Made by a program: the position numbers and the translations under genes. Positions 1 to 64,000 of a DNA stretch of 64,000 nt are shown one piece after another (positions within the stretch are counted from its first letter, which is position 1; every line of letters begins with the position of its first letter). The notes beneath the pieces are model-generated. The model did not search any database, had not been told where the DNA came from, and saw only the letters and a program-made list of their open reading frames with translations. Source of the stretch: Microvenator marinus (GTDB lineage Bacteria; Myxococcota_A; Bradymonadia; Bradymonadales; Bradymonadaceae); the NCBI RefSeq assembly GCF_007993755.1, contig NZ_CP042467.1, forward strand, positions 1,203,501 through 1,267,500, read 5' to 3'.

Positions 1-7
1 AGTTTTC

Positions 8-1354
8 ATGGAGAAGTACCGCATTGAGAAGATTCTCAATCGCGGAGGATTTGGTTGTGTGTACCGTGCGAGCCAGACTGAATTGCAGCGAGCCGTGGCC
101 ATCAAGGTCCTCCAACCTGCATCACGCATCGGCTTCCAAGACGACAGCGAAGCCGAAGCCAAGAGACTCCAGGTGGTCACCCGACGGTTTGAACGCGAAG
201 CCCAGCTGGTTTCCCAACTGCGTGACCCCCACACCGTCATGGTCTACGACTTCGGCCACACGCCCTCTGGCCTCCTCTACATGGTCCTTGAGTACGTTGA
301 CGGCTTGCCCCTCAACGAAGTCTTGGAGCGCGAAGGTGCGCTTGGCGCCGAACGGAGCGTCAAAATCATCGAGCAAGTGCTCTCGAGCCTTCAAGAGGCT
401 CACGCCTTCAACATGCTTCATCGCGATATCAAGCCCGCCAATATCATGCTCTTTGACCATGTGGGCCGGCGCGACCAGGTCAAAGTGCTCGACTTCGGGC
501 TAGCAAAGGCAATCGATGATCCCCATTTTACGGCCGACAACCCGGACCTGACGGATGCTGAGGTTCTGATTGGAACCCCCCGTTATATGTCGCCCGAACA
601 GATTCGCGGCCACAGACTCACTCCGGCGACAGATATGTACAGTCTGGGGCTCGTCTTCTACGAGCTTTTGACCGGCGAGAAAGCGGTGGATGCTAAGTCC
701 ACGATGAATACCCTCGCACGTCACGTTAACGACGAGCCCATTCAACTCCCGGCTGAGATCAATATCCCCAATGGCCTCCGAAGCATCGTCAATCGCATGC
801 TCGACAAGGACGCCAAGAGGCGCCTGAGTTCGTCCGAAGACATTCTCAAACTCCTAGACTCTTGGAACTCCAAAGAAGTCCTCGTCCCTTTGCCGGCGAG
901 CGCACTTGCCGACGAGATCGAAGTCGTCAAGGTCGTCACTCCGCCAACTTGGTTTCTTGCCGGAGCTTCGGCGCTGGTCGTCGCGTTGGTTTTGGGATCA
1001 CTTTGGACGATCACTTCGCTCTTCAATAATCCTGAGCCAAAAGACGTGTCTCTCGAAACCTCTTCCCCAATGGAAGCGCAGGTAGCGAAGAGCGAGCCCG
1101 CCATGGCGGAACCTGAGCCCAAAGAGCCTGAGAAGAATGAACCTGAAATGGTTTTCGACTCCCCTCCTGAAGTCGCAGCCGAAGAGGCTCCTCTCGAGGA
1201 AATCGCTCCCGAAGAGACCCCGCCTGAGCCTCTTGAGGAGGCTGAAGTTAAGGTCGAAGAGCCCAAAGACGCGCCAAAGGTCCGCAAGACTTCCAAACCC
1301 AAGACAGACAAGAATAAACTCGACTTCCTGAGAACCCTGGATTCCGCCAAATGA
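8..1354 (+). CDS. Ser/Thr protein kinase, PknB-type, one membrane segment
   Basis: Hanks-type Ser/Thr kinase expected to phosphorylate proteins at the cytoplasmic face of the inner membrane. The kinase domain fills about residues 1-300. The glycine loop (10-18), ATP lysine K33 in AIKVL, catalytic HRDIKPAN from residue 138, DFG at 162-164 and GTPRYMSPEQ are all intact. A single membrane helix lies near 316-338, followed by a Pro/Glu/Lys-rich tail of about 110 residues that should be extracytoplasmic; no PASTA or other sensor fold is visible. The gene begins 8 bases into the window, so its ribosome site and promoter cannot be seen. Its stop overlaps the next start by 4 bp, which suggests a co-translated pair with the TPR protein. 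The substrate is unknown. Confidence 0.93.
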   Translation: MEKYRIEKILNRGGFGCVYRASQTELQRAVAIKVLQPASRIGFQDDSEAEAKRLQVVTRRFEREAQLVSQLRDPHTVMVYDFGHTPSGLLYMVLEYVDGLPLNEVLEREGALGAERSVKIIEQVLSSLQEAHAFNMLHRDIKPANIMLFDHVGRRDQVKVLDFGLAKAIDDPHFTADNPDLTDAEVLIGTPRYMSPEQIRGHRLTPATDMYSLGLVFYELLTGEKAVDAKSTMNTLARHVNDEPIQLPAEINIPNGLRSIVNRMLDKDAKRRLSSSEDILKLLDSWNSKEVLVPLPASALADEIEVVKVVTPPTWFLAGASALVVALVLGSLWTITSLFNNPEPKDVSLETSSPMEAQVAKSEPAMAEPEPKEPEKNEPEMVFDSPPEVAAEEAPLEEIAPEETPPEPLEEAEVKVEEPKDAPKVRKTSKPKTDKNKLDFLRTLDSAK

Positions 1355-2106
1355 TTCGAGTCAGGCTTCATCTACTCTTTGCCGGCATCGTTACATGCTG
1401 CCTGGGATTCGCCACAGAAGTAAGCGCTCAAGGCGCAGAAACCATCGTCAAAGTTCAAACACACTTTGAAAAAGGCGCGGAGTTCTTCCAAAAAGGGGAG
1501 TACGAGGCAGCCATCGCCGAGTTTGAAGCAGGAAACGGCCTCCTACCCAATCCGATTTTCCTCTACAATATCTCACTTGCTCACGGGAAACTCGGCAGAG
1601 TCGAGCAGTCCCTCGCGGTTGCAAGACTCGCCGAAGCCACAGGGCTCGACGAACCAGACGCCACACAGAACCGAGCTCGCATCTCCGCGCTCGTGACTGC
1701 TCAACAGGCGCTGACACTCGCGAATGCCATGGAACCCGTGCCCAAGCCCGTGCCTCCAGTGGAAGCACCGCTCTTCTCCACACTTGGCTGGATCGGAGTC
1801 GCGAGCGCCTCCCTCGGCGTGGTTAGCCTTGTGGGTGCCACAATTATGGACGCGAGCATCGGCACGACCGTTGAGAACTACGAGGAAGCCGCAGCATCCG
1901 GAGACGAGACGAACTACCGTCTCCTCAAGTCTAAAATCGAATCCGACCAAGTCCTCACACGTTCCCTCTTCTTCATCGGCATTGGCCTCTCCGCCGCTGG
2001 CGCAGGCCTCGTCGCCTACGATCTTTTCTGGGACGAAAGTACCGTTGAAATGGCAGTTTCCCCGACCTCCAACGGGATCGCGGGTACCCTCAAAATGACG
2101 TGGTAA
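1351..2106 (+). CDS. Exported TPR-type protein with two C-terminal membrane segments
   Basis: A 251-residue protein of a type often found next to Ser/Thr kinases in myxobacteria-like genomes. It has a signal peptide ending near ASEVSAQ-type residues at 20-27, a TPR-like pair of helices at about 32-100 (FFQKGEYEAAIAEFEAG, then NISLAHGKLGRVEQSL), a short Pro-rich linker, and two hydrophobic segments near 145-165 and 202-223. The start overlaps the kinase stop by 4 bp (ATGA), implying translational coupling. The TPR helices probably act as a protein-binding module in the periplasm, perhaps as partner of the kinase tail; this is inferred from context only. Confidence 0.75.
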   Translation: MIRVRLHLLFAGIVTCCLGFATEVSAQGAETIVKVQTHFEKGAEFFQKGEYEAAIAEFEAGNGLLPNPIFLYNISLAHGKLGRVEQSLAVARLAEATGLDEPDATQNRARISALVTAQQALTLANAMEPVPKPVPPVEAPLFSTLGWIGVASASLGVVSLVGATIMDASIGTTVENYEEAAASGDETNYRLLKSKIESDQVLTRSLFFIGIGLSAAGAGLVAYDLFWDESTVEMAVSPTSNGIAGTLKMTW

Positions 2107-2110
2107 GGGA

Positions 2111-4273
2111 TTGCCTAACCTCGACCTTACCGACGACTCTTTGATCTCTGCCCGCATGGCGCTTTGGCGCTGGGATCTGGCGGAGAAGCGAGTGACCTGG
2201 CACCGCGGGCTAACTCGGCTCATCGGTGGGGTGCCTGAAACCTACGAGGATGCACTCAATCTCATCGCGGAAGACCATAGGCACACCTTTGACGACTGGA
2301 TGAAGCGCGCCGCCAATGGCGAGGAATGCCGCGGCCTTCTAAGGCTAGATCTCTCGAATATCGAGCTCGAAATCCGACTTTTTCCTCAAATGGCTAACGA
2401 GCGTGTCGAAGGCATTATTTGTTGGATGTGCGATATCTCAGAGGCTCGTAGCGAGCGAGGAAGGCAGGAACGCCTCCTTGAAAGGCTGCAGGAGTCAGCG
2501 AAGATTGGCGGATGGGAAATCGAAATCCAAACCCACGAGATCTACTGGACCCCTCAGGTCTTCGTACTGCACGGACTGCCGGTTACTCCAAATCCGCCGA
2601 CCCTGGATGAACTCTTTCAGATGTACACGGCTGAGTCTGTTGCCAAAGCAAAGGCGGCCGTCGCCAGGACGATTCACGAAGGCCAGCCGCTCGCCCTCCA
2701 AGTTCAACTGAAGAACGGAACCGTTCTTCAACTCAATGGTGAATTGGCGCTAGAGCACCAAAGGCCCTCCACGATTACCGGCACGGTTCAGGACGTCACG
2801 AGGCTGGTCACCACTGAGAAGAGCCTCCATCGCACGGAGAATCGCCTCAGCCATATTCTGGGCTCAGTTGGCACGGCGATTTGGGAGTGGAATCTCACCT
2901 CCAACGAACTTTCAATGTCTGACGAGTTCTACCACCTCTTAGGGTACGAAAAACACGAACTCCCAAACGATGCGTTCTTCTTTGAGAACTTGATGCATCC
3001 CGACGATATCCCGCGATTGCGCGACGCCACCATGGAGCATTTCAAGGGAAATACGGATATCTTCTCCGTCGAATACCGCTGGCGCCACAAGTCTGGGGAT
3101 TATCGCTGGACGCTTGGCCGGGGAAAAATCGTTGAGAGGGACGCAAACTCCAACCCAATGGTTTTGGTCGGATCAAATATCGACATCACTCAACAAAAGG
3201 ACCTTGAGAAACAGGTACTAGCCGGCATGAAGCTTGAGGGTTTGGGCAGGCTTGCGGGCGGCATCGCACACGATTTCAACAATCATATGATGACGATTTT
3301 GGGCCACTTAGAGTTGCTCTACACTCAGGACGAGCTGCCTGCTCCTGTGCTTGAGGATCTAGACGCAATCTCCACAGCCGCCCGCAGTGCTTCACATCTG
3401 ACACGTGAACTTCTGGCCTTTGCGCGACAACGCCCCCCAAAACCGAGACTTGTGGACATTTCGGCTGTTCTGAAATCGACCGAGACATTGATTCGCCGAC
3501 TTCTAGGAGCTGAGCGGGAAACCAAGGTTGTTCTCGACCCGGATCTTTGGCTCGTCGAAGTGGACCCGGCCCATTTTGAGCAGGCGATCATCAATCTCGT
3601 CCTCTATTTCCAGGCGTCCGAGTCGCGCCCGATTTATATCGAGGCCCGAAACTCTACCTCGGAGCCCCCACGGGTCATTGTGCGGGTTTCAGACTCGCCC
3701 CCTAACACTATTGAGTCGCTCCAGAATCAGGTCTTTGAGCCTTTCTCGAGCAGCCCCAAGGAATTCGGTGGCACGGGGCTCTCGGCAGCCTACGGATTCA
3801 TCCTGCAGGCCGGTGGGCAATTGAGCGCGTTCGGTTCCCCCACAGAAACTACGGCTTTCGAGATTTCACTGCAGGCTCATCAACCAGCAGGGGTCTCGGC
3901 GAACCAACTGCTTGTCCTCGTCGTCGAGGATGACCCTCTGGTACGAGATGTCACAATCAAAGTCTTGGAACGAGACGAGTTCCATATTCTGAGCGCCCAA
4001 AGTGTATTGAGTGCGCGACAGATCATGCAGCAAATCGACCGCTCAATTGATGTCTTGGTAACCGACGTCTTTCTGCCAGACACGTCGGGAGTCGAGCTCG
4101 CAAAAGAGGTCCTCGCCGGTGACCCCTCGATTGGTATCGTATTTGTTTCCGGCTACTCGAGGCACCACATAGAGCTCGATGGGCCCTACACATTCGTGCC
4201 TAAACCGTTCACCCCACAATCCCTGATTGAGGCCGTTTCAGCGGCTTCAGTTCGGCGGTCATCAGATGAGTAG
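2111..4273 (+). CDS. PAS-PAS-PAS hybrid histidine kinase with C-terminal receiver; ATPase domain degenerate
   Basis: Soluble hybrid histidine kinase of 720 residues with no membrane segment. Three PAS-like domains lie at about 15-110, 125-235 and 245-365, followed by a HisKA box (LAGGIAHDFNN, phospho-acceptor H387), a HATPase region at about 420-590 and a receiver domain at 600-715 with phospho-acceptor D652 (VTDVFLP) and conserved Lys in VPKPF. The ATPase region is abnormal: the N-box Asn that binds magnesium is replaced (INLVLYFQ) and the G1 box reads DSPPN from D528 instead of DxGxG, while the G2-like GGTGLS remains. The TTG at 2111 sits just after the previous stop; an ATG at 2156 is an alternative start. 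The 3' end overlaps the opposing kinase gene by 65 bp. Confidence 0.85.
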   Translation: MPNLDLTDDSLISARMALWRWDLAEKRVTWHRGLTRLIGGVPETYEDALNLIAEDHRHTFDDWMKRAANGEECRGLLRLDLSNIELEIRLFPQMANERVEGIICWMCDISEARSERGRQERLLERLQESAKIGGWEIEIQTHEIYWTPQVFVLHGLPVTPNPPTLDELFQMYTAESVAKAKAAVARTIHEGQPLALQVQLKNGTVLQLNGELALEHQRPSTITGTVQDVTRLVTTEKSLHRTENRLSHILGSVGTAIWEWNLTSNELSMSDEFYHLLGYEKHELPNDAFFFENLMHPDDIPRLRDATMEHFKGNTDIFSVEYRWRHKSGDYRWTLGRGKIVERDANSNPMVLVGSNIDITQQKDLEKQVLAGMKLEGLGRLAGGIAHDFNNHMMTILGHLELLYTQDELPAPVLEDLDAISTAARSASHLTRELLAFARQRPPKPRLVDISAVLKSTETLIRRLLGAERETKVVLDPDLWLVEVDPAHFEQAIINLVLYFQASESRPIYIEARNSTSEPPRVIVRVSDSPPNTIESLQNQVFEPFSSSPKEFGGTGLSAAYGFILQAGGQLSAFGSPTETTAFEISLQAHQPAGVSANQLLVLVVEDDPLVRDVTIKVLERDEFHILSAQSVLSARQIMQQIDRSIDVLVTDVFLPDTSGVELAKEVLAGDPSIGIVFVSGYSRHHIELDGPYTFVPKPFTPQSLIEAVSAASVRRSSDE

Positions 4274-6149
4274 ACCACCATTCTTCGGCCTCAGCTTGAG
4301 ACCAGGGATGACGTGCTAGAATCTCTTCCAACTCTTCATAGAGCTCATGGGTCGAAGGACGATCGCCAGGTTCCTTTGCCAAACAACTGAAAAGAAGCTC
4401 GTCCAACTCTTTGTCTCCAGTGTCGAGCATCGGAGCAGACTCGTTCTCATGGAGTCGCATGATCTCCATGATGGACGTCGCCTCGAACACGTTTTTACTC
4501 GTCAAGATCACGTGCGCAACGCAACCGAAAGAATAAACATCCGACTTGGCGTCGATCGCCTGCCCTTGAATGGCCTCAGGTGACATGTAGAGGGGCGTAC
4601 CGATAATCTCCATGACTCCCGTCACTTTCACATCCGTCTCGACTTCCTTTGCGAGCCCGAAGTCCAAGACCTTCACAAAATCATAAACCCCGCCCAACTG
4701 GGTGATCATGATATTGTCGGGTTTGATATCACGATGAATCACGCCGCGGCGGTGTGCCTCTCGAAGCGAACCCGTAACTTGCAGAAGAATGTGCAGCGCA
4801 CGGTCTAAAGGCATAGCCCCGAACCGGTCGACCATCTCTTGAAGTGTCACGCCATCCAAGAGCTCCATCACGTAGTAGAATTCGCCATTTTCAGTCCGCC
4901 CATAATCGTAGATCGAGACGGTATTGGGATGTGAAAGCTGAGCGTTGAGTTGGACTTCGCGCTCGAAGCGCTGCAGAGAACTCTCATCTTTTCCGATCAG
5001 CACCTTGACCGCAGTATCGCGCTGAATCAGCGCGTGGCGGGCCTTGTAGACAACCCCCATACCACCCTGTCCCAGTCGCTCCACCATCTTGTATTGGCCC
5101 ATCTCTTTGGCCACTTCAATATCGCGTTCGAGCTGGCGCGAACGACCGAAGCCAAGGACTAGAAGCCCCAGAAGGAAAGACAAACTTCCACCCACCGTGG
5201 AGGTGATGATGGTCAGCGTCGGACGCCTGAGAACCCTCTCGTGAGTTTCTACCTGCCAGCGCCGCCCACCAAAATCCAGAGGCCTGACCTTCAGCTCGCG
5301 GCTCGACTCAAATGCCGAGGTTTGAAAGAGCGGTATCGCGTCTTTCTCCGTGATATCGGAGAGGCGAAACTCCAGATTCCTCTCCTTAAGAGCCGCTATC
5401 GACGCTTCCTTGATCGGCTCGATTCTGAAAAGGGCTATGGCAAATCCCCAGGTTTCTTCAAGTGACAAGGGGGCATCGGGAATCCCCAGATACAAGGCGA
5501 TTGTCTGAGCGGCATCTTTATCTTCCGCCAAAACAAAAGGCACTGATGCTATGGGCGTGGTGGACATCGCGGCTTTTTCAAGCCGTTGCTTACGATCTGG
5601 CTCCGAAGCGAGGTCTAGACCTAATGCACCTGGCGAAGGCGGTTCGATATAGAGCAGTGGCACATAGATCGGGCGCCGCGGCGACGGATGCATCGACCCA
5701 TCGGCGTGCAGCGCCCTAATTGAGAAACCTTCGATGCCCTCGTCTTTCGTAACGCGCGTCTCGAGTTCATCACGAGTACTGTCCATAACCACCGGCGCCC
5801 ACTCTAGCGCGGAAACCGATGGATGACGCTTGAGCGCACTCTCCGAAAACCGAATGAATTCAGTTTGGGACACATGCTGACTGGCTAAGAAGTATGAACC
5901 AATCGAGTAAACGATCTCGTAGGGAACCAAGAATTTTCGCTCGATGACACTCTGAGCCTCACTCGCGTCCCGATCCCTCGCTGCCATGATCTGAGCCGAC
6001 TCCCCTCTCCAAATCAAATAGCTCAGCGCGGTTGTGAGCAGGAGCCCGACCACCAGTACGAGGACCGCGTTGCGCCGAAGCGCACTCGCGTCGTGGGTGA
6101 CGACAATCGCCTTCCCAATCTCCCCAATACTGATACGCCCTGTACCCAC
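4209..6149 (-). CDS. CHASE-domain Ser/Thr protein kinase
   Basis: A 646-residue membrane Ser/Thr kinase with its sensor at the N-terminus. Membrane helix 1 is at about 28-47, a CHASE-like extracytoplasmic domain at about 50-305 (YSIGSYFLASQHVSQTEF, then LEWAPVV), membrane helix 2 at about 311-334, and a kinase domain at 353-615. The kinase motifs are complete: GQGGMG at 361, ATP lysine K382, HRDIKPDN at 472 and DFG at 496. CHASE domains are best known in histidine kinases and nucleotide cyclases, so coupling to a Ser/Thr kinase is less usual. The start is GTG with GGAGG five bases upstream. Its last 65 bp run antisense to the end of the hybrid histidine kinase gene. The ligand is unknown. Confidence 0.87.
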   Translation of the reverse strand: MGTGRISIGEIGKAIVVTHDASALRRNAVLVLVVGLLLTTALSYLIWRGESAQIMAARDRDASEAQSVIERKFLVPYEIVYSIGSYFLASQHVSQTEFIRFSESALKRHPSVSALEWAPVVMDSTRDELETRVTKDEGIEGFSIRALHADGSMHPSPRRPIYVPLLYIEPPSPGALGLDLASEPDRKQRLEKAAMSTTPIASVPFVLAEDKDAAQTIALYLGIPDAPLSLEETWGFAIALFRIEPIKEASIAALKERNLEFRLSDITEKDAIPLFQTSAFESSRELKVRPLDFGGRRWQVETHERVLRRPTLTIITSTVGGSLSFLLGLLVLGFGRSRQLERDIEVAKEMGQYKMVERLGQGGMGVVYKARHALIQRDTAVKVLIGKDESSLQRFEREVQLNAQLSHPNTVSIYDYGRTENGEFYYVMELLDGVTLQEMVDRFGAMPLDRALHILLQVTGSLREAHRRGVIHRDIKPDNIMITQLGGVYDFVKVLDFGLAKEVETDVKVTGVMEIIGTPLYMSPEAIQGQAIDAKSDVYSFGCVAHVILTSKNVFEATSIMEIMRLHENESAPMLDTGDKELDELLFSCLAKEPGDRPSTHELYEELEEILARHPWSQAEAEEWWSTHLMTAELKPLKRPQSGIVG

Positions 6150-6251
6150 CTAAACCTCCGCAATGTTTGACGATTCTATGGCAATACCACAGTTTGTCCA
6201 TGAACAATCGAGTTTAGGTGTGTCGAAAGTGCAAATTATGCGCAGCTCAAA

Positions 6252-7652
6252 CTAGAAATCAGCCTGACGTGGAGCGCGCGGAAACGGAATGACCTCGCGG
6301 ATATTCTCAATCCCAGTCACGTATTGAACAGCCCGCTCAAACCCAAGTCCAAAACCAGCGTGAGGGGTCGTTCCATAACGCCTCAAGTCCCGGTACCACC
6401 AGTAGTCTTCCTTAGGCAGGTTCATCTCATCGAGTCGCGCATCGAGCACATCAAGCCTCTCCTCGCGTTGTGAGCCACCAATGATCTCTCCAATCCCAGG
6501 CGCGAGCACATCCATGGCCGCTACGGTCTTCCCATCATCGTTCATCCGCATGTAGAAAGCTTTGATGTCCTTGGGATAATTCATGACCGCAAGCGGACCG
6601 CCCACGACCACATCGGTGAGATACTTTTCGTGTTCAGATTGGAGATCGGCGCCCCATTCAGGCTTGAACTCAAACGTAGTCTTGGCGCGCTGAAGCTCAG
6701 CTACCGCGTCCGTGTACTCGATACGCGTGAATTCGGATGCCACCAACTTTTCCACGCGCTCGATGATCCCCTTGGACACAAACTTGTTGAAGAACTCCAT
6801 GTCGTCGGGCCTCTCGTCCAAGACGGCCTTGCAGATGTACTTCAAAAAGGCTTCCGCCAAATCGGCATCATCGTTGAGATCTGCAAAAGCAATCTCCGGT
6901 TCGATCATCCAAAACTCAGATAGGTGGCGACGAGTGTTCGAGTTCTCGGCACGAAACGTTGGACCAAACGTGTAGACGCGGCTCAAGGCCATGCAATAGG
7001 TCTCCACGTTCAATTGCCCCGAAACCGTCAAATGCGCCTCTCGTCCGAAGAAGTCTTGAGAAAAATCAACGGCTCCAGAGTCGGTCTTCGGGAGGTTTTG
7101 CATATCCAAAGTCGAGACGCGGAACATCTCCCCTGCCCCTTCACAATCGCTCGCCGTAATGATGGGCGTATGAACCCAGACAAAACCGTTCTCAGCGTAA
7201 AAGCGATGAACCGCCTGAGCCAAGCAGTTGCGTACACGCGCCACAGCGCCGATCAGGTTCGTCCGAACGCGAAGGTGAGCGTTGTCCCTGAGGTGCTCCA
7301 TGGAATGGCGCTTTGGCTGCATAGGATAGGTCTCAGGGTCATCCACCCAACCATGCACGGTGACGGAGTTGGGCTTAACCTCCACGGCTTGACCTTCGGC
7401 CGGAGACTCTACCAACACACCCTCTACGCTCACGGCGCAACCGGTCGTCAGGCGCAAGATCTCGGTTTCGTAGTTGGTCAAATCCTGCTCGGCCACAACT
7501 TGAATCGGGTCGAAGCAAGAGCCGTCGTGCACCGCGACGAAGGAGAGTCCGGCCTTGGAGTCCCGGCGAGTCCGAACCCAGCCCTGAATCAGGACCGAGT
7601 CCCCGACCTTCTTTTTGCCAGCGAGAATGTCTGCAATTCTATCGTTCTTCAT
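6252..7652 (-). CDS. asnS: Asparagine-tRNA ligase
   Basis: Cytoplasmic class IIb aminoacyl-tRNA synthetase that charges tRNA-Asn with asparagine. The 466-residue length equals that usual for bacterial AsnS. The N-terminal OB fold ([18 protein letters not shown]) binds the anticodon. The catalytic core shows motif 2 ([19 protein letters not shown]) and motif 3 ([15 protein letters not shown]). The ATG at 7652 has AGGAAGG about six bases upstream; a longer in-frame version upstream lacks conservation. It is transcribed away from the YjbR-like gene from a divergent region of about 100 bp. No T-box or other leader is evident. Confidence 0.97.
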
Positions 7653-7756
7653 GTTCAAACCTTCCTGAGAAAATCTGCGGCAGTGTGTCCAAGGTTGACG
7701 ATTTGGACAAGTGGAGACCACATTGGGTCTGCAAAATCGGTCACATTGGAGATGAT

Positions 7757-8116
7757 ATGGACCTGGAAACGATTCGAGAACACGCGCTGGGGCTCAGCGC
7801 GGTCACAGAGGACTTCCCGTTTGACCAAGACACGTTGGCTTTCCGTGTAGGCGAGAAGATCTTCCTACTCGCGTCCTTGGAAAAGGTCCCGGCGGCGTTC
7901 AACGCTAAATGCGACCCCGAAAAAGCCATCGAACTTCGAGAGCGATACCCGGCGATTCAACCCGGATATCATATGAACAAAAAGCACTGGAACACGATTA
8001 CTCTCGACGGAACAGTTCCTAGGGAGTTGGTCTTGGAGCTCGTCGAGCACTCTTGGAGCTTGGTGGCTTCAAGCCTACCTAAACGCAAACAAAAGGAACT
8101 CGGAATCACCACTTAA
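7757..8116 (+). CDS. MmcQ/YjbR family protein
   Basis: A 119-residue protein of the MmcQ/YjbR (CyaY-like fold) family. Seen motifs are the early FPFD box ([17 protein letters not shown]), the central FNAKCDPE and the late [17 protein letters not shown]. The family is small, has been called DNA-binding, and has no firmly known reaction. The ATG at 7757 is chosen because GGAG lies five bases upstream and it gives the usual family length; an upstream in-frame extension to 7685 would add 24 unconserved residues. The 3' end overlaps the opposing SDR gene by 11 bp. Confidence 0.88.
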
Positions 8117-8882
8117 GTGATTGTCGGTCGCGAAAAAACTGACCTGTAGGCGGCTCCTTCTTATCGAGCTCCGCAGCCCAGACAATACCCTCGGCCCCTT
8201 CTTTCACGCTCTTATCCGCCGAAGTCCCACCCATATCCGTCCTGACCGAACCCGGGCAAACAGCATTAACCCTGATCGGGCTTTCTGAAGCCTCAAATTC
8301 TCGCGCTAGAATTCGGGTATAAGCATTCAGTCCAACTTTTGAGACGCGATACGCCGACGAAGGCCATCCCTTCATCACATGGCTCTCAAACGCCACGTCT
8401 TCTTCAAATTTCAACATTAACTTGTTGAGATCATCGAGCGTCAAATCAGGATCGCTAAACCGCTCTCGGAGTTCCAAACCTAGACACGCTAACTCTCCCA
8501 TCCCGCTACTTACATTGACGATACGGGCGTCGGTGCCTAAGAACGGCTTGAGCGCCTCGGTGACTCTGACCGCCCCATAGTAGTTCACGGCCAGTGTGTC
8601 CCGCACGACTCGAAGGTCAAAGCCGTCGAGTGCAACTCCCGCGTTATTGACCAGTATGTCTACCCTTCCATGTTTATCTTGGACCCTTTCAGCGAAGTTA
8701 TTCACACTCTCTACGTCACTGACGTCGAGTGGCCTAAATTCGAAACCGTACTTCGTAGCCATATGTTGGCCGGCTTCCGCGTTTCGTGCCGTGAGAATCA
8801 CGTGATGGTCTCGTTGCGCCAATTGACGACAGACTTCTAGACCTAGACCACGATTCGCGCCTGTTACTACAGCAATTCGCAT
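8106..8882 (-). CDS. Short-chain dehydrogenase/reductase (SDR)
   Basis: NAD(P)-dependent oxidoreductase of the classical SDR family, 258 residues. Seen: dinucleotide-binding TGANRGLG at residues 7-14, NNAG, the catalytic Ser in VNVSSG and the YRVSK catalytic Tyr/Lys pair. An insertion of about 30 residues between the Ser and Tyr motifs recalls carbonyl-reductase-like SDRs (inference). The start at MRIAVVTG is taken because the fold begins there; the upstream Shine-Dalgarno is weak. The substrate cannot be read from sequence. It overlaps the YjbR-like gene tail by 11 bp in convergent orientation and has no functional partner nearby. Confidence 0.92.
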   Translation of the reverse strand: MRIAVVTGANRGLGLEVCRQLAQRDHHVILTARNAEAGQHMATKYGFEFRPLDVSDVESVNNFAERVQDKHGRVDILVNNAGVALDGFDLRVVRDTLAVNYYGAVRVTEALKPFLGTDARIVNVSSGMGELACLGLELRERFSDPDLTLDDLNKLMLKFEEDVAFESHVMKGWPSSAYRVSKVGLNAYTRILAREFEASESPIRVNAVCPGSVRTDMGGTSADKSVKEGAEGIVWAAELDKKEPPTGQFFRDRQSLKW

Positions 8883-8982
8883 GAATTCACCATTCTTGGA
8901 ATGTCTACCTCCGAATCCGAACACCGTATGTTGTGGCTTCGCGGCGAGAATTGCAACCCTTGATATTCATGGAATCCAAAGG

Positions 8983-9014
8983 GCAAAAAAAAGGGCCCGC
9001 CGAAGCGAGCCCTT
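8983..9014 (-). terminator. Rho-independent terminator of the RRM gene
   Basis: On the minus strand a 10-bp stem (AAGGGCUCGC with GCGGGCCCUU, one G-U pair) closes a UUCG tetraloop and is followed by eight U. It lies 17 bp past the stop of the RNA-binding protein gene and should insulate it from the SDR gene. Confidence 0.93.
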
Positions 9015-9030
9015 AATCATATATTCCTGA

Positions 9031-9390
9031 TTACCAGCGGTTGCGACCACCACGGTCTCCACCGCGATCGCCACCACGGTCTCCACCGCGATCGCCACCA
9101 CGGCCGCCGCCGCGATGTCCACCGCCGCCGCCGCCGCCGTCACGACGCTTGTCTTGGGCTTCATTGACAGCAATGTTACGGCCGTCAAGTTCTGCACCAT
9201 GCATCGCTTCGATAGCTGCATCAGCATCGGCTTCATCAGAGAACGTCACGAAGCCAAACCCACGAGAACGACCGGTGTCCCGGTCGGTAATCACTTTGGC
9301 ATCCGTCACTTCACCAAATGGCTCAAATGCATCGCGAAGGTTCTGATCCGAGGTGCCCCAGGCAAGACTTCCAACAAAAAGCTTCTTCAT
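9031..9390 (-). CDS. Glycine-rich RRM RNA-binding protein
   Basis: Small (119-residue) single-RRM protein like the cold-responsive Rbp proteins of cyanobacteria and other bacteria. RNP2 is KLFVGSL at residues 3-9 and RNP1 is RGFGFVTF near 43-50. After the RRM (about 80 residues) comes a Gly/Arg/Asp tail made of GGDR repeats, ending RGGRNRW. The tail codons include two identical 24-bp units. GGAG is seven bases upstream of the ATG. A long leader with hairpins precedes it and a strong terminator follows it, so it is likely a one-gene, post-transcriptionally regulated unit that binds RNA in the cytoplasm. The cold-shock role is family-based inference. Confidence 0.94.
   Translation of the reverse strand: MKKLFVGSLAWGTSDQNLRDAFEPFGEVTDAKVITDRDTGRSRGFGFVTFSDEADADAAIEAMHGAELDGRNIAVNEAQDKRRDGGGGGGGHRGGGRGGDRGGDRGGDRGGDRGGRNRW
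9047..9103. repeat. 24-bp tandem repeat inside the RRM gene tail
   Basis: Two identical 24-bp units (9047-9070 and 9071-9094) followed by a partial third copy. They encode GDRGGDRG-type repeats. In-frame copy-number change would lengthen or shorten the RNA-binding tail by eight residues. Confidence 0.9.
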
Positions 9391-9888
9391 CTCAACTCTC
9401 CAAACGTGAGGAACAACCTCACTCGTTCTGACCGGTTCTCCGGTCCGTTAACTCGACATTCCCACTCGGAACGTCTTAATTTAAAGCCTCGTACCAACAC
9501 CGAAGCCACATTTGACCACGAGTTTGAGTTCTTCAGTTGTGAGAGCTGTCACCGGCAGGAGTACTGCATTGAACCTGTCAACCATCCGGGGCGTGCCCTT
9601 CACCATCAGGTGAAGCTGAATCTCTACATAACGTCGTTCGTTGGTAACCTTTCTGACTCAGCGGCTGACAAGCTGGTTTAACAAAGGGGTCTGTACTTCG
9701 TCTAACACCTTCAAATTGGACGGTCAATGCTACCGATTCGATTTTTGCCCATCTCTACGAAAAACCGTGTTTTTTTCACCCTATCAAAACTCCTCCTCAC
9801 AACTTGAGGGAACGGTTTGATGGATACGCATGGAATAGTGCTGGTTGGCAGAACATTGATTCTCTGCAACCATATGCTTGAGGAGCCT
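9391..9888. other. 498-bp gene-free leader/intergenic region with three hairpins
   Basis: No coding region or tRNA is convincing here. It must hold the leader of the minus-strand RRM gene and the promoter of the plus-strand msrB unit. Three perfect inverted repeats stand out: GTGAGG/CCTCAC with a 5-base loop at 9406-9422, GACCGG/CCGGTC with a 4-base loop at 9430-9445, and CTTCACC/GGTGAAG with a 4-base loop at 9598-9615. The first two lie 16 to 55 bases before the RRM start codon and would be in its mRNA leader. No clear -35/-10 pair could be assigned. Confidence 0.55.
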
Positions 9889-10473
9889 ATGACACCTATG
9901 AGAGCAATAATTTTCGCGGTCGCTTTGACCTTCGGGTGCAACAATCAAGCACCTGAAAAGCTCAGCGAACAGCCTGATTCTGAGGTTCGAACAGTCAAGT
10001 CGAAAACCCGGAAGCAACTCAACCAAACGCCTACTGAACATCTTCAGACGCTAAAGAGTCGGCCGATTCCAGAGCTCGGCTCAAAAACCACGCTATCAGA
10101 CGAGGATTTTCAAACTCTCCTGACAGACGAAGAATTCAAGATCTTGAGGAAACAAGGCACCGAACGAGCATTTAGCGGTGAGTACAACGATCACAAGGAA
10201 GCCGGCACGTACCATTGCCGCGCTTGTAATGCGCCACTTTATACCTCTGAAACCAAGTTCGATTCGCGCACCGGTTGGCCGAGTTTTTGGGATGCGATCG
10301 AAGGTCGGGTGGAAACACGACCTGATAATAGCTACGGAATGACTCGCACTGAGATCGTGTGTGCACACTGTGACTCGCACCTCGGCCATGTATTCGACGA
10401 CGGTCCAGAACCTACTGGACTCAGACATTGTGCCAATTCACTTTCGCTGGTTTTTCACCCGGAGACCCCATGA
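9889..10473 (+). CDS. msrB: Peptide-methionine (R)-S-oxide reductase MsrB with lipoprotein-like signal
   Basis: Reduces methionine-R-sulfoxide in proteins. The MsrB domain fills the last 120 residues: the structural-zinc cysteines are in CRACN and CAHCDSHLGHVF, and the catalytic cysteine is in RHCANS near the C-terminus. The N-terminus is a hydrophobic segment ending ALTFGC, read here as a non-canonical lipobox, followed by about 60 polar residues, so the enzyme is probably exported and membrane-anchored and repairs envelope proteins. The ATG at 9889 follows AGGAG closely; an ATG at 9898 is equally possible. The stop overlaps the next lipoprotein start (ATGA), forming an operon with it and the CDF exporter. 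Confidence 0.9.
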   Translation: MTPMRAIIFAVALTFGCNNQAPEKLSEQPDSEVRTVKSKTRKQLNQTPTEHLQTLKSRPIPELGSKTTLSDEDFQTLLTDEEFKILRKQGTERAFSGEYNDHKEAGTYHCRACNAPLYTSETKFDSRTGWPSFWDAIEGRVETRPDNSYGMTRTEIVCAHCDSHLGHVFDDGPEPTGLRHCANSLSLVFHPETP

Positions 10474-10805
10474 AGTTTGGATTAGCTCTAATCGGAGCAC
10501 TTCTTCTCTTTTCAGGATGTAATTCGGATATTGGACTAGAAGGTGCACTTGTCGGAGGCTCTTGCCGCGACTATCGCGACTGCGAGCGGGAATGTGTGGG
10601 CGGACGTGACTTCCCTGACGGTATGTGCACCGTCTATTGCCGAGATGACCGGGACTGCCCGTCTGGCACTGGTTGCATCGATCGAAATGGCGGTGTCTGC
10701 GCTCTCTACTGCGAAGTCGATGCGGATTGCAGACGAGCATACGATTGTGAAGACGTGCGAAGACGAGGTGGGCCCGGCGATGAGCGAGTTTGTATCGGTG
10801 ACTGA
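10470..10805 (+). CDS. Small cysteine-rich lipoprotein
   Basis: A 111-residue predicted lipoprotein; signal segment GALLLFSGC. The mature part has about a dozen cysteines in regular C-x(4-6)-C spacing (CRDYRDCEREC, CTVYCRDDRDC, CALYCEVDADC), a pattern typical of disulfide-rich secreted proteins of myxobacteria-like genomes. The function is unknown; the family was not recognised. The start overlaps the msrB stop by 4 bp and the stop lies 26 bp inside the CDF exporter gene, so the three are surely co-transcribed. A link with thiol or metal stress is only an inference from neighbours. Confidence 0.8.
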   Translation: MKFGLALIGALLLFSGCNSDIGLEGALVGGSCRDYRDCERECVGGRDFPDGMCTVYCRDDRDCPSGTGCIDRNGGVCALYCEVDADCRRAYDCEDVRRRGGPGDERVCIGD

Positions 10806-11760
10806 GTCGCACGACCACACTCACGATCACTCCCATAGCCACGGACACAATCATGGGCATGGACATGGGCACCATCATCATGTCGACCCGAATGCGTCTG
10901 ACCTAAAGCTTGGCCTGACTGTCGCGCTAAATGTGATCCTCACTGGCGTTCAGGTCGCAGTGGGCATTTTCTCATCGAGTGTCGCGCTCCTAGCCGATGC
11001 ACTCCACAACGCTACAGACGCGCTCGCCCTCATGATCGCGTGGGGTGCGCGCAAAGTAAGTCGCAAACCGCCGGACTCCAGATTCACCTTCGGCTATCAG
11101 CGCATCGAGCTGGTCGCGGCTCTCATTAACTTAACGTCGCTCTTGGTCCTCTCCGTCTTTCTCATCAAAGAATCGGTCGAAAGGCTATTAGACCCGGCCC
11201 CTGTCATGGCTCTCTGGGTGATCGGTGCGGCGGCTGTTGCACTGGTCATCGATCTCGGAACCGTGGTGCTCCTCTGGACTTCGTCCAAAGAGAGCCTGAA
11301 CATTCGCGCCGCCATGCTCCATAACCTTAGCGACGCCGCGACCTCCGTGGTGGTTTTGGTAGGGGCGATCATCATCCACTTCTTCGAACTTCATTGGATC
11401 GACCCGGCACTCGGCATCTTGATCGCGGTCTATATCTTCTACATGGCGCTCACAATGATCCGGCAGGTTGCGGCAACGCTTATGAACAATGTCCCGCCAG
11501 GGGTTGACCCAGACCGCATTCGAGCGGCCCTCCTCCAAGAACCTGAGGTCGCTAAAGTCCACCATCTACATATCTGGCAATTGGACGAAACTAAGAACGC
11601 CGCGAGCGCACATATCGTGCTCAAGGAAGACCTCCCTGTGTCTGCAACCGAAGAAATCTCCGGGCGCCTCAAACATACCCTAGGGCTAAGCTCGATTGAG
11701 CATGTCACCCTGCACTTTGAGGCCCCTGGCTCAGTATGCTCGGACGAAAACTGCCACTAA
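10780..11760 (+). CDS. Cation diffusion facilitator (CDF) metal exporter, His-rich N-terminus
   Basis: Proton-coupled exporter of zinc or related divalent metals, 326 residues, about six membrane helices. The cytoplasmic N-terminus has a dense His/Gly/Asp tract (HDHTHDHSHSHGHNHG and on). The metal-site HxxxD motifs are in DALHNATDA (helix 2) and MLHNLSDA (helix 5). The C-terminal cytoplasmic domain has HHLHIWQLDE, typical of the ZitB/CzcD branch. The ATG at 10780 has GAGGTG nine bases upstream and overlaps the preceding lipoprotein gene by 26 bp. Zn2+ is the likeliest substrate (family-based). It converges with the M19 gene 5 bp away. Confidence 0.94.
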   Translation: MSEFVSVTESHDHTHDHSHSHGHNHGHGHGHHHHVDPNASDLKLGLTVALNVILTGVQVAVGIFSSSVALLADALHNATDALALMIAWGARKVSRKPPDSRFTFGYQRIELVAALINLTSLLVLSVFLIKESVERLLDPAPVMALWVIGAAAVALVIDLGTVVLLWTSSKESLNIRAAMLHNLSDAATSVVVLVGAIIIHFFELHWIDPALGILIAVYIFYMALTMIRQVAATLMNNVPPGVDPDRIRAALLQEPEVAKVHHLHIWQLDETKNAASAHIVLKEDLPVSATEEISGRLKHTLGLSSIEHVTLHFEAPGSVCSDENCH

Positions 11761-11765
11761 TTCAC

Positions 11766-13394
11766 TTAAGAAGGAAAGTTGCGTAGCGCGAACTCGTAGG
11801 CGTTCTTCCACGCAATCTTCTCGACGAGCTTATCCACACCGATCTTCTCGATCATTCGGGTATGTGCGTAGCGTTGAAGCACCTTGCGCAGGTCTTCTTC
11901 AAAAAGATCGAAATCTAGCACCGTGGCATATCTTGAGAGTGGATCGATCATCCCGTCAAAATCAGATCCGATGCAGATACAATCCCAGATGGACGCCTTC
12001 TGGGACGCCTTGAGTCGGTCGTCCGCCATCACCACATCCACCAACGCAAAGATCTGGCGCATCACCACATCGGCCCACATGTCGTCGGGTACGCTTGCAC
12101 GTGGAGGCACCCCGCACACGCGTTGGTCAAACACAAGACCTATCAAGCCCTTGCTCTTCCAAACCATCGTCACATCCTCATCGGCAAGGTTGATATTCCA
12201 GGCGTAGAAAGGCGGCGAATGGTGATTGTCGGATTCGTTGGGCGCCGCGGCGATCAGCTCGTCGAGGGTTGCAACACCAGAATACGCGCCGTGGCTTACA
12301 ATCACAGGGATCGGGCGCTTAGGATGCTTCTCGTTATAAGGCTCAATGATCTCAGCATAGTACTCCTTGCGAGTCTGAGCGCTCATATGTTTGCAGTCGA
12401 TGTGGATTCGACGCTCATCGAGGTCGTTCAAATCTTCGTCGATCCCGAGAAGTTTGCGCGTAACCTTTAGGCCCAAATCCCCCTTCCTTTCGAATCCTTC
12501 GTTGAGACGGGGCGTTTGGTCCATCACGAGACCCGCTGCATCCGGCACGCTATGGGCATGCCCACAGATTCCATTGTCGAAGTGGTGGGCCAAGGTGATG
12601 AAGAAGAGAGGAAACTCAAGCGTTTTGAGGGTCTCGATTCTCTCGAACATCAACTCAGGGCTCACGGGTTTGCCGCTTGGACCAATGCTAAACACATAGG
12701 CCCCCTCGATGGTCAGAATCAGGCCCACATCGTCGGAAAGCTCAATCACACTGGTGAGTTGGTCAGATGAGCGAATCATTTGGTAGCGCCCAGTCACGCT
12801 CTCCTTCTTGTCCACTCCGTCCTCGCGCCAACGCACTTCCCCACTCTGTCGAACGCCGGATTTACTCCGGAAAAACTCGTACTCGAGCAGAAATTCGGAC
12901 CAGTAATCGTAGGCGTCCGAGGCGAGGAAGGTGATGCGTTTCATACCGTATCGCATGAAAACTTTCTGAACGAATTTCCTTAAAGGACCTCGGTTCGCAA
13001 GTACGCGCGTTGCCGCCCCCAGTGCGGCCTTACCGTCTCCACGAAGCAGATTCACCCCGCCTTCAAGGAAGGTCAGCCCACTCATCAATTTCATCGCCTC
13101 GAGCACAAAAGGATGGCGCTCTCCGCTCTCGTTCATATGCCCCCAGAAAAACCCTTTTTCGATTGGGCAGGACGACATGAAGACCAGTCGGGTGCCGGAT
13201 TTTAGGAGTTTAGGAACGTCCGCCTGGGCGTAGCTTCTACCGCGCTCTCCCTTCTCCATCGCGCCTAAATCCTCGTCCTGCGGCACAAACCACGGGTTGA
13301 ACTTGGACGGGTCATCTTCTTCGGGATGATTCCTGAGGCGGTTAAAAGTGTAAAAACCGGGATGGTTATGAAGATCGGCGAATAGTTTTGGCAT
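11766..13394 (-). CDS. Membrane dipeptidase family (peptidase M19)
   Basis: Amidohydrolase-superfamily metallopeptidase of 542 residues. Metal-site motifs seen are ADLHNHPGF at residues 6-14, DCKHMS, PVIVSHGAYSG and GSDFDGMIDP near the C-terminus, the last being diagnostic for M19. At 542 residues it is much longer than renal-dipeptidase-like members (about 330-400), with extra sequence between the first motif and the core. No signal peptide is seen from the ATG at 13394, so it is probably cytoplasmic. It is divergent from the sphingosine-phosphate-lyase homologue with 91 bp between, and may share regulation with it. The substrate is unknown. Confidence 0.85.
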   Translation of the reverse strand: MPKLFADLHNHPGFYTFNRLRNHPEEDDPSKFNPWFVPQDEDLGAMEKGERGRSYAQADVPKLLKSGTRLVFMSSCPIEKGFFWGHMNESGERHPFVLEAMKLMSGLTFLEGGVNLLRGDGKAALGAATRVLANRGPLRKFVQKVFMRYGMKRITFLASDAYDYWSEFLLEYEFFRSKSGVRQSGEVRWREDGVDKKESVTGRYQMIRSSDQLTSVIELSDDVGLILTIEGAYVFSIGPSGKPVSPELMFERIETLKTLEFPLFFITLAHHFDNGICGHAHSVPDAAGLVMDQTPRLNEGFERKGDLGLKVTRKLLGIDEDLNDLDERRIHIDCKHMSAQTRKEYYAEIIEPYNEKHPKRPIPVIVSHGAYSGVATLDELIAAAPNESDNHHSPPFYAWNINLADEDVTMVWKSKGLIGLVFDQRVCGVPPRASVPDDMWADVVMRQIFALVDVVMADDRLKASQKASIWDCICIGSDFDGMIDPLSRYATVLDFDLFEEDLRKVLQRYAHTRMIEKIGVDKLVEKIAWKNAYEFALRNFPS

Positions 13395-13485
13395 CTTAAA
13401 GTCCTGGCATCTTACGTTGACAGACGCGCCAAGAGTGACGACCCTGTCGCCCTCACCGCGGCTGCCATGAGCTAAGGAGGTTGGC

Positions 13486-14964
13486 ATGAAGAGTTTGCCC
13501 AGAAAAGGACGTTCGTCAAACGAAGTTCTCGATGCAATGCGAGATCTTAAGAAAGAAGATGTGCAATGGGAAGATGGGCGCGTCTGGTGTTTGGTTTTTC
13601 ATGCGGGAGATGAGATCTCCCAATTCCTCAAGGAAGCCTATACCACGTATTTTTCCGAAAACGCCCTAAATCCAACGGCTTTTCCAAGCTTAAAACGCAT
13701 GGAAAACGAGGTTGTGAGCATGGCGACACGCCTCCTCGGCGGAAACGACTACACGGTAGGCAACCTTACGACAGGCGGCACCGAGTCGATTCTGATGGCC
13801 GTCAAGACGGCGCGTGAATGGGGACGAGATCGCGGCATTAAGAAACCTGAAATGGTCGTCCCAACCTCGGCTCATCCAGCTTTTGATAAGGCCGCTCATT
13901 ATTTTGACGTGAAGATCGCGCGTGTGCCGGTGGACAAAGACTTCAAAGCAAGTGTTTCGGCCATGCGCAAGGCGATCAACAAGCGAACTGTGCTCCTGGT
14001 AGCCTCGGCGCCTCAATACCCGCAGGGCGTGGTTGATCCCATCCAAGACATCGCGCGGCTAGCCTCCAAGAAGGGCATTCTCTGCCACGTTGACGCGTGT
14101 GTAGGCGGCATGATGCTGCCTTTCGTTCGCGATCTCGGATACGAAGTGCCACCCTTTGACTTCTCGGTGCCGGGCGTTACCTCGATTTCTGCGGACCTTC
14201 ACAAGTACGGTTATGCCGCAAAAGGCGCATCGCTGGTGATGTACAATAGCCCTGAGCTACGAAAGTACCAGTACTTCGCCTACACCGACTGGCCAGGTGG
14301 AATCTACGTTTCCCCCACCATGACGGGAACTCGCCCTGGCGGAGCGATCGCTGCGGCGTGGGCTATCATGCATCGCCTGGGATTCGACGGGTATCGCGAG
14401 ATCGCGCAGAAGGTCATGCAGGCTCGCGACAAGATTCGAGACGGCATCAACGCGATTCCTGGCATTCGAGTCCCAGGCACCCCACACATGAGTGTGATGT
14501 GCATTGTGTCGGACCGGGCAGACGTCAATATCTACGAAGTTGGTGATAATATGTCGGCCAAAGGGTGGCATATGGACCGACAGCAGGACCCAGACTCGCT
14601 GCACCTCACCTTAAACTTCGGACATATCGAAGCGGCTGATGAATTTTTGAGCGATCTCGAGGACGCGGTGGCGGCAGCGCGGTCCACCTATGACCCAGAG
14701 GCCGCAAAGAAAGAGCGACGCCGAAACATGCTCATGAAAGGCGCTTTGAAGATCCTTCCCGGACCCGTCGCCACCAAAGCCACCGAGCTCGGCACCAAGA
14801 TTATGGGTATGGACGGTGGCCTGCCGAATCGCACGGCCGCCATGTACGGAATGATGGCGAGTCTTCCGAACCGAGGAGACGTGGAATCAATCGTCATCGA
14901 CCTTCTGGACAAGATGACCCGACACGAGCCCGGGACAAAACCAATTCTACCCGAAGAAGAGTGA
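13486..14964 (+). CDS. Sphingosine-1-phosphate lyase-like PLP enzyme
   Basis: Pyridoxal-phosphate enzyme of the group II decarboxylase fold, closest by eye to sphingosine-1-phosphate lyase (SGPL1/Dpl1), which splits S1P into hexadecenal and phosphoethanolamine. Seen: GNLTTGGTESILMAVK (cofactor phosphate loop), HVDACVGG (PLP ring Asp), SISADLHKYGYAAKG with Schiff-base Lys K240, and YTDWPGGIYVSPT with SRPGG-like TRPGG, all lyase hallmarks rather than glutamate-decarboxylase ones. 492 residues; unlike the eukaryotic enzyme it has no N-terminal membrane anchor. A strong AAGGAGG lies six bases before the ATG. The C-terminal 80 residues are an extension of unknown role. Confidence 0.88.
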   Translation: MKSLPRKGRSSNEVLDAMRDLKKEDVQWEDGRVWCLVFHAGDEISQFLKEAYTTYFSENALNPTAFPSLKRMENEVVSMATRLLGGNDYTVGNLTTGGTESILMAVKTAREWGRDRGIKKPEMVVPTSAHPAFDKAAHYFDVKIARVPVDKDFKASVSAMRKAINKRTVLLVASAPQYPQGVVDPIQDIARLASKKGILCHVDACVGGMMLPFVRDLGYEVPPFDFSVPGVTSISADLHKYGYAAKGASLVMYNSPELRKYQYFAYTDWPGGIYVSPTMTGTRPGGAIAAAWAIMHRLGFDGYREIAQKVMQARDKIRDGINAIPGIRVPGTPHMSVMCIVSDRADVNIYEVGDNMSAKGWHMDRQQDPDSLHLTLNFGHIEAADEFLSDLEDAVAAARSTYDPEAAKKERRRNMLMKGALKILPGPVATKATELGTKIMGMDGGLPNRTAAMYGMMASLPNRGDVESIVIDLLDKMTRHEPGTKPILPEEE

Positions 14965-14973
14965 AGTCGAGCG

Positions 14974-15456
14974 ATGGGAAAACTCGTCCCGATAGTTTCG
15001 TTTTTTGTGGCGATCATACTCGCGATGAGCGCCCTCCCCGCCTCGATTGAAACCATTCAACTCGCTGACGAAGTTCAGTCTTTTCGCTCCACCCGGGCTC
15101 TCGTAAAGTCCCGAGCCGAAGAGAAACACGACCGCGGCCCAAAGACCCAATCTCTAAAGTACGAGTACAAGGTTGGGAACCGTAAATACAGCGGAGACAA
15201 CGACCTTACCAAGCTCACGGACGACGCTGAAGATATCCAAAGGCTGGTCCGAAAAGAGAAGGACGGGTCGGAAACCGTGCTCATCTACTACGACCCCGAT
15301 TCTCCGGGCCGCTCAGTGATTCGTAAAGATATAAAAACAGGTGTCTCATGGGCGATCATCGTGATTACGGGGCTCTTGAGTTTTGCCACCGTGGGCTCTT
15401 GGCTTCACAATCGCAAACACGCAAAGGCCCTCTCAAAATTCACGCGAAAACGGTGA
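14974..15456 (+). CDS. DUF3592 membrane protein
   Basis: A 160-residue protein with membrane helices at about 5-25 and 122-142 around an extracytoplasmic beta-rich part. The phrase VLIYYDPDSPGRSVI is the signature of DUF3592. The family has no known function. It starts 9 bp after the lyase-like gene and ends 4 bp before the alpha/beta hydrolase, so the three are likely one operon. Confidence 0.82.
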   Translation: MGKLVPIVSFFVAIILAMSALPASIETIQLADEVQSFRSTRALVKSRAEEKHDRGPKTQSLKYEYKVGNRKYSGDNDLTKLTDDAEDIQRLVRKEKDGSETVLIYYDPDSPGRSVIRKDIKTGVSWAIIVITGLLSFATVGSWLHNRKHAKALSKFTRKR

Positions 15457-15460
15457 CCTG

Positions 15461-16303
15461 ATGGAACTCCAAGATTGGGACGTGACGTGTCGTGGTTTGA
15501 AACTATCAGGCCTGACTAATACTGCCATCGGGGACGAGGTTTGCCTCGCTTTTCATGGATGGCTGGACAACTCGGCGAGTTTTGTGGGGTTGATGGAAGA
15601 GGGTCTGAACTTGTTTGCGCTAGACCTCGCCGGTCACGGCCGCTCGGACCACCGTGTGGGTGCTTCGTACTTCATACTCGAGTGGGTCCTAGACGCCGTA
15701 CACGTGATGCGTGAACTAGAAGCCCGGGGCGCTCAACGGTTTCACTTGATTGGCCACTCTCTTGGCGCGGGCATAGCAGCGCTTGTCGCAGCCTGTGCAC
15801 CGGATATCCAGGTCGACTCCCTCGTGTTGATCGAGGGCCTTGGACCTTTGAGTACAGCGGCCGAAGATGCTCCCGACACGCTACGAAGGGCACTTTCTAG
15901 TCAGACAAAACCGCCCAGGAAATATCCCTCCGTCGACCCCATGGTGAAGGCGGTTCAGACCACACGGCCAGGCATCTCTGAGGCGGATGCAAGGCGCCTT
16001 GTGGACCGCGTCGTGGCAGGTTCAGACGAGTATTGGTTTGCTCACGACGAAGCTTTGAAAGACACCAGCTTGTTGCGCCTGACAGAGTACCACGTGCTCG
16101 CATTCTTGAATCAAATCAAATGCCCCACCCTTTTGATTAAGGCCGAAGATGGACTTGCGTTCCCTGAAGAACTTAGCAAACCCCGGATCTTATCCATCGA
16201 GAATCTGCAGATTGAGACGCTACCCGGCAAACACCATGTTCATCTCGAAGATGCCGAAGCGGTGGCGGCGTTGATCAGGTCGTTCCAGAGTCGGGTCGCC
16301 TAG
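15461..16303 (+). CDS. Alpha/beta hydrolase (SERHL/MEST-like)
   Basis: Serine hydrolase of 280 residues. The oxyanion region is FHGWLDNSASF, the nucleophile elbow is GHSLGAG with S100, the acid is likely the Asp in KAEDGLAF, and the catalytic His lies in GKHHVHLED near 260. The GWLDN phrase points to the SERHL/MEST subgroup of esterase/epoxide-hydrolase-like enzymes. The substrate is unknown. The ATG at 15461 is four bases after the DUF3592 stop. Its last 29 bp overlap the opposing small membrane protein gene. Confidence 0.88.
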   Translation: MELQDWDVTCRGLKLSGLTNTAIGDEVCLAFHGWLDNSASFVGLMEEGLNLFALDLAGHGRSDHRVGASYFILEWVLDAVHVMRELEARGAQRFHLIGHSLGAGIAALVAACAPDIQVDSLVLIEGLGPLSTAAEDAPDTLRRALSSQTKPPRKYPSVDPMVKAVQTTRPGISEADARRLVDRVVAGSDEYWFAHDEALKDTSLLRLTEYHVLAFLNQIKCPTLLIKAEDGLAFPEELSKPRILSIENLQIETLPGKHHVHLEDAEAVAALIRSFQSRVA

Positions 16304-16544
16304 AGGCTCTCCATGCCTTGATGCCCACCACAAAGAGCCCAATGCTGTGGTAGAAGACATCGAAGATGTCGATAGGCCGGGTGAGTTCGCCCCTAGAAAG
16401 CATGCCGAATTTCTCAACAAGGTGTGGCTCAGGCCCGAGTGGCCACGGCGCGAGCGCAAGCCAAGCCGCCAAGAAACCTAAGATCCACCAACTTGTGTTA
16501 TCGATGGAGCGACCGACTCGCTCGGGGATTGATTTGAAGTCCAT
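16275..16544 (-). CDS. Small membrane protein with conserved PHLVEK...RPIDIFD core
   Basis: An 89-residue protein with two hydrophobic stretches, about 18-36 (WWILGFLAAWLALAPW) and 65-82, around a core reading PEPHLVEKFGMLSRGELTRP then IDIFDVFYH. From memory this core recurs in short, widely distributed bacterial membrane proteins that have sometimes been labelled transporter-like without evidence. The ATG at 16544 has GGAGG four bases upstream, but that site lies in an 8-bp hairpin. It follows the cyclophilin gene by about 30 bp on the same strand and overlaps the hydrolase gene end by 29 bp. Confidence 0.75.
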   Translation of the reverse strand: MDFKSIPERVGRSIDNTSWWILGFLAAWLALAPWPLGPEPHLVEKFGMLSRGELTRPIDIFDVFYHSIGLFVVGIKAWRASRRPDSGTT

Positions 16545-16545
16545 A

Positions 16546-16567
16546 AAGCCTCCGGGGTTGGAGGCTT
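16546..16567 (-). promoter_or_regulatory. Hairpin covering the ribosome site of the small membrane protein gene
   Basis: On the minus strand AAGCCUCC, a 6-base loop and GGAGGCUU form a perfect 8-bp stem. The 3' arm contains the Shine-Dalgarno GGAGG, one base before the U that precedes the AUG at 16544. It also lies just after the cyclophilin stop. There is no U-run, so a terminator is unlikely. It probably limits initiation unless opened by ribosomes leaving the upstream gene. Confidence 0.6.
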
Positions 16568-16573
16568 CCAACC

Positions 16574-17344
16574 TTACTCAACAATCGTCGCGGTCTTTAC
16601 GAAGTCAAGGTCAGGGAACATTTCTTTGAGGTAGGCATTGCCTTCGCGCTGAATGCGTCCTTGGTCTGGTCCACGGCCACGCGGAGCGCCTTCGCCGTAC
16701 TCTTTGTAAAGGCTATCAACAACTTCCATGCCCGAGACCACTTTACCAAACGGTGAGAAACCCATTTGGTCGAGGTTCGCGTTGTTTCCGAAATTGATGA
16801 AGAGCTGGGTGGTGCGGGTGTTAGGCCCTGCGGTTGCGAAGACGAGCGTGCCTCGAGCGTTGGACTGCTTGACTGCGTCGTCTTGAATACGTGCTTCGCG
16901 CCACTTTTCCATGACCTTTGGGTTGCCGTGGATGCCGAACTGCGCCACGAATCCCTCGAGGACTCGGAAGAACGCGATATCATTGAAGAACCCGATTTTG
17001 ACCAGGTTGTAGAATCGATCTGCGCCTTGTGGTGCCCAGTCTCTGTACACTTCCACCTCAAACGTTCCTTTGGTGGTATCGAATTTCACTTTGTACTGAT
17101 CAGGAGCCTGCTCGTTTGCGAGCGCTGGGTTCATGAGTGCATCTGACACGTTTTCCTCCGTGGCCGGGGCCGTTGTGGGTTCAGTTTCTCTTGCCTCGGC
17201 CGGTTCTGCAGCCGCGGGCTCTTCTACCTTAGCGGCCTCTTTGGTCTCTTGAGGTGCCTGGGCATCCGCTTTCGCGGCTTGTTTGTTGTTGTCGCAGCCA
17301 AAACTCATGGCCAAAACGAGTACGAGTGCTAATGATCGAATCAT
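16574..17344 (-). CDS. Cyclophilin-type peptidyl-prolyl isomerase, lipoprotein
   Basis: Catalyses cis-trans isomerisation of Xaa-Pro bonds during envelope protein folding. A signal segment ends LAMSFGC (non-canonical lipobox; Asp follows the Cys), then come about 65 residues of Ala/Glu/Pro-rich linker, then a cyclophilin domain from about residue 85. Catalytic-type motifs are NLVKIGFFNDIAFFRVLEGFV-like and TAGPNTRTTQLFINFGNN, with MGFSPFGKVVSGMEVVD. The ATG at 17344 has GGAGG six bases upstream. It is divergent from the glutamate-synthase-like gene and probably co-transcribed with the small membrane protein gene. Confidence 0.93.
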   Translation of the reverse strand: MIRSLALVLVLAMSFGCDNNKQAAKADAQAPQETKEAAKVEEPAAAEPAEARETEPTTAPATEENVSDALMNPALANEQAPDQYKVKFDTTKGTFEVEVYRDWAPQGADRFYNLVKIGFFNDIAFFRVLEGFVAQFGIHGNPKVMEKWREARIQDDAVKQSNARGTLVFATAGPNTRTTQLFINFGNNANLDQMGFSPFGKVVSGMEVVDSLYKEYGEGAPRGRGPDQGRIQREGNAYLKEMFPDLDFVKTATIVE

Positions 17345-17467
17345 GGTCAACCTCCTTATGGGCCGCTAAATAGCAGTCCCGCACACCCTGCGCAACCTCC
17401 GCCAAGCTGGACACCGACCCCAGCCTTTGGGTATGACATCTAGAATTCCTGATATTGCGGGTTTCTC

Positions 17468-19045
17468 ATGGTTCGTCAGTGGTTCTTTTTCATCGCGTTC
17501 TTAGTCATCGTCACGATTTCACTGGCGGCCTATTTCGAGCCGAAGGTCCTTTGGTCCATGGTGATTCTCGGGCCGATCCTCGTGCTGGGTTTTCACGACT
17601 CAATGCAAAAGGAACACACGATCCTCCGGAACTTTCCGATCCTCGGGCATGGGCGCTACCTGCTCGAGTCAATCCGGCCTGAAATCCAACAATATTTCAT
17701 TGAGATGGACACCGAAGGTCGTCCTCTGAGTCGTGAGGAGCGCTCGGTGGTCTACCAGAGGGCAAAATCCGAGCTCGACACGGTGCCCTTTGGAACTCAG
17801 CACGATGTCTACGAACCCGGCTACGAGTGGGTCAACCACTCGCTAAACGCGACTCAGGCCCCACACGACGCTCCCACGGTTAGAGTCGGCGGACGAGACT
17901 GCACACAACCTTACGACCTCTCACTCTTCAATGTCTCGGCCATGAGCTTCGGGGCGCTCTCCCCCACGGCTGTTGTGGCGTTGAACGCCGGAGCAAAAAA
18001 GGGGGGATTTGCCCATAACACGGGCGAAGGAGGCATTAGCCCCTACCACGACGAGCCCGGCGGCGATCTCATCTGGCAAATCGGCACGGGGTACTTCGGA
18101 TGCCGAACGCTCGAAGGCGATTTTAATCCCGAGATGTTTAAGAAGAATGCGGCCCGAGAGACGGTCAAGATGATCGAGATAAAGCTCTCACAAGGTGCAA
18201 AACCCGGCCATGGCGGCATCCTGCCTGGCGCCAAAGTGAACGCACAAATCGCTCAGATCCGCGGCGTCGAGATCGGCAAGGACGTGCTCTCGCCCCCAAC
18301 ACACCGGGCATTCACAAACCCCATCGAGCTCTGCAATTTCATCGCTCAACTCAGAGAACTCAGCGGCGGAAAGCCGGTCGGCTTTAAACTCTGTGTTGGA
18401 CGCCCAGAGGAATTCGCGTCCATCGTCAAGGCCATGCTCCAAACCGGGATTAAACCAGATTTCATCACCATCGACGGCAAAGAAGGTGGCACCGGAGCTG
18501 CTCCGCTCGAGTTCTCGAACTCGGTGGGTATGCCGCTTAGAGAGGGCCTAAAGCTTGTTCATAACACGTTGAGGGCAGCCGGCATTCGCAAAGAAATCAC
18601 CCTCATCGCGGCAGGAAAGCTCGTCACAGGCTTCCACATTTTCCGCGCGCTCGCCCTTGGGGCAGACGCCTGCTACTCGGCACGTGGGTTTATGCTCGCG
18701 CTCGGTTGTATTCAGGCGCTTCGGTGTAACTCGAATGTGTGTCCAACAGGAGTTGCGACCCAAAACCGAGCCCTTTGGATTGGGCTCGACCCAACGCTCA
18801 AGTCCGATCGCGTCTATCGCTACCATAAAGCGACTGTGCACAGTTTCCTGGAGCTAGCGGCGTGTGCGGGCCTAAAAGATCCTCGAGACGTCCCAGCTGA
18901 GCTTCTGATGCGCCGCATCGACGAATCGACTATCAAGACCTATGCAGAACTGCACCCTGTGGTGCCTGAAAACTCTTTTGAGACCGGAAACTGCCCGGAC
19001 TGGATTCGCATCCCTTGGGAGCACTCGGTAGCCGAGAGGTTTTAG
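17468..19045 (+). CDS. FMN-binding glutamate synthase-family protein, membrane-anchored
   Basis: A 525-residue protein with two N-terminal membrane helices (about 4-40) and then the FMN/[3Fe-4S] domain of the glutamate synthase large subunit. Seen: SAMSFGALS, AHNTGEGGISPYH, QGAKPGHGG, SPPTHRAFTNP, TIDGKEGGTGAAP and, for the iron-sulfur cluster, CNSNVCPTGVATQ. There is no glutaminase domain and no GltD-like partner here, so it may not make glutamate from glutamine; stand-alone members are common and poorly understood. The ATG at 17468 has only a weak ribosome site. It is divergent from the cyclophilin gene. Confidence 0.92.
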   Translation: MVRQWFFFIAFLVIVTISLAAYFEPKVLWSMVILGPILVLGFHDSMQKEHTILRNFPILGHGRYLLESIRPEIQQYFIEMDTEGRPLSREERSVVYQRAKSELDTVPFGTQHDVYEPGYEWVNHSLNATQAPHDAPTVRVGGRDCTQPYDLSLFNVSAMSFGALSPTAVVALNAGAKKGGFAHNTGEGGISPYHDEPGGDLIWQIGTGYFGCRTLEGDFNPEMFKKNAARETVKMIEIKLSQGAKPGHGGILPGAKVNAQIAQIRGVEIGKDVLSPPTHRAFTNPIELCNFIAQLRELSGGKPVGFKLCVGRPEEFASIVKAMLQTGIKPDFITIDGKEGGTGAAPLEFSNSVGMPLREGLKLVHNTLRAAGIRKEITLIAAGKLVTGFHIFRALALGADACYSARGFMLALGCIQALRCNSNVCPTGVATQNRALWIGLDPTLKSDRVYRYHKATVHSFLELAACAGLKDPRDVPAELLMRRIDESTIKTYAELHPVVPENSFETGNCPDWIRIPWEHSVAERF

Positions 19046-19130
19046 TACCTGTCCTACTTGCACCAATCCAGCGCTCGGGTCACACTAGGTCCTCAAATTT
19101 AGCCGCAAGTCCAAATCGGAGAATGAATAT

Positions 19131-19346
19131 ATGGCGACCAAGAAAACCCAAAAATCGAAGACCACCAAGCCAGTAAAAGCTACGCGTGGTTCATCTCTTC
19201 TGCACTTTGCGGATCACGACTCGCAGGAAGCGAGCGACCTTAAATACGGGGCGCAATCCACCTCATGTGCCGCGATCGTCAAAGCGGGGCCTGTAGTAAC
19301 CAAAGACAATTCGTACTCGGGCGACTGGTCTCCTGAGACCGACTGA
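19131..19346 (+). CDS. Small Lys-rich hypothetical protein
   Basis: A 71-residue protein I do not recognise. The first 20 residues are Lys/Thr-rich (MATKKTQKSKTTKPVKAT) and the rest is polar, with a single Cys and the acidic end DWSPETD. There is no membrane segment. GGAG lies about ten bases upstream of the ATG. It stands alone between the glutamate-synthase-like gene and the convergent GuaB1-like gene, whose stop is 2 bp past its own. A real but lineage-restricted small protein is the best guess. Confidence 0.5.
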   Translation: MATKKTQKSKTTKPVKATRGSSLLHFADHDSQEASDLKYGAQSTSCAAIVKAGPVVTKDNSYSGDWSPETD

Positions 19347-19348
19347 GT

Positions 19349-20791
19349 CTATTTCCTGACTCGTCCGTGCGGCGTTCCTTCCCGGAATCCGCCCTGGGTT
19401 TGAACGCCCACAACCACCCTCTCTTGAAATTCTGCCCAGTTGAGCGCGCCTGCGTAGGTGAATGCGGATTGAACACCCGTGATATTATCTACCAGAATAT
19501 CGCCCACGCTCTCGTGTCCTTCCTTGAGATAGATACGCGATGTGGAGATTCCTTCGCGGAAGTAGCCTTTCATCGCCTTTTCGAACGCGTCGATTTCTGC
19601 GCTCCTGTCGTGGACGGCTCGCGCGCTGGCCATGCCGTAATTCTCTTTGTAGAGGAACCCTTCAGCGTCTTCTCTGAGGTCCCCGGGACTCTCCCAAGTA
19701 CCCGCCAAACCAGTGCCGATCATCACACGAGAGGCTCCGGCAGCCAGATAAAGTGCCACATCGCGAGGATGACGCACGCCGCCGTCTGCCCAGACGTGTT
19801 TTCCGAGGGCTTTAGCGGCGTCTGCGCAAGCGCGAACCGCGCTGAAGGTTGGTCGCCCAGCGCCAGTTTGCATCCTTGTCGTACACATGGCCCCCGGGCC
19901 CACGTTGACTTTGATGACGTCGGCGCCTGCCTTGATGAGGTCGTGCGCACCTTCCGCGGTACACACGTTTCCTGCCACGATCGGCAGATCGGTGATGGCC
20001 CGAATCTCGGCCACTACTTCCAACATGCGAGCCTGATGGCCGTGAGCAGTATCCAAAACAAGGACGTCAACACCCATCTCGATGAGCATTTTCGCCCGCT
20101 CCGCTGCCTTTGAGGAGATTCCCACCGCGGCCGCGACCATAAGACGCCCCGAGGCATCGAGGCTGGGCTTTAGGAGTTCGAAACGAACAGCATCTTCGCG
20201 GCTCAGAATGCCGCAGAGCCGGCCATCTTGGTTCACAACGGGGGCGGCCTTGACCCTGCCCTGCTCCATAAGCAAGAAGGCTTCTCGGTTTGCTGTCGAA
20301 TCAGAAATCGTGAGTAAATCTGCGCTCATCACGTCGGCGACCGTGGTGTACTGGTCTCGGTCGCGCAAATCAGAATGCGTCACCACGCCTAAGGGTCTAT
20401 GGTCCGAATCCACCACAACCACCATGCCGTGAGCGCGTTTCCGGATGATTCCCTGCACGTCTCGTAATGTTGCTTCAGGCGTGACCACGAGAGGCGTATC
20501 GAAGTGTACCGGTGCCGACTTGATGTGCTGGACAATTCGCTCCACCGTCTGAGGGCTCATGTCCTGAGGCAATACCCCCAATCCTCCATAACGGGCCATG
20601 GTTTCGGCCAGGCGCTTTCCCGTGACAGCGTTCATGTTGGCGGACACGATAGGGTGCGATCCACCCGGGAAATCGGGGGGTGTAAGGTCAACCGCTGTGC
20701 GCGAACGGCCCGAGAAAAAGCCCGGCAAGATAAAGACGTCGTCGAGCGAGAGCTCGAGAGATTCGTCGTGTTCAGGATGGATAAAACGCAT
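19349..20791 (-). CDS. GuaB1-type IMP dehydrogenase-related protein (probable GMP reductase)
   Basis: A 480-residue TIM-barrel protein of the IMPDH/GMPR superfamily with two CBS domains at about 95-205 (ATLRDVQGIIRKRAHGMVVVV, then MSADLLTISDS). The active-site loop reads VGPGAMCTTRMQTGAGRP with the catalytic Cys, and the barrel has LDTAHGHQ and ADGGVRHPRD. The CTTRMxTGxGRP loop matches GuaB1 proteins rather than true IMPDH (CTTRxVxGVGxP); mycobacterial GuaB1 has been shown to act as a CBS-regulated GMP reductase. GGAG lies six bases upstream of the ATG. It is divergent from the SLC13-type permease. Confidence 0.88.
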   Translation of the reverse strand: MRFIHPEHDESLELSLDDVFILPGFFSGRSRTAVDLTPPDFPGGSHPIVSANMNAVTGKRLAETMARYGGLGVLPQDMSPQTVERIVQHIKSAPVHFDTPLVVTPEATLRDVQGIIRKRAHGMVVVVDSDHRPLGVVTHSDLRDRDQYTTVADVMSADLLTISDSTANREAFLLMEQGRVKAAPVVNQDGRLCGILSREDAVRFELLKPSLDASGRLMVAAAVGISSKAAERAKMLIEMGVDVLVLDTAHGHQARMLEVVAEIRAITDLPIVAGNVCTAEGAHDLIKAGADVIKVNVGPGAMCTTRMQTGAGRPTFSAVRACADAAKALGKHVWADGGVRHPRDVALYLAAGASRVMIGTGLAGTWESPGDLREDAEGFLYKENYGMASARAVHDRSAEIDAFEKAMKGYFREGISTSRIYLKEGHESVGDILVDNITGVQSAFTYAGALNWAEFQERVVVGVQTQGGFREGTPHGRVRK

Positions 20792-20962
20792 GGAAATCTC
20801 CGAATTTGGGTGTAGAGACGATCCGACACCCTAAAAATGGGGTCAACCTCGAAGTCGCGTTGCAACGCATGTTTCATGTGGCAACGTTTTTGGGGTGGCC
20901 CGAATCAGGGAGAAATTGCGATCGGGCTCATAGAACCTGGCGATCCTCCAACAAACATGATG

Positions 20963-20978
20963 TGGCACAACCCTCGCA
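20963..20978 (+). promoter_or_regulatory. Candidate sigma-54 (-24/-12) promoter for the SLC13-type permease
   Basis: TGGCACAACCCTCGCA matches the sigma-54 consensus TGGCAC-N5-TTGCA at all but one base and keeps the key GG (20964-20965) and GC (20976-20977) ten bases apart. The transcript would start near 20989, 25 bases before the ATG at 21014, which also supports that start. Confidence 0.65.
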
Positions 20979-21013
20979 ATAGATGCACGCGACTCTTTTG
21001 GAATGGGACTGAT

Positions 21014-22825
21014 ATGGATGCACTTACCTTTGAAATGATGTTGGTACTCGGGATTTTGGCTGGAGCCATTTTGCTCTTTGTCACCGAGATCGTTCGGATC
21101 GATGTCGCCGCCATCATCGTGATGGTGGTGGTCGGACTCACGGGATTGGTGGGCCCTAAGGAGCTCTTTGCTGGATTCGCATCAAACGCGGTCATCTCGA
21201 TCATCGCGGTCATGATCTTAGGCGCGGCGCTCGATCGCGTGGGCGTCATGAAGAAAGTAGCAGCGTTTCTACTGAAGATTGGTGGAACCGGAGAAGGCCG
21301 CATCATCACCCTGATCTCTTCGTCTGTCGCCGGAATTAGCGCGTTCATGCAAAATATCGGGGCGGCTGCGCTCTTCTTGCCGGTCACCGAAAGGATGGCA
21401 GAGAGAACGGGCATTCCGGTGTCCAGGATGCTTATGCCCATGGGGTTTGCAGCGATCCTCGGCGGAACGATTACGCTCGTCGCATCAGGGCCTCTCATCC
21501 TTTTGAACGACTTGCTCGCGGCATCTTCCAAAAACCTTGGCATCGAGATTGAGCCCCTCGGGCTCTTTACACCAACCCCGATCGGCCTCGCTCTCTCAGC
21601 ATCCGGCATCGCCCTATTCGCGATTTTCGGAAAATGGTTGCTCCCCTCCAATCAAAAGTCGGACTCCACTCAAGACAAGACCAACCTCCAACACCTCTAT
21701 GGAATCCAAGATCAGATCGAGCCGTGGAAGGTTGAGGCGACAAGCGCTCTCGTCGGCAAGTCCGTCGGGGAAATTGAAGCTGATGTCCACGGCGTATTCC
21801 TCGTCGCGGCATTCAGCGAAGAAAACGGCCTCGAGTTGGCTCTGCCCATGGAGTTCATCATCAAGGCCAACATGGTGCTCGGGCTGGTGGGCGATGATGA
21901 GGACCTTGCTCGCTTCGCACAAGAATCCGCATTGAAGTCCCATAGTGAAAACCCATTCAAACTCTTCCACGACCCAGAACGCGCTGGTATCGCCGAGCTC
22001 GTGATACGACCCGGCGCCGACGCGCTTGGAAAGACAGTCCGGGACTTGAGGCTCAGAAAACGATACGGCGTCACGCTTCTCTGCATTCATCGCCAAGGCG
22101 AGTCGGTCCGCGGAGACTTGAGAAATGAGGTTCTTCAGGGTGGTGACGTCCTCGTTGTCTTTGCGCCATGGGAACAACTCTCGGTGCTCGCTGAGAGACG
22201 CGACTTGGTCATCATCTCTGATGTCCCAGACGAGACCTCCAAACCCGAAAAGACGTGGTGGGCACTGGCTGCCTTTGCCATCGCGCTCACCCTTGTCATC
22301 TCTGGTACGCTCAAACTCTCACTCGCACTTATGGTGGGTGTTGTGATCATCCTCGTCTCCAAGACCTTGAGCCCAGATGAAGCGTATCGCTCAGTGTCAT
22401 GGAAGACCGTCTTTCTCTTGGCTGCCCTAATTCCGCTTGGCCAAGCTGTTGAGACTACCGGAACGGCTCAGTGGATTGCACAGGGTGTGATTTCGGCCGC
22501 GGGTGACCTGCCGATTTGGGGCATGCAATTGACCATCGCGCTTTTGGCCACGGTCTTCTCGCTGACCATCTCCAATGTAGGTGCCACGGTGCTCCTCGTT
22601 CCATTGGCAGCCAACGTAGCGGTCGGCATCGGGGCGAACCCGGCTCAGTTTGGCCTGATTGTGGCCATTGCAGTCTCAAACGCGTTTCTTCTGCCGACTC
22701 ACCAGGTCAACGCCCTTCTCATGGGGCCAGGAAACTACCGAGTCAAGGACTTCCTCAAGGCCGGAACCACCCTTAGCGTTCTCTTCCTCGTCGTGCTTGT
22801 GGTCTCGGTCAATATCTTCTTCTAG
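21014..22825 (+). CDS. SLC13/DASS-family permease with two TrkA-C domains
   Basis: Inner-membrane transporter of 603 residues, probably sodium-coupled uptake of an anion such as a dicarboxylate or sulfate (family-based). About five helices are followed by a cytoplasmic insert with two TrkA-C-like regulatory domains (about 240-310 and 325-405: WKVEATSALVGKSVGEIE, then GADALGKTVRDLRLRKRYG), then further helices ending in an FLLPTHQVNALLMGPGNY segment. ISAFMQNIGAAA and LTISNVGATVLL are the paired re-entrant Asn/Gly regions of the family. The ATG at 21014 is preferred to an upstream start because the first helix begins there and a -24/-12 promoter-like site lies upstream. Confidence 0.9.
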   Translation: MDALTFEMMLVLGILAGAILLFVTEIVRIDVAAIIVMVVVGLTGLVGPKELFAGFASNAVISIIAVMILGAALDRVGVMKKVAAFLLKIGGTGEGRIITLISSSVAGISAFMQNIGAAALFLPVTERMAERTGIPVSRMLMPMGFAAILGGTITLVASGPLILLNDLLAASSKNLGIEIEPLGLFTPTPIGLALSASGIALFAIFGKWLLPSNQKSDSTQDKTNLQHLYGIQDQIEPWKVEATSALVGKSVGEIEADVHGVFLVAAFSEENGLELALPMEFIIKANMVLGLVGDDEDLARFAQESALKSHSENPFKLFHDPERAGIAELVIRPGADALGKTVRDLRLRKRYGVTLLCIHRQGESVRGDLRNEVLQGGDVLVVFAPWEQLSVLAERRDLVIISDVPDETSKPEKTWWALAAFAIALTLVISGTLKLSLALMVGVVIILVSKTLSPDEAYRSVSWKTVFLLAALIPLGQAVETTGTAQWIAQGVISAAGDLPIWGMQLTIALLATVFSLTISNVGATVLLVPLAANVAVGIGANPAQFGLIVAIAVSNAFLLPTHQVNALLMGPGNYRVKDFLKAGTTLSVLFLVVLVVSVNIFF

Positions 22826-22855
22826 CCGTATCTGGGCCGCATGGGTCTTTTGTCC

Positions 22856-22946
22856 CCACACACTTGACCCCGGGCCTCACCCCCCTTGCGTGTGCCACCC
22901 TGTCACATACCCACACAGCCCCCCACACGCACCCACACCACCACAC
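22856..22946. repeat. Cluster of five CCACAC motifs in a G-poor intergenic stretch
   Basis: CCACAC occurs at 22856, 22911, 22923, 22933 and 22941, the last four spaced 8-12 bp. The surrounding plus strand from about 22899 to 22990 is almost free of G. The cluster lies 50-140 bp upstream of a -24/-12-like promoter, where enhancer sites for sigma-54 activators normally sit, but this role is only inferred. Confidence 0.45.
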
Positions 22947-22996
22947 AACCTAATTAAACAATCAAAACAAAGACTTAACACATCACCCAGATACAG

Positions 22997-23012
22997 TGGC
23001 ACGCACCTTGTA
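22997..23012 (+). promoter_or_regulatory. Candidate sigma-54 (-24/-12) promoter for the extensin-like lipoprotein
   Basis: TGGCACGCACCTTGTA matches TGGCACG-N4-TTGCA except for T in place of C at the -12 dinucleotide (GG 22998-22999, GT 23010-23011). The transcript would start near 23023, giving a leader of about 29 bases with GAGG at 23043 before the ATG at 23052. Confidence 0.55.
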
Positions 23013-23051
23013 ATAGACTAGACCCGAGGACCTGAACCCTACGAGGTAGTT

Positions 23052-24374
23052 ATGAAAGCCACATATATCGCCGCCGCAATTCTCGCTTCGACATTCGCAT
23101 TTGGTTGCGGAGAAGAACCACAGCTCATGAACCCTGGAGCTTCTCCGACCAACCTAGCGCCGAATGCTGGCAAAACGCCAAATCGCACGAACGACCCCAA
23201 CCGAGATGGCTCACCTGCCAACGGTGGCGACAACGGCTCAACACCTAGCCCAAGCCCGTCCGCTGCAACCGGTGGACAATGTGAAGACGGCACCACTTGC
23301 GGCGCAGGACAAGCTTGTGTCTCGGGCACAAACCTCTGCACGAAAGCTGGCGCTTTCCGAATCACGCTCAGCTGGGAGACCGCACTGGACCTCGACCTTC
23401 ACGTCGTCACACCGAGAAACGAAGAGCTCTACTACCGAAACCGAGTTTCCTCGGATGGCGGCGAGTTCACACAAGATGGATGTATCGCCGGACGTTGTGA
23501 ACAAGAGCAAAGCCCATTCGGTGAATCCGTGGTCTGGGGCGACTTCGCCACGCCAGGAACTTATGAAATCTGGGCCGTCAACTACAACGGCGGTGAGTCC
23601 GTTCCCTTCGTGATCGAAGTCGAGTTCGAAGGCGAGCGCGAAGTATTCCAAGGCACCGTCGGTGGCGGCCGTGGCGAAGCTTCCAGCGTCCATGCCTTCA
23701 CCATCGAAGGCGTCGCGCCGGAAAACCCAAACTCCGATACCGCATGTAAGCAGCAGCTCGACCAGCTCGGAATCCCTTACCGCAACTGGTCGTACTCCAC
23801 GCAATCAGCAGGCGGCTCGTCATGCACCGTTGAGGAGCCGATCACCATCACAGGCCCTATCAATGGCGTAACCTATCAGTACTTGGACACGAGCCCAGGC
23901 ACCATGAACATGACCTGCGATATGGCGCTCGCCCTGCACCGACTTGGAGACGTTCTCAAAGAGAAGAACATCAACAAGGTCAAGCACATCGGAACCTTCA
24001 ATTGCCGCAATATCTCGGGCTCATCGAGCCTCAGCCAGCACTCCTACGGACACGCCATCGACCTCTGGGAATTCGTCGGAGTTGACGGCACAAACTACTC
24101 GCTCGAGCGTGATTGGCAGCACAACACCAGCAGCCCAACGACCCACAAAGCTCAGGTTCTGCACTACATCGGACGGCAAATGCACGAGCGTCGCATCTTC
24201 AACATCGTGCTCACGCCGAACTTTAACTCCGATCACGACAACCACTTCCACGTGGACCTCAAAGCTGGATCTCACTACTTGCGCTCCACGGTCGATCCGG
24301 AATACTTCTTCGATGACCTGCCTTACAGCGAAGGCTGTGGACACGCTCACGAAGACTTAGATGGAACTCTTTGA
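23052..24374 (+). CDS. Lipoprotein with DUF2135-like and extensin-like (M15-type) domains
   Basis: A 440-residue predicted lipoprotein; signal ASTFAFGC (non-canonical lipobox), then a long Asn/Pro/Ser linker. Residues about 95-220 resemble DUF2135 (ALDLDLHVVTPRNE, GTYEIWAVNYNGGES). Residues about 230-425 look like an extensin-like C-terminal / M15 zinc peptidase domain: FNCRNISG, the HSYGHAIDLW zinc-binding His/Asp motif, LTPNFNSDHDNHFHVDL with the final zinc His. Such domains cut peptidoglycan peptides, so a cell-wall role on the envelope surface is likely. GAGG precedes the ATG. The last 14 bp overlap tatD. A -24/-12 promoter-like site is just upstream. Confidence 0.8.
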   Translation: MKATYIAAAILASTFAFGCGEEPQLMNPGASPTNLAPNAGKTPNRTNDPNRDGSPANGGDNGSTPSPSPSAATGGQCEDGTTCGAGQACVSGTNLCTKAGAFRITLSWETALDLDLHVVTPRNEELYYRNRVSSDGGEFTQDGCIAGRCEQEQSPFGESVVWGDFATPGTYEIWAVNYNGGESVPFVIEVEFEGEREVFQGTVGGGRGEASSVHAFTIEGVAPENPNSDTACKQQLDQLGIPYRNWSYSTQSAGGSSCTVEEPITITGPINGVTYQYLDTSPGTMNMTCDMALALHRLGDVLKEKNINKVKHIGTFNCRNISGSSSLSQHSYGHAIDLWEFVGVDGTNYSLERDWQHNTSSPTTHKAQVLHYIGRQMHERRIFNIVLTPNFNSDHDNHFHVDLKAGSHYLRSTVDPEYFFDDLPYSEGCGHAHEDLDGTL

Positions 24375-25140
24375 AACACACGCACACCTTGATGTCCTAG
24401 AAGACCTCGAGACTGAACTCGAACAAGCAAGAGCGGCCGGCATACATGAATTCATGTTACCGGCCGTTTCGCCGTTCAACTGGCAGGCGTGCATCGAGAT
24501 AGCTCGCGCCCACACGGGCATCTACTTCGGACTTGGAATCCACCCGCAATGCGTGCGGGAGTTGACTGACGCTGAGGCCTCCGACGCGCTCAAGAGCTTG
24601 CCTGACCTGATTCGTTCCTCTGGGGCCCGTGCCATTGGCGAGCTCGGGCTCGACTGGCGATGGGATTCGGATCCCGACGCCCGCGCACGACAAGAGAGAA
24701 TCTTTCTGGAACAACTCGATATCGCTGCCGAAACTGGACTTCCGCCCATCATCCATTGTTTAGACGCCCACGGCCGATTCCTGGAACTCTGGAAATCTCA
24801 TCCGTGCAGAAAGAACACGCCTGGCATCATGCACTCGTATTCCGGAAGCGCTGAAATGGTGGCCGAATACGTGCGCGAAAACCTCTACATTTCATACAGC
24901 GGCGCCGTCACTTGGACCCATGCCAAACGCGTCCCAAAAGCGTGCAAAGCCACGCCGTTGGATCGACTGCTCATCGAGACGGATGCGCCCTATCAACCAC
25001 CTCATCCACTCGAAGAAGGGCCCAATCGCCTCCCAAGACTCACGCGTGTGGTCGAGGTCGTGGCAGAACTGCTCGGCCTCTCAAACGCTGAAGTCGCTCA
25101 AATCACCACCCAGAATGCTCGGACCGTGTTTGGGCTCTAA
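24361..25140 (+). CDS. TatD family metal-dependent hydrolase
   Basis: Metal-dependent hydrolase of 259 residues; family members are 3'-5' exonucleases acting on DNA or RNA in the cytoplasm. Metal ligands seen: THAHLD at 6-11, GELGLDW with the bridging Glu, IHCLDAHG, MHSYSGS and ETDAPY. The order fits TatD/YcfH, although HCLDA replaces the common HxRxA. The start overlaps the lipoprotein gene by 14 bp, so it is likely read from the same transcript. The stop overlaps that of the opposing XdhC gene by 4 bp. Confidence 0.92.
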   Translation: MELFETHAHLDVLEDLETELEQARAAGIHEFMLPAVSPFNWQACIEIARAHTGIYFGLGIHPQCVRELTDAEASDALKSLPDLIRSSGARAIGELGLDWRWDSDPDARARQERIFLEQLDIAAETGLPPIIHCLDAHGRFLELWKSHPCRKNTPGIMHSYSGSAEMVAEYVRENLYISYSGAVTWTHAKRVPKACKATPLDRLLIETDAPYQPPHPLEEGPNRLPRLTRVVEVVAELLGLSNAEVAQITTQNARTVFGL

Positions 25141-26132
25141 GTCTGCGCTGCTTCTGGCCACTTTACTTCGTCAAAGAGCGTGTCCCTCAACTGCAAGATT
25201 TCCGCAGCCACGCTGATCGCGATCTCCTCGGGACGGTTGCTCTTCATCTTCAGCCCTATCGGCGCTCTAAGCGAATCCAAAAACTCCTCAGAAACACCGC
25301 GTTCAATCAGCGTCTGACGAATCTTTCGAATCTTTGCCGCGCTTCCCATCACACCCACATAAGGAAAAGGACGCCCAGATTTCCAAACACCCCAAAGAGC
25401 CTCGATATCCCCTGCCATATCCGTGGTCATCACCACCACATGAGTGAACGGCGCGTAGTTGAGCTTTCCCGCCGCATCAGCGTAATCAGGAACCACCTCC
25501 AGCCAACGCGCCCAAAGATTGTCCTGAATCGTCGGCAGGTTTGCACGCGTATCAAAAATACTCACCACGTAGCCAAGTCGGTTCATGACCTCCGAGAGCG
25601 CCAAGCCACAATGCCCTCCTCCCATAATCGCAATGCGTTTCCACTGAAAGATCCTCTCGGAATACGCCCAAGACTCTGCCTGAATATCCAAGGAAAAGAG
25701 CGGCCTGTCCTGACTTGTCATCTCCACTTCAAAGCAACCATCTGAGTCGATTCGCAGAACGCCGGGGCGATCTTCGAGCTCCAAGAGCGCGAGATCGGAT
25801 ATCGTACCGAGGTGTTCCGGTCCAAGGACCATAGTCAAATTGGTCTGCTCCCCGGCACAAATCATACCGGACTTTTTGCCTTCCCCTGATTTCCGATGAA
25901 CGAGAGTTTCGATCTGCGGCGCTTGCCTCTGCCGAATCGCTTCCCGGGCCTGACTCACAAGCTCCACCTCCATTGAGCCGCCACCGATGGTGCCTTGCAT
26001 TTCTCCCGTCTGGGAAACGAACATTCGTGCGCCCCACGTTCCAGGCGAGTGTCTCGTGTTGGAGACCACCATCGCCAGCCAAACGTAGCGTCCGAGTTCA
26101 AGTTCTGCTTCCAAATTCGACCAGAATTGCAT
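25137..26132 (-). CDS. XdhC/CoxI family molybdoenzyme maturation protein
   Basis: A 331-residue member of the XdhC/CoxI family, which binds and sulfurates molybdenum cofactor for xanthine dehydrogenase-type enzymes. The N-terminal XdhC domain has NTRHSPGTWGARMFV and the GTIGGGSME motif. The C-terminal Rossmann domain has IMGGGHCGLALSEV, TTDMAGD and YVGVMGSAAK. The ATG at 26132 has GGAGGTGGT directly before it. No molybdenum hydroxylase or cofactor genes are in the window, so its client lies elsewhere. It is divergent from the sigma-54 activator with 59 bp between. Confidence 0.9.
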   Translation of the reverse strand: MQFWSNLEAELELGRYVWLAMVVSNTRHSPGTWGARMFVSQTGEMQGTIGGGSMEVELVSQAREAIRQRQAPQIETLVHRKSGEGKKSGMICAGEQTNLTMVLGPEHLGTISDLALLELEDRPGVLRIDSDGCFEVEMTSQDRPLFSLDIQAESWAYSERIFQWKRIAIMGGGHCGLALSEVMNRLGYVVSIFDTRANLPTIQDNLWARWLEVVPDYADAAGKLNYAPFTHVVVMTTDMAGDIEALWGVWKSGRPFPYVGVMGSAAKIRKIRQTLIERGVSEEFLDSLRAPIGLKMKSNRPEEIAISVAAEILQLRDTLFDEVKWPEAAQT

Positions 26133-26154
26133 ACCACCTCCGGGGCCCGTACCA

Positions 26155-26170
26155 TGGCACATCTCATGCT
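26155..26170 (+). promoter_or_regulatory. Candidate sigma-54 (-24/-12) promoter upstream of the sigma-54 activator
   Basis: TGGCACATCTCATGCT keeps GG (26156-26157) and GC (26168-26169) ten bases apart and differs from TGGCAC-N5-TTGCW at one base. The predicted transcript start near 26181 would leave only about 11 bases before the TTG at 26192, enough for the AGGAG. It would make the activator autoregulated. Confidence 0.5.
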
Positions 26171-26191
26171 CTGACGCATCAGGAGACCACC

Positions 26192-27154
26192 TTGCAGCGA
26201 ATCTACAAACACCCCGAAAACAAGCCACATGAATTCTTCGGACTCATCACGGTTTCGCCGCATATGCTCGACCTCTTCGAGATCGTGCGGCGCGCTGCAC
26301 GCTCCGAAGCAGCCGTGCTGATTCGAGGTGAGTCGGGAACTGGCAAAGAGCATATCGCCAAAGCTCTCCACGAGCTAAGCCCTAGGTCTAACAAGGGATT
26401 TAACGCCATCAACTGCGCCACGCTCACACCGGAACTCCTTGCTTCCGAGCTTTTTGGCCACGTCAAAGGCGCGTTTACCGGCGCAATCCGCGACCGAAAA
26501 GGTCTTTTTCAGACAGCGCACCAGGGCACGATCTTCCTCGATGAAGTCGCTGAGATTCCGCTCGATATTCAGGCGCGCCTACTTCGTGTGATTCAGGAGC
26601 AGACCTTCATTCCGCTGGGCGGCACCGACCCTGTTAGCGTCGATGTTCGAATCATCTCGGCCACGCACCAGTCTCTGCGCGAAGCGGTGCAGCAGCGGCG
26701 CTTCCGAAACGACCTCATGTATCGCATCCGAGTCGTTCCTATCTTTATTCCGAGGCTCGCCGAGCGCGAAGGGGATGTTGAGGCGCTCACCTGGTACTTT
26801 ATCGACGAGTTCAATCGGCAGGGGCATCGCCAGATCGAGGGTATCCGGCGTGATGCGATGGAACTGCTACTCGAACATGAATGGCCCGGAAACGTTCGTG
26901 AGCTCCGAAATGTGATCGAATACGCCTTCGCCATTGGCGAAGGGCCAATTCTCGAGATCGGCTGCATGACGCCTGAACTTCGCGGCGAGGCGCCCACTCC
27001 GACGCAGCCTTTCGGACAGAATCACGCCGAACGCGACCAAATTCTGGACGCACTTGCCCGCTCAAACGGGCGCAAGTCCGAAGCCGCGGACCTTCTCGGC
27101 ATGTCGCGCTCCACGCTCTGGCGCAAAATGCGCGAACACCACCTCATCACCTGA
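26192..27154 (+). CDS. Sigma-54-dependent activator without N-terminal sensor domain
   Basis: A 320-residue bacterial enhancer-binding protein that opens sigma-54 RNA polymerase promoters. The AAA+ domain (about 20-250) has Walker A GESGTGKE, the sigma-54-contacting GAFTGA loop, Walker B GTIFLDEV and the arginine-finger region RFRNDLMYR. A Fis-type helix-turn-helix ends the protein (GRKSEAADLLGMSRSTLWRK). Only about 20 residues precede the AAA+ core, so there is no receiver, GAF, PAS or FHA domain. TTG at 26192 is chosen as start because GGAG lies six bases upstream; longer in-frame versions run through the opposing XdhC gene. It stops 7 bp before the Rsm22-like gene. Confidence 0.93.
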   Translation: MQRIYKHPENKPHEFFGLITVSPHMLDLFEIVRRAARSEAAVLIRGESGTGKEHIAKALHELSPRSNKGFNAINCATLTPELLASELFGHVKGAFTGAIRDRKGLFQTAHQGTIFLDEVAEIPLDIQARLLRVIQEQTFIPLGGTDPVSVDVRIISATHQSLREAVQQRRFRNDLMYRIRVVPIFIPRLAEREGDVEALTWYFIDEFNRQGHRQIEGIRRDAMELLLEHEWPGNVRELRNVIEYAFAIGEGPILEIGCMTPELRGEAPTPTQPFGQNHAERDQILDALARSNGRKSEAADLLGMSRSTLWRKMREHHLIT

Positions 27155-27161
27155 GCTCCAG

Positions 27162-28253
27162 ATGAATCCAATCTACACCCGCGAACTAAGCCGATGGCTC
27201 GGAACCGACCACGCGGACCGCACACCACCACTCGCGCTAGTTGACGCAGTCAAACAAGTTTCGGACGGTCTGATCAAAGAGCGCCAACTCGTCGGCACGG
27301 CGTATCTCAACACCCAACTCCTTCGAGAGGCTTACCAAACCTTCTGGTGGCCAATGACCTACTTGCACGCCGCCACCGTGCTCGGCCACGCCGTTGAGCT
27401 TGAGGATGGCGCAAAAGTATTGGACTTGGGAGCCGGTGGTGGCTCGTGCTCTGCCGCTGCGCTGGACCTCGCCAATCGCAACGGCGTGTCTATCCATCTC
27501 ACGGCACTCGACCACGCCTCCGATGCCCTTAAAGCCCTCCAAGAGCTACTCAGACCACGGCTCAATGGAAGCACGCTCAACACAAGCACATTGGACCTCG
27601 AGTTCATGGATAGTACGGAGCAATTCGACCTCATCTTGCTCGGCCATGTGCTCAACGAACTCTTCACGCACGACCCAAACCGCGACCAACTCCTTGTCGA
27701 CTTCGTAGACTCGGTGTTGAAGCGGCTCAAGCCTAACGGGAAGCTCGTGATTATCGAGCCTGCCCTTAAGGAAACGTCGCGAACGCTCCACCGAGTCCGA
27801 GACCAAGTCATTGCATCAGGTGCATCAGTGGTCGCACCGTGCACATATCAAGGCCCCTGCCCTGCCCTTCAGGACAACGATTGGTGCCACACAAGCCTGA
27901 GTTGGGAGCCTCCGGTCTACATTCAGAAAATCAGCAATCTTTCCGGCATTGACCGCACACGGCTCGCCTTTTCGTACCTGGTTCTGACTCAGACACCTCA
28001 GAAAAGGGACGCGTACCGAATCGTCTCCGAGCCGCTACACACCAAGGGCCGGCTCAGGTACCTCGCTTGTGGTCCAGAAGGCCGCTTACCGCTCGTCGCT
28101 CCTGAGTCTCGCGTCAAAGGCGAGAACGAAGTTTTCCGCCGCCTTCCACCCGGTGATTTGATCGAGTTCGGGGAGGGTCAGGAAAAAGGCGACGGGCTCG
28201 ATATTTCCAAAACCTGGGTCCGGCGCGTGGGTTCGCAAGACGAGCCGCTATGA
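27162..28253 (+). CDS. Rsm22-like SAM-dependent methyltransferase
   Basis: A 363-residue protein resembling Rsm22/METTL17, a family tied to the small ribosomal subunit. Seen: the SAM-binding KVLDLGAGGGSCSAA, the acidic ALDHASDA, an LGHVLNEL segment, IIEPALKETSRTLHRVRD and then the Cys cluster APCTYQGPCPALQDNDWCH, a hallmark of this family that in mitochondrial and some bacterial relatives may bind a metal or Fe-S centre. The target is inferred to be rRNA. The ATG at 27162 follows the sigma-54 activator by 7 bp, and the stop overlaps the Dnmt2-like gene by 4 bp. Confidence 0.85.
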   Translation: MNPIYTRELSRWLGTDHADRTPPLALVDAVKQVSDGLIKERQLVGTAYLNTQLLREAYQTFWWPMTYLHAATVLGHAVELEDGAKVLDLGAGGGSCSAAALDLANRNGVSIHLTALDHASDALKALQELLRPRLNGSTLNTSTLDLEFMDSTEQFDLILLGHVLNELFTHDPNRDQLLVDFVDSVLKRLKPNGKLVIIEPALKETSRTLHRVRDQVIASGASVVAPCTYQGPCPALQDNDWCHTSLSWEPPVYIQKISNLSGIDRTRLAFSYLVLTQTPQKRDAYRIVSEPLHTKGRLRYLACGPEGRLPLVAPESRVKGENEVFRRLPPGDLIEFGEGQEKGDGLDISKTWVRRVGSQDEPL

Positions 28254-29122
28254 AGGTTCTCGAACTCTTTGCAGGAATCGGAGGTGTCGCAGCCGCTAAA
28301 CCTGCACAGATGCAGATTGTAGGGGCCGTAGACGCGAGTCTTCACGTCCTGCAAACCTATGCCAAAAACTGGTCGCACCCCACTTTTCAGCAAAACATCG
28401 AGGGCATTTCACCTGCGTTTCTGGAAAAACTCGAGGCCGATTGCTGGTGGCTTTCACCGCCTTGTCAGCCCCATACCGTGCGGGGAAATCAACACGATGT
28501 TGATGACCCACGCTCGGCGAGTTTTCTAAGATCTCTCGAGTTGATCTCGGCGCTAAAGCCGACCGCCATTGGTTTTGAAAACGTAGAGGGGTTCAAGGGT
28601 TCAAGAGCCCACGAGCTCCTCCTCGAGTGCCTCGCCCCTGACTACACCTGGCACGAGACGATCCTCTGCCCGTCAGAATTCGGCGTTCCCAATCGTCGCC
28701 CTCGGTTCTTACTCGCCGCGCATCGCGGATTCGAGCCCAAGATCCAAGCCGGTGACGCCGTCAAGACACCTTTGAAAGACTATCTCTTGCCCCCGACTCC
28801 TGAGCTCTACCTGACCGAGCATGTCCACGAGAAATTTGGGCAAAGCATGCACGTCGTAGACGCAGATGATCCGGACGCACTCACGGCCGTCTTCACCTCC
28901 GCCTATACCAAGACATGGATGTTCGCGGGTTCATTCTTGAGAGAGGCGGATTCCAGGCTTCGAGCTTTTTCTCCTCACGAAATCTTGGGTCTCTTGGACT
29001 TCCCCGCAAATTTCGACCTCAGCGGCCTCGGGAGGCGACAGGCCTACAAATACATAGGGCAAAGCCTCAGCGTGCCCACAACGCGCGCCGTGCTCGAAGC
29101 ACTTATTTCCGACAGAAGTTGA
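28250..29122 (+). CDS. Dnmt2-like (TRDMT1) cytosine-5 methyltransferase
   Basis: A 290-residue C5-cytosine methyltransferase. Motif I is LELFAGIGG at 4-12, motif IV is PPCQPHT with catalytic C72, motif VI is ENVEG at 110, motif VIII is NRRPRF at 148-153 and motif X is IGQSLSVPTTRAVL. The short length, DDPRSASF after motif IV and the FTSAYTKTWMFAGSF segment match Dnmt2, the tRNA-Asp C38 methyltransferase, rather than restriction-type enzymes; the usual CFT is VFT here. No restriction endonuclease is nearby. The ATGA overlap with the Rsm22-like gene points to a two-gene RNA-modification unit. Confidence 0.85.
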   Translation: MKVLELFAGIGGVAAAKPAQMQIVGAVDASLHVLQTYAKNWSHPTFQQNIEGISPAFLEKLEADCWWLSPPCQPHTVRGNQHDVDDPRSASFLRSLELISALKPTAIGFENVEGFKGSRAHELLLECLAPDYTWHETILCPSEFGVPNRRPRFLLAAHRGFEPKIQAGDAVKTPLKDYLLPPTPELYLTEHVHEKFGQSMHVVDADDPDALTAVFTSAYTKTWMFAGSFLREADSRLRAFSPHEILGLLDFPANFDLSGLGRRQAYKYIGQSLSVPTTRAVLEALISDRS

Positions 29123-29174
29123 CTTCCGGTCAATACTTCCCAAGAATCAGGTATAACCAAGAGTCGGAGCTAGT

Positions 29175-31784
29175 ATGAAGCAGTCCCTGATCCGCGTTTT
29201 CGCGCTCGCCGTACTCATTGCCGCCGGGTGCGCTGAAGGCGATACTACCGGTGAGCCTCAGGTACCCATAGACATGGGCCAAGATATGCCCACGGACGTC
29301 AATACCACCGACTCTGGTGATGACGCCGGGACAGATGCGGACCCAACGAATGACGAAGGATACGAAGTTTGTGTTCTGCAAACTCGCCCTGCAACCCGAG
29401 GCGAATGCCCGACTCAAGATGAAGTCATCGAATTCGGCGATATGGAACCTGGTCAATCTGAAGAGCGACTCGTCAGGCTCGCGAACGGCAGCGACCGAAA
29501 CATGCTTGTTCAAAACGTCACCCTCGAAACTCCGAGGAGTGAACTCTTTGAACTCGAGTTCTTCCGACTCGCCAACGACGGGGGTGTCACCGAGCTCCAA
29601 CGCCCATTCAATATCTCCGTGGGCGGCGAGATTTTCGTGCGCGTGATCTATACGGCTGACGCCCCAAACACCGCTATTCCCGCGGAGTTCCTACTTTTCG
29701 AGGTAGATCATGATATGGAATCGTACGAGATCGAAGTCCCGATCGTCGGGTCAACCATCGCGTGTGCGGCTGGTTTTGCCGACTGTGAGGCGCTCTCGCT
29801 TGGCTGTGAGACCAATATTCTTACCAATACCGAGCGTTGCGGTGGGTGCGGCTCGATCAACAACTGTGGGCCGAACAACGTATGCGTTGAGGGTCAATGC
29901 CGCGTCGGGCAATGTGCGTCTGAGAACTTATCCGATTGCGACGGACTTTTTGCCAATGGCTGCGAAACCGAGATCACGACGAGCCCTCTAAACTGCGGCG
30001 GGTGCGGCACAATCACAGCCACTGGCACCCCTAATCCCGCGTACATTTGCCCAGGGGAAGCCGAACTCAATGCCGTACCTACCTGTGCTCAAGGCTCGTG
30101 CGGATACGGCGAATGCCTCGAAGGCTGGGGTGATTGTACGGGCGAGCCAGGTTGCGAAACCGACTTCAACACACCGGACAACTGCGGCGGGTGCGGAAAT
30201 CTTCCCGGCACAGAGGGTCTGGTACACCGCTGTCGCGACCAGTTCCCGAATGTGATCGTGGCGTGTGATATCGGAACTTGCTTGCCGTCCGATTGCGAGG
30301 CGACGTGGTACGATCTGGACGACAACCGTACTGTCCCAAACACCAACGGGTGCGAGTATCAATGTTTTGGAAACCCTGCAGACGTTGATCTTCCAGACAA
30401 TAATTACCAAGACACAAATTGCGACGGAATTGACGGCGACGCTGCAGCCGCAATCTTCGTTTCCCCACTTGGACGCATCGGTGGCCTGGGAACTCGCGAA
30501 GATCCCGTGTCCACCATCCAAGCGGGCATCATCATCGCCGGCTCACAAAACAAGGACGTGTACGTTGCCGCTGGAACCTACACGAGCAGCACAATCACGA
30601 TGCTCAACGGAGTCTCGATCTACGGCGGGTTCAATGCCGTAAACTGGTCGCGAGGTGCCGCAGAACAGACGACCATCAACAACAGCGGCGGTGTCTCAGC
30701 AGGCCGAATCATCGGGTTGCGAGGCACCAACATCACCTCCCCGACCTTCATCGACCGCATCAATATCGTAACGCCAAACGCCGCAGGAACCGGCGTGGAT
30801 AACTACGGCCTCCATTGCGATAATTGTGACGGGCTCACCATCAAAAATGCCGACATCGATGCTGGCGCTGGCTCAGACGGTATTGACGGGGTGAATGGCT
30901 CAGACGGTGCGAACGGATCAAACGGCGCCAATGGCGGACGCATCACCAACTGCACAGCCAACGGTAGTGGAGCTCCAGGCGGCGCAGGTGGCCAATCACC
31001 AGTAAACGCCAACGGCGCTGCAGGTGGACAAGGTGGCTCATCAAGTCCCTCGAACGGATCAAACGGCGGCACCGGAACAGCTCTCTCAAGCCACGCAACA
31101 CCTGGCGGCTCGGGCGGAAGTGGAGGAGGCTCCGGAGATGGCGGAGGAAACGGAGGAAATGGAAATCCAGGAGCTGACGGCGCAAATGGAACCAACGGCC
31201 TACCGGGTGCGCCAGGACCCTCAGGCTCCTTCTGGGGAGGGCTCGGAGGACGCAACGGCGGCAACGGGCAGCATGGTGCTGGCGGCGGTGGTGGAGGCGG
31301 AGGCGGAGGCCACGGCTGCTTCTTCTGCAATAACGGTCCTGCAAGCGGTGGTGCTGGCGGAGGTGGAGGTGCACAAAGAGGTACGGGCGGCACTGGAGGT
31401 ACTAACGGTGGCGCGTCTTTTGGCATCTATCTTTACAACTCGACCGGAATCTCAATTGAAAACTCAGAGATTTCAGCTGGAAACGGTGGCGACGGAGGGC
31501 GCGGAGGAAACCGTGGCTTCGGGGGCGGAGGCGGAAACGGAGGGACTGGCTTCGATGACTGCACCGACCGCGGAGGAAGAGGCGGAAACGGAGGTGCTGG
31601 AGGCGACGGAGGAAACGGCGGGCATGGTGGTGGAGGTGCCGGTGGTGCCTCGTACGGCGTCTATCGAGTGAACACAACCGTGAGCCTGGGCTCCTCCAAC
31701 ACCATCACTTTCGGCGCACCTGGCTCCGGCGGCTTCTCTCTTGGCTCAAACGGCCCCACCGGTGGCTCCGGCCAATCAAATTAA
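29175..31784 (+). CDS. Large lipoprotein with Cys-rich repeats and Gly-rich C-terminal third
   Basis: An 869-residue predicted surface lipoprotein. The signal ends LIAAGC; an acidic Asp/Thr linker follows. Residues about 60-195 form a beta-rich domain. Residues about 195-400 hold Cys-rich repeats of the type GCET...CGGCGN seen three times, as in MopE-like secreted proteins. About 410-570 looks like a DUF1565/beta-helix start (STIQAGIIIAGSQNKDVYVAAGTY). From about 570 to the end it is almost pure Gly/Asn/Ser/Ala (GGNGGNG-type), broken by islands such as CFFCNNG. It may be a structural or adhesive surface protein (inference). GGAG precedes the ATG. Confidence 0.78.
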   Translation: MKQSLIRVFALAVLIAAGCAEGDTTGEPQVPIDMGQDMPTDVNTTDSGDDAGTDADPTNDEGYEVCVLQTRPATRGECPTQDEVIEFGDMEPGQSEERLVRLANGSDRNMLVQNVTLETPRSELFELEFFRLANDGGVTELQRPFNISVGGEIFVRVIYTADAPNTAIPAEFLLFEVDHDMESYEIEVPIVGSTIACAAGFADCEALSLGCETNILTNTERCGGCGSINNCGPNNVCVEGQCRVGQCASENLSDCDGLFANGCETEITTSPLNCGGCGTITATGTPNPAYICPGEAELNAVPTCAQGSCGYGECLEGWGDCTGEPGCETDFNTPDNCGGCGNLPGTEGLVHRCRDQFPNVIVACDIGTCLPSDCEATWYDLDDNRTVPNTNGCEYQCFGNPADVDLPDNNYQDTNCDGIDGDAAAAIFVSPLGRIGGLGTREDPVSTIQAGIIIAGSQNKDVYVAAGTYTSSTITMLNGVSIYGGFNAVNWSRGAAEQTTINNSGGVSAGRIIGLRGTNITSPTFIDRINIVTPNAAGTGVDNYGLHCDNCDGLTIKNADIDAGAGSDGIDGVNGSDGANGSNGANGGRITNCTANGSGAPGGAGGQSPVNANGAAGGQGGSSSPSNGSNGGTGTALSSHATPGGSGGSGGGSGDGGGNGGNGNPGADGANGTNGLPGAPGPSGSFWGGLGGRNGGNGQHGAGGGGGGGGGGHGCFFCNNGPASGGAGGGGGAQRGTGGTGGTNGGASFGIYLYNSTGISIENSEISAGNGGDGGRGGNRGFGGGGGNGGTGFDDCTDRGGRGGNGGAGGDGGNGGHGGGGAGGASYGVYRVNTTVSLGSSNTITFGAPGSGGFSLGSNGPTGGSGQSN

Positions 31785-31880
31785 GTCGATCGATCTTGCA
31801 AGACCACGATTAGCACGAGTACCCTCGCACCCGTTCGATTTCTGTGTCATCAAATGGCTGACTAACGCGTTTCGTGGGCT

Positions 31881-32861
31881 ATGCTCGAATCTCTTGACCA
31901 AAAACGGCTGATATTTGTCACCGGTAAAGGTGGTGTGGGTAAAAGCACTTGCACCGCAGCTCTGGCGCTGGCTCTGGCCAAAAGAGGGCGACGCGTGCTG
32001 GTCGTTGAGACCGATGCCTATTCCGCGATGAGCGTGATTCTAGGCGCCCCTGAGAGCGAACACACCATCATCGACGTAGGTCACGGGCTTCACGCCATCA
32101 ACTTGCGTTCCGCACAATCCCTTGTTGAAACGCTCACACGCTACCTGCCTAGCGAACGGGTCGTAAAGGCCATCACCCAAAACCGCGTAACCCACTCGTT
32201 TTTTGACTCCGCACCCTCGGTCAGCGAGTTCGTGCTCCTCGATAAAATCATGTCCTTGCTCGATGATAAGGACAATCACTGGGACCATATCGTTGTGGAT
32301 TTGCCGGCATCAGGACATGCCGTCACGTTCCTCAGCGTACCGAAAACGCTCAACGGCATGATGAAGGGCGTTGGACCCATCGCAAAGCGTGCACAAGACG
32401 TGGACGCCATGATCGCCTCCACCACACGGGCGGCCATTGTTGCGATTTGCCTGCCGGAAGAGATGCCCGTCAATGAAACCATCGAGCTCAGCGCGAATCT
32501 CAAGAAGACGCTCGGACGCGGACTTGACCTCACTTTGGTCAATATGGTCCACGACCGACCTGTTGATGAAGACGCTGAAGATGATTTTGAGCGAGCGAGT
32601 ATGAGACTGCGCATTCGAACCAACCCAACGGGGGTTCTGGCCGATTCTTCCGTGGCCGCCCCACTTCGGGTCCTCGCTGGGAATCAGCTTTCGCTTAAAT
32701 GGTTCAAACGCGACCAAATCTATCTCGGCTTGCTCCGCAAAAATCTCAAATGCGAAATTGTAGAACTCCCGATGGTCTACAAAATTAAGGAGCGTGATAT
32801 TGTCGACGAGTTGGCGTCGCACCTGAACACCGACCCTGATCCCGCTTCACTGGCTTCATAA
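31881..32861 (+). CDS. ArsA/Get3-like ATPase, subunit 1 of a pair
   Basis: A 326-residue deviant-Walker-A ATPase of the ArsA/Get3 family. The P-loop GKGGVGKST (15-23) has both the catalytic lysine K21 and the signature lysine K16 that reaches across the dimer. Switch-type Asp and VVDLPASGH follow. It begins 20 residues before a VLVVETDAYSAM segment and has no membrane helix. The next gene starts directly after its stop (TAAATG) and encodes a paralogue lacking the signature lysine, the same arrangement as mycobacterial Rv3679/Rv3680. The role of such pairs is uncertain; envelope protein handling or anion resistance are candidates. Confidence 0.85.
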   Translation: MLESLDQKRLIFVTGKGGVGKSTCTAALALALAKRGRRVLVVETDAYSAMSVILGAPESEHTIIDVGHGLHAINLRSAQSLVETLTRYLPSERVVKAITQNRVTHSFFDSAPSVSEFVLLDKIMSLLDDKDNHWDHIVVDLPASGHAVTFLSVPKTLNGMMKGVGPIAKRAQDVDAMIASTTRAAIVAICLPEEMPVNETIELSANLKKTLGRGLDLTLVNMVHDRPVDEDAEDDFERASMRLRIRTNPTGVLADSSVAAPLRVLAGNQLSLKWFKRDQIYLGLLRKNLKCEIVELPMVYKIKERDIVDELASHLNTDPDPASLAS

Positions 32862-33971
32862 ATGAGTCGATTCAACACCATGGTCAAAACAGCCCGCCTC
32901 ATCGTGTGTGCAGGGCCAGGTGGGGTTGGAAAGACGACGACCAGTGCAGCCATTGGACTCCGGGCAGCGCAGGCCGGTCGAAAGGTCATCGTGCTCACGA
33001 TTGACCCAGCAAAACGGCTCGCCAATAGCCTCGGTTTGGACGCCCTTACGAACGAGCCTCAACGCATCGATTTGACCGAGGATGAAAGCGGCGAACTCTG
33101 GGCGATGATGCTCGACCAACAACAGACGCTCGATGATCTAGTGGCACGTTACGCGCCGGACAAAGGCGCGCTGTCTCGGTCCAAAGAAAATAATATCTAC
33201 CGCCTACTCTCTTCCGCTCTCGCCGGAATGCAAGAGTATATGGCGCTCGATAAACTCCACGATCTCTACACCGGCGGCTACTTTGACCTCGTGGTGCTCG
33301 ACACCCCGCCCACCAAGAATGCGCTCGACTTTCTCCAAACCCCTGGACGCGCTCGTCAATTCTTCGATGATCGCGTCATGAAGTGGTTTATCCCTAGCAA
33401 GACCGCCAAGAAGGGCCTCTTCACCCGCGTTTTTGACCCCGGTTCCGTCGTGCTCGGACTCTTGGGAAAAGTCTTCGGCGAAACCTTCGTCACAGATTTG
33501 GTCGATTTCTTCGATACGCTCTCATTTCTCCAAGATGCTTTGCGAACCCGCGGAGAGATGATCGACTTCATTTTGCGCGATCCACAAACCCGTTTTGTGC
33601 TCATCACAAGCGCGGACTCTCGCAGGATCAAAGAGGCACTCTTTTTCCACGAAAAACTCAAAAGCCTCGACCAACATGCCGAGGCCTTTGTCCTAAATCG
33701 CGTCATTCCGCGCTTTGATCAGGAAGACCTCGACCTATCCACCATCGAGGCCCTTGGTGCGCTCCTCGAAGACGATAACGTGGAAGGTTTACCCGAGAGC
33801 CTTCGCGCCAATTACGCCCGCCTCACAAAGCTCTCCGAGCACAATCGAGGAATCATCGACAATCTAGCTCGGCAGGTCGGCTCCGACCGCCTCTTCACCA
33901 TTCCCATGTTCGGCGAGGATGTACACGATCTGGGCACCCTAGAGATGCTCGGTCGCCATCTCACCGAGTAA
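32862..33971 (+). CDS. ArsA/Get3-like ATPase, subunit 2 of a pair, no signature lysine
   Basis: A 369-residue paralogue of the gene before it. The P-loop is GPGGVGKTT (18-26), with Pro at position 19 where ArsA/Get3 proteins carry the signature lysine. It keeps VLTIDPAKRLANSLG, VVLDTPPTKNALDFL and a long helical insert (about 150-230, KWFIPSKTAKKGLFTRV). It starts immediately after the stop of subunit 1 and is followed 9 bp later by a MATE exporter. Loss of the signature lysine in one of two adjacent paralogues suggests an obligate heterodimer in which only some sites hydrolyse ATP in the classical way. Confidence 0.85.
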   Translation: MSRFNTMVKTARLIVCAGPGGVGKTTTSAAIGLRAAQAGRKVIVLTIDPAKRLANSLGLDALTNEPQRIDLTEDESGELWAMMLDQQQTLDDLVARYAPDKGALSRSKENNIYRLLSSALAGMQEYMALDKLHDLYTGGYFDLVVLDTPPTKNALDFLQTPGRARQFFDDRVMKWFIPSKTAKKGLFTRVFDPGSVVLGLLGKVFGETFVTDLVDFFDTLSFLQDALRTRGEMIDFILRDPQTRFVLITSADSRRIKEALFFHEKLKSLDQHAEAFVLNRVIPRFDQEDLDLSTIEALGALLEDDNVEGLPESLRANYARLTKLSEHNRGIIDNLARQVGSDRLFTIPMFGEDVHDLGTLEMLGRHLTE

Positions 33972-33980
33972 GTCCGGGTC

Positions 33981-35300
33981 ATGCGGCACGAAATCCTATC
34001 CATTCTCAAGCTCGCCATTCCAATCATTGGCGCCCACTTTCTCTCATTGATCATGGTCGTGACGGATAACGTCATGGTCGGATGGATGAAGGACGATGAC
34101 GCCCTTGCCGGCCTTGCGCTCGCCACTGGCTTCTACAGCCTGATCACCATCGTGGTTGTGGCCTTCGTGGGCGCGATTAGCCCTCTGGTCTCAAAGGCTC
34201 ACGGCACCGAAAACTGGTTGCAAGCCGGGCACGTGGTGCGCCAGGGCCTCTTGCTTTCATTGGTGATCTCCGCCCTGCTCGCCCTGGGTCTCTTCTTCGC
34301 CGAACCGCTGATTCTCTTGACAGGCCAAGACCCGCTCGCGGCCAGCATCGCTGCGGACTATCTAAACGTGATGATTTGGACCGTTCCGGCTCATCTCGGA
34401 TTCCTGACGCTCAGAAACTTCACTGAGGGCTGCGAAGATTCGTTACCGTCCGTCGTCATCGGCGGAATTGCCGCCGCGCTTAACGTAGGCCTCGACTACG
34501 CGCTAATCCTCGGCGAGTGGGGATTTCCCAAACTTGGCGTCGAGGGCGCCGGTTGGGCCACAGCGAGCCTCACATGGCTAAGTTTCGTGATGTTGGGCGC
34601 ATATATCCTGCTCAAGAAGAAGTACAAAAAATACGAATTGGTCGCGCTTCCTCGGCCAAACTTCGGGCTCTTCCGTGAAATCCTGAGGCTGGCCATCCCA
34701 CTCGCGGGCGCTGTCGGCATGGAAATGGGGTTCTTCGTGGCCTGCACCTTCCTCATGGGTCGCCTCGGCGTCACCGAGCTCGCCGCGCATCAGGTCGCCC
34801 TCAACGCTACGAGCCTTTTCTTCATGATTCCGCTCGGACTCTCCTTTGCGGTGAGCATTCGAATCGCCTCGTACATGGGACGCGGGGACATCGCAGGCGC
34901 GCGCCGAGCATGGCACGCAAGCCTCTTCATCACGCTGGCCTTCCAGTCGTGCATCGCCCTCTTTCTTATCACCCAACCTGAGCTCATCGTCCGAATATAT
35001 GAGCAAACCGGCGAAGTTGAGACCCTCGCCATTCAGTTCCTCTTTGTGGCCGGCCTCTTCCAGTTCTTCGACGGCTTCCAAGTCCTCGGCATGGGCGTCT
35101 TGCGCGGCCTCGAAGACGTTCGCTACGCATTCGGCGCCACATTCGTAAGCTTCTGGGTCATCGGAATTGGCACCGTCACCTACTTCTATTCTCAAGGCAA
35201 CCCACACGGCATCTGGTATGGCCTCCTTGTCGGGCTCGCCGCAGCATGCCTGGCCCACCACTCCCGAATTTGGCTCAAAACCTCGCCTTCGTTGACATAG
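33981..35300 (+). CDS. MATE family efflux transporter
   Basis: Twelve-helix cation-coupled multidrug exporter of 439 residues, normal for NorM/DinF-type MATE proteins. It shows the internal two-fold repeat: ILKLAIPIIGAHFLSLIMVVTD at the start and ILRLAIPLAGAVGMEMGF about 220 residues later, with VEGAGWATA and LAAHQVALN. The substrate is unknown. It follows the ArsA-like pair with a 9-bp gap and may be co-transcribed. No strong Shine-Dalgarno is seen before the ATG. Confidence 0.93.
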   Translation: MRHEILSILKLAIPIIGAHFLSLIMVVTDNVMVGWMKDDDALAGLALATGFYSLITIVVVAFVGAISPLVSKAHGTENWLQAGHVVRQGLLLSLVISALLALGLFFAEPLILLTGQDPLAASIAADYLNVMIWTVPAHLGFLTLRNFTEGCEDSLPSVVIGGIAAALNVGLDYALILGEWGFPKLGVEGAGWATASLTWLSFVMLGAYILLKKKYKKYELVALPRPNFGLFREILRLAIPLAGAVGMEMGFFVACTFLMGRLGVTELAAHQVALNATSLFFMIPLGLSFAVSIRIASYMGRGDIAGARRAWHASLFITLAFQSCIALFLITQPELIVRIYEQTGEVETLAIQFLFVAGLFQFFDGFQVLGMGVLRGLEDVRYAFGATFVSFWVIGIGTVTYFYSQGNPHGIWYGLLVGLAAACLAHHSRIWLKTSPSLT

Positions 35301-35352
35301 GGGCGCTGGCACTCCAAAGTTGGCCTCAAGTGTTCCCAAGCTCGGAGGGGCT

Positions 35353-35727
35353 ATGTTCTGGACAATTGCTGGTTTACTCTCAGGGGCCGCGCTGCACTTT
35401 GCGACTCTGATGCAAAAAAGCTCGCGCACTCAACGCGCACAATGGATGGGAATTCTATGCCTGCTTTGGCTTGCCAACGCTGCATTCGGCTCACTCTGGT
35501 TTGTGCTCATTGAGCTGGACGTCGCCCTTGCAGTCTCAACGTGGAGAGTTGTGCTACCGATATCCACATTCTTCTACTGCGGGCTGGTGGCGTCGTATCT
35601 AGCGATCAACCGCAAGGCATCGACCGACGAGGTCCCAAAGAACTCATCGTGGATGGTGGCTCTCTCTCTAATGGGATATCTGATAATCTTCGGTACATGG
35701 ATGTCTCGTGTGATCCTTCACACTTAA
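35353..35727 (+). CDS. Four-helix membrane protein, unknown function
   Basis: A 124-residue protein with four predicted membrane helices (about 2-20, 30-52, 60-82 and 97-118). Not recognised. The ATG at 35353 has GGAGGGG a few bases upstream. It lies between the MATE exporter and the beta-helix protein on the same strand. Confidence 0.65.
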   Translation: MFWTIAGLLSGAALHFATLMQKSSRTQRAQWMGILCLLWLANAAFGSLWFVLIELDVALAVSTWRVVLPISTFFYCGLVASYLAINRKASTDEVPKNSSWMVALSLMGYLIIFGTWMSRVILHT

Positions 35728-35739
35728 ATCGGAATCAAC

Positions 35740-37239
35740 ATGAATTTCAAAATATGCCTCTCGGCCGCAGCCGCACTCACCCTTCTCTGTCTCGACGCGA
35801 GCGCACAAACGGTAACCAATACTGAAGAACTTTTGGGCGCCATCGCAAACGCGGAACCCGGAGACACCATTGAGTTGGCGGCCGGTACGTATCGCGTGAA
35901 TCAAAATATCTCGGTCAACCGGCCGGGACCCGTCACACTCACCGGTCAAGACGCCGTGATCGAGTTTGATGCCCTCGAGGGGTTTAAGGTGAGCGCGCCA
36001 GACTGGACCTTCCAAAACCTCACAATTCGCGGCGTCTGCGCCGATGATAACGATTGTGAACACGCGTTTCATATCGTGGGCGGCGCTGACAACACCACCA
36101 TACGCGGGTGCGGACTTCATGATTTTAACGCGCAGATCAAGGCCAATGGCGAAGGCGAGCCGCGCCAATTTCCAGACAACGTACTCCTCGAATTCAACGA
36201 ATTCTCCGACACGAGGCCTCGTCAAACCGCGAATCCCGTCACCAAGATCGACGTCGTAGGCGGGCGCGATTGGGTCATCCGACACAATATCATCCGGGAT
36301 TTCGTCAAGGGCGAAGGCAACCGAATCTCCTATGGCGCGTTCCTGAAGGGAAATAGCCGCAACGGTGTTTTCGACTCCAATTTTGTGGCCTGCTCCAATG
36401 GGTTCGAAGACCCGGGCGCCGTCACAATTGGCCTCTCGCTCGGCGGCGGTGGCACATCTCCGGACTCCATTTGCGAGGACCAATCCTGTACCCCTGAACA
36501 TCAGGACGGCTTGCTCCAAAACAATATCATCGCAAATTGCTCGGACGTGGGCATTTACATCAACAAGGGCGCAGGCACCTCGATTCTCAACAATACGCTT
36601 GTTGATACGAGTGGCATCGACATCCGGTTTGATTCTTCGACGGCGATTATTGCGAACAACTTCGTGGACGGTCGTGTACGGGAACGCGATTCTGGCACCA
36701 TCTCAGATTCATCCAACAATATCGTTGAGATCGACCCTGGTCAGTACTTTCAAGACGCTCCAAACCTCAACTTTGGTTTGCTCTCCGCCGAGGAAGTGGT
36801 GGATCAAGGCCGCGACGAAAACGTTACTCACGATTTTTGCGGTCGCGCTCGAACGGCCCCCCTCGACATCGGCGCTCTCGAATATAGTCTCGGCGCGCCC
36901 TGCGTGATTGCGACAAACCTTGAAGACCTTCTGGATTCCAAAGTCCCGAGCCAGAACAACAACAATAATCCGAACAACCCGAACAACACCAACTCGGGAA
37001 CCAACAGCTCCAACTCCAACCAAACCAACGGCACCAACGGCTCGACCGACACCAATAACGCCAACAACACCAATTCCGGTGAATCCAATAACTCGAACAA
37101 CCAGGAGACCTTTGAAGATGACGTCGAGTTGGAGAACACGGGCTGCGGATGCGCGAGCACGGATGGTCCACCATGGACCATCGTGATCCTCTTGATTGGG
37201 TTTGGCCTTCTTCGCCGAAAGAGAACTCCCCTGACTTGA
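35740..37239 (+). CDS. Secreted beta-helix protein with MYXO-CTERM tail
   Basis: A 499-residue exported protein. The signal peptide ends DASAQT near residue 25. The body (about 30-390) looks like a right-handed parallel beta-helix of the pectate-lyase/chondroitinase-B kind: EPGDTIELAAGTYRV, VTLTGQDAVIEF, then NFTIRGV-like and DVGIYINKGAGTSILNNTL coils. An Asn/Thr/Ser-rich spacer of about 60 residues follows, then the sorting-type tail: GCGCAS, a hydrophobic helix (TIVILLIGFGLL) and RRKR. That tail is the MYXO-CTERM signature of myxobacterial surface proteins. The catalytic residues of a lyase could not be confirmed. Confidence 0.82.
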   Translation: MNFKICLSAAAALTLLCLDASAQTVTNTEELLGAIANAEPGDTIELAAGTYRVNQNISVNRPGPVTLTGQDAVIEFDALEGFKVSAPDWTFQNLTIRGVCADDNDCEHAFHIVGGADNTTIRGCGLHDFNAQIKANGEGEPRQFPDNVLLEFNEFSDTRPRQTANPVTKIDVVGGRDWVIRHNIIRDFVKGEGNRISYGAFLKGNSRNGVFDSNFVACSNGFEDPGAVTIGLSLGGGGTSPDSICEDQSCTPEHQDGLLQNNIIANCSDVGIYINKGAGTSILNNTLVDTSGIDIRFDSSTAIIANNFVDGRVRERDSGTISDSSNNIVEIDPGQYFQDAPNLNFGLLSAEEVVDQGRDENVTHDFCGRARTAPLDIGALEYSLGAPCVIATNLEDLLDSKVPSQNNNNNPNNPNNTNSGTNSSNSNQTNGTNGSTDTNNANNTNSGESNNSNNQETFEDDVELENTGCGCASTDGPPWTIVILLIGFGLLRRKRTPLT

Positions 37240-37420
37240 CAACTCCTAGTTGTGCCGCTAGGTTGCGCGCTCCGCGGAGCCGGAAACCCTCAAATCGCCT
37301 TATTTCATCAGTACTTCAGGGCATTTTGAGGGATAAGTATTTAACTGGAAAGATTACGCTGCCTCATGGGGAGGGAGTGATTTTGATTTCCCTAACGTGT
37401 ACCTAATTTTCGAGTAATTC

Positions 37421-39127
37421 ATGGCAACCCAATTTCCATCTAGCGCAGACTTCGAAGCGCTCCTCGCCGAGTACCAAACCGATCAAGCTGAGGTGAAAGA
37501 AAATCAAATCACCAAAGGTAAGGTTTTGGAAGTCGGCCCCGACTACGTCCTGGTCGACATCGGATTCAAATCCGAAGGACGCATCCCAGTTAACGAATTC
37601 AAGACCGATGACGGCGTGATCGCAGTGAAAGCTGGCGAGACCATTGACGTCTACGTCGAGCAAAAAGAAGACTCAAGCGGACAGTGCTTGCTCTCGAAAG
37701 AGAAAGCAGACCGTCTCCGTGTCTGGGACGAAATCGCCAAGAAGGTGGAGAACGACGAGCTCGTTCGCGGCCGAATTACTCAGCGTGTCAAAGGCGGCCT
37801 TCAGGTCGACATCGGCGTCAAAGCATTCCTTCCTGGCAGCCAGGTCGAGCTTCGCCCAACACGCAACTTGGACCGCTACATCGGCCAAGAGTACGCGTTC
37901 AAAATCATCAAGTTCAACCAACAGCGCGGCAATATCGTCCTCAGCCGTCGCGCCCTCCTCGAGAAAGAGCGCGAGCAACTCAAGGGCAAGACCCTCGACC
38001 GCTTGCACGAAGGCGCGATCATCGAAGGTATCGTCAAGAACATCACCGATTACGGTGCGTTCGTTGACCTCGGCGGAATCGACGGCCTCCTCCATATCAC
38101 TGATATGAGCTGGGGACGCGTTGCTCACCCATCCGAACTCTTCAACGTTGGCGACGAAATCAGCGTCAAAGTGCTCAAGTTCAACTCGGACACCGAGCGC
38201 GTCAGCCTTGGATACAAGCAACTCTCGCCTGATCCCTGGGAAGGCGCAAACGACCGCTACCCAGAAGGCGTTCAAGTACTTGGCCGCGTGGTCAGCTTGA
38301 TCGACTACGGCGCGTTCGTGGAGCTTGAGGACGGCATCGAAGGCCTCATCCACATCTCCGAAATGAGCTGGACCAAGCGCGTCAAGCACCCATCGAAGAT
38401 CGTCAACGAAAATGACATCATCGAAGTTGTGGTTCTTAGCCTCGACCCAGAGCTCAAGAAAGTCAGCCTCGGCATGAAGCAAATCGAGCCGAACCCATGG
38501 ACCCTTCTCGAAGAGCGTTACCCAGTCGGTACACGCATCCTCGGAAAGATCCGCAACATCACCGATTTCGGTGTGTTCATCGGTATCGAAGACGGCATCG
38601 ACGGTCTTGTCCACATCTCGGACATCTCCTGGACGCAGAAGATCAAGCACCCATCCGAAGCTTTCAAGAAAGGCGACGAAGTGGAAGCAGTGGTCCTCAA
38701 CATCGACGTGGACAACGAGAGATTCTCCCTCGGTATCAAGCAGCTTGAGCCTGATCCTTGGGAACTTATTCCTCACCGTTATCCACCAGGAAAGATTGTC
38801 GACATCGTCGTTACGAAGATCACCGACTTCGGTGCCTTCGCAGAAATCGAAGACGGTGTGGAAGGTCTTATCCACATCTCCGAGCTCTCGAACGAGCGCG
38901 TCGAAGATCCAGCGAACATCGTCTCCGTAGGCGAGAACCGCAAAGCTGAAGTTATCAGCGTGGATTCGCGCGACCGCAAGATCGCTCTCTCCATCAAGAG
39001 CTTCGTGCGACGCAACGAGCGTGGCGATCTCCGCGAGTACGCGGACGAAGTCCAAGGTGGAAACCAGCTTGGTGACCTTCTCAAAGGCAAGCTCGGCGAT
39101 CTTTCGAGCGAAGCTGAAGAAGATTAA
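37421..39127 (+). CDS. rpsA: 30S ribosomal protein S1
   Basis: Ribosomal protein S1, which brings mRNA to the 30S subunit. 568 residues with six S1 (OB-fold) repeats at about 31-97, 114-178, 199-267, 284-354, 371-441 and 458-528. Repeats 3-6 are the most alike (ITDYGAFVDLGGIDGLLHIT, IDYGAFVELEDGIEGLIHIS). There is no clear Shine-Dalgarno before the ATG, as is common for autoregulated rpsA genes. A 181-bp leader without genes precedes it; it contains a small hairpin (ACAACT/AGTTGT, 37239-37253) and a TTGACA at 37236 without a convincing -10. A strong terminator follows. Confidence 0.97.
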   Translation: MATQFPSSADFEALLAEYQTDQAEVKENQITKGKVLEVGPDYVLVDIGFKSEGRIPVNEFKTDDGVIAVKAGETIDVYVEQKEDSSGQCLLSKEKADRLRVWDEIAKKVENDELVRGRITQRVKGGLQVDIGVKAFLPGSQVELRPTRNLDRYIGQEYAFKIIKFNQQRGNIVLSRRALLEKEREQLKGKTLDRLHEGAIIEGIVKNITDYGAFVDLGGIDGLLHITDMSWGRVAHPSELFNVGDEISVKVLKFNSDTERVSLGYKQLSPDPWEGANDRYPEGVQVLGRVVSLIDYGAFVELEDGIEGLIHISEMSWTKRVKHPSKIVNENDIIEVVVLSLDPELKKVSLGMKQIEPNPWTLLEERYPVGTRILGKIRNITDFGVFIGIEDGIDGLVHISDISWTQKIKHPSEAFKKGDEVEAVVLNIDVDNERFSLGIKQLEPDPWELIPHRYPPGKIVDIVVTKITDFGAFAEIEDGVEGLIHISELSNERVEDPANIVSVGENRKAEVISVDSRDRKIALSIKSFVRRNERGDLREYADEVQGGNQLGDLLKGKLGDLSSEAEED

Positions 39128-39150
39128 TCCTTAAGCTCCAGAGCTTTCAA

Positions 39151-39182
39151 AAAGGCGGCCGCATTTGTGGTCGCCTTTTTTT
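39151..39182 (+). terminator. Rho-independent terminator of rpsA
   Basis: AAAGGCGGCC and GGTCGCCTTT form a 10-bp stem with one G-U pair around an 8-base loop, followed by a run of T to 39182. It ends six bases before the miaA ATG, so miaA must rely on read-through or on an internal promoter. Confidence 0.92.
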
Positions 39183-39188
39183 GACACT

Positions 39189-40175
39189 ATGTCCCTACCC
39201 TCTCTGATCGTCATCGCCGGCCCCACGGGCGTCGGCAAGACACGTTTTGCCCTCGAGTTGGCTCAGGCGGCCAATGCCGAGATCATCTCGGTAGACTCAC
39301 TTCAAGTCTACCGTGGTCTCGACATTGGGACCGCCAAGGCCAGCTCTGAGGAGCGAGCGGCGGTGCCTCACCACCTCATCGACATCCTGAGTCCTGATGA
39401 AGACTTCAACGTCGCTGATTTCATGGCTCAGGCCGACAAAGCCGTCGAGGATATCGTCGCGCGTGGCAAAAACATCATCGCCGCCGGTGGGACAAACCTC
39501 TACATGAGGGCCTTTGTCCATGGGCTATTTGATGCCCCGCCGCCAGATGATGGCATCCGCGCGCGCCACAAAGAACTGGCAAATTATTACGGGGTGATCT
39601 GGCTCTACAAAGAGCTCGAACGCGTGGACCCTACGCTCGCCGCTCGCATCCACCATCAAGACCTCGTGCGCATATCTCGAGGACTCGAGGTGTTTGAACA
39701 AACGGGAACACCTCTCAGCCGCCTCCAAGATGCGCATAATTTTCAAGACCCGCGGTTCCGAGCCTTTAAGCTCGCCCTGAATCGCCCCCGCCAATCTCTC
39801 TATGAGCGCATCAACACACGCGTAGACGCGATGATGCAAGGCGGACTCATGGCCGAATACGACGCGCTCATTGAGGGTGGATTTAGTCCCGACTTAAAGC
39901 CCTTGATGTCCCTCGGCTACAGGCACGCCAGATTCTTGAGAGAAGGAACATGGAGCGAGCCTGAGATGGTGTCTGAGTTACAGAAAGACACACGCCGGTT
40001 CGCCAAACAACAGCTTTCATGGCTCCGAAGTGAACCCCAAATCCAATGGGCACTTGCCCCTGAGCTTGAGGACGCTAGAATCCGTGCCCGCATGCTTGAG
40101 GATCTTTGCGCGTTCTTTGAAGGCGAAGACCCCAACCTCGATTGGGCGCAAGATCAAGACCCCTACAAGAGTTGA
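39189..40175 (+). CDS. miaA: tRNA dimethylallyltransferase
   Basis: Transfers a dimethylallyl group to N6 of A37 in tRNAs reading UNN codons; cytoplasmic. 328 residues, normal length. Seen: P-loop GPTGVGKTR, ISVDSLQVYRGLDIGTAK, PHHLIDI and AAGGTNLYMRAFVHGL. The ATG at 39189 is used because the conserved region starts a few residues later (SLPSLIVIAGPTG). The rpsA terminator lies directly in front, leaving no room for a Shine-Dalgarno. It is followed 3 bp later by hisC. Confidence 0.95.
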   Translation: MSLPSLIVIAGPTGVGKTRFALELAQAANAEIISVDSLQVYRGLDIGTAKASSEERAAVPHHLIDILSPDEDFNVADFMAQADKAVEDIVARGKNIIAAGGTNLYMRAFVHGLFDAPPPDDGIRARHKELANYYGVIWLYKELERVDPTLAARIHHQDLVRISRGLEVFEQTGTPLSRLQDAHNFQDPRFRAFKLALNRPRQSLYERINTRVDAMMQGGLMAEYDALIEGGFSPDLKPLMSLGYRHARFLREGTWSEPEMVSELQKDTRRFAKQQLSWLRSEPQIQWALAPELEDARIRARMLEDLCAFFEGEDPNLDWAQDQDPYKS

Positions 40176-40178
40176 CCA

Positions 40179-41291
40179 ATGTCCAAACTCGTTTCCGAAA
40201 ATATCTCGACCCTCAGACCCTACGAGCCCGGCAAGCCTATCGACGAGCTCGAGCGCGAACTCGGAATCTCAAATTCCATCAAGCTCGCGAGCAATGAGAA
40301 CCCGCTCGGACCTAGCCCAAAAGCCGTCGAAGCCATGCAGAGTCTTTTGGCCGAAGCTCATATGTACCCCGATGGTGCCGCGTTCAGGCTGAGAGAAGCT
40401 GTCTCGAAGAAGTTCGATATCCCGATGAACGAGATCATCACCGGTAACGGCTCCAACGAGCTCCTCACGCTCGCTGCGCGAACGTTCGCGTGCCCGGGTG
40501 AAAATGCGGTCATCTCGGACTATGGTTTCGTGGCGTACAAGATTGTGTTGACGGCGGCCAACGTGCCCTTCACGAGCGTTCCCGTTCAGCCGGGCTTTGA
40601 GCAGGACCTCAATGCGCTCGCTGCCGCCTGCGACCAGAACACCAAGCTTCTCTTTCTGGCTAATCCCAACAATCCGACCGGAACCTACGTTGGAAGAAAG
40701 GCGCTCGAGAACTTCCTCAAAGAGGTACCACCTCACGTGATCGTGGTGCTGGACGAGGCCTATGTGGAATACGCGGACGCAGACGACTACACGAGCGGAC
40801 TTGAGCTACGCGGGCTTCGCGAACGCCTCTTGGTCTTTCGAACCTTTAGCAAATGCTACGGCCTCGGCGGAATGCGAGTGGGCTTTGGGGTTGGACCAAC
40901 GGAGCTCATCGACTACATGAACCGCATTCGCGAGCCCTTCAACGTCAATATCCTGGCCCAGGCCGCTGGCGCCGCCGCGCTCTTCGACCAAGACTTTGTA
41001 GAGCGCACCGTCAAAGCCAATGCGGAATCCATGGTGCTCTTCAAGCGCGCTTTGGAAGACATGGAGTTGAAGTACACACCTTCACAGACCAACTTCTTGT
41101 TGGTCGAGATGCCAGAGGCAGACAAACCACTTGGAGGCGCCGTCTATCAAGCGATGCTACGCCACGGCGTCATTACTCGCCCGATGGCGGGATACGGTCT
41201 GCCAAACCACCTTCGCATCACGCTGGGCACGCCAGCCCAGATGGAGCGTTGCGTCGGCGCACTCAAGGCGGCACTTGAGGAGGTCCAATGA
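40179..41291 (+). CDS. hisC: Histidinol-phosphate aminotransferase
   Basis: PLP-dependent class I/II aminotransferase converting imidazole-acetol phosphate and glutamate to histidinol phosphate in histidine synthesis; HisC-like enzymes can also serve Phe/Tyr synthesis. 370 residues. Seen: LRPYEPGKPIDELERE, ASNENPLGPSP, NPNNPTGTYV, DEAYVEYAD and the Schiff-base lysine in FRTFSKCYGLGGMRVGFG. It lies outside any his operon, between miaA and cmk, with a 4-bp overlap to cmk; in related genomes this place is often linked to aromatic amino acid genes. Confidence 0.93.
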   Translation: MSKLVSENISTLRPYEPGKPIDELERELGISNSIKLASNENPLGPSPKAVEAMQSLLAEAHMYPDGAAFRLREAVSKKFDIPMNEIITGNGSNELLTLAARTFACPGENAVISDYGFVAYKIVLTAANVPFTSVPVQPGFEQDLNALAAACDQNTKLLFLANPNNPTGTYVGRKALENFLKEVPPHVIVVLDEAYVEYADADDYTSGLELRGLRERLLVFRTFSKCYGLGGMRVGFGVGPTELIDYMNRIREPFNVNILAQAAGAAALFDQDFVERTVKANAESMVLFKRALEDMELKYTPSQTNFLLVEMPEADKPLGGAVYQAMLRHGVITRPMAGYGLPNHLRITLGTPAQMERCVGALKAALEEVQ

Positions 41292-41950
41292 TCGTCGCCA
41301 TCGATGGGCCCGCAGGGGCTGGTAAATCGACTATTGCTTCGGAAGTGGCCAAACGCCTTGGGTTCCAACTCATCGATACTGGCGCCATGTACCGCACCGT
41401 CGCGCTCAAGGCGCTGCAAGCCGGCGTGGATCTCGCGGACGCTGAAAAGCTCAGCGAGATCGCCCACCAACTTCATTTCGAGTTCGCATGGGTTGACGGG
41501 ACCAACCGTATCAAGGTCAACGGCGAGCCCCTGGGCGACGCTATACGCACGGAAGAGGTCTCCAAGGCGTCGAGCATGGTCTCGACCCACGAAAGCGTCA
41601 GGGAGGCTCTCGTGGCCCTTCAGCGCCAAATGGGCAACCAGTCTGATTGTGTATTAGAAGGCAGAGATATCGGTTCGGTGGTTTTCCCAAACGCAGAAGT
41701 TAAAATTTTCCTGACGGCTTCCACCAAAGAGCGAGCACGACGACGCGCCGAACAGCTCAAGGAAAAGGGCGAAACTCCGGACGTCTCGGCGATTCAGACG
41801 GAGATCGAGAATCGCGACGCACGCGACACCCAACGAAGTGCATCACCGCTGGTCAAGACCGCCGACGCCCACGAAATAGACTCTACGTCTCACTCTCCCG
41901 AAGAAATTGTGGAGATGGTCCTCGACTTTGCGCGCAACGCTCAGAGCTGA
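41288..41950 (+). CDS. cmk: Cytidylate kinase
   Basis: Phosphorylates CMP and dCMP using ATP. 220 residues. Seen: P-loop GPAGAGKST at 7-15, FQLIDTGAMYRTVALKAL, the RxxSxxAS-type SKASSMVS, VLEGRDIGSVVFPNAEVKIFLTAS and RDARDTQRSASPL. The start overlaps the hisC stop by 4 bp. The stop overlaps that of the opposing CPBP gene by 10 bp. cmk next to rpsA is common in bacteria; here miaA and hisC lie between them. Confidence 0.95.
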   Translation: MIVAIDGPAGAGKSTIASEVAKRLGFQLIDTGAMYRTVALKALQAGVDLADAEKLSEIAHQLHFEFAWVDGTNRIKVNGEPLGDAIRTEEVSKASSMVSTHESVREALVALQRQMGNQSDCVLEGRDIGSVVFPNAEVKIFLTASTKERARRRAEQLKEKGETPDVSAIQTEIENRDARDTQRSASPLVKTADAHEIDSTSHSPEEIVEMVLDFARNAQS

Positions 41951-42774
41951 AACCAGAATTTTCCTCGCAAAAAGAGCGAGAGAAAGTCCATGGACAACGC
42001 CACGGCCACGTGAATCATCACGCCCCCCCAAATATTGCGGGTAAACACGGAAAGTGTGCCCAACGCGAGGCCCGCAATGATGGCGCCTATCGTCTCGGGG
42101 AAAGGTTTTCCGAAGTGAATCATGCAATACGGAATGACCGATATGAACACCGCGTAGAACCCAAATCTGGGCCTCAAGGCGTGGATCAAGAACCCGCGGT
42201 AAAAGAACTCAAGACTCAAAAACTGCAGTGCGTATGCCATCTCCCATGCCAAGAACCCGCGCCAATTCTCGCCCGCCTTGGAGTAGAACGGGTACGTGTT
42301 CTGAAACTCCGGGGTGAACGCCACGGCCACCACAAATGGAAAGACGATCAGAAAGAGAATCACGTAGATCCAGGAGTGTTTGACCGTACCCTTAAGGCTC
42401 AGGCCGTGTTCGCGAAGGCTTCCCCTCAGGACCAGCTTTACGAAGAGCGCAGGGATCAGAAGATACCAAAAAAACGTTGAGCCCGCCCAGTACATGAGCC
42501 GGAAGAGCTCGGCGTATTCGCCCCTTCGAAAAATCTCTCGGAGCCCGTTTTCCGGATTCTCGGCGATGAGTCCTATGACCGGCGCCCAATGTCGGTAATC
42601 GCTTGACCCGCCATAATACTCGAGCACCGAGACACAAACGCAGGCCAGCACCAAAACGCCAGCGATCTTGAAATCGAAACGGTCACCGTTGGCCTCTTTA
42701 AACGCCAGCGTTTCTTGCTCCAGTTTCCACACCGCGGCCCTAAAGCGCTGCCACAAACCCGAAATGAATCGCAT
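41941..42774 (-). CDS. CPBP family intramembrane metalloprotease-like protein
   Basis: A 277-residue polytopic membrane protein of the CAAX-protease/bacteriocin-processing (CPBP) family. Motif 1 is SLEFFYRGFL (family EExxxR, here with Leu-Glu instead of Glu-Glu), motif 2 is CMIHFGKP and motif 3 is MIHVAVALSMD. Whether it cuts prenylated-type substrates or acts as a chaperone is unknown. The ATG at 42774 overlaps the tamB stop (ATGA), making it the last gene of the mutL-tamA-tamB operon. Confidence 0.85.
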   Translation of the reverse strand: MRFISGLWQRFRAAVWKLEQETLAFKEANGDRFDFKIAGVLVLACVCVSVLEYYGGSSDYRHWAPVIGLIAENPENGLREIFRRGEYAELFRLMYWAGSTFFWYLLIPALFVKLVLRGSLREHGLSLKGTVKHSWIYVILFLIVFPFVVAVAFTPEFQNTYPFYSKAGENWRGFLAWEMAYALQFLSLEFFYRGFLIHALRPRFGFYAVFISVIPYCMIHFGKPFPETIGAIIAGLALGTLSVFTRNIWGGVMIHVAVALSMDFLSLFLRGKFWFQL

Positions 42775-45700
42775 CAGAAGATATCCCAATAGAGGAAAAG
42801 TGCGCCGTTAGCCTGGTCGCCAAATCGTGACCCGACCAACCAGCTTGGGGCAAATTGGTACTCCACTCGAACTTCGTTGGTGTTCTCTCCTTCATCGGCA
42901 CCGAACACGTATTCGTAGGCGAAGAAGACGTTCTTTCCAAAGTACTTGCCGACCTCAACACCGGAGATTCCCGTCTCGTCAGTGCGCAACCTGAGCATAT
43001 CCACCGGATAGAACCCTTTTGCGCGTTCCTTGAGCATTCCGGAGAGAATCCCAGATGCGGCTGCAACCGCCTGTGACGCAACGCCCTCTTCCTCGCCTGC
43101 GGCGTTGGTGGGCGGCCTGTCGCTGACCAGAACGTAGATGATCTGAGACTCAGTCATCTGAGGGTCACTGCTCATGCGAAGCTCCGGGCGAAGCGCCGTT
43201 CCACTCACACGGATCACCGCTCTCGGGTCGCCAGAGGTCGCCGGCCCAACCACGTCGGTCACCGCGCGATCGAGCGCGTAGGAGGCTTCTACCTGGATCC
43301 TAGGATTTGGCGGAGATGCCCCGGTGAACGCGATGATGCCCTGATCGACTCGGAAGCTCTTGCCCAAGAACTCCACCTCACCTCTCGAAGTTTGAATCTC
43401 ACCCAAAATCGTCGCACCGCTCGAATCCACATCGAGCGCCAAATCCCCGCGGAATCTCACCACAGCGTTCGGGTGTCGAAGCTGGCTTTCCGGAGCAATT
43501 GATACCTGGATCTTAGCCAGCGCTGCCCCGCCTGCCGTGAGCTTCGCCAAATCGGGAATCATCATCATGCCCGCGTCCATCTCAGCCCGCTCCAAAATCA
43601 CGATATCCGAGTTTACGTCCAACGGATGCGCATTGGATTGATTATTTTGAGGAACGTCCAACACGAGGTCATTCACGGTCACATTGGCACTCGTCAACTC
43701 TTGTGTCAGGTCAGCATCCAACGCCACATTCCCGCTCACGTAGACGGGCATCGGGGTGAAGCCGGTCGTGGCCACATTGTCCAAGTTCAGGTTGATCTTG
43801 GCACCGGTGGGAATCATGTTCGCGATTGGAATTCGCCCGCTCATATCCACTGAAGAATTCGATTCTTCGATGTGCATCTCCTCTACGTCCAAGTAGTTCT
43901 TTTGCGCGGTAATCCGAAGCTTCCCGTTCTCTACGCTTCGCCCGAGAGTCGGGAAGAAAACGTTCAATCCTTCGATGGCAAACGAGCCTCGCGGCTCGAT
44001 ATTTTGCCACGTCCCTCCAATCGCAAAATCGGTATCCAAAGTGCCCTTCACCTGCGTCATCACTCGGTCCAAAATTCTGGCCGGAAGCAAGCCGGCGAGC
44101 GGTGTCTTCTCAGCCTTGATAGCAACCGCCAAATCGCCCTCGGCCAGCGGTGATTGCCCAGCCGCAAGGGCGAGTATATCGGTGAGAATCGGGAAATCGC
44201 CCACGACAACAGCACTTTTTTCGCCGTCGTGCGTCACCGACATATTCACCGAGGCACGGCCAAACATCGCACGCACATCGAAGTTCAAATCGCCCGTCTT
44301 TCGGTTGGCAAAGAGCGTGTCCTTGATTCCCAGAACCATATCGAATTCCGGCGACGAGAGGCTGCCTGCCACGTTCATCTCGGCCTGCATCGTGCCGCGG
44401 ATACTCGCGAACGTGTAGTCCATGGCGCTGAGCTTGGCCACCGGCAGCTCGGGAATACGAAACTGCGCACGGATCGGCAAATCCTGAAGATCTTGGTCCC
44501 CAAACACATAGCGAATCGGGAACGGAACTTTCGCCTCTCCGGTAAACACTTCATCGGCATCCCACTCTAGCCTGAGCTTTGAAATTTCCAACATCTCTTC
44601 AGAAATATTGGATTCGATATCTAGCTCGATATCCCGGAATCTATCCCATCCAAACCCCGACAAACTAAACATCAGACCGGCGTTTGGCTCACCGAGTGTA
44701 CCTTGCACCATCGCCTGAACTCCAATCGTCCCTTCCGCCTTTGCGTCTCTAAATTCGGAGATATTGATGCGCTGAACGTCGTACTCATTGAGCTGCATAT
44801 TCAGCCGAAGGGGACTATTCAAAATCTGGGCACGCATTGCGCCAATATCCTCTCCTTTGAGCACGCGTTGAACGATCTCGGCCACAGGCAGCCCGCTGTA
44901 CGCCTGAATCACCAGGCCCTCGTCGTTGCGGTCCAAAATCTCGGCTTCGAAGCGAACATCTAGACCTTCCGCGTCACTTTCCTGATAGCTCAGCTTTGAC
45001 CTCAGGCGCATAGGTCCGAGGCGCAAATCCGAGCCTTGCCGAGGCATGGTCAAGGCGGCATCGGCCAGAAGAAACGAGGCTTCGATCTCAGGGCTCGACA
45101 CCCGGCCCCGAATACTCACATCAGCGCTCGCCTCGCCCTCGAGTGAATACATGGTGAGCTGAGGCAAAATCTCGGAGAAAAACGAGAGATCTTGTTTTTG
45201 AAGCTTCACTCCCAGATCAAAGTTTCGATCCCAAAAAATCTCCCACTTACCTGTGGTTTCCAAACGAATCGGAACGCTTCCAGCCCCCGCTAGAATCTCG
45301 CGTTCATAGCCCTCTACTTCGAGCGTCTGAACACGTAACAACTCGTCCTCATAAGACCCCTGAATTCGGATCGTGAACGGTCCATAATCCTCCCAGTACA
45401 AATCGGTAAAAGTCAGGTCCACCAGCGCTTCGGGCTTTTTGGCGGTGCCCTTTAGACTGAACGTGCCATCAACCTGCCCCTTCACCGGCGGGAAGTCCTG
45501 AATCCCAAACTGATTGGGCAGATCTTCAATCTTAAAGCCCTGGACGCGGCCCTCTACATCTTGGTCAACACCCATATGCAAGTGGCCGTTGATTTGAATC
45601 TCCTGCTCGTCTTGCTTCAGCCGCACATTGTCGAATCTGTAGATGCCTCGTTTGGTGTCGAAACTCATGCCGTTTTCAATGACCCAGCCGTTATCTCCAG

Positions 45701-48011
45701 GGCTAACCGAGAGGCCATGGATCTCAAAATCATCCAGGGTTGGTGCATAGGATCCCGTCAATTCGAGCGCGATATTCTGGGGCGCGCGGCCTTCGACCTG
45801 GTTTCCGGAGACTCGAACCTCGAACTCCCTTTTTCCGGTCAACACCAGCTGCCCCACGAGGTCTGAGAACTCGTAGAGGCGTTTTTCCGGTGCTCCCACG
45901 GGAACATCCTGAGCGCTAAAATCCACCGTTCCCTTCAAATCTTGGGTAGGCCCGTCCACTTGAATGTTGGCACGCACCATGCCGAGCCTCTCCTCCTGCA
46001 TTTTCAGGGATTCCGCCTCCACATCACCGCGCACCGAAATGGATTCGACCATCTGGGCTCCGGTTTTACGGGCGTTGATGGTCACCGCACCGCTCAAGTC
46101 CGCATTCGCCTTGCCAAGCGTAGCACTACCAAAATCTAGCGCGCGGTTGTTGGTCTTCACGCTGTACGAATACCGTGAATTGGCGATTTCGCGGACGTTC
46201 AGATTAAGGTTCGAGTTCGCAATTCGAATGCCGGGCCCCGAAAGACCAGCTACGTTCACACGAGCGTTGAGCCGCAGATCTTGGATAAAATCAGCCAAAC
46301 TCTCAAAAGGTTTAGAAACCCGGGTATCCAAATCGAACACAGCTTCTGCCAGCCCGACCCGCATGCCCGCAGCACTCGCGCGGCGAACCCGCATATCCCC
46401 TTTCACCGAGACAGACCGCGTGTCAGGCCGTGGCGAACGAATATCGATCTTAAGGTCCCCTCGACTTTCCGGAATCACCACGTCTTCCATGGAAAACTCG
46501 CGGAGATCCCAACGGATATCGCCGGCCAAAGTCTCCACAAGTCCAATGCCCGTCTCTTCGAGATTGAGCTTGCCCACGAGGTCTAGATTGCCTTGAACCT
46601 TGGTATCCGTCTTGAAGACCTTTGAAAGTTCACCCATGGAATCCCCGGTATTCAAACTCCCCTTGATAGCCAAATCACCGGATAGGCTGTAAGCGCCCGT
46701 CAGCTCTGCCACCGCATAAGGCGAATCCAAGTTCAGCCGGGTAATCTCAACCTTTGAGTCCTTCCAGACAGCATTCACTTCACCGGAGTTAAGCCGGTAG
46801 TTATCCACCTCGACCACTCCTAGCCGCATCACCGCTTCGGCTTGAAGCGTCTGGGGGTCGAGGCCTTCGGTGTTGAAATCGAGCTCCAAATTAACGAGCG
46901 AAGTCAGGGGAATCTCAGTCAAAATCTCATCGGCCCTGAGACCGCTGACGATAAGTTTGCCTTTGGTTTTCGGCTCTCCCTCTGCCTCAGCAGCAATCCC
47001 GCTGAGCAGTACTTCGAGCGAGACCTTCCCCGCCCCGTCGGTGCTAAGCTCCAACCCAACGTCCAACGCGCTGAGAGGGCCGCTCGCCTTGAGCTTACCC
47101 TTCACGCCTTTTTTCAGATTCACAGGACTCAACCCGTCGAGCCAATCTTGCTCGCCAAGAATCTCAAAATCACCTTTTGACTCCACGACCTCGCCCTTCA
47201 TGGACGCCGCTAGCCCCGTGATGCTCGCCACTCCTTCGACCTTGAGTTCTTCGAGAGTGGCGCTCAGCGATTCCGCAGCCACCACTGCGCTCAAACCTTC
47301 AATTTTCAGCTCTTTCTGAAGTACCCCTTCGACCGCAACGTTGGTGCTCAAGGACTCAAGGTCCGCAACCACACCGCCCGTGCCCAAATCGAGCTTCACC
47401 CCCGCTTTCATTGCGAGCTTGTCCAAAACTACCAGCGCACCAAGATTCGAATCTTCGCTGAACTCGGGCTTCACGCGAGTGCTCGCCGCTTCGATGGTCT
47501 GGATATCATCGCTAATAAACTCTTCGTTCACGAAGACGAGCGCCCCTTCGAGTTCGATCTCGGGTAGATTCACGTTGAATTGCGGCGGCTCCGACGGCTC
47601 CTCAGAAGGCTTCACCAATTTCGCCAGATTCAGCCCGTCCGCCCCCTGCCTCGCGTAGAGCTCAACCCCGCTGAGTTTCACGCTATCTACCGTCAGCTCA
47701 CCCCCGAGGGCTCCCCAGATTGCGTAAGTGGCCTCGGCACGCACCACGCGAGCTACAATCACATCATCCGTGTCATAGAGCTCGACACCTTCAAGCTCGA
47801 GTCCGCCGAGGAGCGAGCCAGAGAGCTCGCCAATCACCAGTCTGCCGTTAAGAGAATCGCCCGCTAAATCTTGGGCCAAATCACGAATTTGGCCCTTAGC
47901 CCATGGGGTTTGGACCACCACAAACGCGAGCACCACCAACACCAAAACGCCGGCCACGAGCCCCAAGAGCCCGCGCAACACCCACCGTTTTTTTGAAGGT
48001 GTATCGCTCAA
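42774..48011 (-). CDS. tamB: TamB-like translocation and assembly module protein, 1745 residues
   Basis: Giant AsmA-superfamily protein predicted to bridge the inner and outer membranes and carry phospholipid or help outer membrane protein assembly. One N-terminal helix (about 11-33), then about 1700 residues of repetitive beta-strand sequence, ending with the conserved TamB (DUF490) C-terminal domain: ILGEIQTSRGEVEFLGKSFRVD, ASPPNPRIQVEASY and a terminal LYWDIF. It is longer than the E. coli protein (about 1260). The start is TTG and overlaps the tamA stop (TTGA). Its partner TamA is encoded directly upstream. Confidence 0.92.
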   Translation of the reverse strand: MSDTPSKKRWVLRGLLGLVAGVLVLVVLAFVVVQTPWAKGQIRDLAQDLAGDSLNGRLVIGELSGSLLGGLELEGVELYDTDDVIVARVVRAEATYAIWGALGGELTVDSVKLSGVELYARQGADGLNLAKLVKPSEEPSEPPQFNVNLPEIELEGALVFVNEEFISDDIQTIEAASTRVKPEFSEDSNLGALVVLDKLAMKAGVKLDLGTGGVVADLESLSTNVAVEGVLQKELKIEGLSAVVAAESLSATLEELKVEGVASITGLAASMKGEVVESKGDFEILGEQDWLDGLSPVNLKKGVKGKLKASGPLSALDVGLELSTDGAGKVSLEVLLSGIAAEAEGEPKTKGKLIVSGLRADEILTEIPLTSLVNLELDFNTEGLDPQTLQAEAVMRLGVVEVDNYRLNSGEVNAVWKDSKVEITRLNLDSPYAVAELTGAYSLSGDLAIKGSLNTGDSMGELSKVFKTDTKVQGNLDLVGKLNLEETGIGLVETLAGDIRWDLREFSMEDVVIPESRGDLKIDIRSPRPDTRSVSVKGDMRVRRASAAGMRVGLAEAVFDLDTRVSKPFESLADFIQDLRLNARVNVAGLSGPGIRIANSNLNLNVREIANSRYSYSVKTNNRALDFGSATLGKANADLSGAVTINARKTGAQMVESISVRGDVEAESLKMQEERLGMVRANIQVDGPTQDLKGTVDFSAQDVPVGAPEKRLYEFSDLVGQLVLTGKREFEVRVSGNQVEGRAPQNIALELTGSYAPTLDDFEIHGLSVSPGDNGWVIENGMSFDTKRGIYRFDNVRLKQDEQEIQINGHLHMGVDQDVEGRVQGFKIEDLPNQFGIQDFPPVKGQVDGTFSLKGTAKKPEALVDLTFTDLYWEDYGPFTIRIQGSYEDELLRVQTLEVEGYEREILAGAGSVPIRLETTGKWEIFWDRNFDLGVKLQKQDLSFFSEILPQLTMYSLEGEASADVSIRGRVSSPEIEASFLLADAALTMPRQGSDLRLGPMRLRSKLSYQESDAEGLDVRFEAEILDRNDEGLVIQAYSGLPVAEIVQRVLKGEDIGAMRAQILNSPLRLNMQLNEYDVQRINISEFRDAKAEGTIGVQAMVQGTLGEPNAGLMFSLSGFGWDRFRDIELDIESNISEEMLEISKLRLEWDADEVFTGEAKVPFPIRYVFGDQDLQDLPIRAQFRIPELPVAKLSAMDYTFASIRGTMQAEMNVAGSLSSPEFDMVLGIKDTLFANRKTGDLNFDVRAMFGRASVNMSVTHDGEKSAVVVGDFPILTDILALAAGQSPLAEGDLAVAIKAEKTPLAGLLPARILDRVMTQVKGTLDTDFAIGGTWQNIEPRGSFAIEGLNVFFPTLGRSVENGKLRITAQKNYLDVEEMHIEESNSSVDMSGRIPIANMIPTGAKINLNLDNVATTGFTPMPVYVSGNVALDADLTQELTSANVTVNDLVLDVPQNNQSNAHPLDVNSDIVILERAEMDAGMMMIPDLAKLTAGGAALAKIQVSIAPESQLRHPNAVVRFRGDLALDVDSSGATILGEIQTSRGEVEFLGKSFRVDQGIIAFTGASPPNPRIQVEASYALDRAVTDVVGPATSGDPRAVIRVSGTALRPELRMSSDPQMTESQIIYVLVSDRPPTNAAGEEEGVASQAVAAASGILSGMLKERAKGFYPVDMLRLRTDETGISGVEVGKYFGKNVFFAYEYVFGADEGENTNEVRVEYQFAPSWLVGSRFGDQANGALFLYWDIF

Positions 48012-50194
48012 AACGAGTGTCCTATTCCGATGTAAAAACTATAGCCCGAGATACGCTCTTGAATGGGGTCCTGGTCCACGGGAAGCGCACTCCCCAACGT
48101 GCAATCTGCAATGATAGCAGGACATCTTCGGAAACGAATATCGTTCTCCAAATCCGAGATAGTGTAGGCGAAATCGGCACGAATCGGACCAATAGGCGTC
48201 AGCCAAAAAAAGCCCAGGCCCGCACCGTAGAGCATCGTGTCCACGAGCTCTGAAATCTGCACAGACCCGGTTTCATTCGCTTCCGTATCGGTAAAGAGCT
48301 GGCCTCGCGACACCGATGCCGCATCCACATAAAGAACGCCCCAGAAATCGCCAATTCCAAGCGCGTTTTTGGAGAGGCGAAGACGGCTCTCGATGGCAGC
48401 CTCCATCGAGCTCTGTGCTCCAATCGGCAAAGCTTCCCCTGCCTGCGTGTAGTAAGAAATCTGTTGGCGCCCAAAACTACGCATCGAGTCCACGCCACCC
48501 GCATAGAGCTTCTCTGGCACCGGGATCCCGGTAGCGCGTCCCACATTGTAAATTGTGGAAAGCCTGGTCCTAAACGCCAGAACCTGCGGGACCCAGAGTT
48601 CGTAAGGAAAGTAGACCTCGCCGCCAGCACTCACCTTCACAAAATCACTCTGCCCAAGCGTTAGATAATCCATAGCCTCTTGGAAACTGAGCTCCAGCAT
48701 CCAACCTGAGCGCGGGTTTAGGATATTATCCCTGAAATCGAGGCGAATCCGTTGCTCCAGATACTCCAAGACGTAGTCCTCAATAAACTCGTCGGATAGG
48801 GCGAGCGAGCGGTCTACGTTGGTGATTCGGTTGAACGAGAAGTTGTAGAGAATCTCGACCGTAAGGCGCTTGAAAAACGGCCTCTCGAGACCAATCTGAA
48901 ATCGCGGCGTGAAGAGATTATAACCCTCAAACACATCGCGCTCAATCTGCACGCGAGCCTTTAGATTGGTCATGCGCTCGAGGAACTGCGGACGTGTAAA
49001 TCGAAGGTCACTCTTCAGAATATAACCGTCGTTCGCGCGGTCAAAAATGGTGGGCGCCCACGCCCAACCGATGGCGTTGAAGTGCTCGATTCGCCTCAAT
49101 CCGCCGAAGAAATTCGGATTAGACCAATCAAATCGGGCGAGCACGGCCTGTCGGTTGACCTCGGCTTCGGCCGAAACACCCACACGTGCGGTCCAGAGCT
49201 TGTTTTCCTTTAGCCGCACCACGATTGGCACCACGGGCTCCAAGTCTTGGCGCTGCTTCGCCGTCTCAAACGCCGAATTCTGAAGGTCGCTGACACCTAA
49301 AGTTCGTTGATTTGACGTTTCCGGCTTGGCAGCCTGTGTCGCCTCACCAGGCGCACTAAAGGCTTCGAGCTCGCGCGCAGTAGCCACCTGGACCACACCA
49401 AAGACCCTCAAACCGTAGATATTCTCTTGAGTTTCCTGGAGCAGGTCTGGATTGAACTTCTGACCTTCTTCAAAGGCCAACGCGCGCTCAATGAACTCGC
49501 GGTCTACCGTATCAAGGCCCTCAATCTTCACGTCTCCAAACGTACAGATTGGCCCCACATCTACGTAGAAGTTGACTTCCACAGTCTCAGCAACGGGGTC
49601 CACCAAGACCCTGCCGCGCGTGGTCGCATACGCGTAGCCCTTGCGCTGCACCTGCAGCGAAATCTCTTCCTTCGCACGCCCGTAGGCGCTCTCGTTGAAA
49701 CGGTCTCCAGGCCTAAACGTCACCACGCTGAGCAAATCTGCGGGGTCGATCTCGGCGCGGTCAATACCCTCAATATTGATTTCAGATATCTTGGCCGGCT
49801 CACCCTCTTCGATCTGAATCGTCAGGCGCACTGTCTTGGTCTTGTTGTCTTGCAAGACGTTCTTCGAGACCACCTTCGCGTTGAAGTAACCGCGAGACTT
49901 ATAGAACGTCTCTATTCGCTGAAGGTCGCGCTCCCACTCCACCGAGTTAAAGTACGAACGCTCCGAACCAATAAGCGGAATCCACCCAACATCTGCACGC
50001 CAACCCGGGTCTTCCTTGGTCACCAACCCTTCCTGAAGCTCGGACAAATCGATCGCGTCAGTGCCACGGATATTCAGTTGAGCCACCAGGTAATCTGTTG
50101 CCCCAGGCATTACATAAGGTTTGCGCTCCGGCTCAGACGCACAGCCCACTAGAATCAGGGCCCACGCCCATATGAACAAGAATCTGTGCAACAC
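48008..50194 (-). CDS. TamA/BamA-family outer membrane barrel with lipoprotein signal (TamL-like)
   Basis: A 728-residue Omp85-superfamily protein. The N-terminus is a type II signal peptide with a good lipobox (ALILVGC), so the protein is predicted to be lipidated, as in Bacteroidetes TamL, rather than cut by signal peptidase I. POTRA-like domains cover about 35-260 (TIQIEEGEPAKISEINIEG, VDVGPICTFGDVKIEGL). A low-complexity insert of about 45 residues (270-315) precedes the 16-strand barrel domain, which ends in ISGYSFYIGIGHSF with a C-terminal Phe. GVDSMRSFGRQ fits the conserved barrel loop. The start is GTG directly after the mutL stop. Confidence 0.88.
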   Translation of the reverse strand: MLHRFLFIWAWALILVGCASEPERKPYVMPGATDYLVAQLNIRGTDAIDLSELQEGLVTKEDPGWRADVGWIPLIGSERSYFNSVEWERDLQRIETFYKSRGYFNAKVVSKNVLQDNKTKTVRLTIQIEEGEPAKISEINIEGIDRAEIDPADLLSVVTFRPGDRFNESAYGRAKEEISLQVQRKGYAYATTRGRVLVDPVAETVEVNFYVDVGPICTFGDVKIEGLDTVDREFIERALAFEEGQKFNPDLLQETQENIYGLRVFGVVQVATARELEAFSAPGEATQAAKPETSNQRTLGVSDLQNSAFETAKQRQDLEPVVPIVVRLKENKLWTARVGVSAEAEVNRQAVLARFDWSNPNFFGGLRRIEHFNAIGWAWAPTIFDRANDGYILKSDLRFTRPQFLERMTNLKARVQIERDVFEGYNLFTPRFQIGLERPFFKRLTVEILYNFSFNRITNVDRSLALSDEFIEDYVLEYLEQRIRLDFRDNILNPRSGWMLELSFQEAMDYLTLGQSDFVKVSAGGEVYFPYELWVPQVLAFRTRLSTIYNVGRATGIPVPEKLYAGGVDSMRSFGRQQISYYTQAGEALPIGAQSSMEAAIESRLRLSKNALGIGDFWGVLYVDAASVSRGQLFTDTEANETGSVQISELVDTMLYGAGLGFFWLTPIGPIRADFAYTISDLENDIRFRRCPAIIADCTLGSALPVDQDPIQERISGYSFYIGIGHSF

Positions 50195-52093
50195 TTAGCG
50201 CCTATCGAAGCTCGCTTCCAATTCCATCAACGGTATGCGGTAGTACACGGGCCGGCCGTGAGGGCAATTCGCCTTAAAATCAATCTCATCCATCTGCACC
50301 AAAAGTGCTTCCATCTCCGCTATACTCAAGTCCGTGGGACCACGCACCACCGAATGGCAAGCCATGCGTGATAATACGGACTCCATAGCCTCTTCTACGC
50401 GTGCACTTCGGCCTTGGTCCGCAAAATCATCGATGGCATCGCGAATCATTGCCTCATGCTTGGCCTTCTGAAGCACTGCCGGAACCGTCTTGAGCACAAA
50501 TGAATTCCCTCCGAAGGGCTCAATCTCAAAACCAGCCTGCTCAAAGAACTCGAGCTGGTCCTCCAAAGTTTGAGAGCGAAGCGCGTCCAACTCAATGCGT
50601 TGCGGAAAGAGCAGAGGCTGCACGTCCTTCAAATCATCTCTAAAGACCGCTTTGAGCCGCTCAAAACCTATGCGTTCGTGCGCGGCGTGCTGATCGATAA
50701 TCACCATGCCGGTGGCGTCTTCGCACACGATGTACATGCGTTTGAACTGGCCCACGACCCGGAGCGACGAGAAGTAGTTCTGCGCCCCTACCGCATCCAT
50801 GGTCTCATGACTCACGCGCGGTGGCTCACTCAACGGGCTTGCGCCGCGCACCCCAAACCCTTGTTGCAGGTCCGGCGACTTGGGCCGCTCAAAAAACGGT
50901 GAGAGAACGCCTGGGTTTCGATGAACATTGGGCTTAAGCGCTGACTCAAATCGATGCCTCGCGTTCAACGGCTCAAAACTCGCCATTTCTGGAGACACGA
51001 GCTCAGGCGTTTTGTCCCGATCGACCTTGCGCAACGAGTAGACCTTTGCCGGCCGCTCCTCAAGCCATGGTGCGGCCGCAAGCTGGTCGGCGATCGCGTG
51101 GTACACAGCGCGGAAAACGGAGTTCGTGTCGTGAAAACGCACTTCTGTTTTGGCCGGATGAACGTTCACATCCACCAATTCAAAAGGCACGTCCAGATAC
51201 AAAACCACGGAGGGCCACCGCCCCTTCTCCACAAACGTGCCGTACGCCTGACGAATCGCCGCGCGCACCGTGGAATCGCTCACAAATCGCCCGTTCACAA
51301 ACGTGTACATATTGCCAGCGCTTCGCTGATTATGGCCGGGCTTAGACATGTAGCCGCGCGCCACAATCCCGTTCACCGGCGGAAACTCCGCCGTCTCCAC
51401 AAGATCGTCATAAACATCGCGCCCCATCACGCTCAAGATGCGGTCGCGCAGGTCCTCAACCGGCGGAAGGTCAAGCACCACCTTGCCATCTTTCTTCAGC
51501 AGAATTCGGACGTCAGGCCTTGAAAACCCAACGCGAATGAGGGTCTCGGTAATATGCCGAGACTCGGTGCCACTCGTCTTCAAGAACTTCAGCCGTGCGG
51601 GTGTGTTGAAGAAGAGGTCCTCCACCATGATCTCGGTTCCAGCGGCAATCCCGGCCTCTTCAATCTCCTTCAAGAGCCCACCCACCACCAAGACCCGCGT
51701 CCCCGAAACCTCGCCGTGAGGCTTCGTTTTAATCTCTAGCCGTGAGACCGACCCTATCGAAGGCACGGCCTCACCGCGAAACCCCAGCGTCCCGATCCGA
51801 AACAAATCCTCGACTTGCGAAATCTTGCTTGTGGCGTGGCGCTCAAGGGCCCTCAAGAGGTCGTCCTTTCGCATCCCGCAACCGTCATCCACCACACGAA
51901 TGCGCTTTTGGCCACCGTCCACAATCTCGACTTCGAGACGCTGTGCGCCCGCATCGAGACTGTTCTCCACCAGCTCCTTCACCACCGACGCTGGCCGCTC
52001 CACCACCTCACCCGCCGCGATCTGGTTCGCGAGTTCCGGCGAGAGTACGCAAACGGTTTGGGGTTGCGGTTGTTCCCTAGAGCTGGCCTTCAC
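50195..52093 (-). CDS. mutL: DNA mismatch repair protein MutL with endonuclease motif
   Basis: Mismatch-repair matchmaker of 632 residues. N-terminal GHKL ATPase: IAAGEVVERPASVVKELVEN, VDDGCGM, RHATSKI and LGFRGEA. C-terminal domain: DQHAAHERIGFE is the DQHA(x)2E(x)4E metal-dependent nicking motif, supported by ACHSVVRG and CPHGRP, so this is an endonuclease-type MutL as in species lacking MutH/Dam strand discrimination. The start is GTG (52093) with AAGGAGGAG just upstream; an ATG out of frame overlaps it. It heads the operon with tamA, tamB and the CPBP gene. Confidence 0.96.
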   Translation of the reverse strand: MKASSREQPQPQTVCVLSPELANQIAAGEVVERPASVVKELVENSLDAGAQRLEVEIVDGGQKRIRVVDDGCGMRKDDLLRALERHATSKISQVEDLFRIGTLGFRGEAVPSIGSVSRLEIKTKPHGEVSGTRVLVVGGLLKEIEEAGIAAGTEIMVEDLFFNTPARLKFLKTSGTESRHITETLIRVGFSRPDVRILLKKDGKVVLDLPPVEDLRDRILSVMGRDVYDDLVETAEFPPVNGIVARGYMSKPGHNQRSAGNMYTFVNGRFVSDSTVRAAIRQAYGTFVEKGRWPSVVLYLDVPFELVDVNVHPAKTEVRFHDTNSVFRAVYHAIADQLAAAPWLEERPAKVYSLRKVDRDKTPELVSPEMASFEPLNARHRFESALKPNVHRNPGVLSPFFERPKSPDLQQGFGVRGASPLSEPPRVSHETMDAVGAQNYFSSLRVVGQFKRMYIVCEDATGMVIIDQHAAHERIGFERLKAVFRDDLKDVQPLLFPQRIELDALRSQTLEDQLEFFEQAGFEIEPFGGNSFVLKTVPAVLQKAKHEAMIRDAIDDFADQGRSARVEEAMESVLSRMACHSVVRGPTDLSIAEMEALLVQMDEIDFKANCPHGRPVYYRIPLMELEASFDRR

Positions 52094-52177
52094 ATCTCCT
52101 CCTTAACTTGGACGGCAAAAAAGGCGTCGACAAGGAGGCAATTTGTACTTGAGTCAGCGGATTTTTACCAGCCAAGC

Positions 52178-52972
52178 CTAGTCGGAATCCGTGTCCGTCG
52201 CATTGGTAGCCGGTTCGGTGGAACCAAAGCACATTCCAGCGTAGGCATAGGGCGCCGATTCCCAGACCGAATCCATCTTTTCCGCCCTTGCAATCGCTAC
52301 GGTCGAGAGCTCGGTTGGGCACGCCAGAACTGCCTCACCAAGCTCGGCCCTGGTCAGGCCGGCCAAGCCAACCGGTGCCGGCTCCTGACAATAGGTGCGC
52401 TCGGTGGTTACAAGGCGACCATCCTCGCCATCAGCAAAAAGGATACCTCCGAGAAGACCCCACATATCTCCTGTGGGAGATTGATAGAGTGCGGCACCGA
52501 TATGATCCCCTGCCTTCAGCCCCGGCGACGACGTGGTCCATTCTATTTCCTCGCTACGAGGCGCAAAAAATGGCCTCGGTTCCCACTCATCGAGCTGATG
52601 ATGACCCACGCGGATGGTGACAGTATCTCCAGGACTGCCGTGGTAGACCTCCTCAACGCTGAGCACCAACTCCAACGCCCCATTCACGGGACCGTCGCAC
52701 TCATTGACGATTTGAGAGTTGTCAGTTGCCACCACGGCAGGAAACGCCGCCATTTTCACCTCCAAAAGACGACCCCACACCACGGTATCCGCACTTCCTA
52801 ACCAGTCACAAAGAGAAGGGGCATCCGGCTGCCCCTCACAACTTATTACATCCGCACCCGCCGGCAATTCTGTCGGTTTAGCCTCATCTTTGTTCTCAGG
52901 CAGTCCTAACTTCTCGGCGCATCCAAACACCAAGAGCAAAAACCATCCAAAAACCAACATCTTCTTATTCAT
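52178..52972 (-). CDS. Predicted lipoprotein, unknown function
   Basis: A 264-residue protein. The signal segment LLLVFGC is a non-canonical lipobox with Phe before Gly-Cys. The mature part is mixed alpha/beta and acidic, with four to six Cys and a phrase SADTVVWGRLLEVK then VEEVYHGSPGDTVTIRVG, like secreted domains that sense or carry small ligands in other genomes. No family is claimed. It lies 84 bp upstream of mutL on the same strand. Confidence 0.7.
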   Translation of the reverse strand: MNKKMLVFGWFLLLVFGCAEKLGLPENKDEAKPTELPAGADVISCEGQPDAPSLCDWLGSADTVVWGRLLEVKMAAFPAVVATDNSQIVNECDGPVNGALELVLSVEEVYHGSPGDTVTIRVGHHQLDEWEPRPFFAPRSEEIEWTTSSPGLKAGDHIGAALYQSPTGDMWGLLGGILFADGEDGRLVTTERTYCQEPAPVGLAGLTRAELGEAVLACPTELSTVAIARAEKMDSVWESAPYAYAGMCFGSTEPATNATDTDSD

Positions 52973-53180
52973 AACGTCTCCCCAGAAAAGTCACATCTTC
53001 GGCTACAAATGCGCACTCTAGATAAGACACCATTTCATCGCAAATCTTGACGTCTTGGGGCGAATCACACCCCATTCTTGGTCTGTATGCACCAAAATGT
53101 TGAAAGCGGAATCTCTACCAAGTACATGGCAAAGCTCAGTTTTCATTCCACGACCTGCGATCTTTCTCCTTGGAGTTTTT

Positions 53181-53669
53181 GTGCTTAAATGGCTCACTTT
53201 TTTGCTTCTACTTCCGCTGCCAGTACTCGCCTCATCTGGCGGCTATCCCTTTGCAAACTGCGGCGGTTGCCACTCGGGTGGCGCGGGTACAACCGTTCCT
53301 ACAATAACCTTTGAACAAGAAGTCTACGTGGGGTTGCCAACCACAGTTTCCGTGACGGTCGCCAACGCAGTTCAATCCCACGCAGGCTTTTCCCTCAGGC
53401 TTACGGGCGGGGAATTTCCCACCGCGCCAGGAGCAGGTGTCAGGAGATTCAACGCGACGGACGTGTCACACAGCACGCCAGCGACCTTGCCACGAACTTG
53501 GACGATGACGTGGACGCCGACCGCCGCGGGAAACGCGAACTATTCCATTTGGGGAAATGCGGTCAATCGAAACGGAAGCAGCAGCGGAGATACGGTTAAC
53601 CCGGTTCTTGTAACGGGCTCAAAGACCGTATCGCTCAGACCAGAAGGCTTCGCGTGCAACTCAATGTGC
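53181..53669 (+). pseudogene. Choice-of-anchor-V-like CxxCH protein, N-terminal part before a frameshift
   Basis: GTG at 53181 with GGAG five bases upstream starts a clear signal peptide (LKWLTFLLLLPLPVLAS). The mature part begins SGGYPFANCGGCHSGG, with a CxxCH heme-type motif, and continues as a beta-sandwich of about 130 residues (GLPTTVSVTVANA, HAGFSLRLTGGEF) like choice-of-anchor-V/Reeler-type domains. Near 53655-53664 the sense frame moves by one base: this frame stops at 53714 after unconserved sequence, while the next frame continues as Cys-rich sequence. See the companion entry for the rest of the gene. Confidence 0.72.
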
Positions 53670-54567
53670 CAGCAACTCGTGTGTAGACAGCATCTGCTGC
53701 GATTCTGCATGTGATTCAGCGTGCGAAGAATGCAGCACAGGTCAATGTACGGCCATTGCCGCCGAACCCGTTGCCGGCCCCACTACGTGCTGCCAGGTGG
53801 GCTTTCGTTGGAACGGCATGCAATGCGAGGACATCGACGAGTGTGCCGCGGGCACAGACACCTGTTTTTCCGGCGAGCCTGGCGCCGCAACATGTATCAA
53901 CACCGCCGGTGGATTCGCGTGTGAATGCCCTGATGGCTTCAGCGGGGACGGCCAAGAGGCCGGCACGCAATGTGCCGAGAACTGCGGTAACGGGTCACTT
54001 GATGAAGGCGAGCAATGTGATGCAGGCGCCTTGAACGGTGTAGCGGGTACGTGCTGTTCGGCGACATGCCAGAACATTCCAGACTGTTGCACTCAAGACG
54101 CCCAGTGTGCCGACGACAACGCGTGTACCGCCAATACGTGCAACGTGGCAACGGGCGCATGCGAGGCCGAGCTCTTGGAAGGGTGCTGTCTGACCGACGC
54201 CGAGTGCGCTGCCCCCGACCAATGCTCAATCGCCACTTGTGAGGCGAATACGTGCGTTACCGCCCCTCTTGCCGATTGTTGTCTTGAAGATTCCGAGTGT
54301 GATGATGCCGACCCGTGCACCACAAACACCTGTGCCGATGCCGTATGTGTTTCAGAGCCCATCGAAGGGTGTGAGATGCCCGACGAAGATATGGGAAACA
54401 TGCCTGATATGGGAGTCGTCGACCAACCTGACATGGACCAAGCCGATATGGATGAGGGTTGTGGATGTGCATCAGCCAACGCACCATCCAACGGAATTTT
54501 GGCCCTGCTGCTCCTCGGTCTTGTCATAATTCGCAGACGCGGTAGAAAAAAACGCAGTACATATTGA
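53662..54567 (+). pseudogene. C-terminal part of the frameshifted gene: Cys-rich/EGF-like repeats and MYXO-CTERM tail
   Basis: Read from 53662 this frame gives CASNSCVDSICCDSACDSAC and CEECSTGQC, then a calcium-EGF-like unit (DIDECAAGTDTC, GGFACECPDGFSGDG), more Cys-rich repeats (CCLTDAECAAPDQC, CCLEDSECDDADPC), a Met/Asp spacer and the tail GCGCAS, a hydrophobic helix and RRRGRKKR. It has no signal peptide of its own and the first in-frame ATG is at 53797, so it is best seen as the rest of the gene started at 53181. The shift needs one extra or two missing bases; mutation or assembly error are both possible. Confidence 0.72.
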
Positions 54568-54618
54568 ATCTTTGGGACCACTATACGTCCGACGAGCCCA
54601 CATTAATGGAGAAATGTT

Positions 54619-55746
54619 TTGCGATTCGCTCACCTACTACTACTGGGCCTCTTCTTCACAATCGGTTGTAAATCGAAAGCGCCCGGTGCCGAACGGTTCA
54701 AGGGCTCCATGGAATGTGAAACGTTCGCAAATGTCCCCGACCTCCACGAACAGATCAACTCGTGGCAAGTCTTCGAATCGGACGGTCAAGTCCATGTCGT
54801 AGCTCTAGGCTGGAAAGAGATTTCACATCTCTCCTTCAATGGAAAAGCATGGAGCAAGGTGGATACCTTTTCGCACGGATCGGAGACAGGTAGGGTTGTG
54901 GAGGCGATCGGAGCAAAGGGCGGGGTTGATGTCTTTTTCTACAACGAGTCGGGCACGTTTCATGTTCGACGAACCTCTCTAGGCTGGGGTAATCCCCTCA
55001 AGCTGCACGACAAGCAAATGGATGTGGAGGCCACGTTTCATGATGGAAAGCTCTATGCAATCTCGCGTGATCCTATCTTTGAAAGCGAGGGTAAAACTCC
55101 CTTCGGCGAGTATGCCATTCGAGCGTTTGATGGGGACAAATGGTCTCCACCAGTATTCTTGGGCGTTCGTTCAAGCCAGGTTCCTCCAAATTCGATGCAC
55201 CTACTATCTCACAGCGGACAACTCCACGCGCTCTACTTCTCGGTGTACGAAAAGACCTCAATGCACCCCGGAGAGTATGAATCCCACAACGATGCAGTCA
55301 TTTATCAGAACTTAAGTGCTGAGGGCTGGAGTAAGCCCGAAGAAATTGCGGGACCTTACGCAAGACCGGGCAAACTCCATGTGCTCGACGGCAGGGTTCA
55401 CGTCTCCTTTGGCGACTTTAAAAATACTCTCAACATTGCTCGGCAAGAGCCTGACGGCACGTTTAAGACTTTGGAGGATTCGCCGTTCGAAAAGATGGAG
55501 GCCCCTTCTCTACGGTCGTTCACCTCAGACGGGAGGCTCCTCTACAAACAGAACCGAACAGCCATGCAGGCAACAGTCATTGGGTCGAGTATCGAAAAGA
55601 AAGAAATCCTTAAACAGGGAACGAACCAGACAAACTACTGGCTCGTTGAAGCAATCGCGGAACAAGGACACGCCGATTTTGCCATTGCGCCCAGCGGCAA
55701 TTTAGGGCAACTCGCAACCTACTGTCCAGGACCCACTGAAGGTTGA
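54619..55746 (+). CDS. Predicted lipoprotein, beta-propeller-like
   Basis: A 375-residue protein. The start is TTG with GGAG seven bases upstream. The signal ends LFFTIGC. The mature part has repeated strands of the form DGQVHVVALGWKE, HDGKLYAISRD, HSGQLHALYFS, LDGRVHVSFGD at intervals of about 50-60 residues, as in sialidase-like beta-propellers, but Asp-box motifs are not clear. The function is unknown. It follows the MYXO-CTERM gene by about 50 bp. Confidence 0.72.
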   Translation: MRFAHLLLLGLFFTIGCKSKAPGAERFKGSMECETFANVPDLHEQINSWQVFESDGQVHVVALGWKEISHLSFNGKAWSKVDTFSHGSETGRVVEAIGAKGGVDVFFYNESGTFHVRRTSLGWGNPLKLHDKQMDVEATFHDGKLYAISRDPIFESEGKTPFGEYAIRAFDGDKWSPPVFLGVRSSQVPPNSMHLLSHSGQLHALYFSVYEKTSMHPGEYESHNDAVIYQNLSAEGWSKPEEIAGPYARPGKLHVLDGRVHVSFGDFKNTLNIARQEPDGTFKTLEDSPFEKMEAPSLRSFTSDGRLLYKQNRTAMQATVIGSSIEKKEILKQGTNQTNYWLVEAIAEQGHADFAIAPSGNLGQLATYCPGPTEG

Positions 55747-55823
55747 GTGGCTGCCTTTCTCCCCTCATGCCAACGCAGATTCAAAGTCTGGACGCAACTG
55801 GATCGATTCGATAGATTCTTGCG

Positions 55824-57152
55824 ATGCAAGACATCATCAGAGGTATCGCGATGCGCGTCGAGTCACGCGACTCAGGGCTTGGACTACTTTCTGGGGTTGG
55901 ACTCGTCATCGCGAATATGGTGGGAGCGGGAGTATTCTTAAGCGGCGGCTTCATGGCGCAAACTCTGACCGCGTCGCAAATCCTGCTTTCATGGGTGGTC
56001 GGCCTAGGAGTCGCTCTCCTCGGCGCACGTGCCTACAGTGCACTCGCCACTGAAAACCAGCGCTCAGGCGGCGAATACCGATACCTGCACGACTACCTCC
56101 ATCCGTTTCTCGGGACGCTTTCGGGGTGGGCCTCTCTACTGGTGGGATTCTCGGCCACGATCGCCATCGACGCATGGGCGGCCGGAGCATTCTTGAAGCG
56201 CGTATTCCCAGAGGTGGAGCCGCGAGTCGTAGGACTGATTCTGCTCCTCGCAGTCACGGTCGTTCACGCGGGGAGGCTCAACGTTTCCAAGATTTCGCAG
56301 AACGCACTCGTGGGGCTGAAAGTCGTCTTTGTCTTTGCCTTCGTAGGATTTGGCCTGGTACTTGGTTCATGGGCTTGGCCCACCTGGACCCCACCCAATC
56401 CGAGCGAGTCCTTTCCCTGGCAGAGTTTCGTCTCCAACCAGTACTGGGTTGCCTTTGCCTTCAGCGGCTGGAACGCCTCGATCTACATCGCACAAGAGTT
56501 CAAAAGCCCGGCACGAGACGTACCCCGCGCGATGCTCATCGGCGCAAGCCTCGTAGGCGCACTCTACCTCGTTATCAATTGGATCGTTGTGGCAAACCTA
56601 GACCCCGCCACCGCCTTTGGCGTGGTGCGCTACGACTCTGAAAAAGTCACGCTCGCCCATCTAGTGATGGAAACACTCGTGGGTCCAACGGCGTCCATGT
56701 TCGTCTCACTCGCCGCCGCGGGCGTCTTCATCTCGGCGCTGAGCGCCATGGTCATGCTCGGCCCAAGAGTCTACTCGGCCATGGCTCAAGATGGCGCACT
56801 CCCCAAAATGCTCGCTTTCGAGGGCGATCACCCGCCCAAATCCTCGTTCGTGCTGCAATGCGCAATCGCCGCGGCGCTGGTCTTGAGCCAGACCATCCTA
56901 GACATCATCACAAGTGCCTCGGTCGTCCTCATGATCTTCTCGGGTCTGACGTGTCTCACGGTGGCACTTGGCCGCGTCAAGGCCCCGATGAGCGCAAGAA
57001 TCTGCGGCGCACTCTACACGCTTGCGGTAGGCGTCTTCCTTCATTTTGGAGAATGGACCTCCGCCACCTTCTACACGGTTGGCTTCATCGTCGCAGCCGC
57101 GCTAATTAGTCAGATTCCAAGGTTCAGAAAAGGAGTGGCAGATGGCCAATGA
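55824..57152 (+). CDS. APC-superfamily amino acid permease
   Basis: Twelve-helix amino acid/polyamine transporter of 442 residues. The unwound first helix is GLVIANMVGAGVFLSGGF, and SGGEYRYLHDYL and YWVAFAFSGWNASIYIAQEFKSPARDVPRA are characteristic of the LAT/AdiC-like group. The substrate is unknown. The start may be the ATG at 55824 or 55851. The last 11 bp overlap the HAD-like gene. Confidence 0.9.
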   Translation: MQDIIRGIAMRVESRDSGLGLLSGVGLVIANMVGAGVFLSGGFMAQTLTASQILLSWVVGLGVALLGARAYSALATENQRSGGEYRYLHDYLHPFLGTLSGWASLLVGFSATIAIDAWAAGAFLKRVFPEVEPRVVGLILLLAVTVVHAGRLNVSKISQNALVGLKVVFVFAFVGFGLVLGSWAWPTWTPPNPSESFPWQSFVSNQYWVAFAFSGWNASIYIAQEFKSPARDVPRAMLIGASLVGALYLVINWIVVANLDPATAFGVVRYDSEKVTLAHLVMETLVGPTASMFVSLAAAGVFISALSAMVMLGPRVYSAMAQDGALPKMLAFEGDHPPKSSFVLQCAIAAALVLSQTILDIITSASVVLMIFSGLTCLTVALGRVKAPMSARICGALYTLAVGVFLHFGEWTSATFYTVGFIVAAALISQIPRFRKGVADGQ

Positions 57153-57537
57153 TCTCAAGAAAATCTACGTCGACTTTGACGGTGTGCTGCACGCATACGA
57201 GCAACCATGGTCCGGCCCAGCGGAAATCAAGGATGGACCAGTGGTGGACTCGAATACCGGCAAAGACGCCATCCAATGGCTCACCACACTCTTGCAATCC
57301 GGGCATTTCGAGGTGCATATCTATTCGCGCAGGTGTTCGAACCCAAAATCCGGCGGTATTGGCGCGATGACTCAGTGGCTGATCGACCACGGACTCGCCG
57401 CGCGATATCTCAAGAGAATCAAGTTCGCGACCGGCAAGCCGGACTACTTTTTAATCATCGATGACCGCGCGATAGGCTTCGACGGTCATTTTCCTCAACC
57501 GCACGAACTCAAGGACTTTAAGCCCTGGAATCGCTGA
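57142..57537 (+). CDS. Small HAD-like protein
   Basis: A 131-residue protein with the HAD nucleophile motif VDFDGVLHAY (DxD) near the N-terminus, IYSRRCSNP where motif II would be, and FLIIDDRAIGFDGHF near the C-terminus as the acidic motif. It may be a phosphatase or a nucleotidase-like protein of phage and bacterial type that lacks a cap domain. AGGAG precedes the ATG. It overlaps the permease gene by 11 bp and is followed by the symporter fragment. Confidence 0.75.
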   Translation: MANDLKKIYVDFDGVLHAYEQPWSGPAEIKDGPVVDSNTGKDAIQWLTTLLQSGHFEVHIYSRRCSNPKSGGIGAMTQWLIDHGLAARYLKRIKFATGKPDYFLIIDDRAIGFDGHFPQPHELKDFKPWNR

Positions 57538-57543
57538 GCGTTT

Positions 57544-58317
57544 ATGCAAAACCAATTCGCGTCTCCGGCAGAGCGACTCACGTTCATCCAGACCGACTCT
57601 TTTGCGAGTTTTGTAACCTGGTTCGGCGTGCTTTGTGCCGGGGCGCTCGGCAACATCCCTTCTCAGGATGTAATGCAACGCGTGTTTTCTGCACGAAGCG
57701 TCAAGGTGGCTCGAATCGCCTGTTTCAGCGCCGGCACCCTCTATCTCACGCTCGGCCTCGTCCCCATTTTGATGGGCCTCGCCGGCCATATGCTTTTTGA
57801 AGAAGGCACAGCCACGCTGCCCAAGCTCGCGGCGCTCTTCCTGCATCCCGCGCTCGCGGTGGTTTTCGTGGTGACACTGATGAGCACCGTGCTCTCCACC
57901 ATCGATAGCGCCCTGCTCGCCCCGGCCACTGTACTTTCCCGCAATGTTCTGGCTCATATCCCGCGCTTCTCTCACATAAACCCACTGCGCCTAACTCGCG
58001 TATCGCTGGCCATTGTGGCGGCTTGTGCCACGGGCCTCGCGTACTGGGGAGAATCCGCCTACGCCATGCTCGAGTCCGGTTACGAACTCGGCATGGTGAG
58101 CCTGCTCGCCCCTCTGGTCTACGGGGTCTACCTCGAATCCCCGTGCCCTAGAGGTGCCATCGCCTCGATGCTCAGTGGAACCTTGGTCTGGCTGCTCCAC
58201 GCGATCGTCGGCTGGGAGAGCTTCTTTAATCTCTCCGAACTCCTCCCTGTGGGTCTGAATTGCACCGCCCTATCTTTTATGGCCTACTGGCTTTTCAGGA
58301 CTCGCACTTCTTCATGA
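57544..58317 (+). pseudogene. Sodium:solute symporter, C-terminal half only
   Basis: 257 residues matching the second half of SSF-type sodium/solute symporters: GNIPSQDVMQRVFSARSVKVAR is the loop after about helix 7, and LMSTVLSTIDSALLAPATVLSRNVL is the following conserved helix. Full-length members have about 450-550 residues, so some 200-250 residues including the first helices and most of the sodium site are missing. No upstream sequence encodes them; the HAD-like gene ends 6 bp before. There is no Shine-Dalgarno before the ATG. It is most likely a remnant, though a lineage-specific short form cannot be excluded. Confidence 0.7.
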
Positions 58318-58321
58318 CGTG

Positions 58322-58352
58322 TTGCGCTGAATACCTCACAATGGTATACCAT
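58322..58352 (+). promoter_or_regulatory. higBA promoter with overlapping palindromic operator
   Basis: TTGCGC at 58322 and TATACC at 58345 are 17 bp apart, a plausible -35/-10. The -10 lies inside ATGGTATACCAT (58341-58352), a perfect 12-bp palindrome 20 bp before the toxin start. It is well placed for repression by the HigA-type antitoxin. Confidence 0.6.
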
Positions 58353-58371
58353 CCCTTGGGAAGGGTCGAAC

Positions 58372-58662
58372 ATGATAGTTTCCTTTGATGATGGTACCGC
58401 CGAGGAGTTTTTCAACACTGGAAAAATTCCCCGGAAACACTGCCGCTGGATGAACGTTAGCAGGATCGTAGCGCGAAAGCTCGACATGCTGAACGCTGCA
58501 GCGGAGCTAAGCGATTTGCGAAGTCCTCCTGGAAACCAACTTGAAGCACTCAAAGGCTCCTTGGATGGCAAGTTTAGCATACGAGTCAACGACCAGTGGC
58601 GGATTGTCTTCGGGTGGACCGATGATGGACCGGAAGAAGTGAAAGTGGTGGACTACCACTGA
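58372..58662 (+). CDS. higB: HigB-type toxin (RelE/ParE superfamily)
   Basis: A 96-residue RelE-fold protein of the HigB/plasmid-killer group, a ribosome-dependent mRNA interferase. Seen: MIVSFDDGTAEEFF, KLDMLNAAAELSDLRSPPGN, LEALKG and SIRVNDQWRIVFGW, with the basic and aromatic residues of the C-terminal strands. Toxin before antitoxin is the usual HigBA order. AAGGG lies seven bases upstream of the ATG. It ends 11 bp before the antitoxin start. Confidence 0.92.
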   Translation: MIVSFDDGTAEEFFNTGKIPRKHCRWMNVSRIVARKLDMLNAAAELSDLRSPPGNQLEALKGSLDGKFSIRVNDQWRIVFGWTDDGPEEVKVVDYH

Positions 58663-58673
58663 GGAGATTGAAA

Positions 58674-58982
58674 ATGAGACGAACTATAAAGCGAAAGCCC
58701 ACGACACCTGGCGAGATGCTATCCGAAGAATTCTTGATTCCCGCAGAACTCACGCAATCGGAATTTGCTCTGCATCTCGGAGTCGATGTCAAAACTATCA
58801 ACCGATTGATAAACGGGCGAACACGATTGACGCCTGCCTTGGCATACAAAATCGCGGCAGCACTCAATACCACGCCGGACTTTTGGATGAATCTTCAAAT
58901 GGCTGTAGACCTTTACGATGTATCGGCCGATTCAGCACCACTCCCTCTTCCACTACCGCAATTCCAACATCCTCAAGGATAG
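58674..58982 (+). CDS. higA: HigA-type antitoxin, XRE helix-turn-helix
   Basis: A 102-residue Xre-family antitoxin and autorepressor. TTPGEMLSEEFLIPAELTQSEFA-like sequence leads into the helix-turn-helix (LGVDVKTINRLINGRTRLTP), and NTTPDFWMNLQ is a HigA/VapI hallmark. The C-terminus is Pro-rich. The ATG at 58674 has GAGGAG seven bases upstream. It should bind the palindrome overlapping the promoter and neutralise HigB. The AAA+ ATPase gene starts 2 bp after its stop, so read-through could couple the two modules. Confidence 0.93.
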   Translation: MRRTIKRKPTTPGEMLSEEFLIPAELTQSEFALHLGVDVKTINRLINGRTRLTPALAYKIAAALNTTPDFWMNLQMAVDLYDVSADSAPLPLPLPQFQHPQG

Positions 58983-58984
58983 CC

Positions 58985-60133
58985 ATGTCAAACGCTCAAA
59001 GCCCACCCGCCGAATCCGTTTGGGCCGAAGAACTCGCCTTTCTACAAAAGTTTGACGACGGCCCGAGGCCGCCGGGTTGGCGCCTGACACCCCGTGCCGT
59101 GGTCACCTTCATTTGCGGCTCCAACGAACCGCTGAAAGCTGGAAAAGGAAAGGCCAACGAGCTGCAAATCACGCAAAAATTCGTGGGTCCAAAAGATCTG
59201 ATCGAGCGCTCGGTCATTACGCTTGCGGGTGAGCGTGGCCTCTTATTGGTAGGCGAGCCGGGAACGGCCAAGTCGATGCTCTCGGAGCTCTTGGCGGCGG
59301 CTATTTCTGGAACCAGCGCACTCACGATTCAGGGCTCAGCCGGAACCACCGAAGACCAGCTCAGGTACGGATGGAACTACGCCATGCTCATGGCGAATGG
59401 ACCCACCCCCGAGGCGCTCGTGCCCTCGCCCGTCATGACCGGTATGCGAGCAGGCGCCATAGTACGCGTTGAAGAAGTCACGCGCTGCCTTCCTGAAGTC
59501 CAGGACGCGCTCATCAGCATCATCAGTGACCGCCGACTCGCCGTGCCCGAGCTTGCGGAAGGGGAAGGGGCGCGAATCGAGTTCGCCGAGCCAGGGTTCA
59601 ACGTGATAGCCACGGCAAACCTGAGAGACCGCGGCGTCTCCGAGATGTCGGCAGCCCTGAAGCGCCGATTCAACTTTGAGATCGTGCACCCCATAGCCGA
59701 TCTCGCCCACGAAAAAGCCCTGGTTCTAAGACGCGCGAAATCAGTCGTTACGCGCACCGGAGTTGGGTTCAACGTGGATGAAGCTGTGCTCGAAGCCATC
59801 GTCACGGCGTTCAGAGACTTGAGGTCGGGCCGAAGCGCCGAAGGCTGGGCTGTAGAGCGGCCATCCACTGTGATGAGCACCGCCGAATGCGTGGCAGTGG
59901 CCTCGGATATCGGCCTTCAAAACGCCTATTTCGCGTCTGATCGAGACCCTCTCTCGCTCGTGCCCTCGTACCTCTTGGGCGTAGTCCTCAAAGACAACCC
60001 TGTTGACCGCTCCAAACTGCTGGCCTATTGGGATAGCACGGTGAAGCGCAGGGCGGACTCAGGAGCGCGCCTCTGGAAACGCCTCCTTGAATTGCGAAAT
60101 GTCGTGGAACAAGCCCACGCTGAAGCATTCTGA
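58985..60133 (+). CDS. MoxR-type AAA+ ATPase
   Basis: A 382-residue MoxR-group AAA+ protein, expected to form hexamers that remodel a protein partner through a vWA protein. Seen: Walker A LVGEPGTAKS, GSAGTTEDQLRYG, Walker B-type AIVRVEEVTRCLPEVQDALIS, sensor 1 VIATANLRDRGVSEMS and the arginine-finger segment ALKRRFNFE. AAGG lies eight bases upstream of the ATG. It starts 2 bp after higA and ends 6 bp before the DUF5682-vWA gene, so it forms an operon with that gene and the SWIM gene. Confidence 0.9.
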   Translation: MSNAQSPPAESVWAEELAFLQKFDDGPRPPGWRLTPRAVVTFICGSNEPLKAGKGKANELQITQKFVGPKDLIERSVITLAGERGLLLVGEPGTAKSMLSELLAAAISGTSALTIQGSAGTTEDQLRYGWNYAMLMANGPTPEALVPSPVMTGMRAGAIVRVEEVTRCLPEVQDALISIISDRRLAVPELAEGEGARIEFAEPGFNVIATANLRDRGVSEMSAALKRRFNFEIVHPIADLAHEKALVLRRAKSVVTRTGVGFNVDEAVLEAIVTAFRDLRSGRSAEGWAVERPSTVMSTAECVAVASDIGLQNAYFASDRDPLSLVPSYLLGVVLKDNPVDRSKLLAYWDSTVKRRADSGARLWKRLLELRNVVEQAHAEAF

Positions 60134-60139
60134 GGAACT

Positions 60140-63100
60140 ATGGGCCAGGACGCTCAAAATCTAGAGAAGCTCGCGAGGGCTGAACTAGCCGACCTCGTGG
60201 CGTGCAGGACACCGCTCCTCATCGGTGTTCGCCATCATTCGCCTGCACTTGCGGCCGCGATTCCTGAGCTCTTGGCGGACTTCAACCCTGACGTCATTCT
60301 CATCGAACTGCCCATGGAGTTCGAGCCCTGGCTTCAATGGCTTGGACACTCGGAAACTAAGGCCCCCGTCGCCCTTGCGTCGGTAAACAAGGCTGGCGGA
60401 GGCCTTAGTTTCTATCCATTTGCGGAGTTTTCTCCGGAGTTTGCGGCCGTGAAGTGGGCCGTGGCACACAGCGTGCCGATCAGACCCTGTGACCTACCCT
60501 CAGGGGTGCGCGTGGATTTGGCCAGAGAGCCGCACGAACACTCCGACCAACCCACTATCTCAGCCGCACTCGAGACGCATTTTCATTCACCGGATTTCGA
60601 AAGCCTTTGGGACCGCGCGGTCGAGGTTCACGCTGCGGATGCCGACGCCGAGGCGCTTCGAAGGAGCGCGCTCTACATCGGCTGGGCATTGCGCCAGGAC
60701 GCCGAGGGAGTTGTGCCTGAGGTGGATCTGATTCGCGAAGCTCATATGCGCAAAGTGCTCGCGGAGTGTCCGGGCAAACGTGTGGCCATGGTCATCGGGT
60801 CTTTTCATGCACCGGCGATAGCCAAACCGCCAGACTCCTCGCCAGATCTGAGCGCTGCGGCCCACGAAATGGTGACCTCGTTCATTCCGTACTCCTTTGA
60901 GCTCTTGGATTCGCGCTCAAATTATCCGGCCGGGATTCGCGATCCGATGTGGCAGCAACGGGTCTTAGAGGCGCATCGTGCCAAGGCCAAACTCGATGAC
61001 ACCGTTGCGGACGTCATCGTGCAAATTTGTCGGGAGATCCGCCGTGTTGGGCATATCGCAGGCGTTCCAGACGCTGACGCGGCTTCACGTATGGCCATGG
61101 ATTTGGCGGCCCTTCGCGACCTCCCGGGCCCCGGCCGCCAGGAAGTCGTGGAAGCTATTCAGTCAGCGCTCGCGAGGGGCGAAATCGGCGGTCGTGGACG
61201 GATTTTGGCTAACGCGATGGACACCGTGATGGTTGGGCGCGAACGCGGGAAAATCCCAGCGGCGGCGCCAAAATCGGGGCTATCAGCCCATGTGCAAAAT
61301 CTCTTCTCCGAGCTCGGATTGCCCGGCCCTTCGACACGTTCAGAGGCCCCCACCACGCTCAGACTCGAGCCCATGCGAAATACGCGCGACCGCGACCGCC
61401 ATATCGCTCTGAAGCGCCTTGCGTCATGCGCAATTCCTTACGCCAAGGAAGGCCAAGTTCAAGGTCTCGGCAACGCCGAAGCCGTGTCCACATCGTGGGA
61501 AATTCAATGGCAACCAGGCACCGACGCCATGTTGGAGCTCGCCGGCATTTGGGGTGTCACACTCGAACAAGCCACCCGCGGTGCCATTCAGCGAAGAGAA
61601 AGCCAGCTCAAGCTCGACGAATCCTTGACGCCTTCGGAAAGGTTGAGGGTTTTGACCGAATGCGCGGATTGCGGCCTCGTGGACATGGTCCAAGAGCGGC
61701 TCGACGCCCTTGAAACTGAGTTCGTCAACGAAGCAGACCTGACGGCCCTATTGGGGCTGATGCGCTTTTTCGAGCGTATTCACGGCGGTCATTTCCCTGC
61801 CCTCAACTCCGACTCAACGCTTGTTTTGCCACCCCGCGCCCCCTTCTTGGCAGCCGCACTGCGCGCCATCGAGGGCTTGATCGGTAGCGAAAACGCGAGC
61901 GACGCCGCAGACCTTATGGAGATCGTGCTCCTCGTTCGGGCTCAGCGAGAAGAAGAAACGCTCGGGCTTGGACGCCTCTTCTATACCCTCAAGACGTTTA
62001 GGACCGAGGCCTCTCCACTCATTCAGGGGGCTGCGACCCTCGCGCTTCGCGTCTGTGATGAGTTGGAGCCAGAGAGATTTGTGGAAGAGACAGGAGCCTG
62101 GATTGACGCTGGTGTGGACCAGTCAGCCCGCCAAACCATGAGCGGTCGCATCAAGGGTCTGCTCGTTGCCGGTTCGGGAATGTTTGAGTCCGATGCTTCG
62201 GATTTACGCGGCATTTCGACCCGGATTCACACCATTGAGGACGAGGCGTTTCTCGAGCGACTCCCGGCCCTTCGCGAGGGTTTTGACGTTCTGACCTATG
62301 GTGCACGTGACCAACTCCTCGAGTCGTTGCAAGACGCCTTCCCGAAGGCGCTGGACCCACGCGGTGCGCGTGGTTTTGAGTTCGAGGAGAATGCAGCGTT
62401 TATCGCGCTCCTTAAGACAGCCGACCATCGAGCCTTCACGCGTGCTCAGGAGATTTTTGAGGCGCCAAGACAAGCGGAGTTCACAGACGTTCAGACGCCT
62501 GAAGAAACCTTGGGCGCCACCTCGAACTCGCTGGATCCCCTCACCCGCTGGAAACTCATCCTCGGGCGCCAGAAGGACCGCCAGCAAAATGCAGGCTCGG
62601 TGGCGCGTGCCTTGGACCAACTCTACGGGCAAGGCCAAGGCGAAGGATCAGGACGCGGCATCGGGCAAGGTGGTGGCCAAGAAGACGCCTATCCTTCCAT
62701 GCGCGAATGGACCGAAGATATCGAAGCCCTCTTTGGTACTAAAGTCCGCGAAGAAGTCATGGCGCGCGCCATCGAACTGGGCCATGCAACCGTAGCGTTC
62801 GAGCTCGAAAACGCGCCCGTAGAGCCCTCAATCGAGCTTCTGGAAGGCCTGCTTTCGCTCAAAGGTAGTCTCTCCGAGTCACAAATTGCGCATTTGAGAC
62901 CCTTGATTCGCTCGGTCGTTCAAGCCCTCGTCAAAAAGCTCGCAAACCGCATTATGCCTGCCTTAACGGGCATTTCGACCCCTCGCCCGACTCGCCGAAA
63001 AGGCGGTCCAATTGACTTCAAACGCACCATCGGGGCGAACTTAGACCGTGCGAGACGTGACGAAGATGGCGTGGCACGTATCGTACCGGACAAGATTTAC

Positions 63101-63631
63101 TTTAAGACTCGTGCCAAACGATCTCTGGACTGGCATATCTCCATCGTAGTGGACGTCTCCGGCTCCATGGAACCAAGCGTCATCTACAGCGCGCTCATGG
63201 CTTCGATCCTTCAAGGCCTGCCTTCAGTCAGCCTTTCATTCATCGCGTTCAACACCCAGGTTATCGACCTTTCTCACCTTGTCGACGACCCATTATCCCT
63301 CCTCCTAGAAGTGGAAGTTGGAGGCGGTACGCATATCGCAAAGGCGCTCAAGTACGCGAGAGAGCGAGTTAAGGTTCCAAACCGCACAATCCTCGCGCTG
63401 GTCACGGACTTTGAAGAAGGTTGGTCGGCGGACGGCATGGTCCGCGAAGCGCGTGTTCTGGCCGAGAGCGGCGTCCACCTCCTTGGTCTTGCGGCATTAG
63501 ATGACTCAGGCAAACCAAGGTACAACAACGCGCTCGCGAGCCTAATGGTCGCAGCAGGTATGCCTGTTGCGGCGCTCACTCCGATGGAGCTTGCGGAATG
63601 GGTCGGCGATGTCATGCGAGGCAAGAAATGA
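60140..63631 (+). CDS. DUF5682-like protein fused to a C-terminal vWA domain
   Basis: A 1163-residue cytoplasmic protein. Residues about 20-750 resemble DUF5682: LLIGVRHHSPALAAAIPELL, DVILIELPMEFEPW and AMVIGSFHAPAI recall the His/Glu motifs of the TraB/EreA/ChaN-like hydrolase group. A Gly/Gln-rich hinge (GQGQGEGSGRGIGQGGGQ) lies near 830-850. Residues about 993-1160 are a vWA domain with a complete MIDAS: DVSGSME near 1004, GGGTHIAK and VTDFEEG. In other genomes as I recall them, DUF5682 and vWA proteins are separate neighbours of a MoxR ATPase; here they are one chain. GAGG precedes the ATG. The stop overlaps the SWIM gene start (ATGA). Confidence 0.85.
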   Translation: MGQDAQNLEKLARAELADLVACRTPLLIGVRHHSPALAAAIPELLADFNPDVILIELPMEFEPWLQWLGHSETKAPVALASVNKAGGGLSFYPFAEFSPEFAAVKWAVAHSVPIRPCDLPSGVRVDLAREPHEHSDQPTISAALETHFHSPDFESLWDRAVEVHAADADAEALRRSALYIGWALRQDAEGVVPEVDLIREAHMRKVLAECPGKRVAMVIGSFHAPAIAKPPDSSPDLSAAAHEMVTSFIPYSFELLDSRSNYPAGIRDPMWQQRVLEAHRAKAKLDDTVADVIVQICREIRRVGHIAGVPDADAASRMAMDLAALRDLPGPGRQEVVEAIQSALARGEIGGRGRILANAMDTVMVGRERGKIPAAAPKSGLSAHVQNLFSELGLPGPSTRSEAPTTLRLEPMRNTRDRDRHIALKRLASCAIPYAKEGQVQGLGNAEAVSTSWEIQWQPGTDAMLELAGIWGVTLEQATRGAIQRRESQLKLDESLTPSERLRVLTECADCGLVDMVQERLDALETEFVNEADLTALLGLMRFFERIHGGHFPALNSDSTLVLPPRAPFLAAALRAIEGLIGSENASDAADLMEIVLLVRAQREEETLGLGRLFYTLKTFRTEASPLIQGAATLALRVCDELEPERFVEETGAWIDAGVDQSARQTMSGRIKGLLVAGSGMFESDASDLRGISTRIHTIEDEAFLERLPALREGFDVLTYGARDQLLESLQDAFPKALDPRGARGFEFEENAAFIALLKTADHRAFTRAQEIFEAPRQAEFTDVQTPEETLGATSNSLDPLTRWKLILGRQKDRQQNAGSVARALDQLYGQGQGEGSGRGIGQGGGQEDAYPSMREWTEDIEALFGTKVREEVMARAIELGHATVAFELENAPVEPSIELLEGLLSLKGSLSESQIAHLRPLIRSVVQALVKKLANRIMPALTGISTPRPTRRKGGPIDFKRTIGANLDRARRDEDGVARIVPDKIYFKTRAKRSLDWHISIVVDVSGSMEPSVIYSALMASILQGLPSVSLSFIAFNTQVIDLSHLVDDPLSLLLEVEVGGGTHIAKALKYARERVKVPNRTILALVTDFEEGWSADGMVREARVLAESGVHLLGLAALDDSGKPRYNNALASLMVAAGMPVAALTPMELAEWVGDVMRGKK

Positions 63632-64000
63632 AAAAGCCAACCATCTCGCCGGACGCACTTGCGCAGATTACCGAGGCCGTACCCGGCCGAATTCGCAAGA
63701 AATTCGATGCTGCACCTGATGCTGCCAACGCCTGGCAATGGACAGAAGACGGCGCTGATTTTGTGATCGCAGCCGATGATCAAACGGTAAAACTGAGCGG
63801 CCCATCCATCGCAAGCCCTGAGCAAGTCTCGTGCACCTGCCTCTTGAGCCCTCGATGTTTACACGTCTTGAGCGTAGTACAGACGCTCGCGCTCGATGAC
63901 GCAAGCCCGATTGAAGTAGCGCAACCAGAGCCCGTTGAGGTGGCTGAAACACCTTTTGAAGGCCTCGATGCGGCACAGATTGAAGCCGCAGAAATAGCAT
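63628..64000 (+). CDS. SWIM zinc-finger protein, partial at window end
   Basis: An open frame starting with ATG that overlaps the previous stop by 4 bp and running past the window edge (124 residues seen). It contains a SWIM-type zinc finger: C69, C71, C77 and H79 in CTCLLSPRCLHV (CxC-x5-CxH). Before it, WQWTEDGADFVIAADDQTVKL resembles the usual strand region in front of SWIM motifs. SWIM domains bind DNA or proteins. Being the third gene of the unit, it is likely the partner or substrate adaptor of the MoxR/vWA pair. Confidence 0.85.
   Translation, partial: MKKPTISPDALAQITEAVPGRIRKKFDAAPDAANAWQWTEDGADFVIAADDQTVKLSGPSIASPEQVSCTCLLSPRCLHVLSVVQTLALDDASPIEVAQPEPVEVAETPFEGLDAAQIEAAEIA

Follow-up and report, generated by a model that had tools for sequence, protein, structure and literature searches.

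Related MoxR-vWA systems

The NorQ-NorD and CoxD-CoxE machines combine a MoxR ATPase with a CoxE-type vWA protein that carries a MIDAS. Most of what is known of MoxR-vWA pairs concerns the insertion of cofactors and the assembly of complexes rather than hydrolase gating, which counts against the model favoured below. In the ternary conflict systems, of which four have been described (VMAP, iSTAND, FtsH and beta-propeller; PMC7159879), a MoxR + vWA core is accompanied by further components, and peptidase effectors occur in related vWA proteins (PMC7159879, PMC12839542). In E. coli, the uncharacterised genes yehL-yehM-yehP-yehQ encode MoxR, DUF5682, MIDAS-vWA and SWIM proteins, preceded by yehF (WGR), the yehH pseudogene and yehI (DUF4132). 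This operon is present in 5311 of 5426 complete E. coli genomes, and the yeh region is among the deletions of a reduced-genome strain (PMC10652928, deletion list). DUF5682 goes unmentioned in the open-access literature searched, and two or more of yehL, yehM, yehP and yehQ occur together in only two papers, one being the deletion list of PMC10652928.

Organization of the locus in Microvenator marinus

The 64,000-nucleotide stretch of Microvenator marinus DNA analysed here (the window) ends in three genes, encoding a MoxR ATPase, a DUF5682-vWA fusion protein and a SWIM zinc-finger protein (Table 1). The gene identities given by the initial annotation were all recovered through Pfam scores and motifs, as was its spacing, with a gap of 6 bp between the first two genes and an overlap of 4 bp (ATGA) between the last two. 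A HigB-like toxin gene and a HigA gene stand upstream, outside the conserved cassette; HigA ends 2 bp short of the MoxR start, and no HigA relative was found in 107 other loci.

Table 1. Features in and around the three-gene locus, in window positions.
Feature	Position	Strand	Evidence
HigB-like toxin (context, outside conserved cassette)	58372..58662	+	PF05015, 71.9 bits
HigA antitoxin (context, outside conserved cassette)	58668..58982	+	TIGR02607, 88.4 bits
YehL-type MoxR AAA+ ATPase, 382 aa	58985..60133	+	PF07728 (AAA_5)
Walker A GEPGTAKS of MoxR, aa 90-97	59252-59275	+	
DUF5682-vWA fusion, 1163 aa (corresponds to E. coli YehM joined to YehP)	60140..63631	+	PF18934 + PF05762
Predicted Tiki/TraB-fold domain, aa 22-265 of DUF5682-vWA	60203..60934	+	HHalign, model, structural matches, invariant residues
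Tiki/TraB-domain motifs: GVRH (aa 29-32); E56; GSFH (aa 220-223)	60224-60235; 60305-60307; 60797-60808	+	
Mostly helical middle region of DUF5682, aa 270-735	60947..62344	+	Model secondary structure
Gly-rich, partly disordered linker, aa 737-850	62348..62689	+	pLDDT <50 in several stretches
CoxE-type helical N-part (aa 854-942) and vWA domain (aa 996-1160), full MIDAS	62699..63619	+	PF05762, structural matches
MIDAS elements: DVSGS; GGGT; D1090	63152-63166; 63320-63331; 63407-63409	+	
SWIM zinc-finger protein, 578 aa	63628..64000 in window, ends at window-equivalent 65364	+	CxCx5CxH motif; Pfam SWIM sub-threshold
CxCx5CxH of SWIM protein	63832-63864	+	

The MoxR protein scored 128.7 bits against AAA_5 (cut-off 22) and is 47% identical to E. 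coli YehL, while its nearest solved sequence is the AAA part of Midasin (E 4e-24). In the fusion protein, the DUF5682 model reached 507 bits over aa 42-905, and PF05762 (VWA_CoxE) reached 174.5 bits over aa 934-1155, against a cut-off of 26.4. The MIDAS, which had been described as full, is borne out by D1005, S1007, S1009, T1064 and D1090, all invariant in 53 homologues. An AlphaFold2 model of the whole protein had a mean pLDDT of 84.6, and the structural matches of its vWA part were vWA domains, including NorD-VWA from the NorQ-NorD complex and MDN1-MIDAS, the latter aligned over 191 residues with a Z of 16.4. A TROVE/Ro60 likeness of the full-length model, at rank 3 of the structure search, had an rmsd of 18.7 and was discarded. 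The SWIM protein scored 16.3 bits against Pfam SWIM, under the cut-off of 19.6; CxCx5CxH is the sole invariant motif in 12 SWIM partner proteins that are 14-35% identical to that of the window, and no solved relative was found in a search of solved-structure sequences.

The window set shares its gene order with the E. coli operon, including a DUF4132 gene upstream in the cassette of its clade, and is common to the window organism, Streptomyces and E. coli. DUF5682 and vWA are two genes in E. coli and a single one in the window, and YehM is about 21% identical to the window DUF5682. The window set is a fused relative of yehL-yehM-yehP-yehQ. A single degenerate CTG-N10-CAG site before yehF was considered as a LexA box and is not claimed, because 13 such sites occur in the region against 7.5 expected.

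Predicted Tiki/TraB fold of the DUF5682 N-terminus

The initial annotation had described the N-terminal region of DUF5682 as hydrolase-like and had suggested a profile and structure search, which backed this description and pointed to the Tiki/TraB superfamily. HHalign placed the N-domain with TraB at 98.1% (E 1.3e-13), against 0.9% for a MoxR control, and the alignment was in register at GVRH/GTAH, IELP/VELD, RExxM/RDxxM and GSFH/GAGH. In addition, the Pfam DUF5682 model cross-matched three genes (E 1e-4 to 7e-4) to which the TraB model gave E values of about 1e-31. The gathering score of PF01963 (TraB_PrgY_gumN) was not reached, with weak matches in 4 of 14 homologues (best E 0.018).

As vWA matches filled the list of the full-length structure search, the N-domain was folded alone, giving a pLDDT of 90.1 and a pTM of 0.88. 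Foldseek alone gave a TraB match with an E of 0.0018 and weak EreC and PMT rows; the structural ranking was taken from a second alignment, which was needed beside Foldseek. Ranks 1-16 all belonged to the Tiki/TraB superfamily, with Z from 5.6 to 10.5 (TraB 10.5, ChaN 7.9, HopBA1 7.5, EreC 6.5, PMT 6.1, Bcr135 5.9 and RRSP 5.8), and the next row had a Z of 4.4. The top Z is moderate, and was counted against the model of a Tiki-fold hydrolase. In a viral structure library, the best match of the N-domain was a TraB-family protein of Marseillevirus (E 6e-5), with nothing else strong. Taken together, these comparisons predict a Tiki/TraB/EreA/ChaN fold for roughly the first 240 residues of DUF5682.

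In common with the Tiki/TraB/PrgY/EreA/ChaN superfamily, the domain has two GxxH motifs, a Glu after the second strand, an RE/RD helix motif and the predicted fold, whereas DUF5682 falls below the Pfam TraB score, is fused to a helical region and a vWA domain, and nearly always occurs with MoxR. Its two GxxH motifs and conserved Glu stand in the superfamily order, and a comparison of 17 representatives from eight subclades showed no change at either His or at the Glu; H32, E56, E100, D118, R185, R199, M203, G220 and H223 are identical in all 17. The invariance of H32, E56, D118, R199 and H223 in all eight subclades is the pattern expected of a working enzyme, and candidate residues including H32, E56 and H223 likely form the active site. 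In a Tiki-family endopeptidase, residues of the 2His/2Glu type are essential, and Tiki reportedly depends on metal (PMC6254334). The superfamily also has non-enzymatic members, such as ChaN, which binds haem, and PMT, which is without catalytic residues (PMC6254334).

Conservation of the cassette and its distant partner genes

MoxR was found at 77 of 80 DUF5682 loci (two of the three exceptions begin at a contig end), vWA was fused to DUF5682 in 76 of the 80, and SWIM lay downstream in 69 of 70 testable loci, so that chance does not account for the layout. Across subclades, with homologues grouped by k-mer clustering, MoxR and a MIDAS-vWA adjoin DUF5682, fused or split, in nearly every homologue. 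The usual cassette in the clade of the window comprises five genes, encoding DUF4132, a giant protein of ~1600 aa, MoxR, DUF5682-vWA and SWIM; the giant gene is upstream in all 75 testable loci and DUF4132 in 71 of 74. The window genome has retained the DUF4132 and giant genes, but 1.8 Mb away, at 5329417-5335102. The giant and a window-type DUF5682 are co-retained in 10 of 10 same-phylum genomes, a raw count that ignores shared ancestry. That two halves so far apart on a chromosome are both kept argues for a functional link independently of gene order.

No Pfam family was found in the giant protein, and a relation to YehI-type DUF4132, which has 1210 aa in E. coli, was undetectable (HHalign 0.2%). 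PDB matches of the giant to T4 lysozyme (E 0.004) were taken as chance, because that protein stands in the PDB in hundreds of variants. Other DUF5682 clades have a different SWIM protein together with DUF5691, or SWIM was undetected; the SWIM protein is thus replaceable in the system. The initial annotation had proposed one three-part system whose homologues should keep these neighbours. The unity of the system is supported, since MoxR and vWA accompany DUF5682 nearly everywhere and SWIM is downstream in nearly all testable loci, but the three-part composition is not: the cassette of this clade has five genes, two of which lie elsewhere in the genome, and other clades swap SWIM or show none detected.

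A possible ATP-driven motor on a Tiki-fold hydrolase

An ATPase that uses the vWA arm to act on the DUF5682 module, as had been proposed, is from gene content the best reading of the system, although not as a three-part machine. We tentatively favour, at slightly less than an even chance, a remodelling machine that uses ATP to gate or feed a Tiki-fold hydrolase; the enzymology is our inference. MoxR would form a hexameric ring and, like NorQ with NorD, dock on the vWA domain; ATP hydrolysis would move the vWA domain, and this movement, transmitted through the linker, would open or load the hydrolase domain. The bond cleaved may be an amide or an ester, and the substrate a protein or peptide. 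The SWIM, DUF4132 and giant proteins might recognise the substrate or trigger. We expect a conditional role in stress or maintenance rather than in defence, because the reduced-genome strain can do without this operon, which otherwise is core in E. coli.

Alternative explanations

We consider it unlikely that MoxR and vWA serve as a chaperone pair loading a metal or cofactor into the Tiki-fold domain, or into some other client delivered by the SWIM/DUF4132 arm, in the manner of NorQ-NorD with nitric oxide reductase; under this model the enzyme would not be gated at each turnover. The CoxE-type vWA with its NorD-VWA match and the reported metal dependence of Tiki are consistent with such a role, as are the insertion of metal ions by MoxR-vWA pairs (PMC13036017) and E. 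coli molR, which directly precedes yehI in the PMC10652928 list and is named for molybdate use according to a work cited in PMC8533742. However, the vWA chain of the window bears its own putative hydrolase, unlike NorD or CoxE, and one-time maturation would be wasteful because the putative client is fused covalently to the vWA domain. Furthermore, no client enzyme, redox or other, was noticed in an unsystematic inspection of the neighbours, and in Deinococcus molybdate genes did not follow DUF4132 genes (PMC8533742).

We consider it quite improbable that the Tiki-fold domain lacks catalysis and serves for binding or as a scaffold in a machine that solely remodels complexes, as Midasin does. 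The Midasin likeness of both MoxR and the vWA domain and the non-enzymatic superfamily members would fit, but residues of catalytic type are unchanged even between very divergent subclades, and a mere scaffold would have no need of them.

Slightly less probable again is a conflict role, which the initial annotation had mentioned for MoxR-vWA sets. In this reading, a MoxR-vWA-centred system (anti-phage or abortive) would use the Tiki-fold domain as a toxin-like effector. It has the precedent of the ternary systems and their peptidase effectors, and a relative on an Iodobacter plasmid adjoins restriction-modification genes (one case). Our searches gave this role no support: in PADLOC-DB 2.0.0, DUF5682-vWA and SWIM were without a match and MoxR matched only at E 0.043, and the suggested survey of homologue neighbourhoods revealed no enrichment, with defence-model matches in about 2 of 62 neighbour genes, where control regions gave 2-3 of 62. 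Relatives numbered zero on viral contigs with the pattern used, a single unverified record in phages and 40 among 72,556 plasmids, and the E. coli operon belongs to the core genome. The composition also differs, as the third components here are SWIM, DUF4132/giant or DUF5691. VMAP, iSTAND or another named third component was not found by Pfam in the SWIM, giant and DUF4132 proteins (very divergent forms could escape), and PF20030, the beta-propeller-type MoxR, gave 25 bits on the window MoxR, under its cut-off of 27. Moreover, no variable effector lies C-terminal to the vWA domain, which itself forms the C-terminus, and the fused enzyme domain is N-terminal and constant.

That these are adjacent genes without shared function can hardly be credited, given that order, overlaps and fusions are conserved across phyla and that two distant halves are co-retained.

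Implications

Beyond the initial annotation, our analysis adds the predicted Tiki/TraB fold of the DUF5682 N-terminus and a five-gene cassette that is split in the window genome, the two added partner genes (DUF4132 and giant) being invisible to a window-only reading. It is possible, though doubtful, that the set represents a new kind of AAA+-assisted hydrolase, in which a MoxR ring would work through a MIDAS adaptor, itself joined covalently to a Tiki-fold protease or esterase, with SWIM and DUF4132/giant proteins as a recognition arm; this kind would be widespread in bacteria, and yehF-yehQ would be its related form among the core genes of E. coli. The Tiki/TraB/EreA placement offers a concrete candidate active site for YehM/DUF5682, an unannotated protein of almost every E. 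coli, and may turn a MoxR-vWA operon of obscure role into a testable proposal of an ATP-gated hydrolase.

Gene content of the locus

The identification of the three genes as MoxR, DUF5682-vWA and SWIM in the initial annotation agrees with the Pfam scores, of which SWIM alone is sub-threshold, and the spacing was as claimed, with a 6-bp gap between MoxR and DUF5682 and a 4-bp overlap (ATGA) between DUF5682-vWA and SWIM. The CxCx5CxH motif is fully invariant across 12 partner SWIM proteins sharing just 14-35% identity with that of the window. A full vWA MIDAS had also been claimed; DVSGS, T1064 and D1090 (numbering of the 1163-aa DUF5682-vWA protein) are all present and are invariant in 53 homologues. 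As the HigB/HigA pair ends so close to MoxR, its autoregulated transcript may include MoxR as well; no relatives of this higBA were found at 107 other loci searched. The upstream ORF, possibly a gene remnant, resembles the C-terminal portion of a sodium/solute symporter.

Coordinates of features in the window and of the giant gene of M. marinus
Feature	Position	Remarks
ORF (257 aa)	57544-58317	
HigB/HigA toxin-antitoxin pair	58372-58982	ends 2 bp before MoxR start
MoxR	58985-60133	Pfam AAA_5, 128.7 bits
DUF5682+vWA protein	60140-63631	Pfam DUF5682, 507 bits; VWA_CoxE, 174.5 bits
SWIM protein	start 63628, extends 1364 bp beyond window	Pfam SWIM, 16.3 bits, sub-threshold
Giant	L202:8354-13102 (fetched locus), genome 5330354-5335102	

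The N-terminal domain of DUF5682

The N-terminal region, earlier regarded as possibly hydrolase-like, carries GVRHHS and, further on, GSFH, with a strand that ends in IELP between them; these recall, in sequence order, the TraB motifs GTAH, VELD and GAGH. In a profile-profile comparison, 14 DUF5682 N-domains matched 15 TraB proteins (found with the Pfam TraB model) at 98.1% (E 1.3e-13) with every motif in register, while the control comparison with MoxR gave 0.9%. In three genomes (G010, G011 and G012), the Pfam DUF5682 model matches, below its cut-off, the same genes that are hit by the TraB model at ~1e-31, and the TraB model weakly matches 4 of the 14 N-domains (best E 0.018). The AlphaFold2 model of the N-domain alone (pLDDT 90.1, pTM 0.88) aligned best with TraB (Z 10.5, 204 residues, 5.0 A), followed by ChaN (7.9), HopBA1 (7.5), which we take to be a member of the EreA/ChaN-like fold, EreC (6.5), PMT (6.1), Bcr135 (5.9) and RRSP (5.8); the first match outside this group scored 4.4. 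TraB, EreC, PMT, Bcr135 and RRSP have been linked to the Tiki superfamily (PMC6254334), as has ChaN (Pfam text). Nine residues (H32, E56, E100, D118, R185, R199, M203, G220 and H223) are identical across 17 representatives of eight subclades, and H32, E56, D118, R199 and H223 align with invariant TraB residues. RRSP, a Tiki-family endopeptidase, cannot cleave without its 2His/2Glu set (PMC6254334). Because the profile, Pfam cross-match, structural and invariant-residue tests agree, membership of the N-domain in the Tiki/TraB superfamily is well supported at the level of sequence profiles and predicted structure, and its role as a hydrolase is putative.

Beyond the N-domain, the full-length DUF5682-vWA model (pLDDT 84.6) has a middle region made up mostly of helices, a linker that is disordered in part and a CoxE-type vWA, which aligns structurally with the NorD-VWA of a NorQ-NorD complex and with MDN1-MIDAS. 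The closest solved sequences to MoxR are those of Midasin. These likenesses fit, by analogy, a MoxR ring ATPase that would pull on a partner bound via the MIDAS.

A five-gene cassette, split in M. marinus

The proposal of a three-part machine was not upheld, as the clade of the window has a five-gene cassette. Two further genes lie upstream of MoxR, one for a DUF4132 protein, typically of ~300 aa, and one for a giant of ~1600 aa, for which no Pfam family, NCBIfam or convincing PDB match was found. In all 75 testable loci the giant is upstream, as is the small DUF4132 in 71 of 74; the giant family is kept in Myxococcota, Planctomycetota and Actinomycetota, with the small DUF4132 gene nearly always alongside. 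Both are absent at the window locus, where higBA occupies the place before MoxR, and are found as an intact pair at genome 5329417-5335102, 4.07 Mb away in one direction and, provided that the single contig is circular, 1.78 Mb in the other. Within the same family, giant and DUF4132 adjoin SWIM in permuted order in one genome (G009), and in another (G008) the giant is on the opposite strand, ~2 kb from SWIM, indicating that the cassette was rearranged but kept. A strong giant match was present in 12 of 190 same-phylum genomes, including 10/10 with a classified window-type DUF5682 (raw counts, shared ancestry ignored); in the eleventh, G128, the giant is followed closely, at a contig end, by a DUF5682 fragment, and in G042 the giant is only partial.

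Diversity of related sets

Species-representative genomes contain at least 583 relatives, and related sets are also present in Iodobacter, Streptomyces, Methylosinus, Rhizobium and others. Among the same-phylum loci, MoxR lies beside DUF5682 in 19/20 and a vWA was found in 18/20 (fused, downstream or upstream), one locus ending directly after DUF5682. In the MoxR tree, the window copy falls in a fully supported clade (100/100) made up of 13 loci, all fused, from Myxococcota, Planctomycetota and Actinomycetota; the E. coli, rhizobial and divergent types form separate supported groups. SWIM is downstream in the window and E. coli types, the latter also having DUF4132 upstream of the MoxR-DUF5682 set, and the rhizobial type has a different SWIM protein with DUF5691. 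At one locus (L169:10902-13655) SWIM and DUF5691 are one fused protein, which suggests that they work together in rhizobial-type sets. The divergent type has a ~1000-aa DUF5682 with vWA upstream; at three such loci (L184, L185 and L186) the Pfam match is broken in two, the vWA protein has 500-580 aa, the H32/E56/H223 equivalents are retained and no SWIM was detected. At L175:9452-14620, a Ser/Thr kinase gene lies on the opposite strand between DUF5682 and vWA, with a reverse transcriptase gene just past vWA.

M. marinus has a second copy (L004:6276-12785), also fused and outside the window clade in the MoxR tree, the DUF5682 of which is 22% identical to that of the window. It overlaps the rpe end by 4 bp at the end of a def-fmt-rsmB-rpe run (names from our reading of translations) and has close relatives in G004, G007, G009 and G015.

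In E. coli, the equivalents are yehL (MoxR), yehM (DUF5682), yehP (vWA) and yehQ (SWIM), annotated in K-12 as putative or uncharacterised and preceded by yehF (WGR domain), yehH and yehI (DUF4132). Of 5426 complete E. coli genomes, 5311 carry the 6.5-kb yehL-yehQ stretch (coverage >=80% in 5155); it is missing from the reduced-genome strain DGF-298 (PMC10652928), and is thus conserved yet dispensable in the laboratory. The K-12 yehH (L187:7411-10270), flanked by yehF and yehI, is a pseudogene, so the system may be incomplete in this strain. About 10 bp before yehF is a LexA-like site of degenerate sequence, CTG-N10-CAG (L187:6450-6465); such sites are not clearly commoner than chance in this stretch.

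Possible functions

A conflict or defence role is disfavoured: PADLOC gave no match, ~2/62 neighbours matched defence models vs 2-3/62 in control regions, relatives are on only 40 of 72,556 plasmids, and the set is near-universal in E. coli. No relatives were found on viral contigs with the pattern used, and phage records yielded one, unverified. This 'Bacteriophage sp.' faecal scaffold (L025, MT835988.1) encodes MoxR, DUF5682, vWA and a ~1200-aa ORF, and may be a bacterial contig.

The most likely mechanism is ATP-gated hydrolysis by a MoxR-vWA-Tiki-fold machine, all steps of which beyond the component identities we infer: MoxR would drive the vWA arm, which would open or load the fused Tiki-fold putative hydrolase, with recognition supplied by SWIM, DUF4132 and the giant. 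Mitomycin C induces one DUF4132 and one WGR protein of Deinococcus via DdrO/IrrE, and MolR is reported to belong to the LexA regulon (PMC8533742); these relatives of the partner proteins, rather than DUF5682 itself, hint at a stress role. In the open-access papers searched, we found no mention of DUF5682, and none of those listed for MoxR with TraB or Tiki links the two. What appears to be new is a MoxR-vWA machine bearing a Tiki-fold putative hydrolase module together with new partners.
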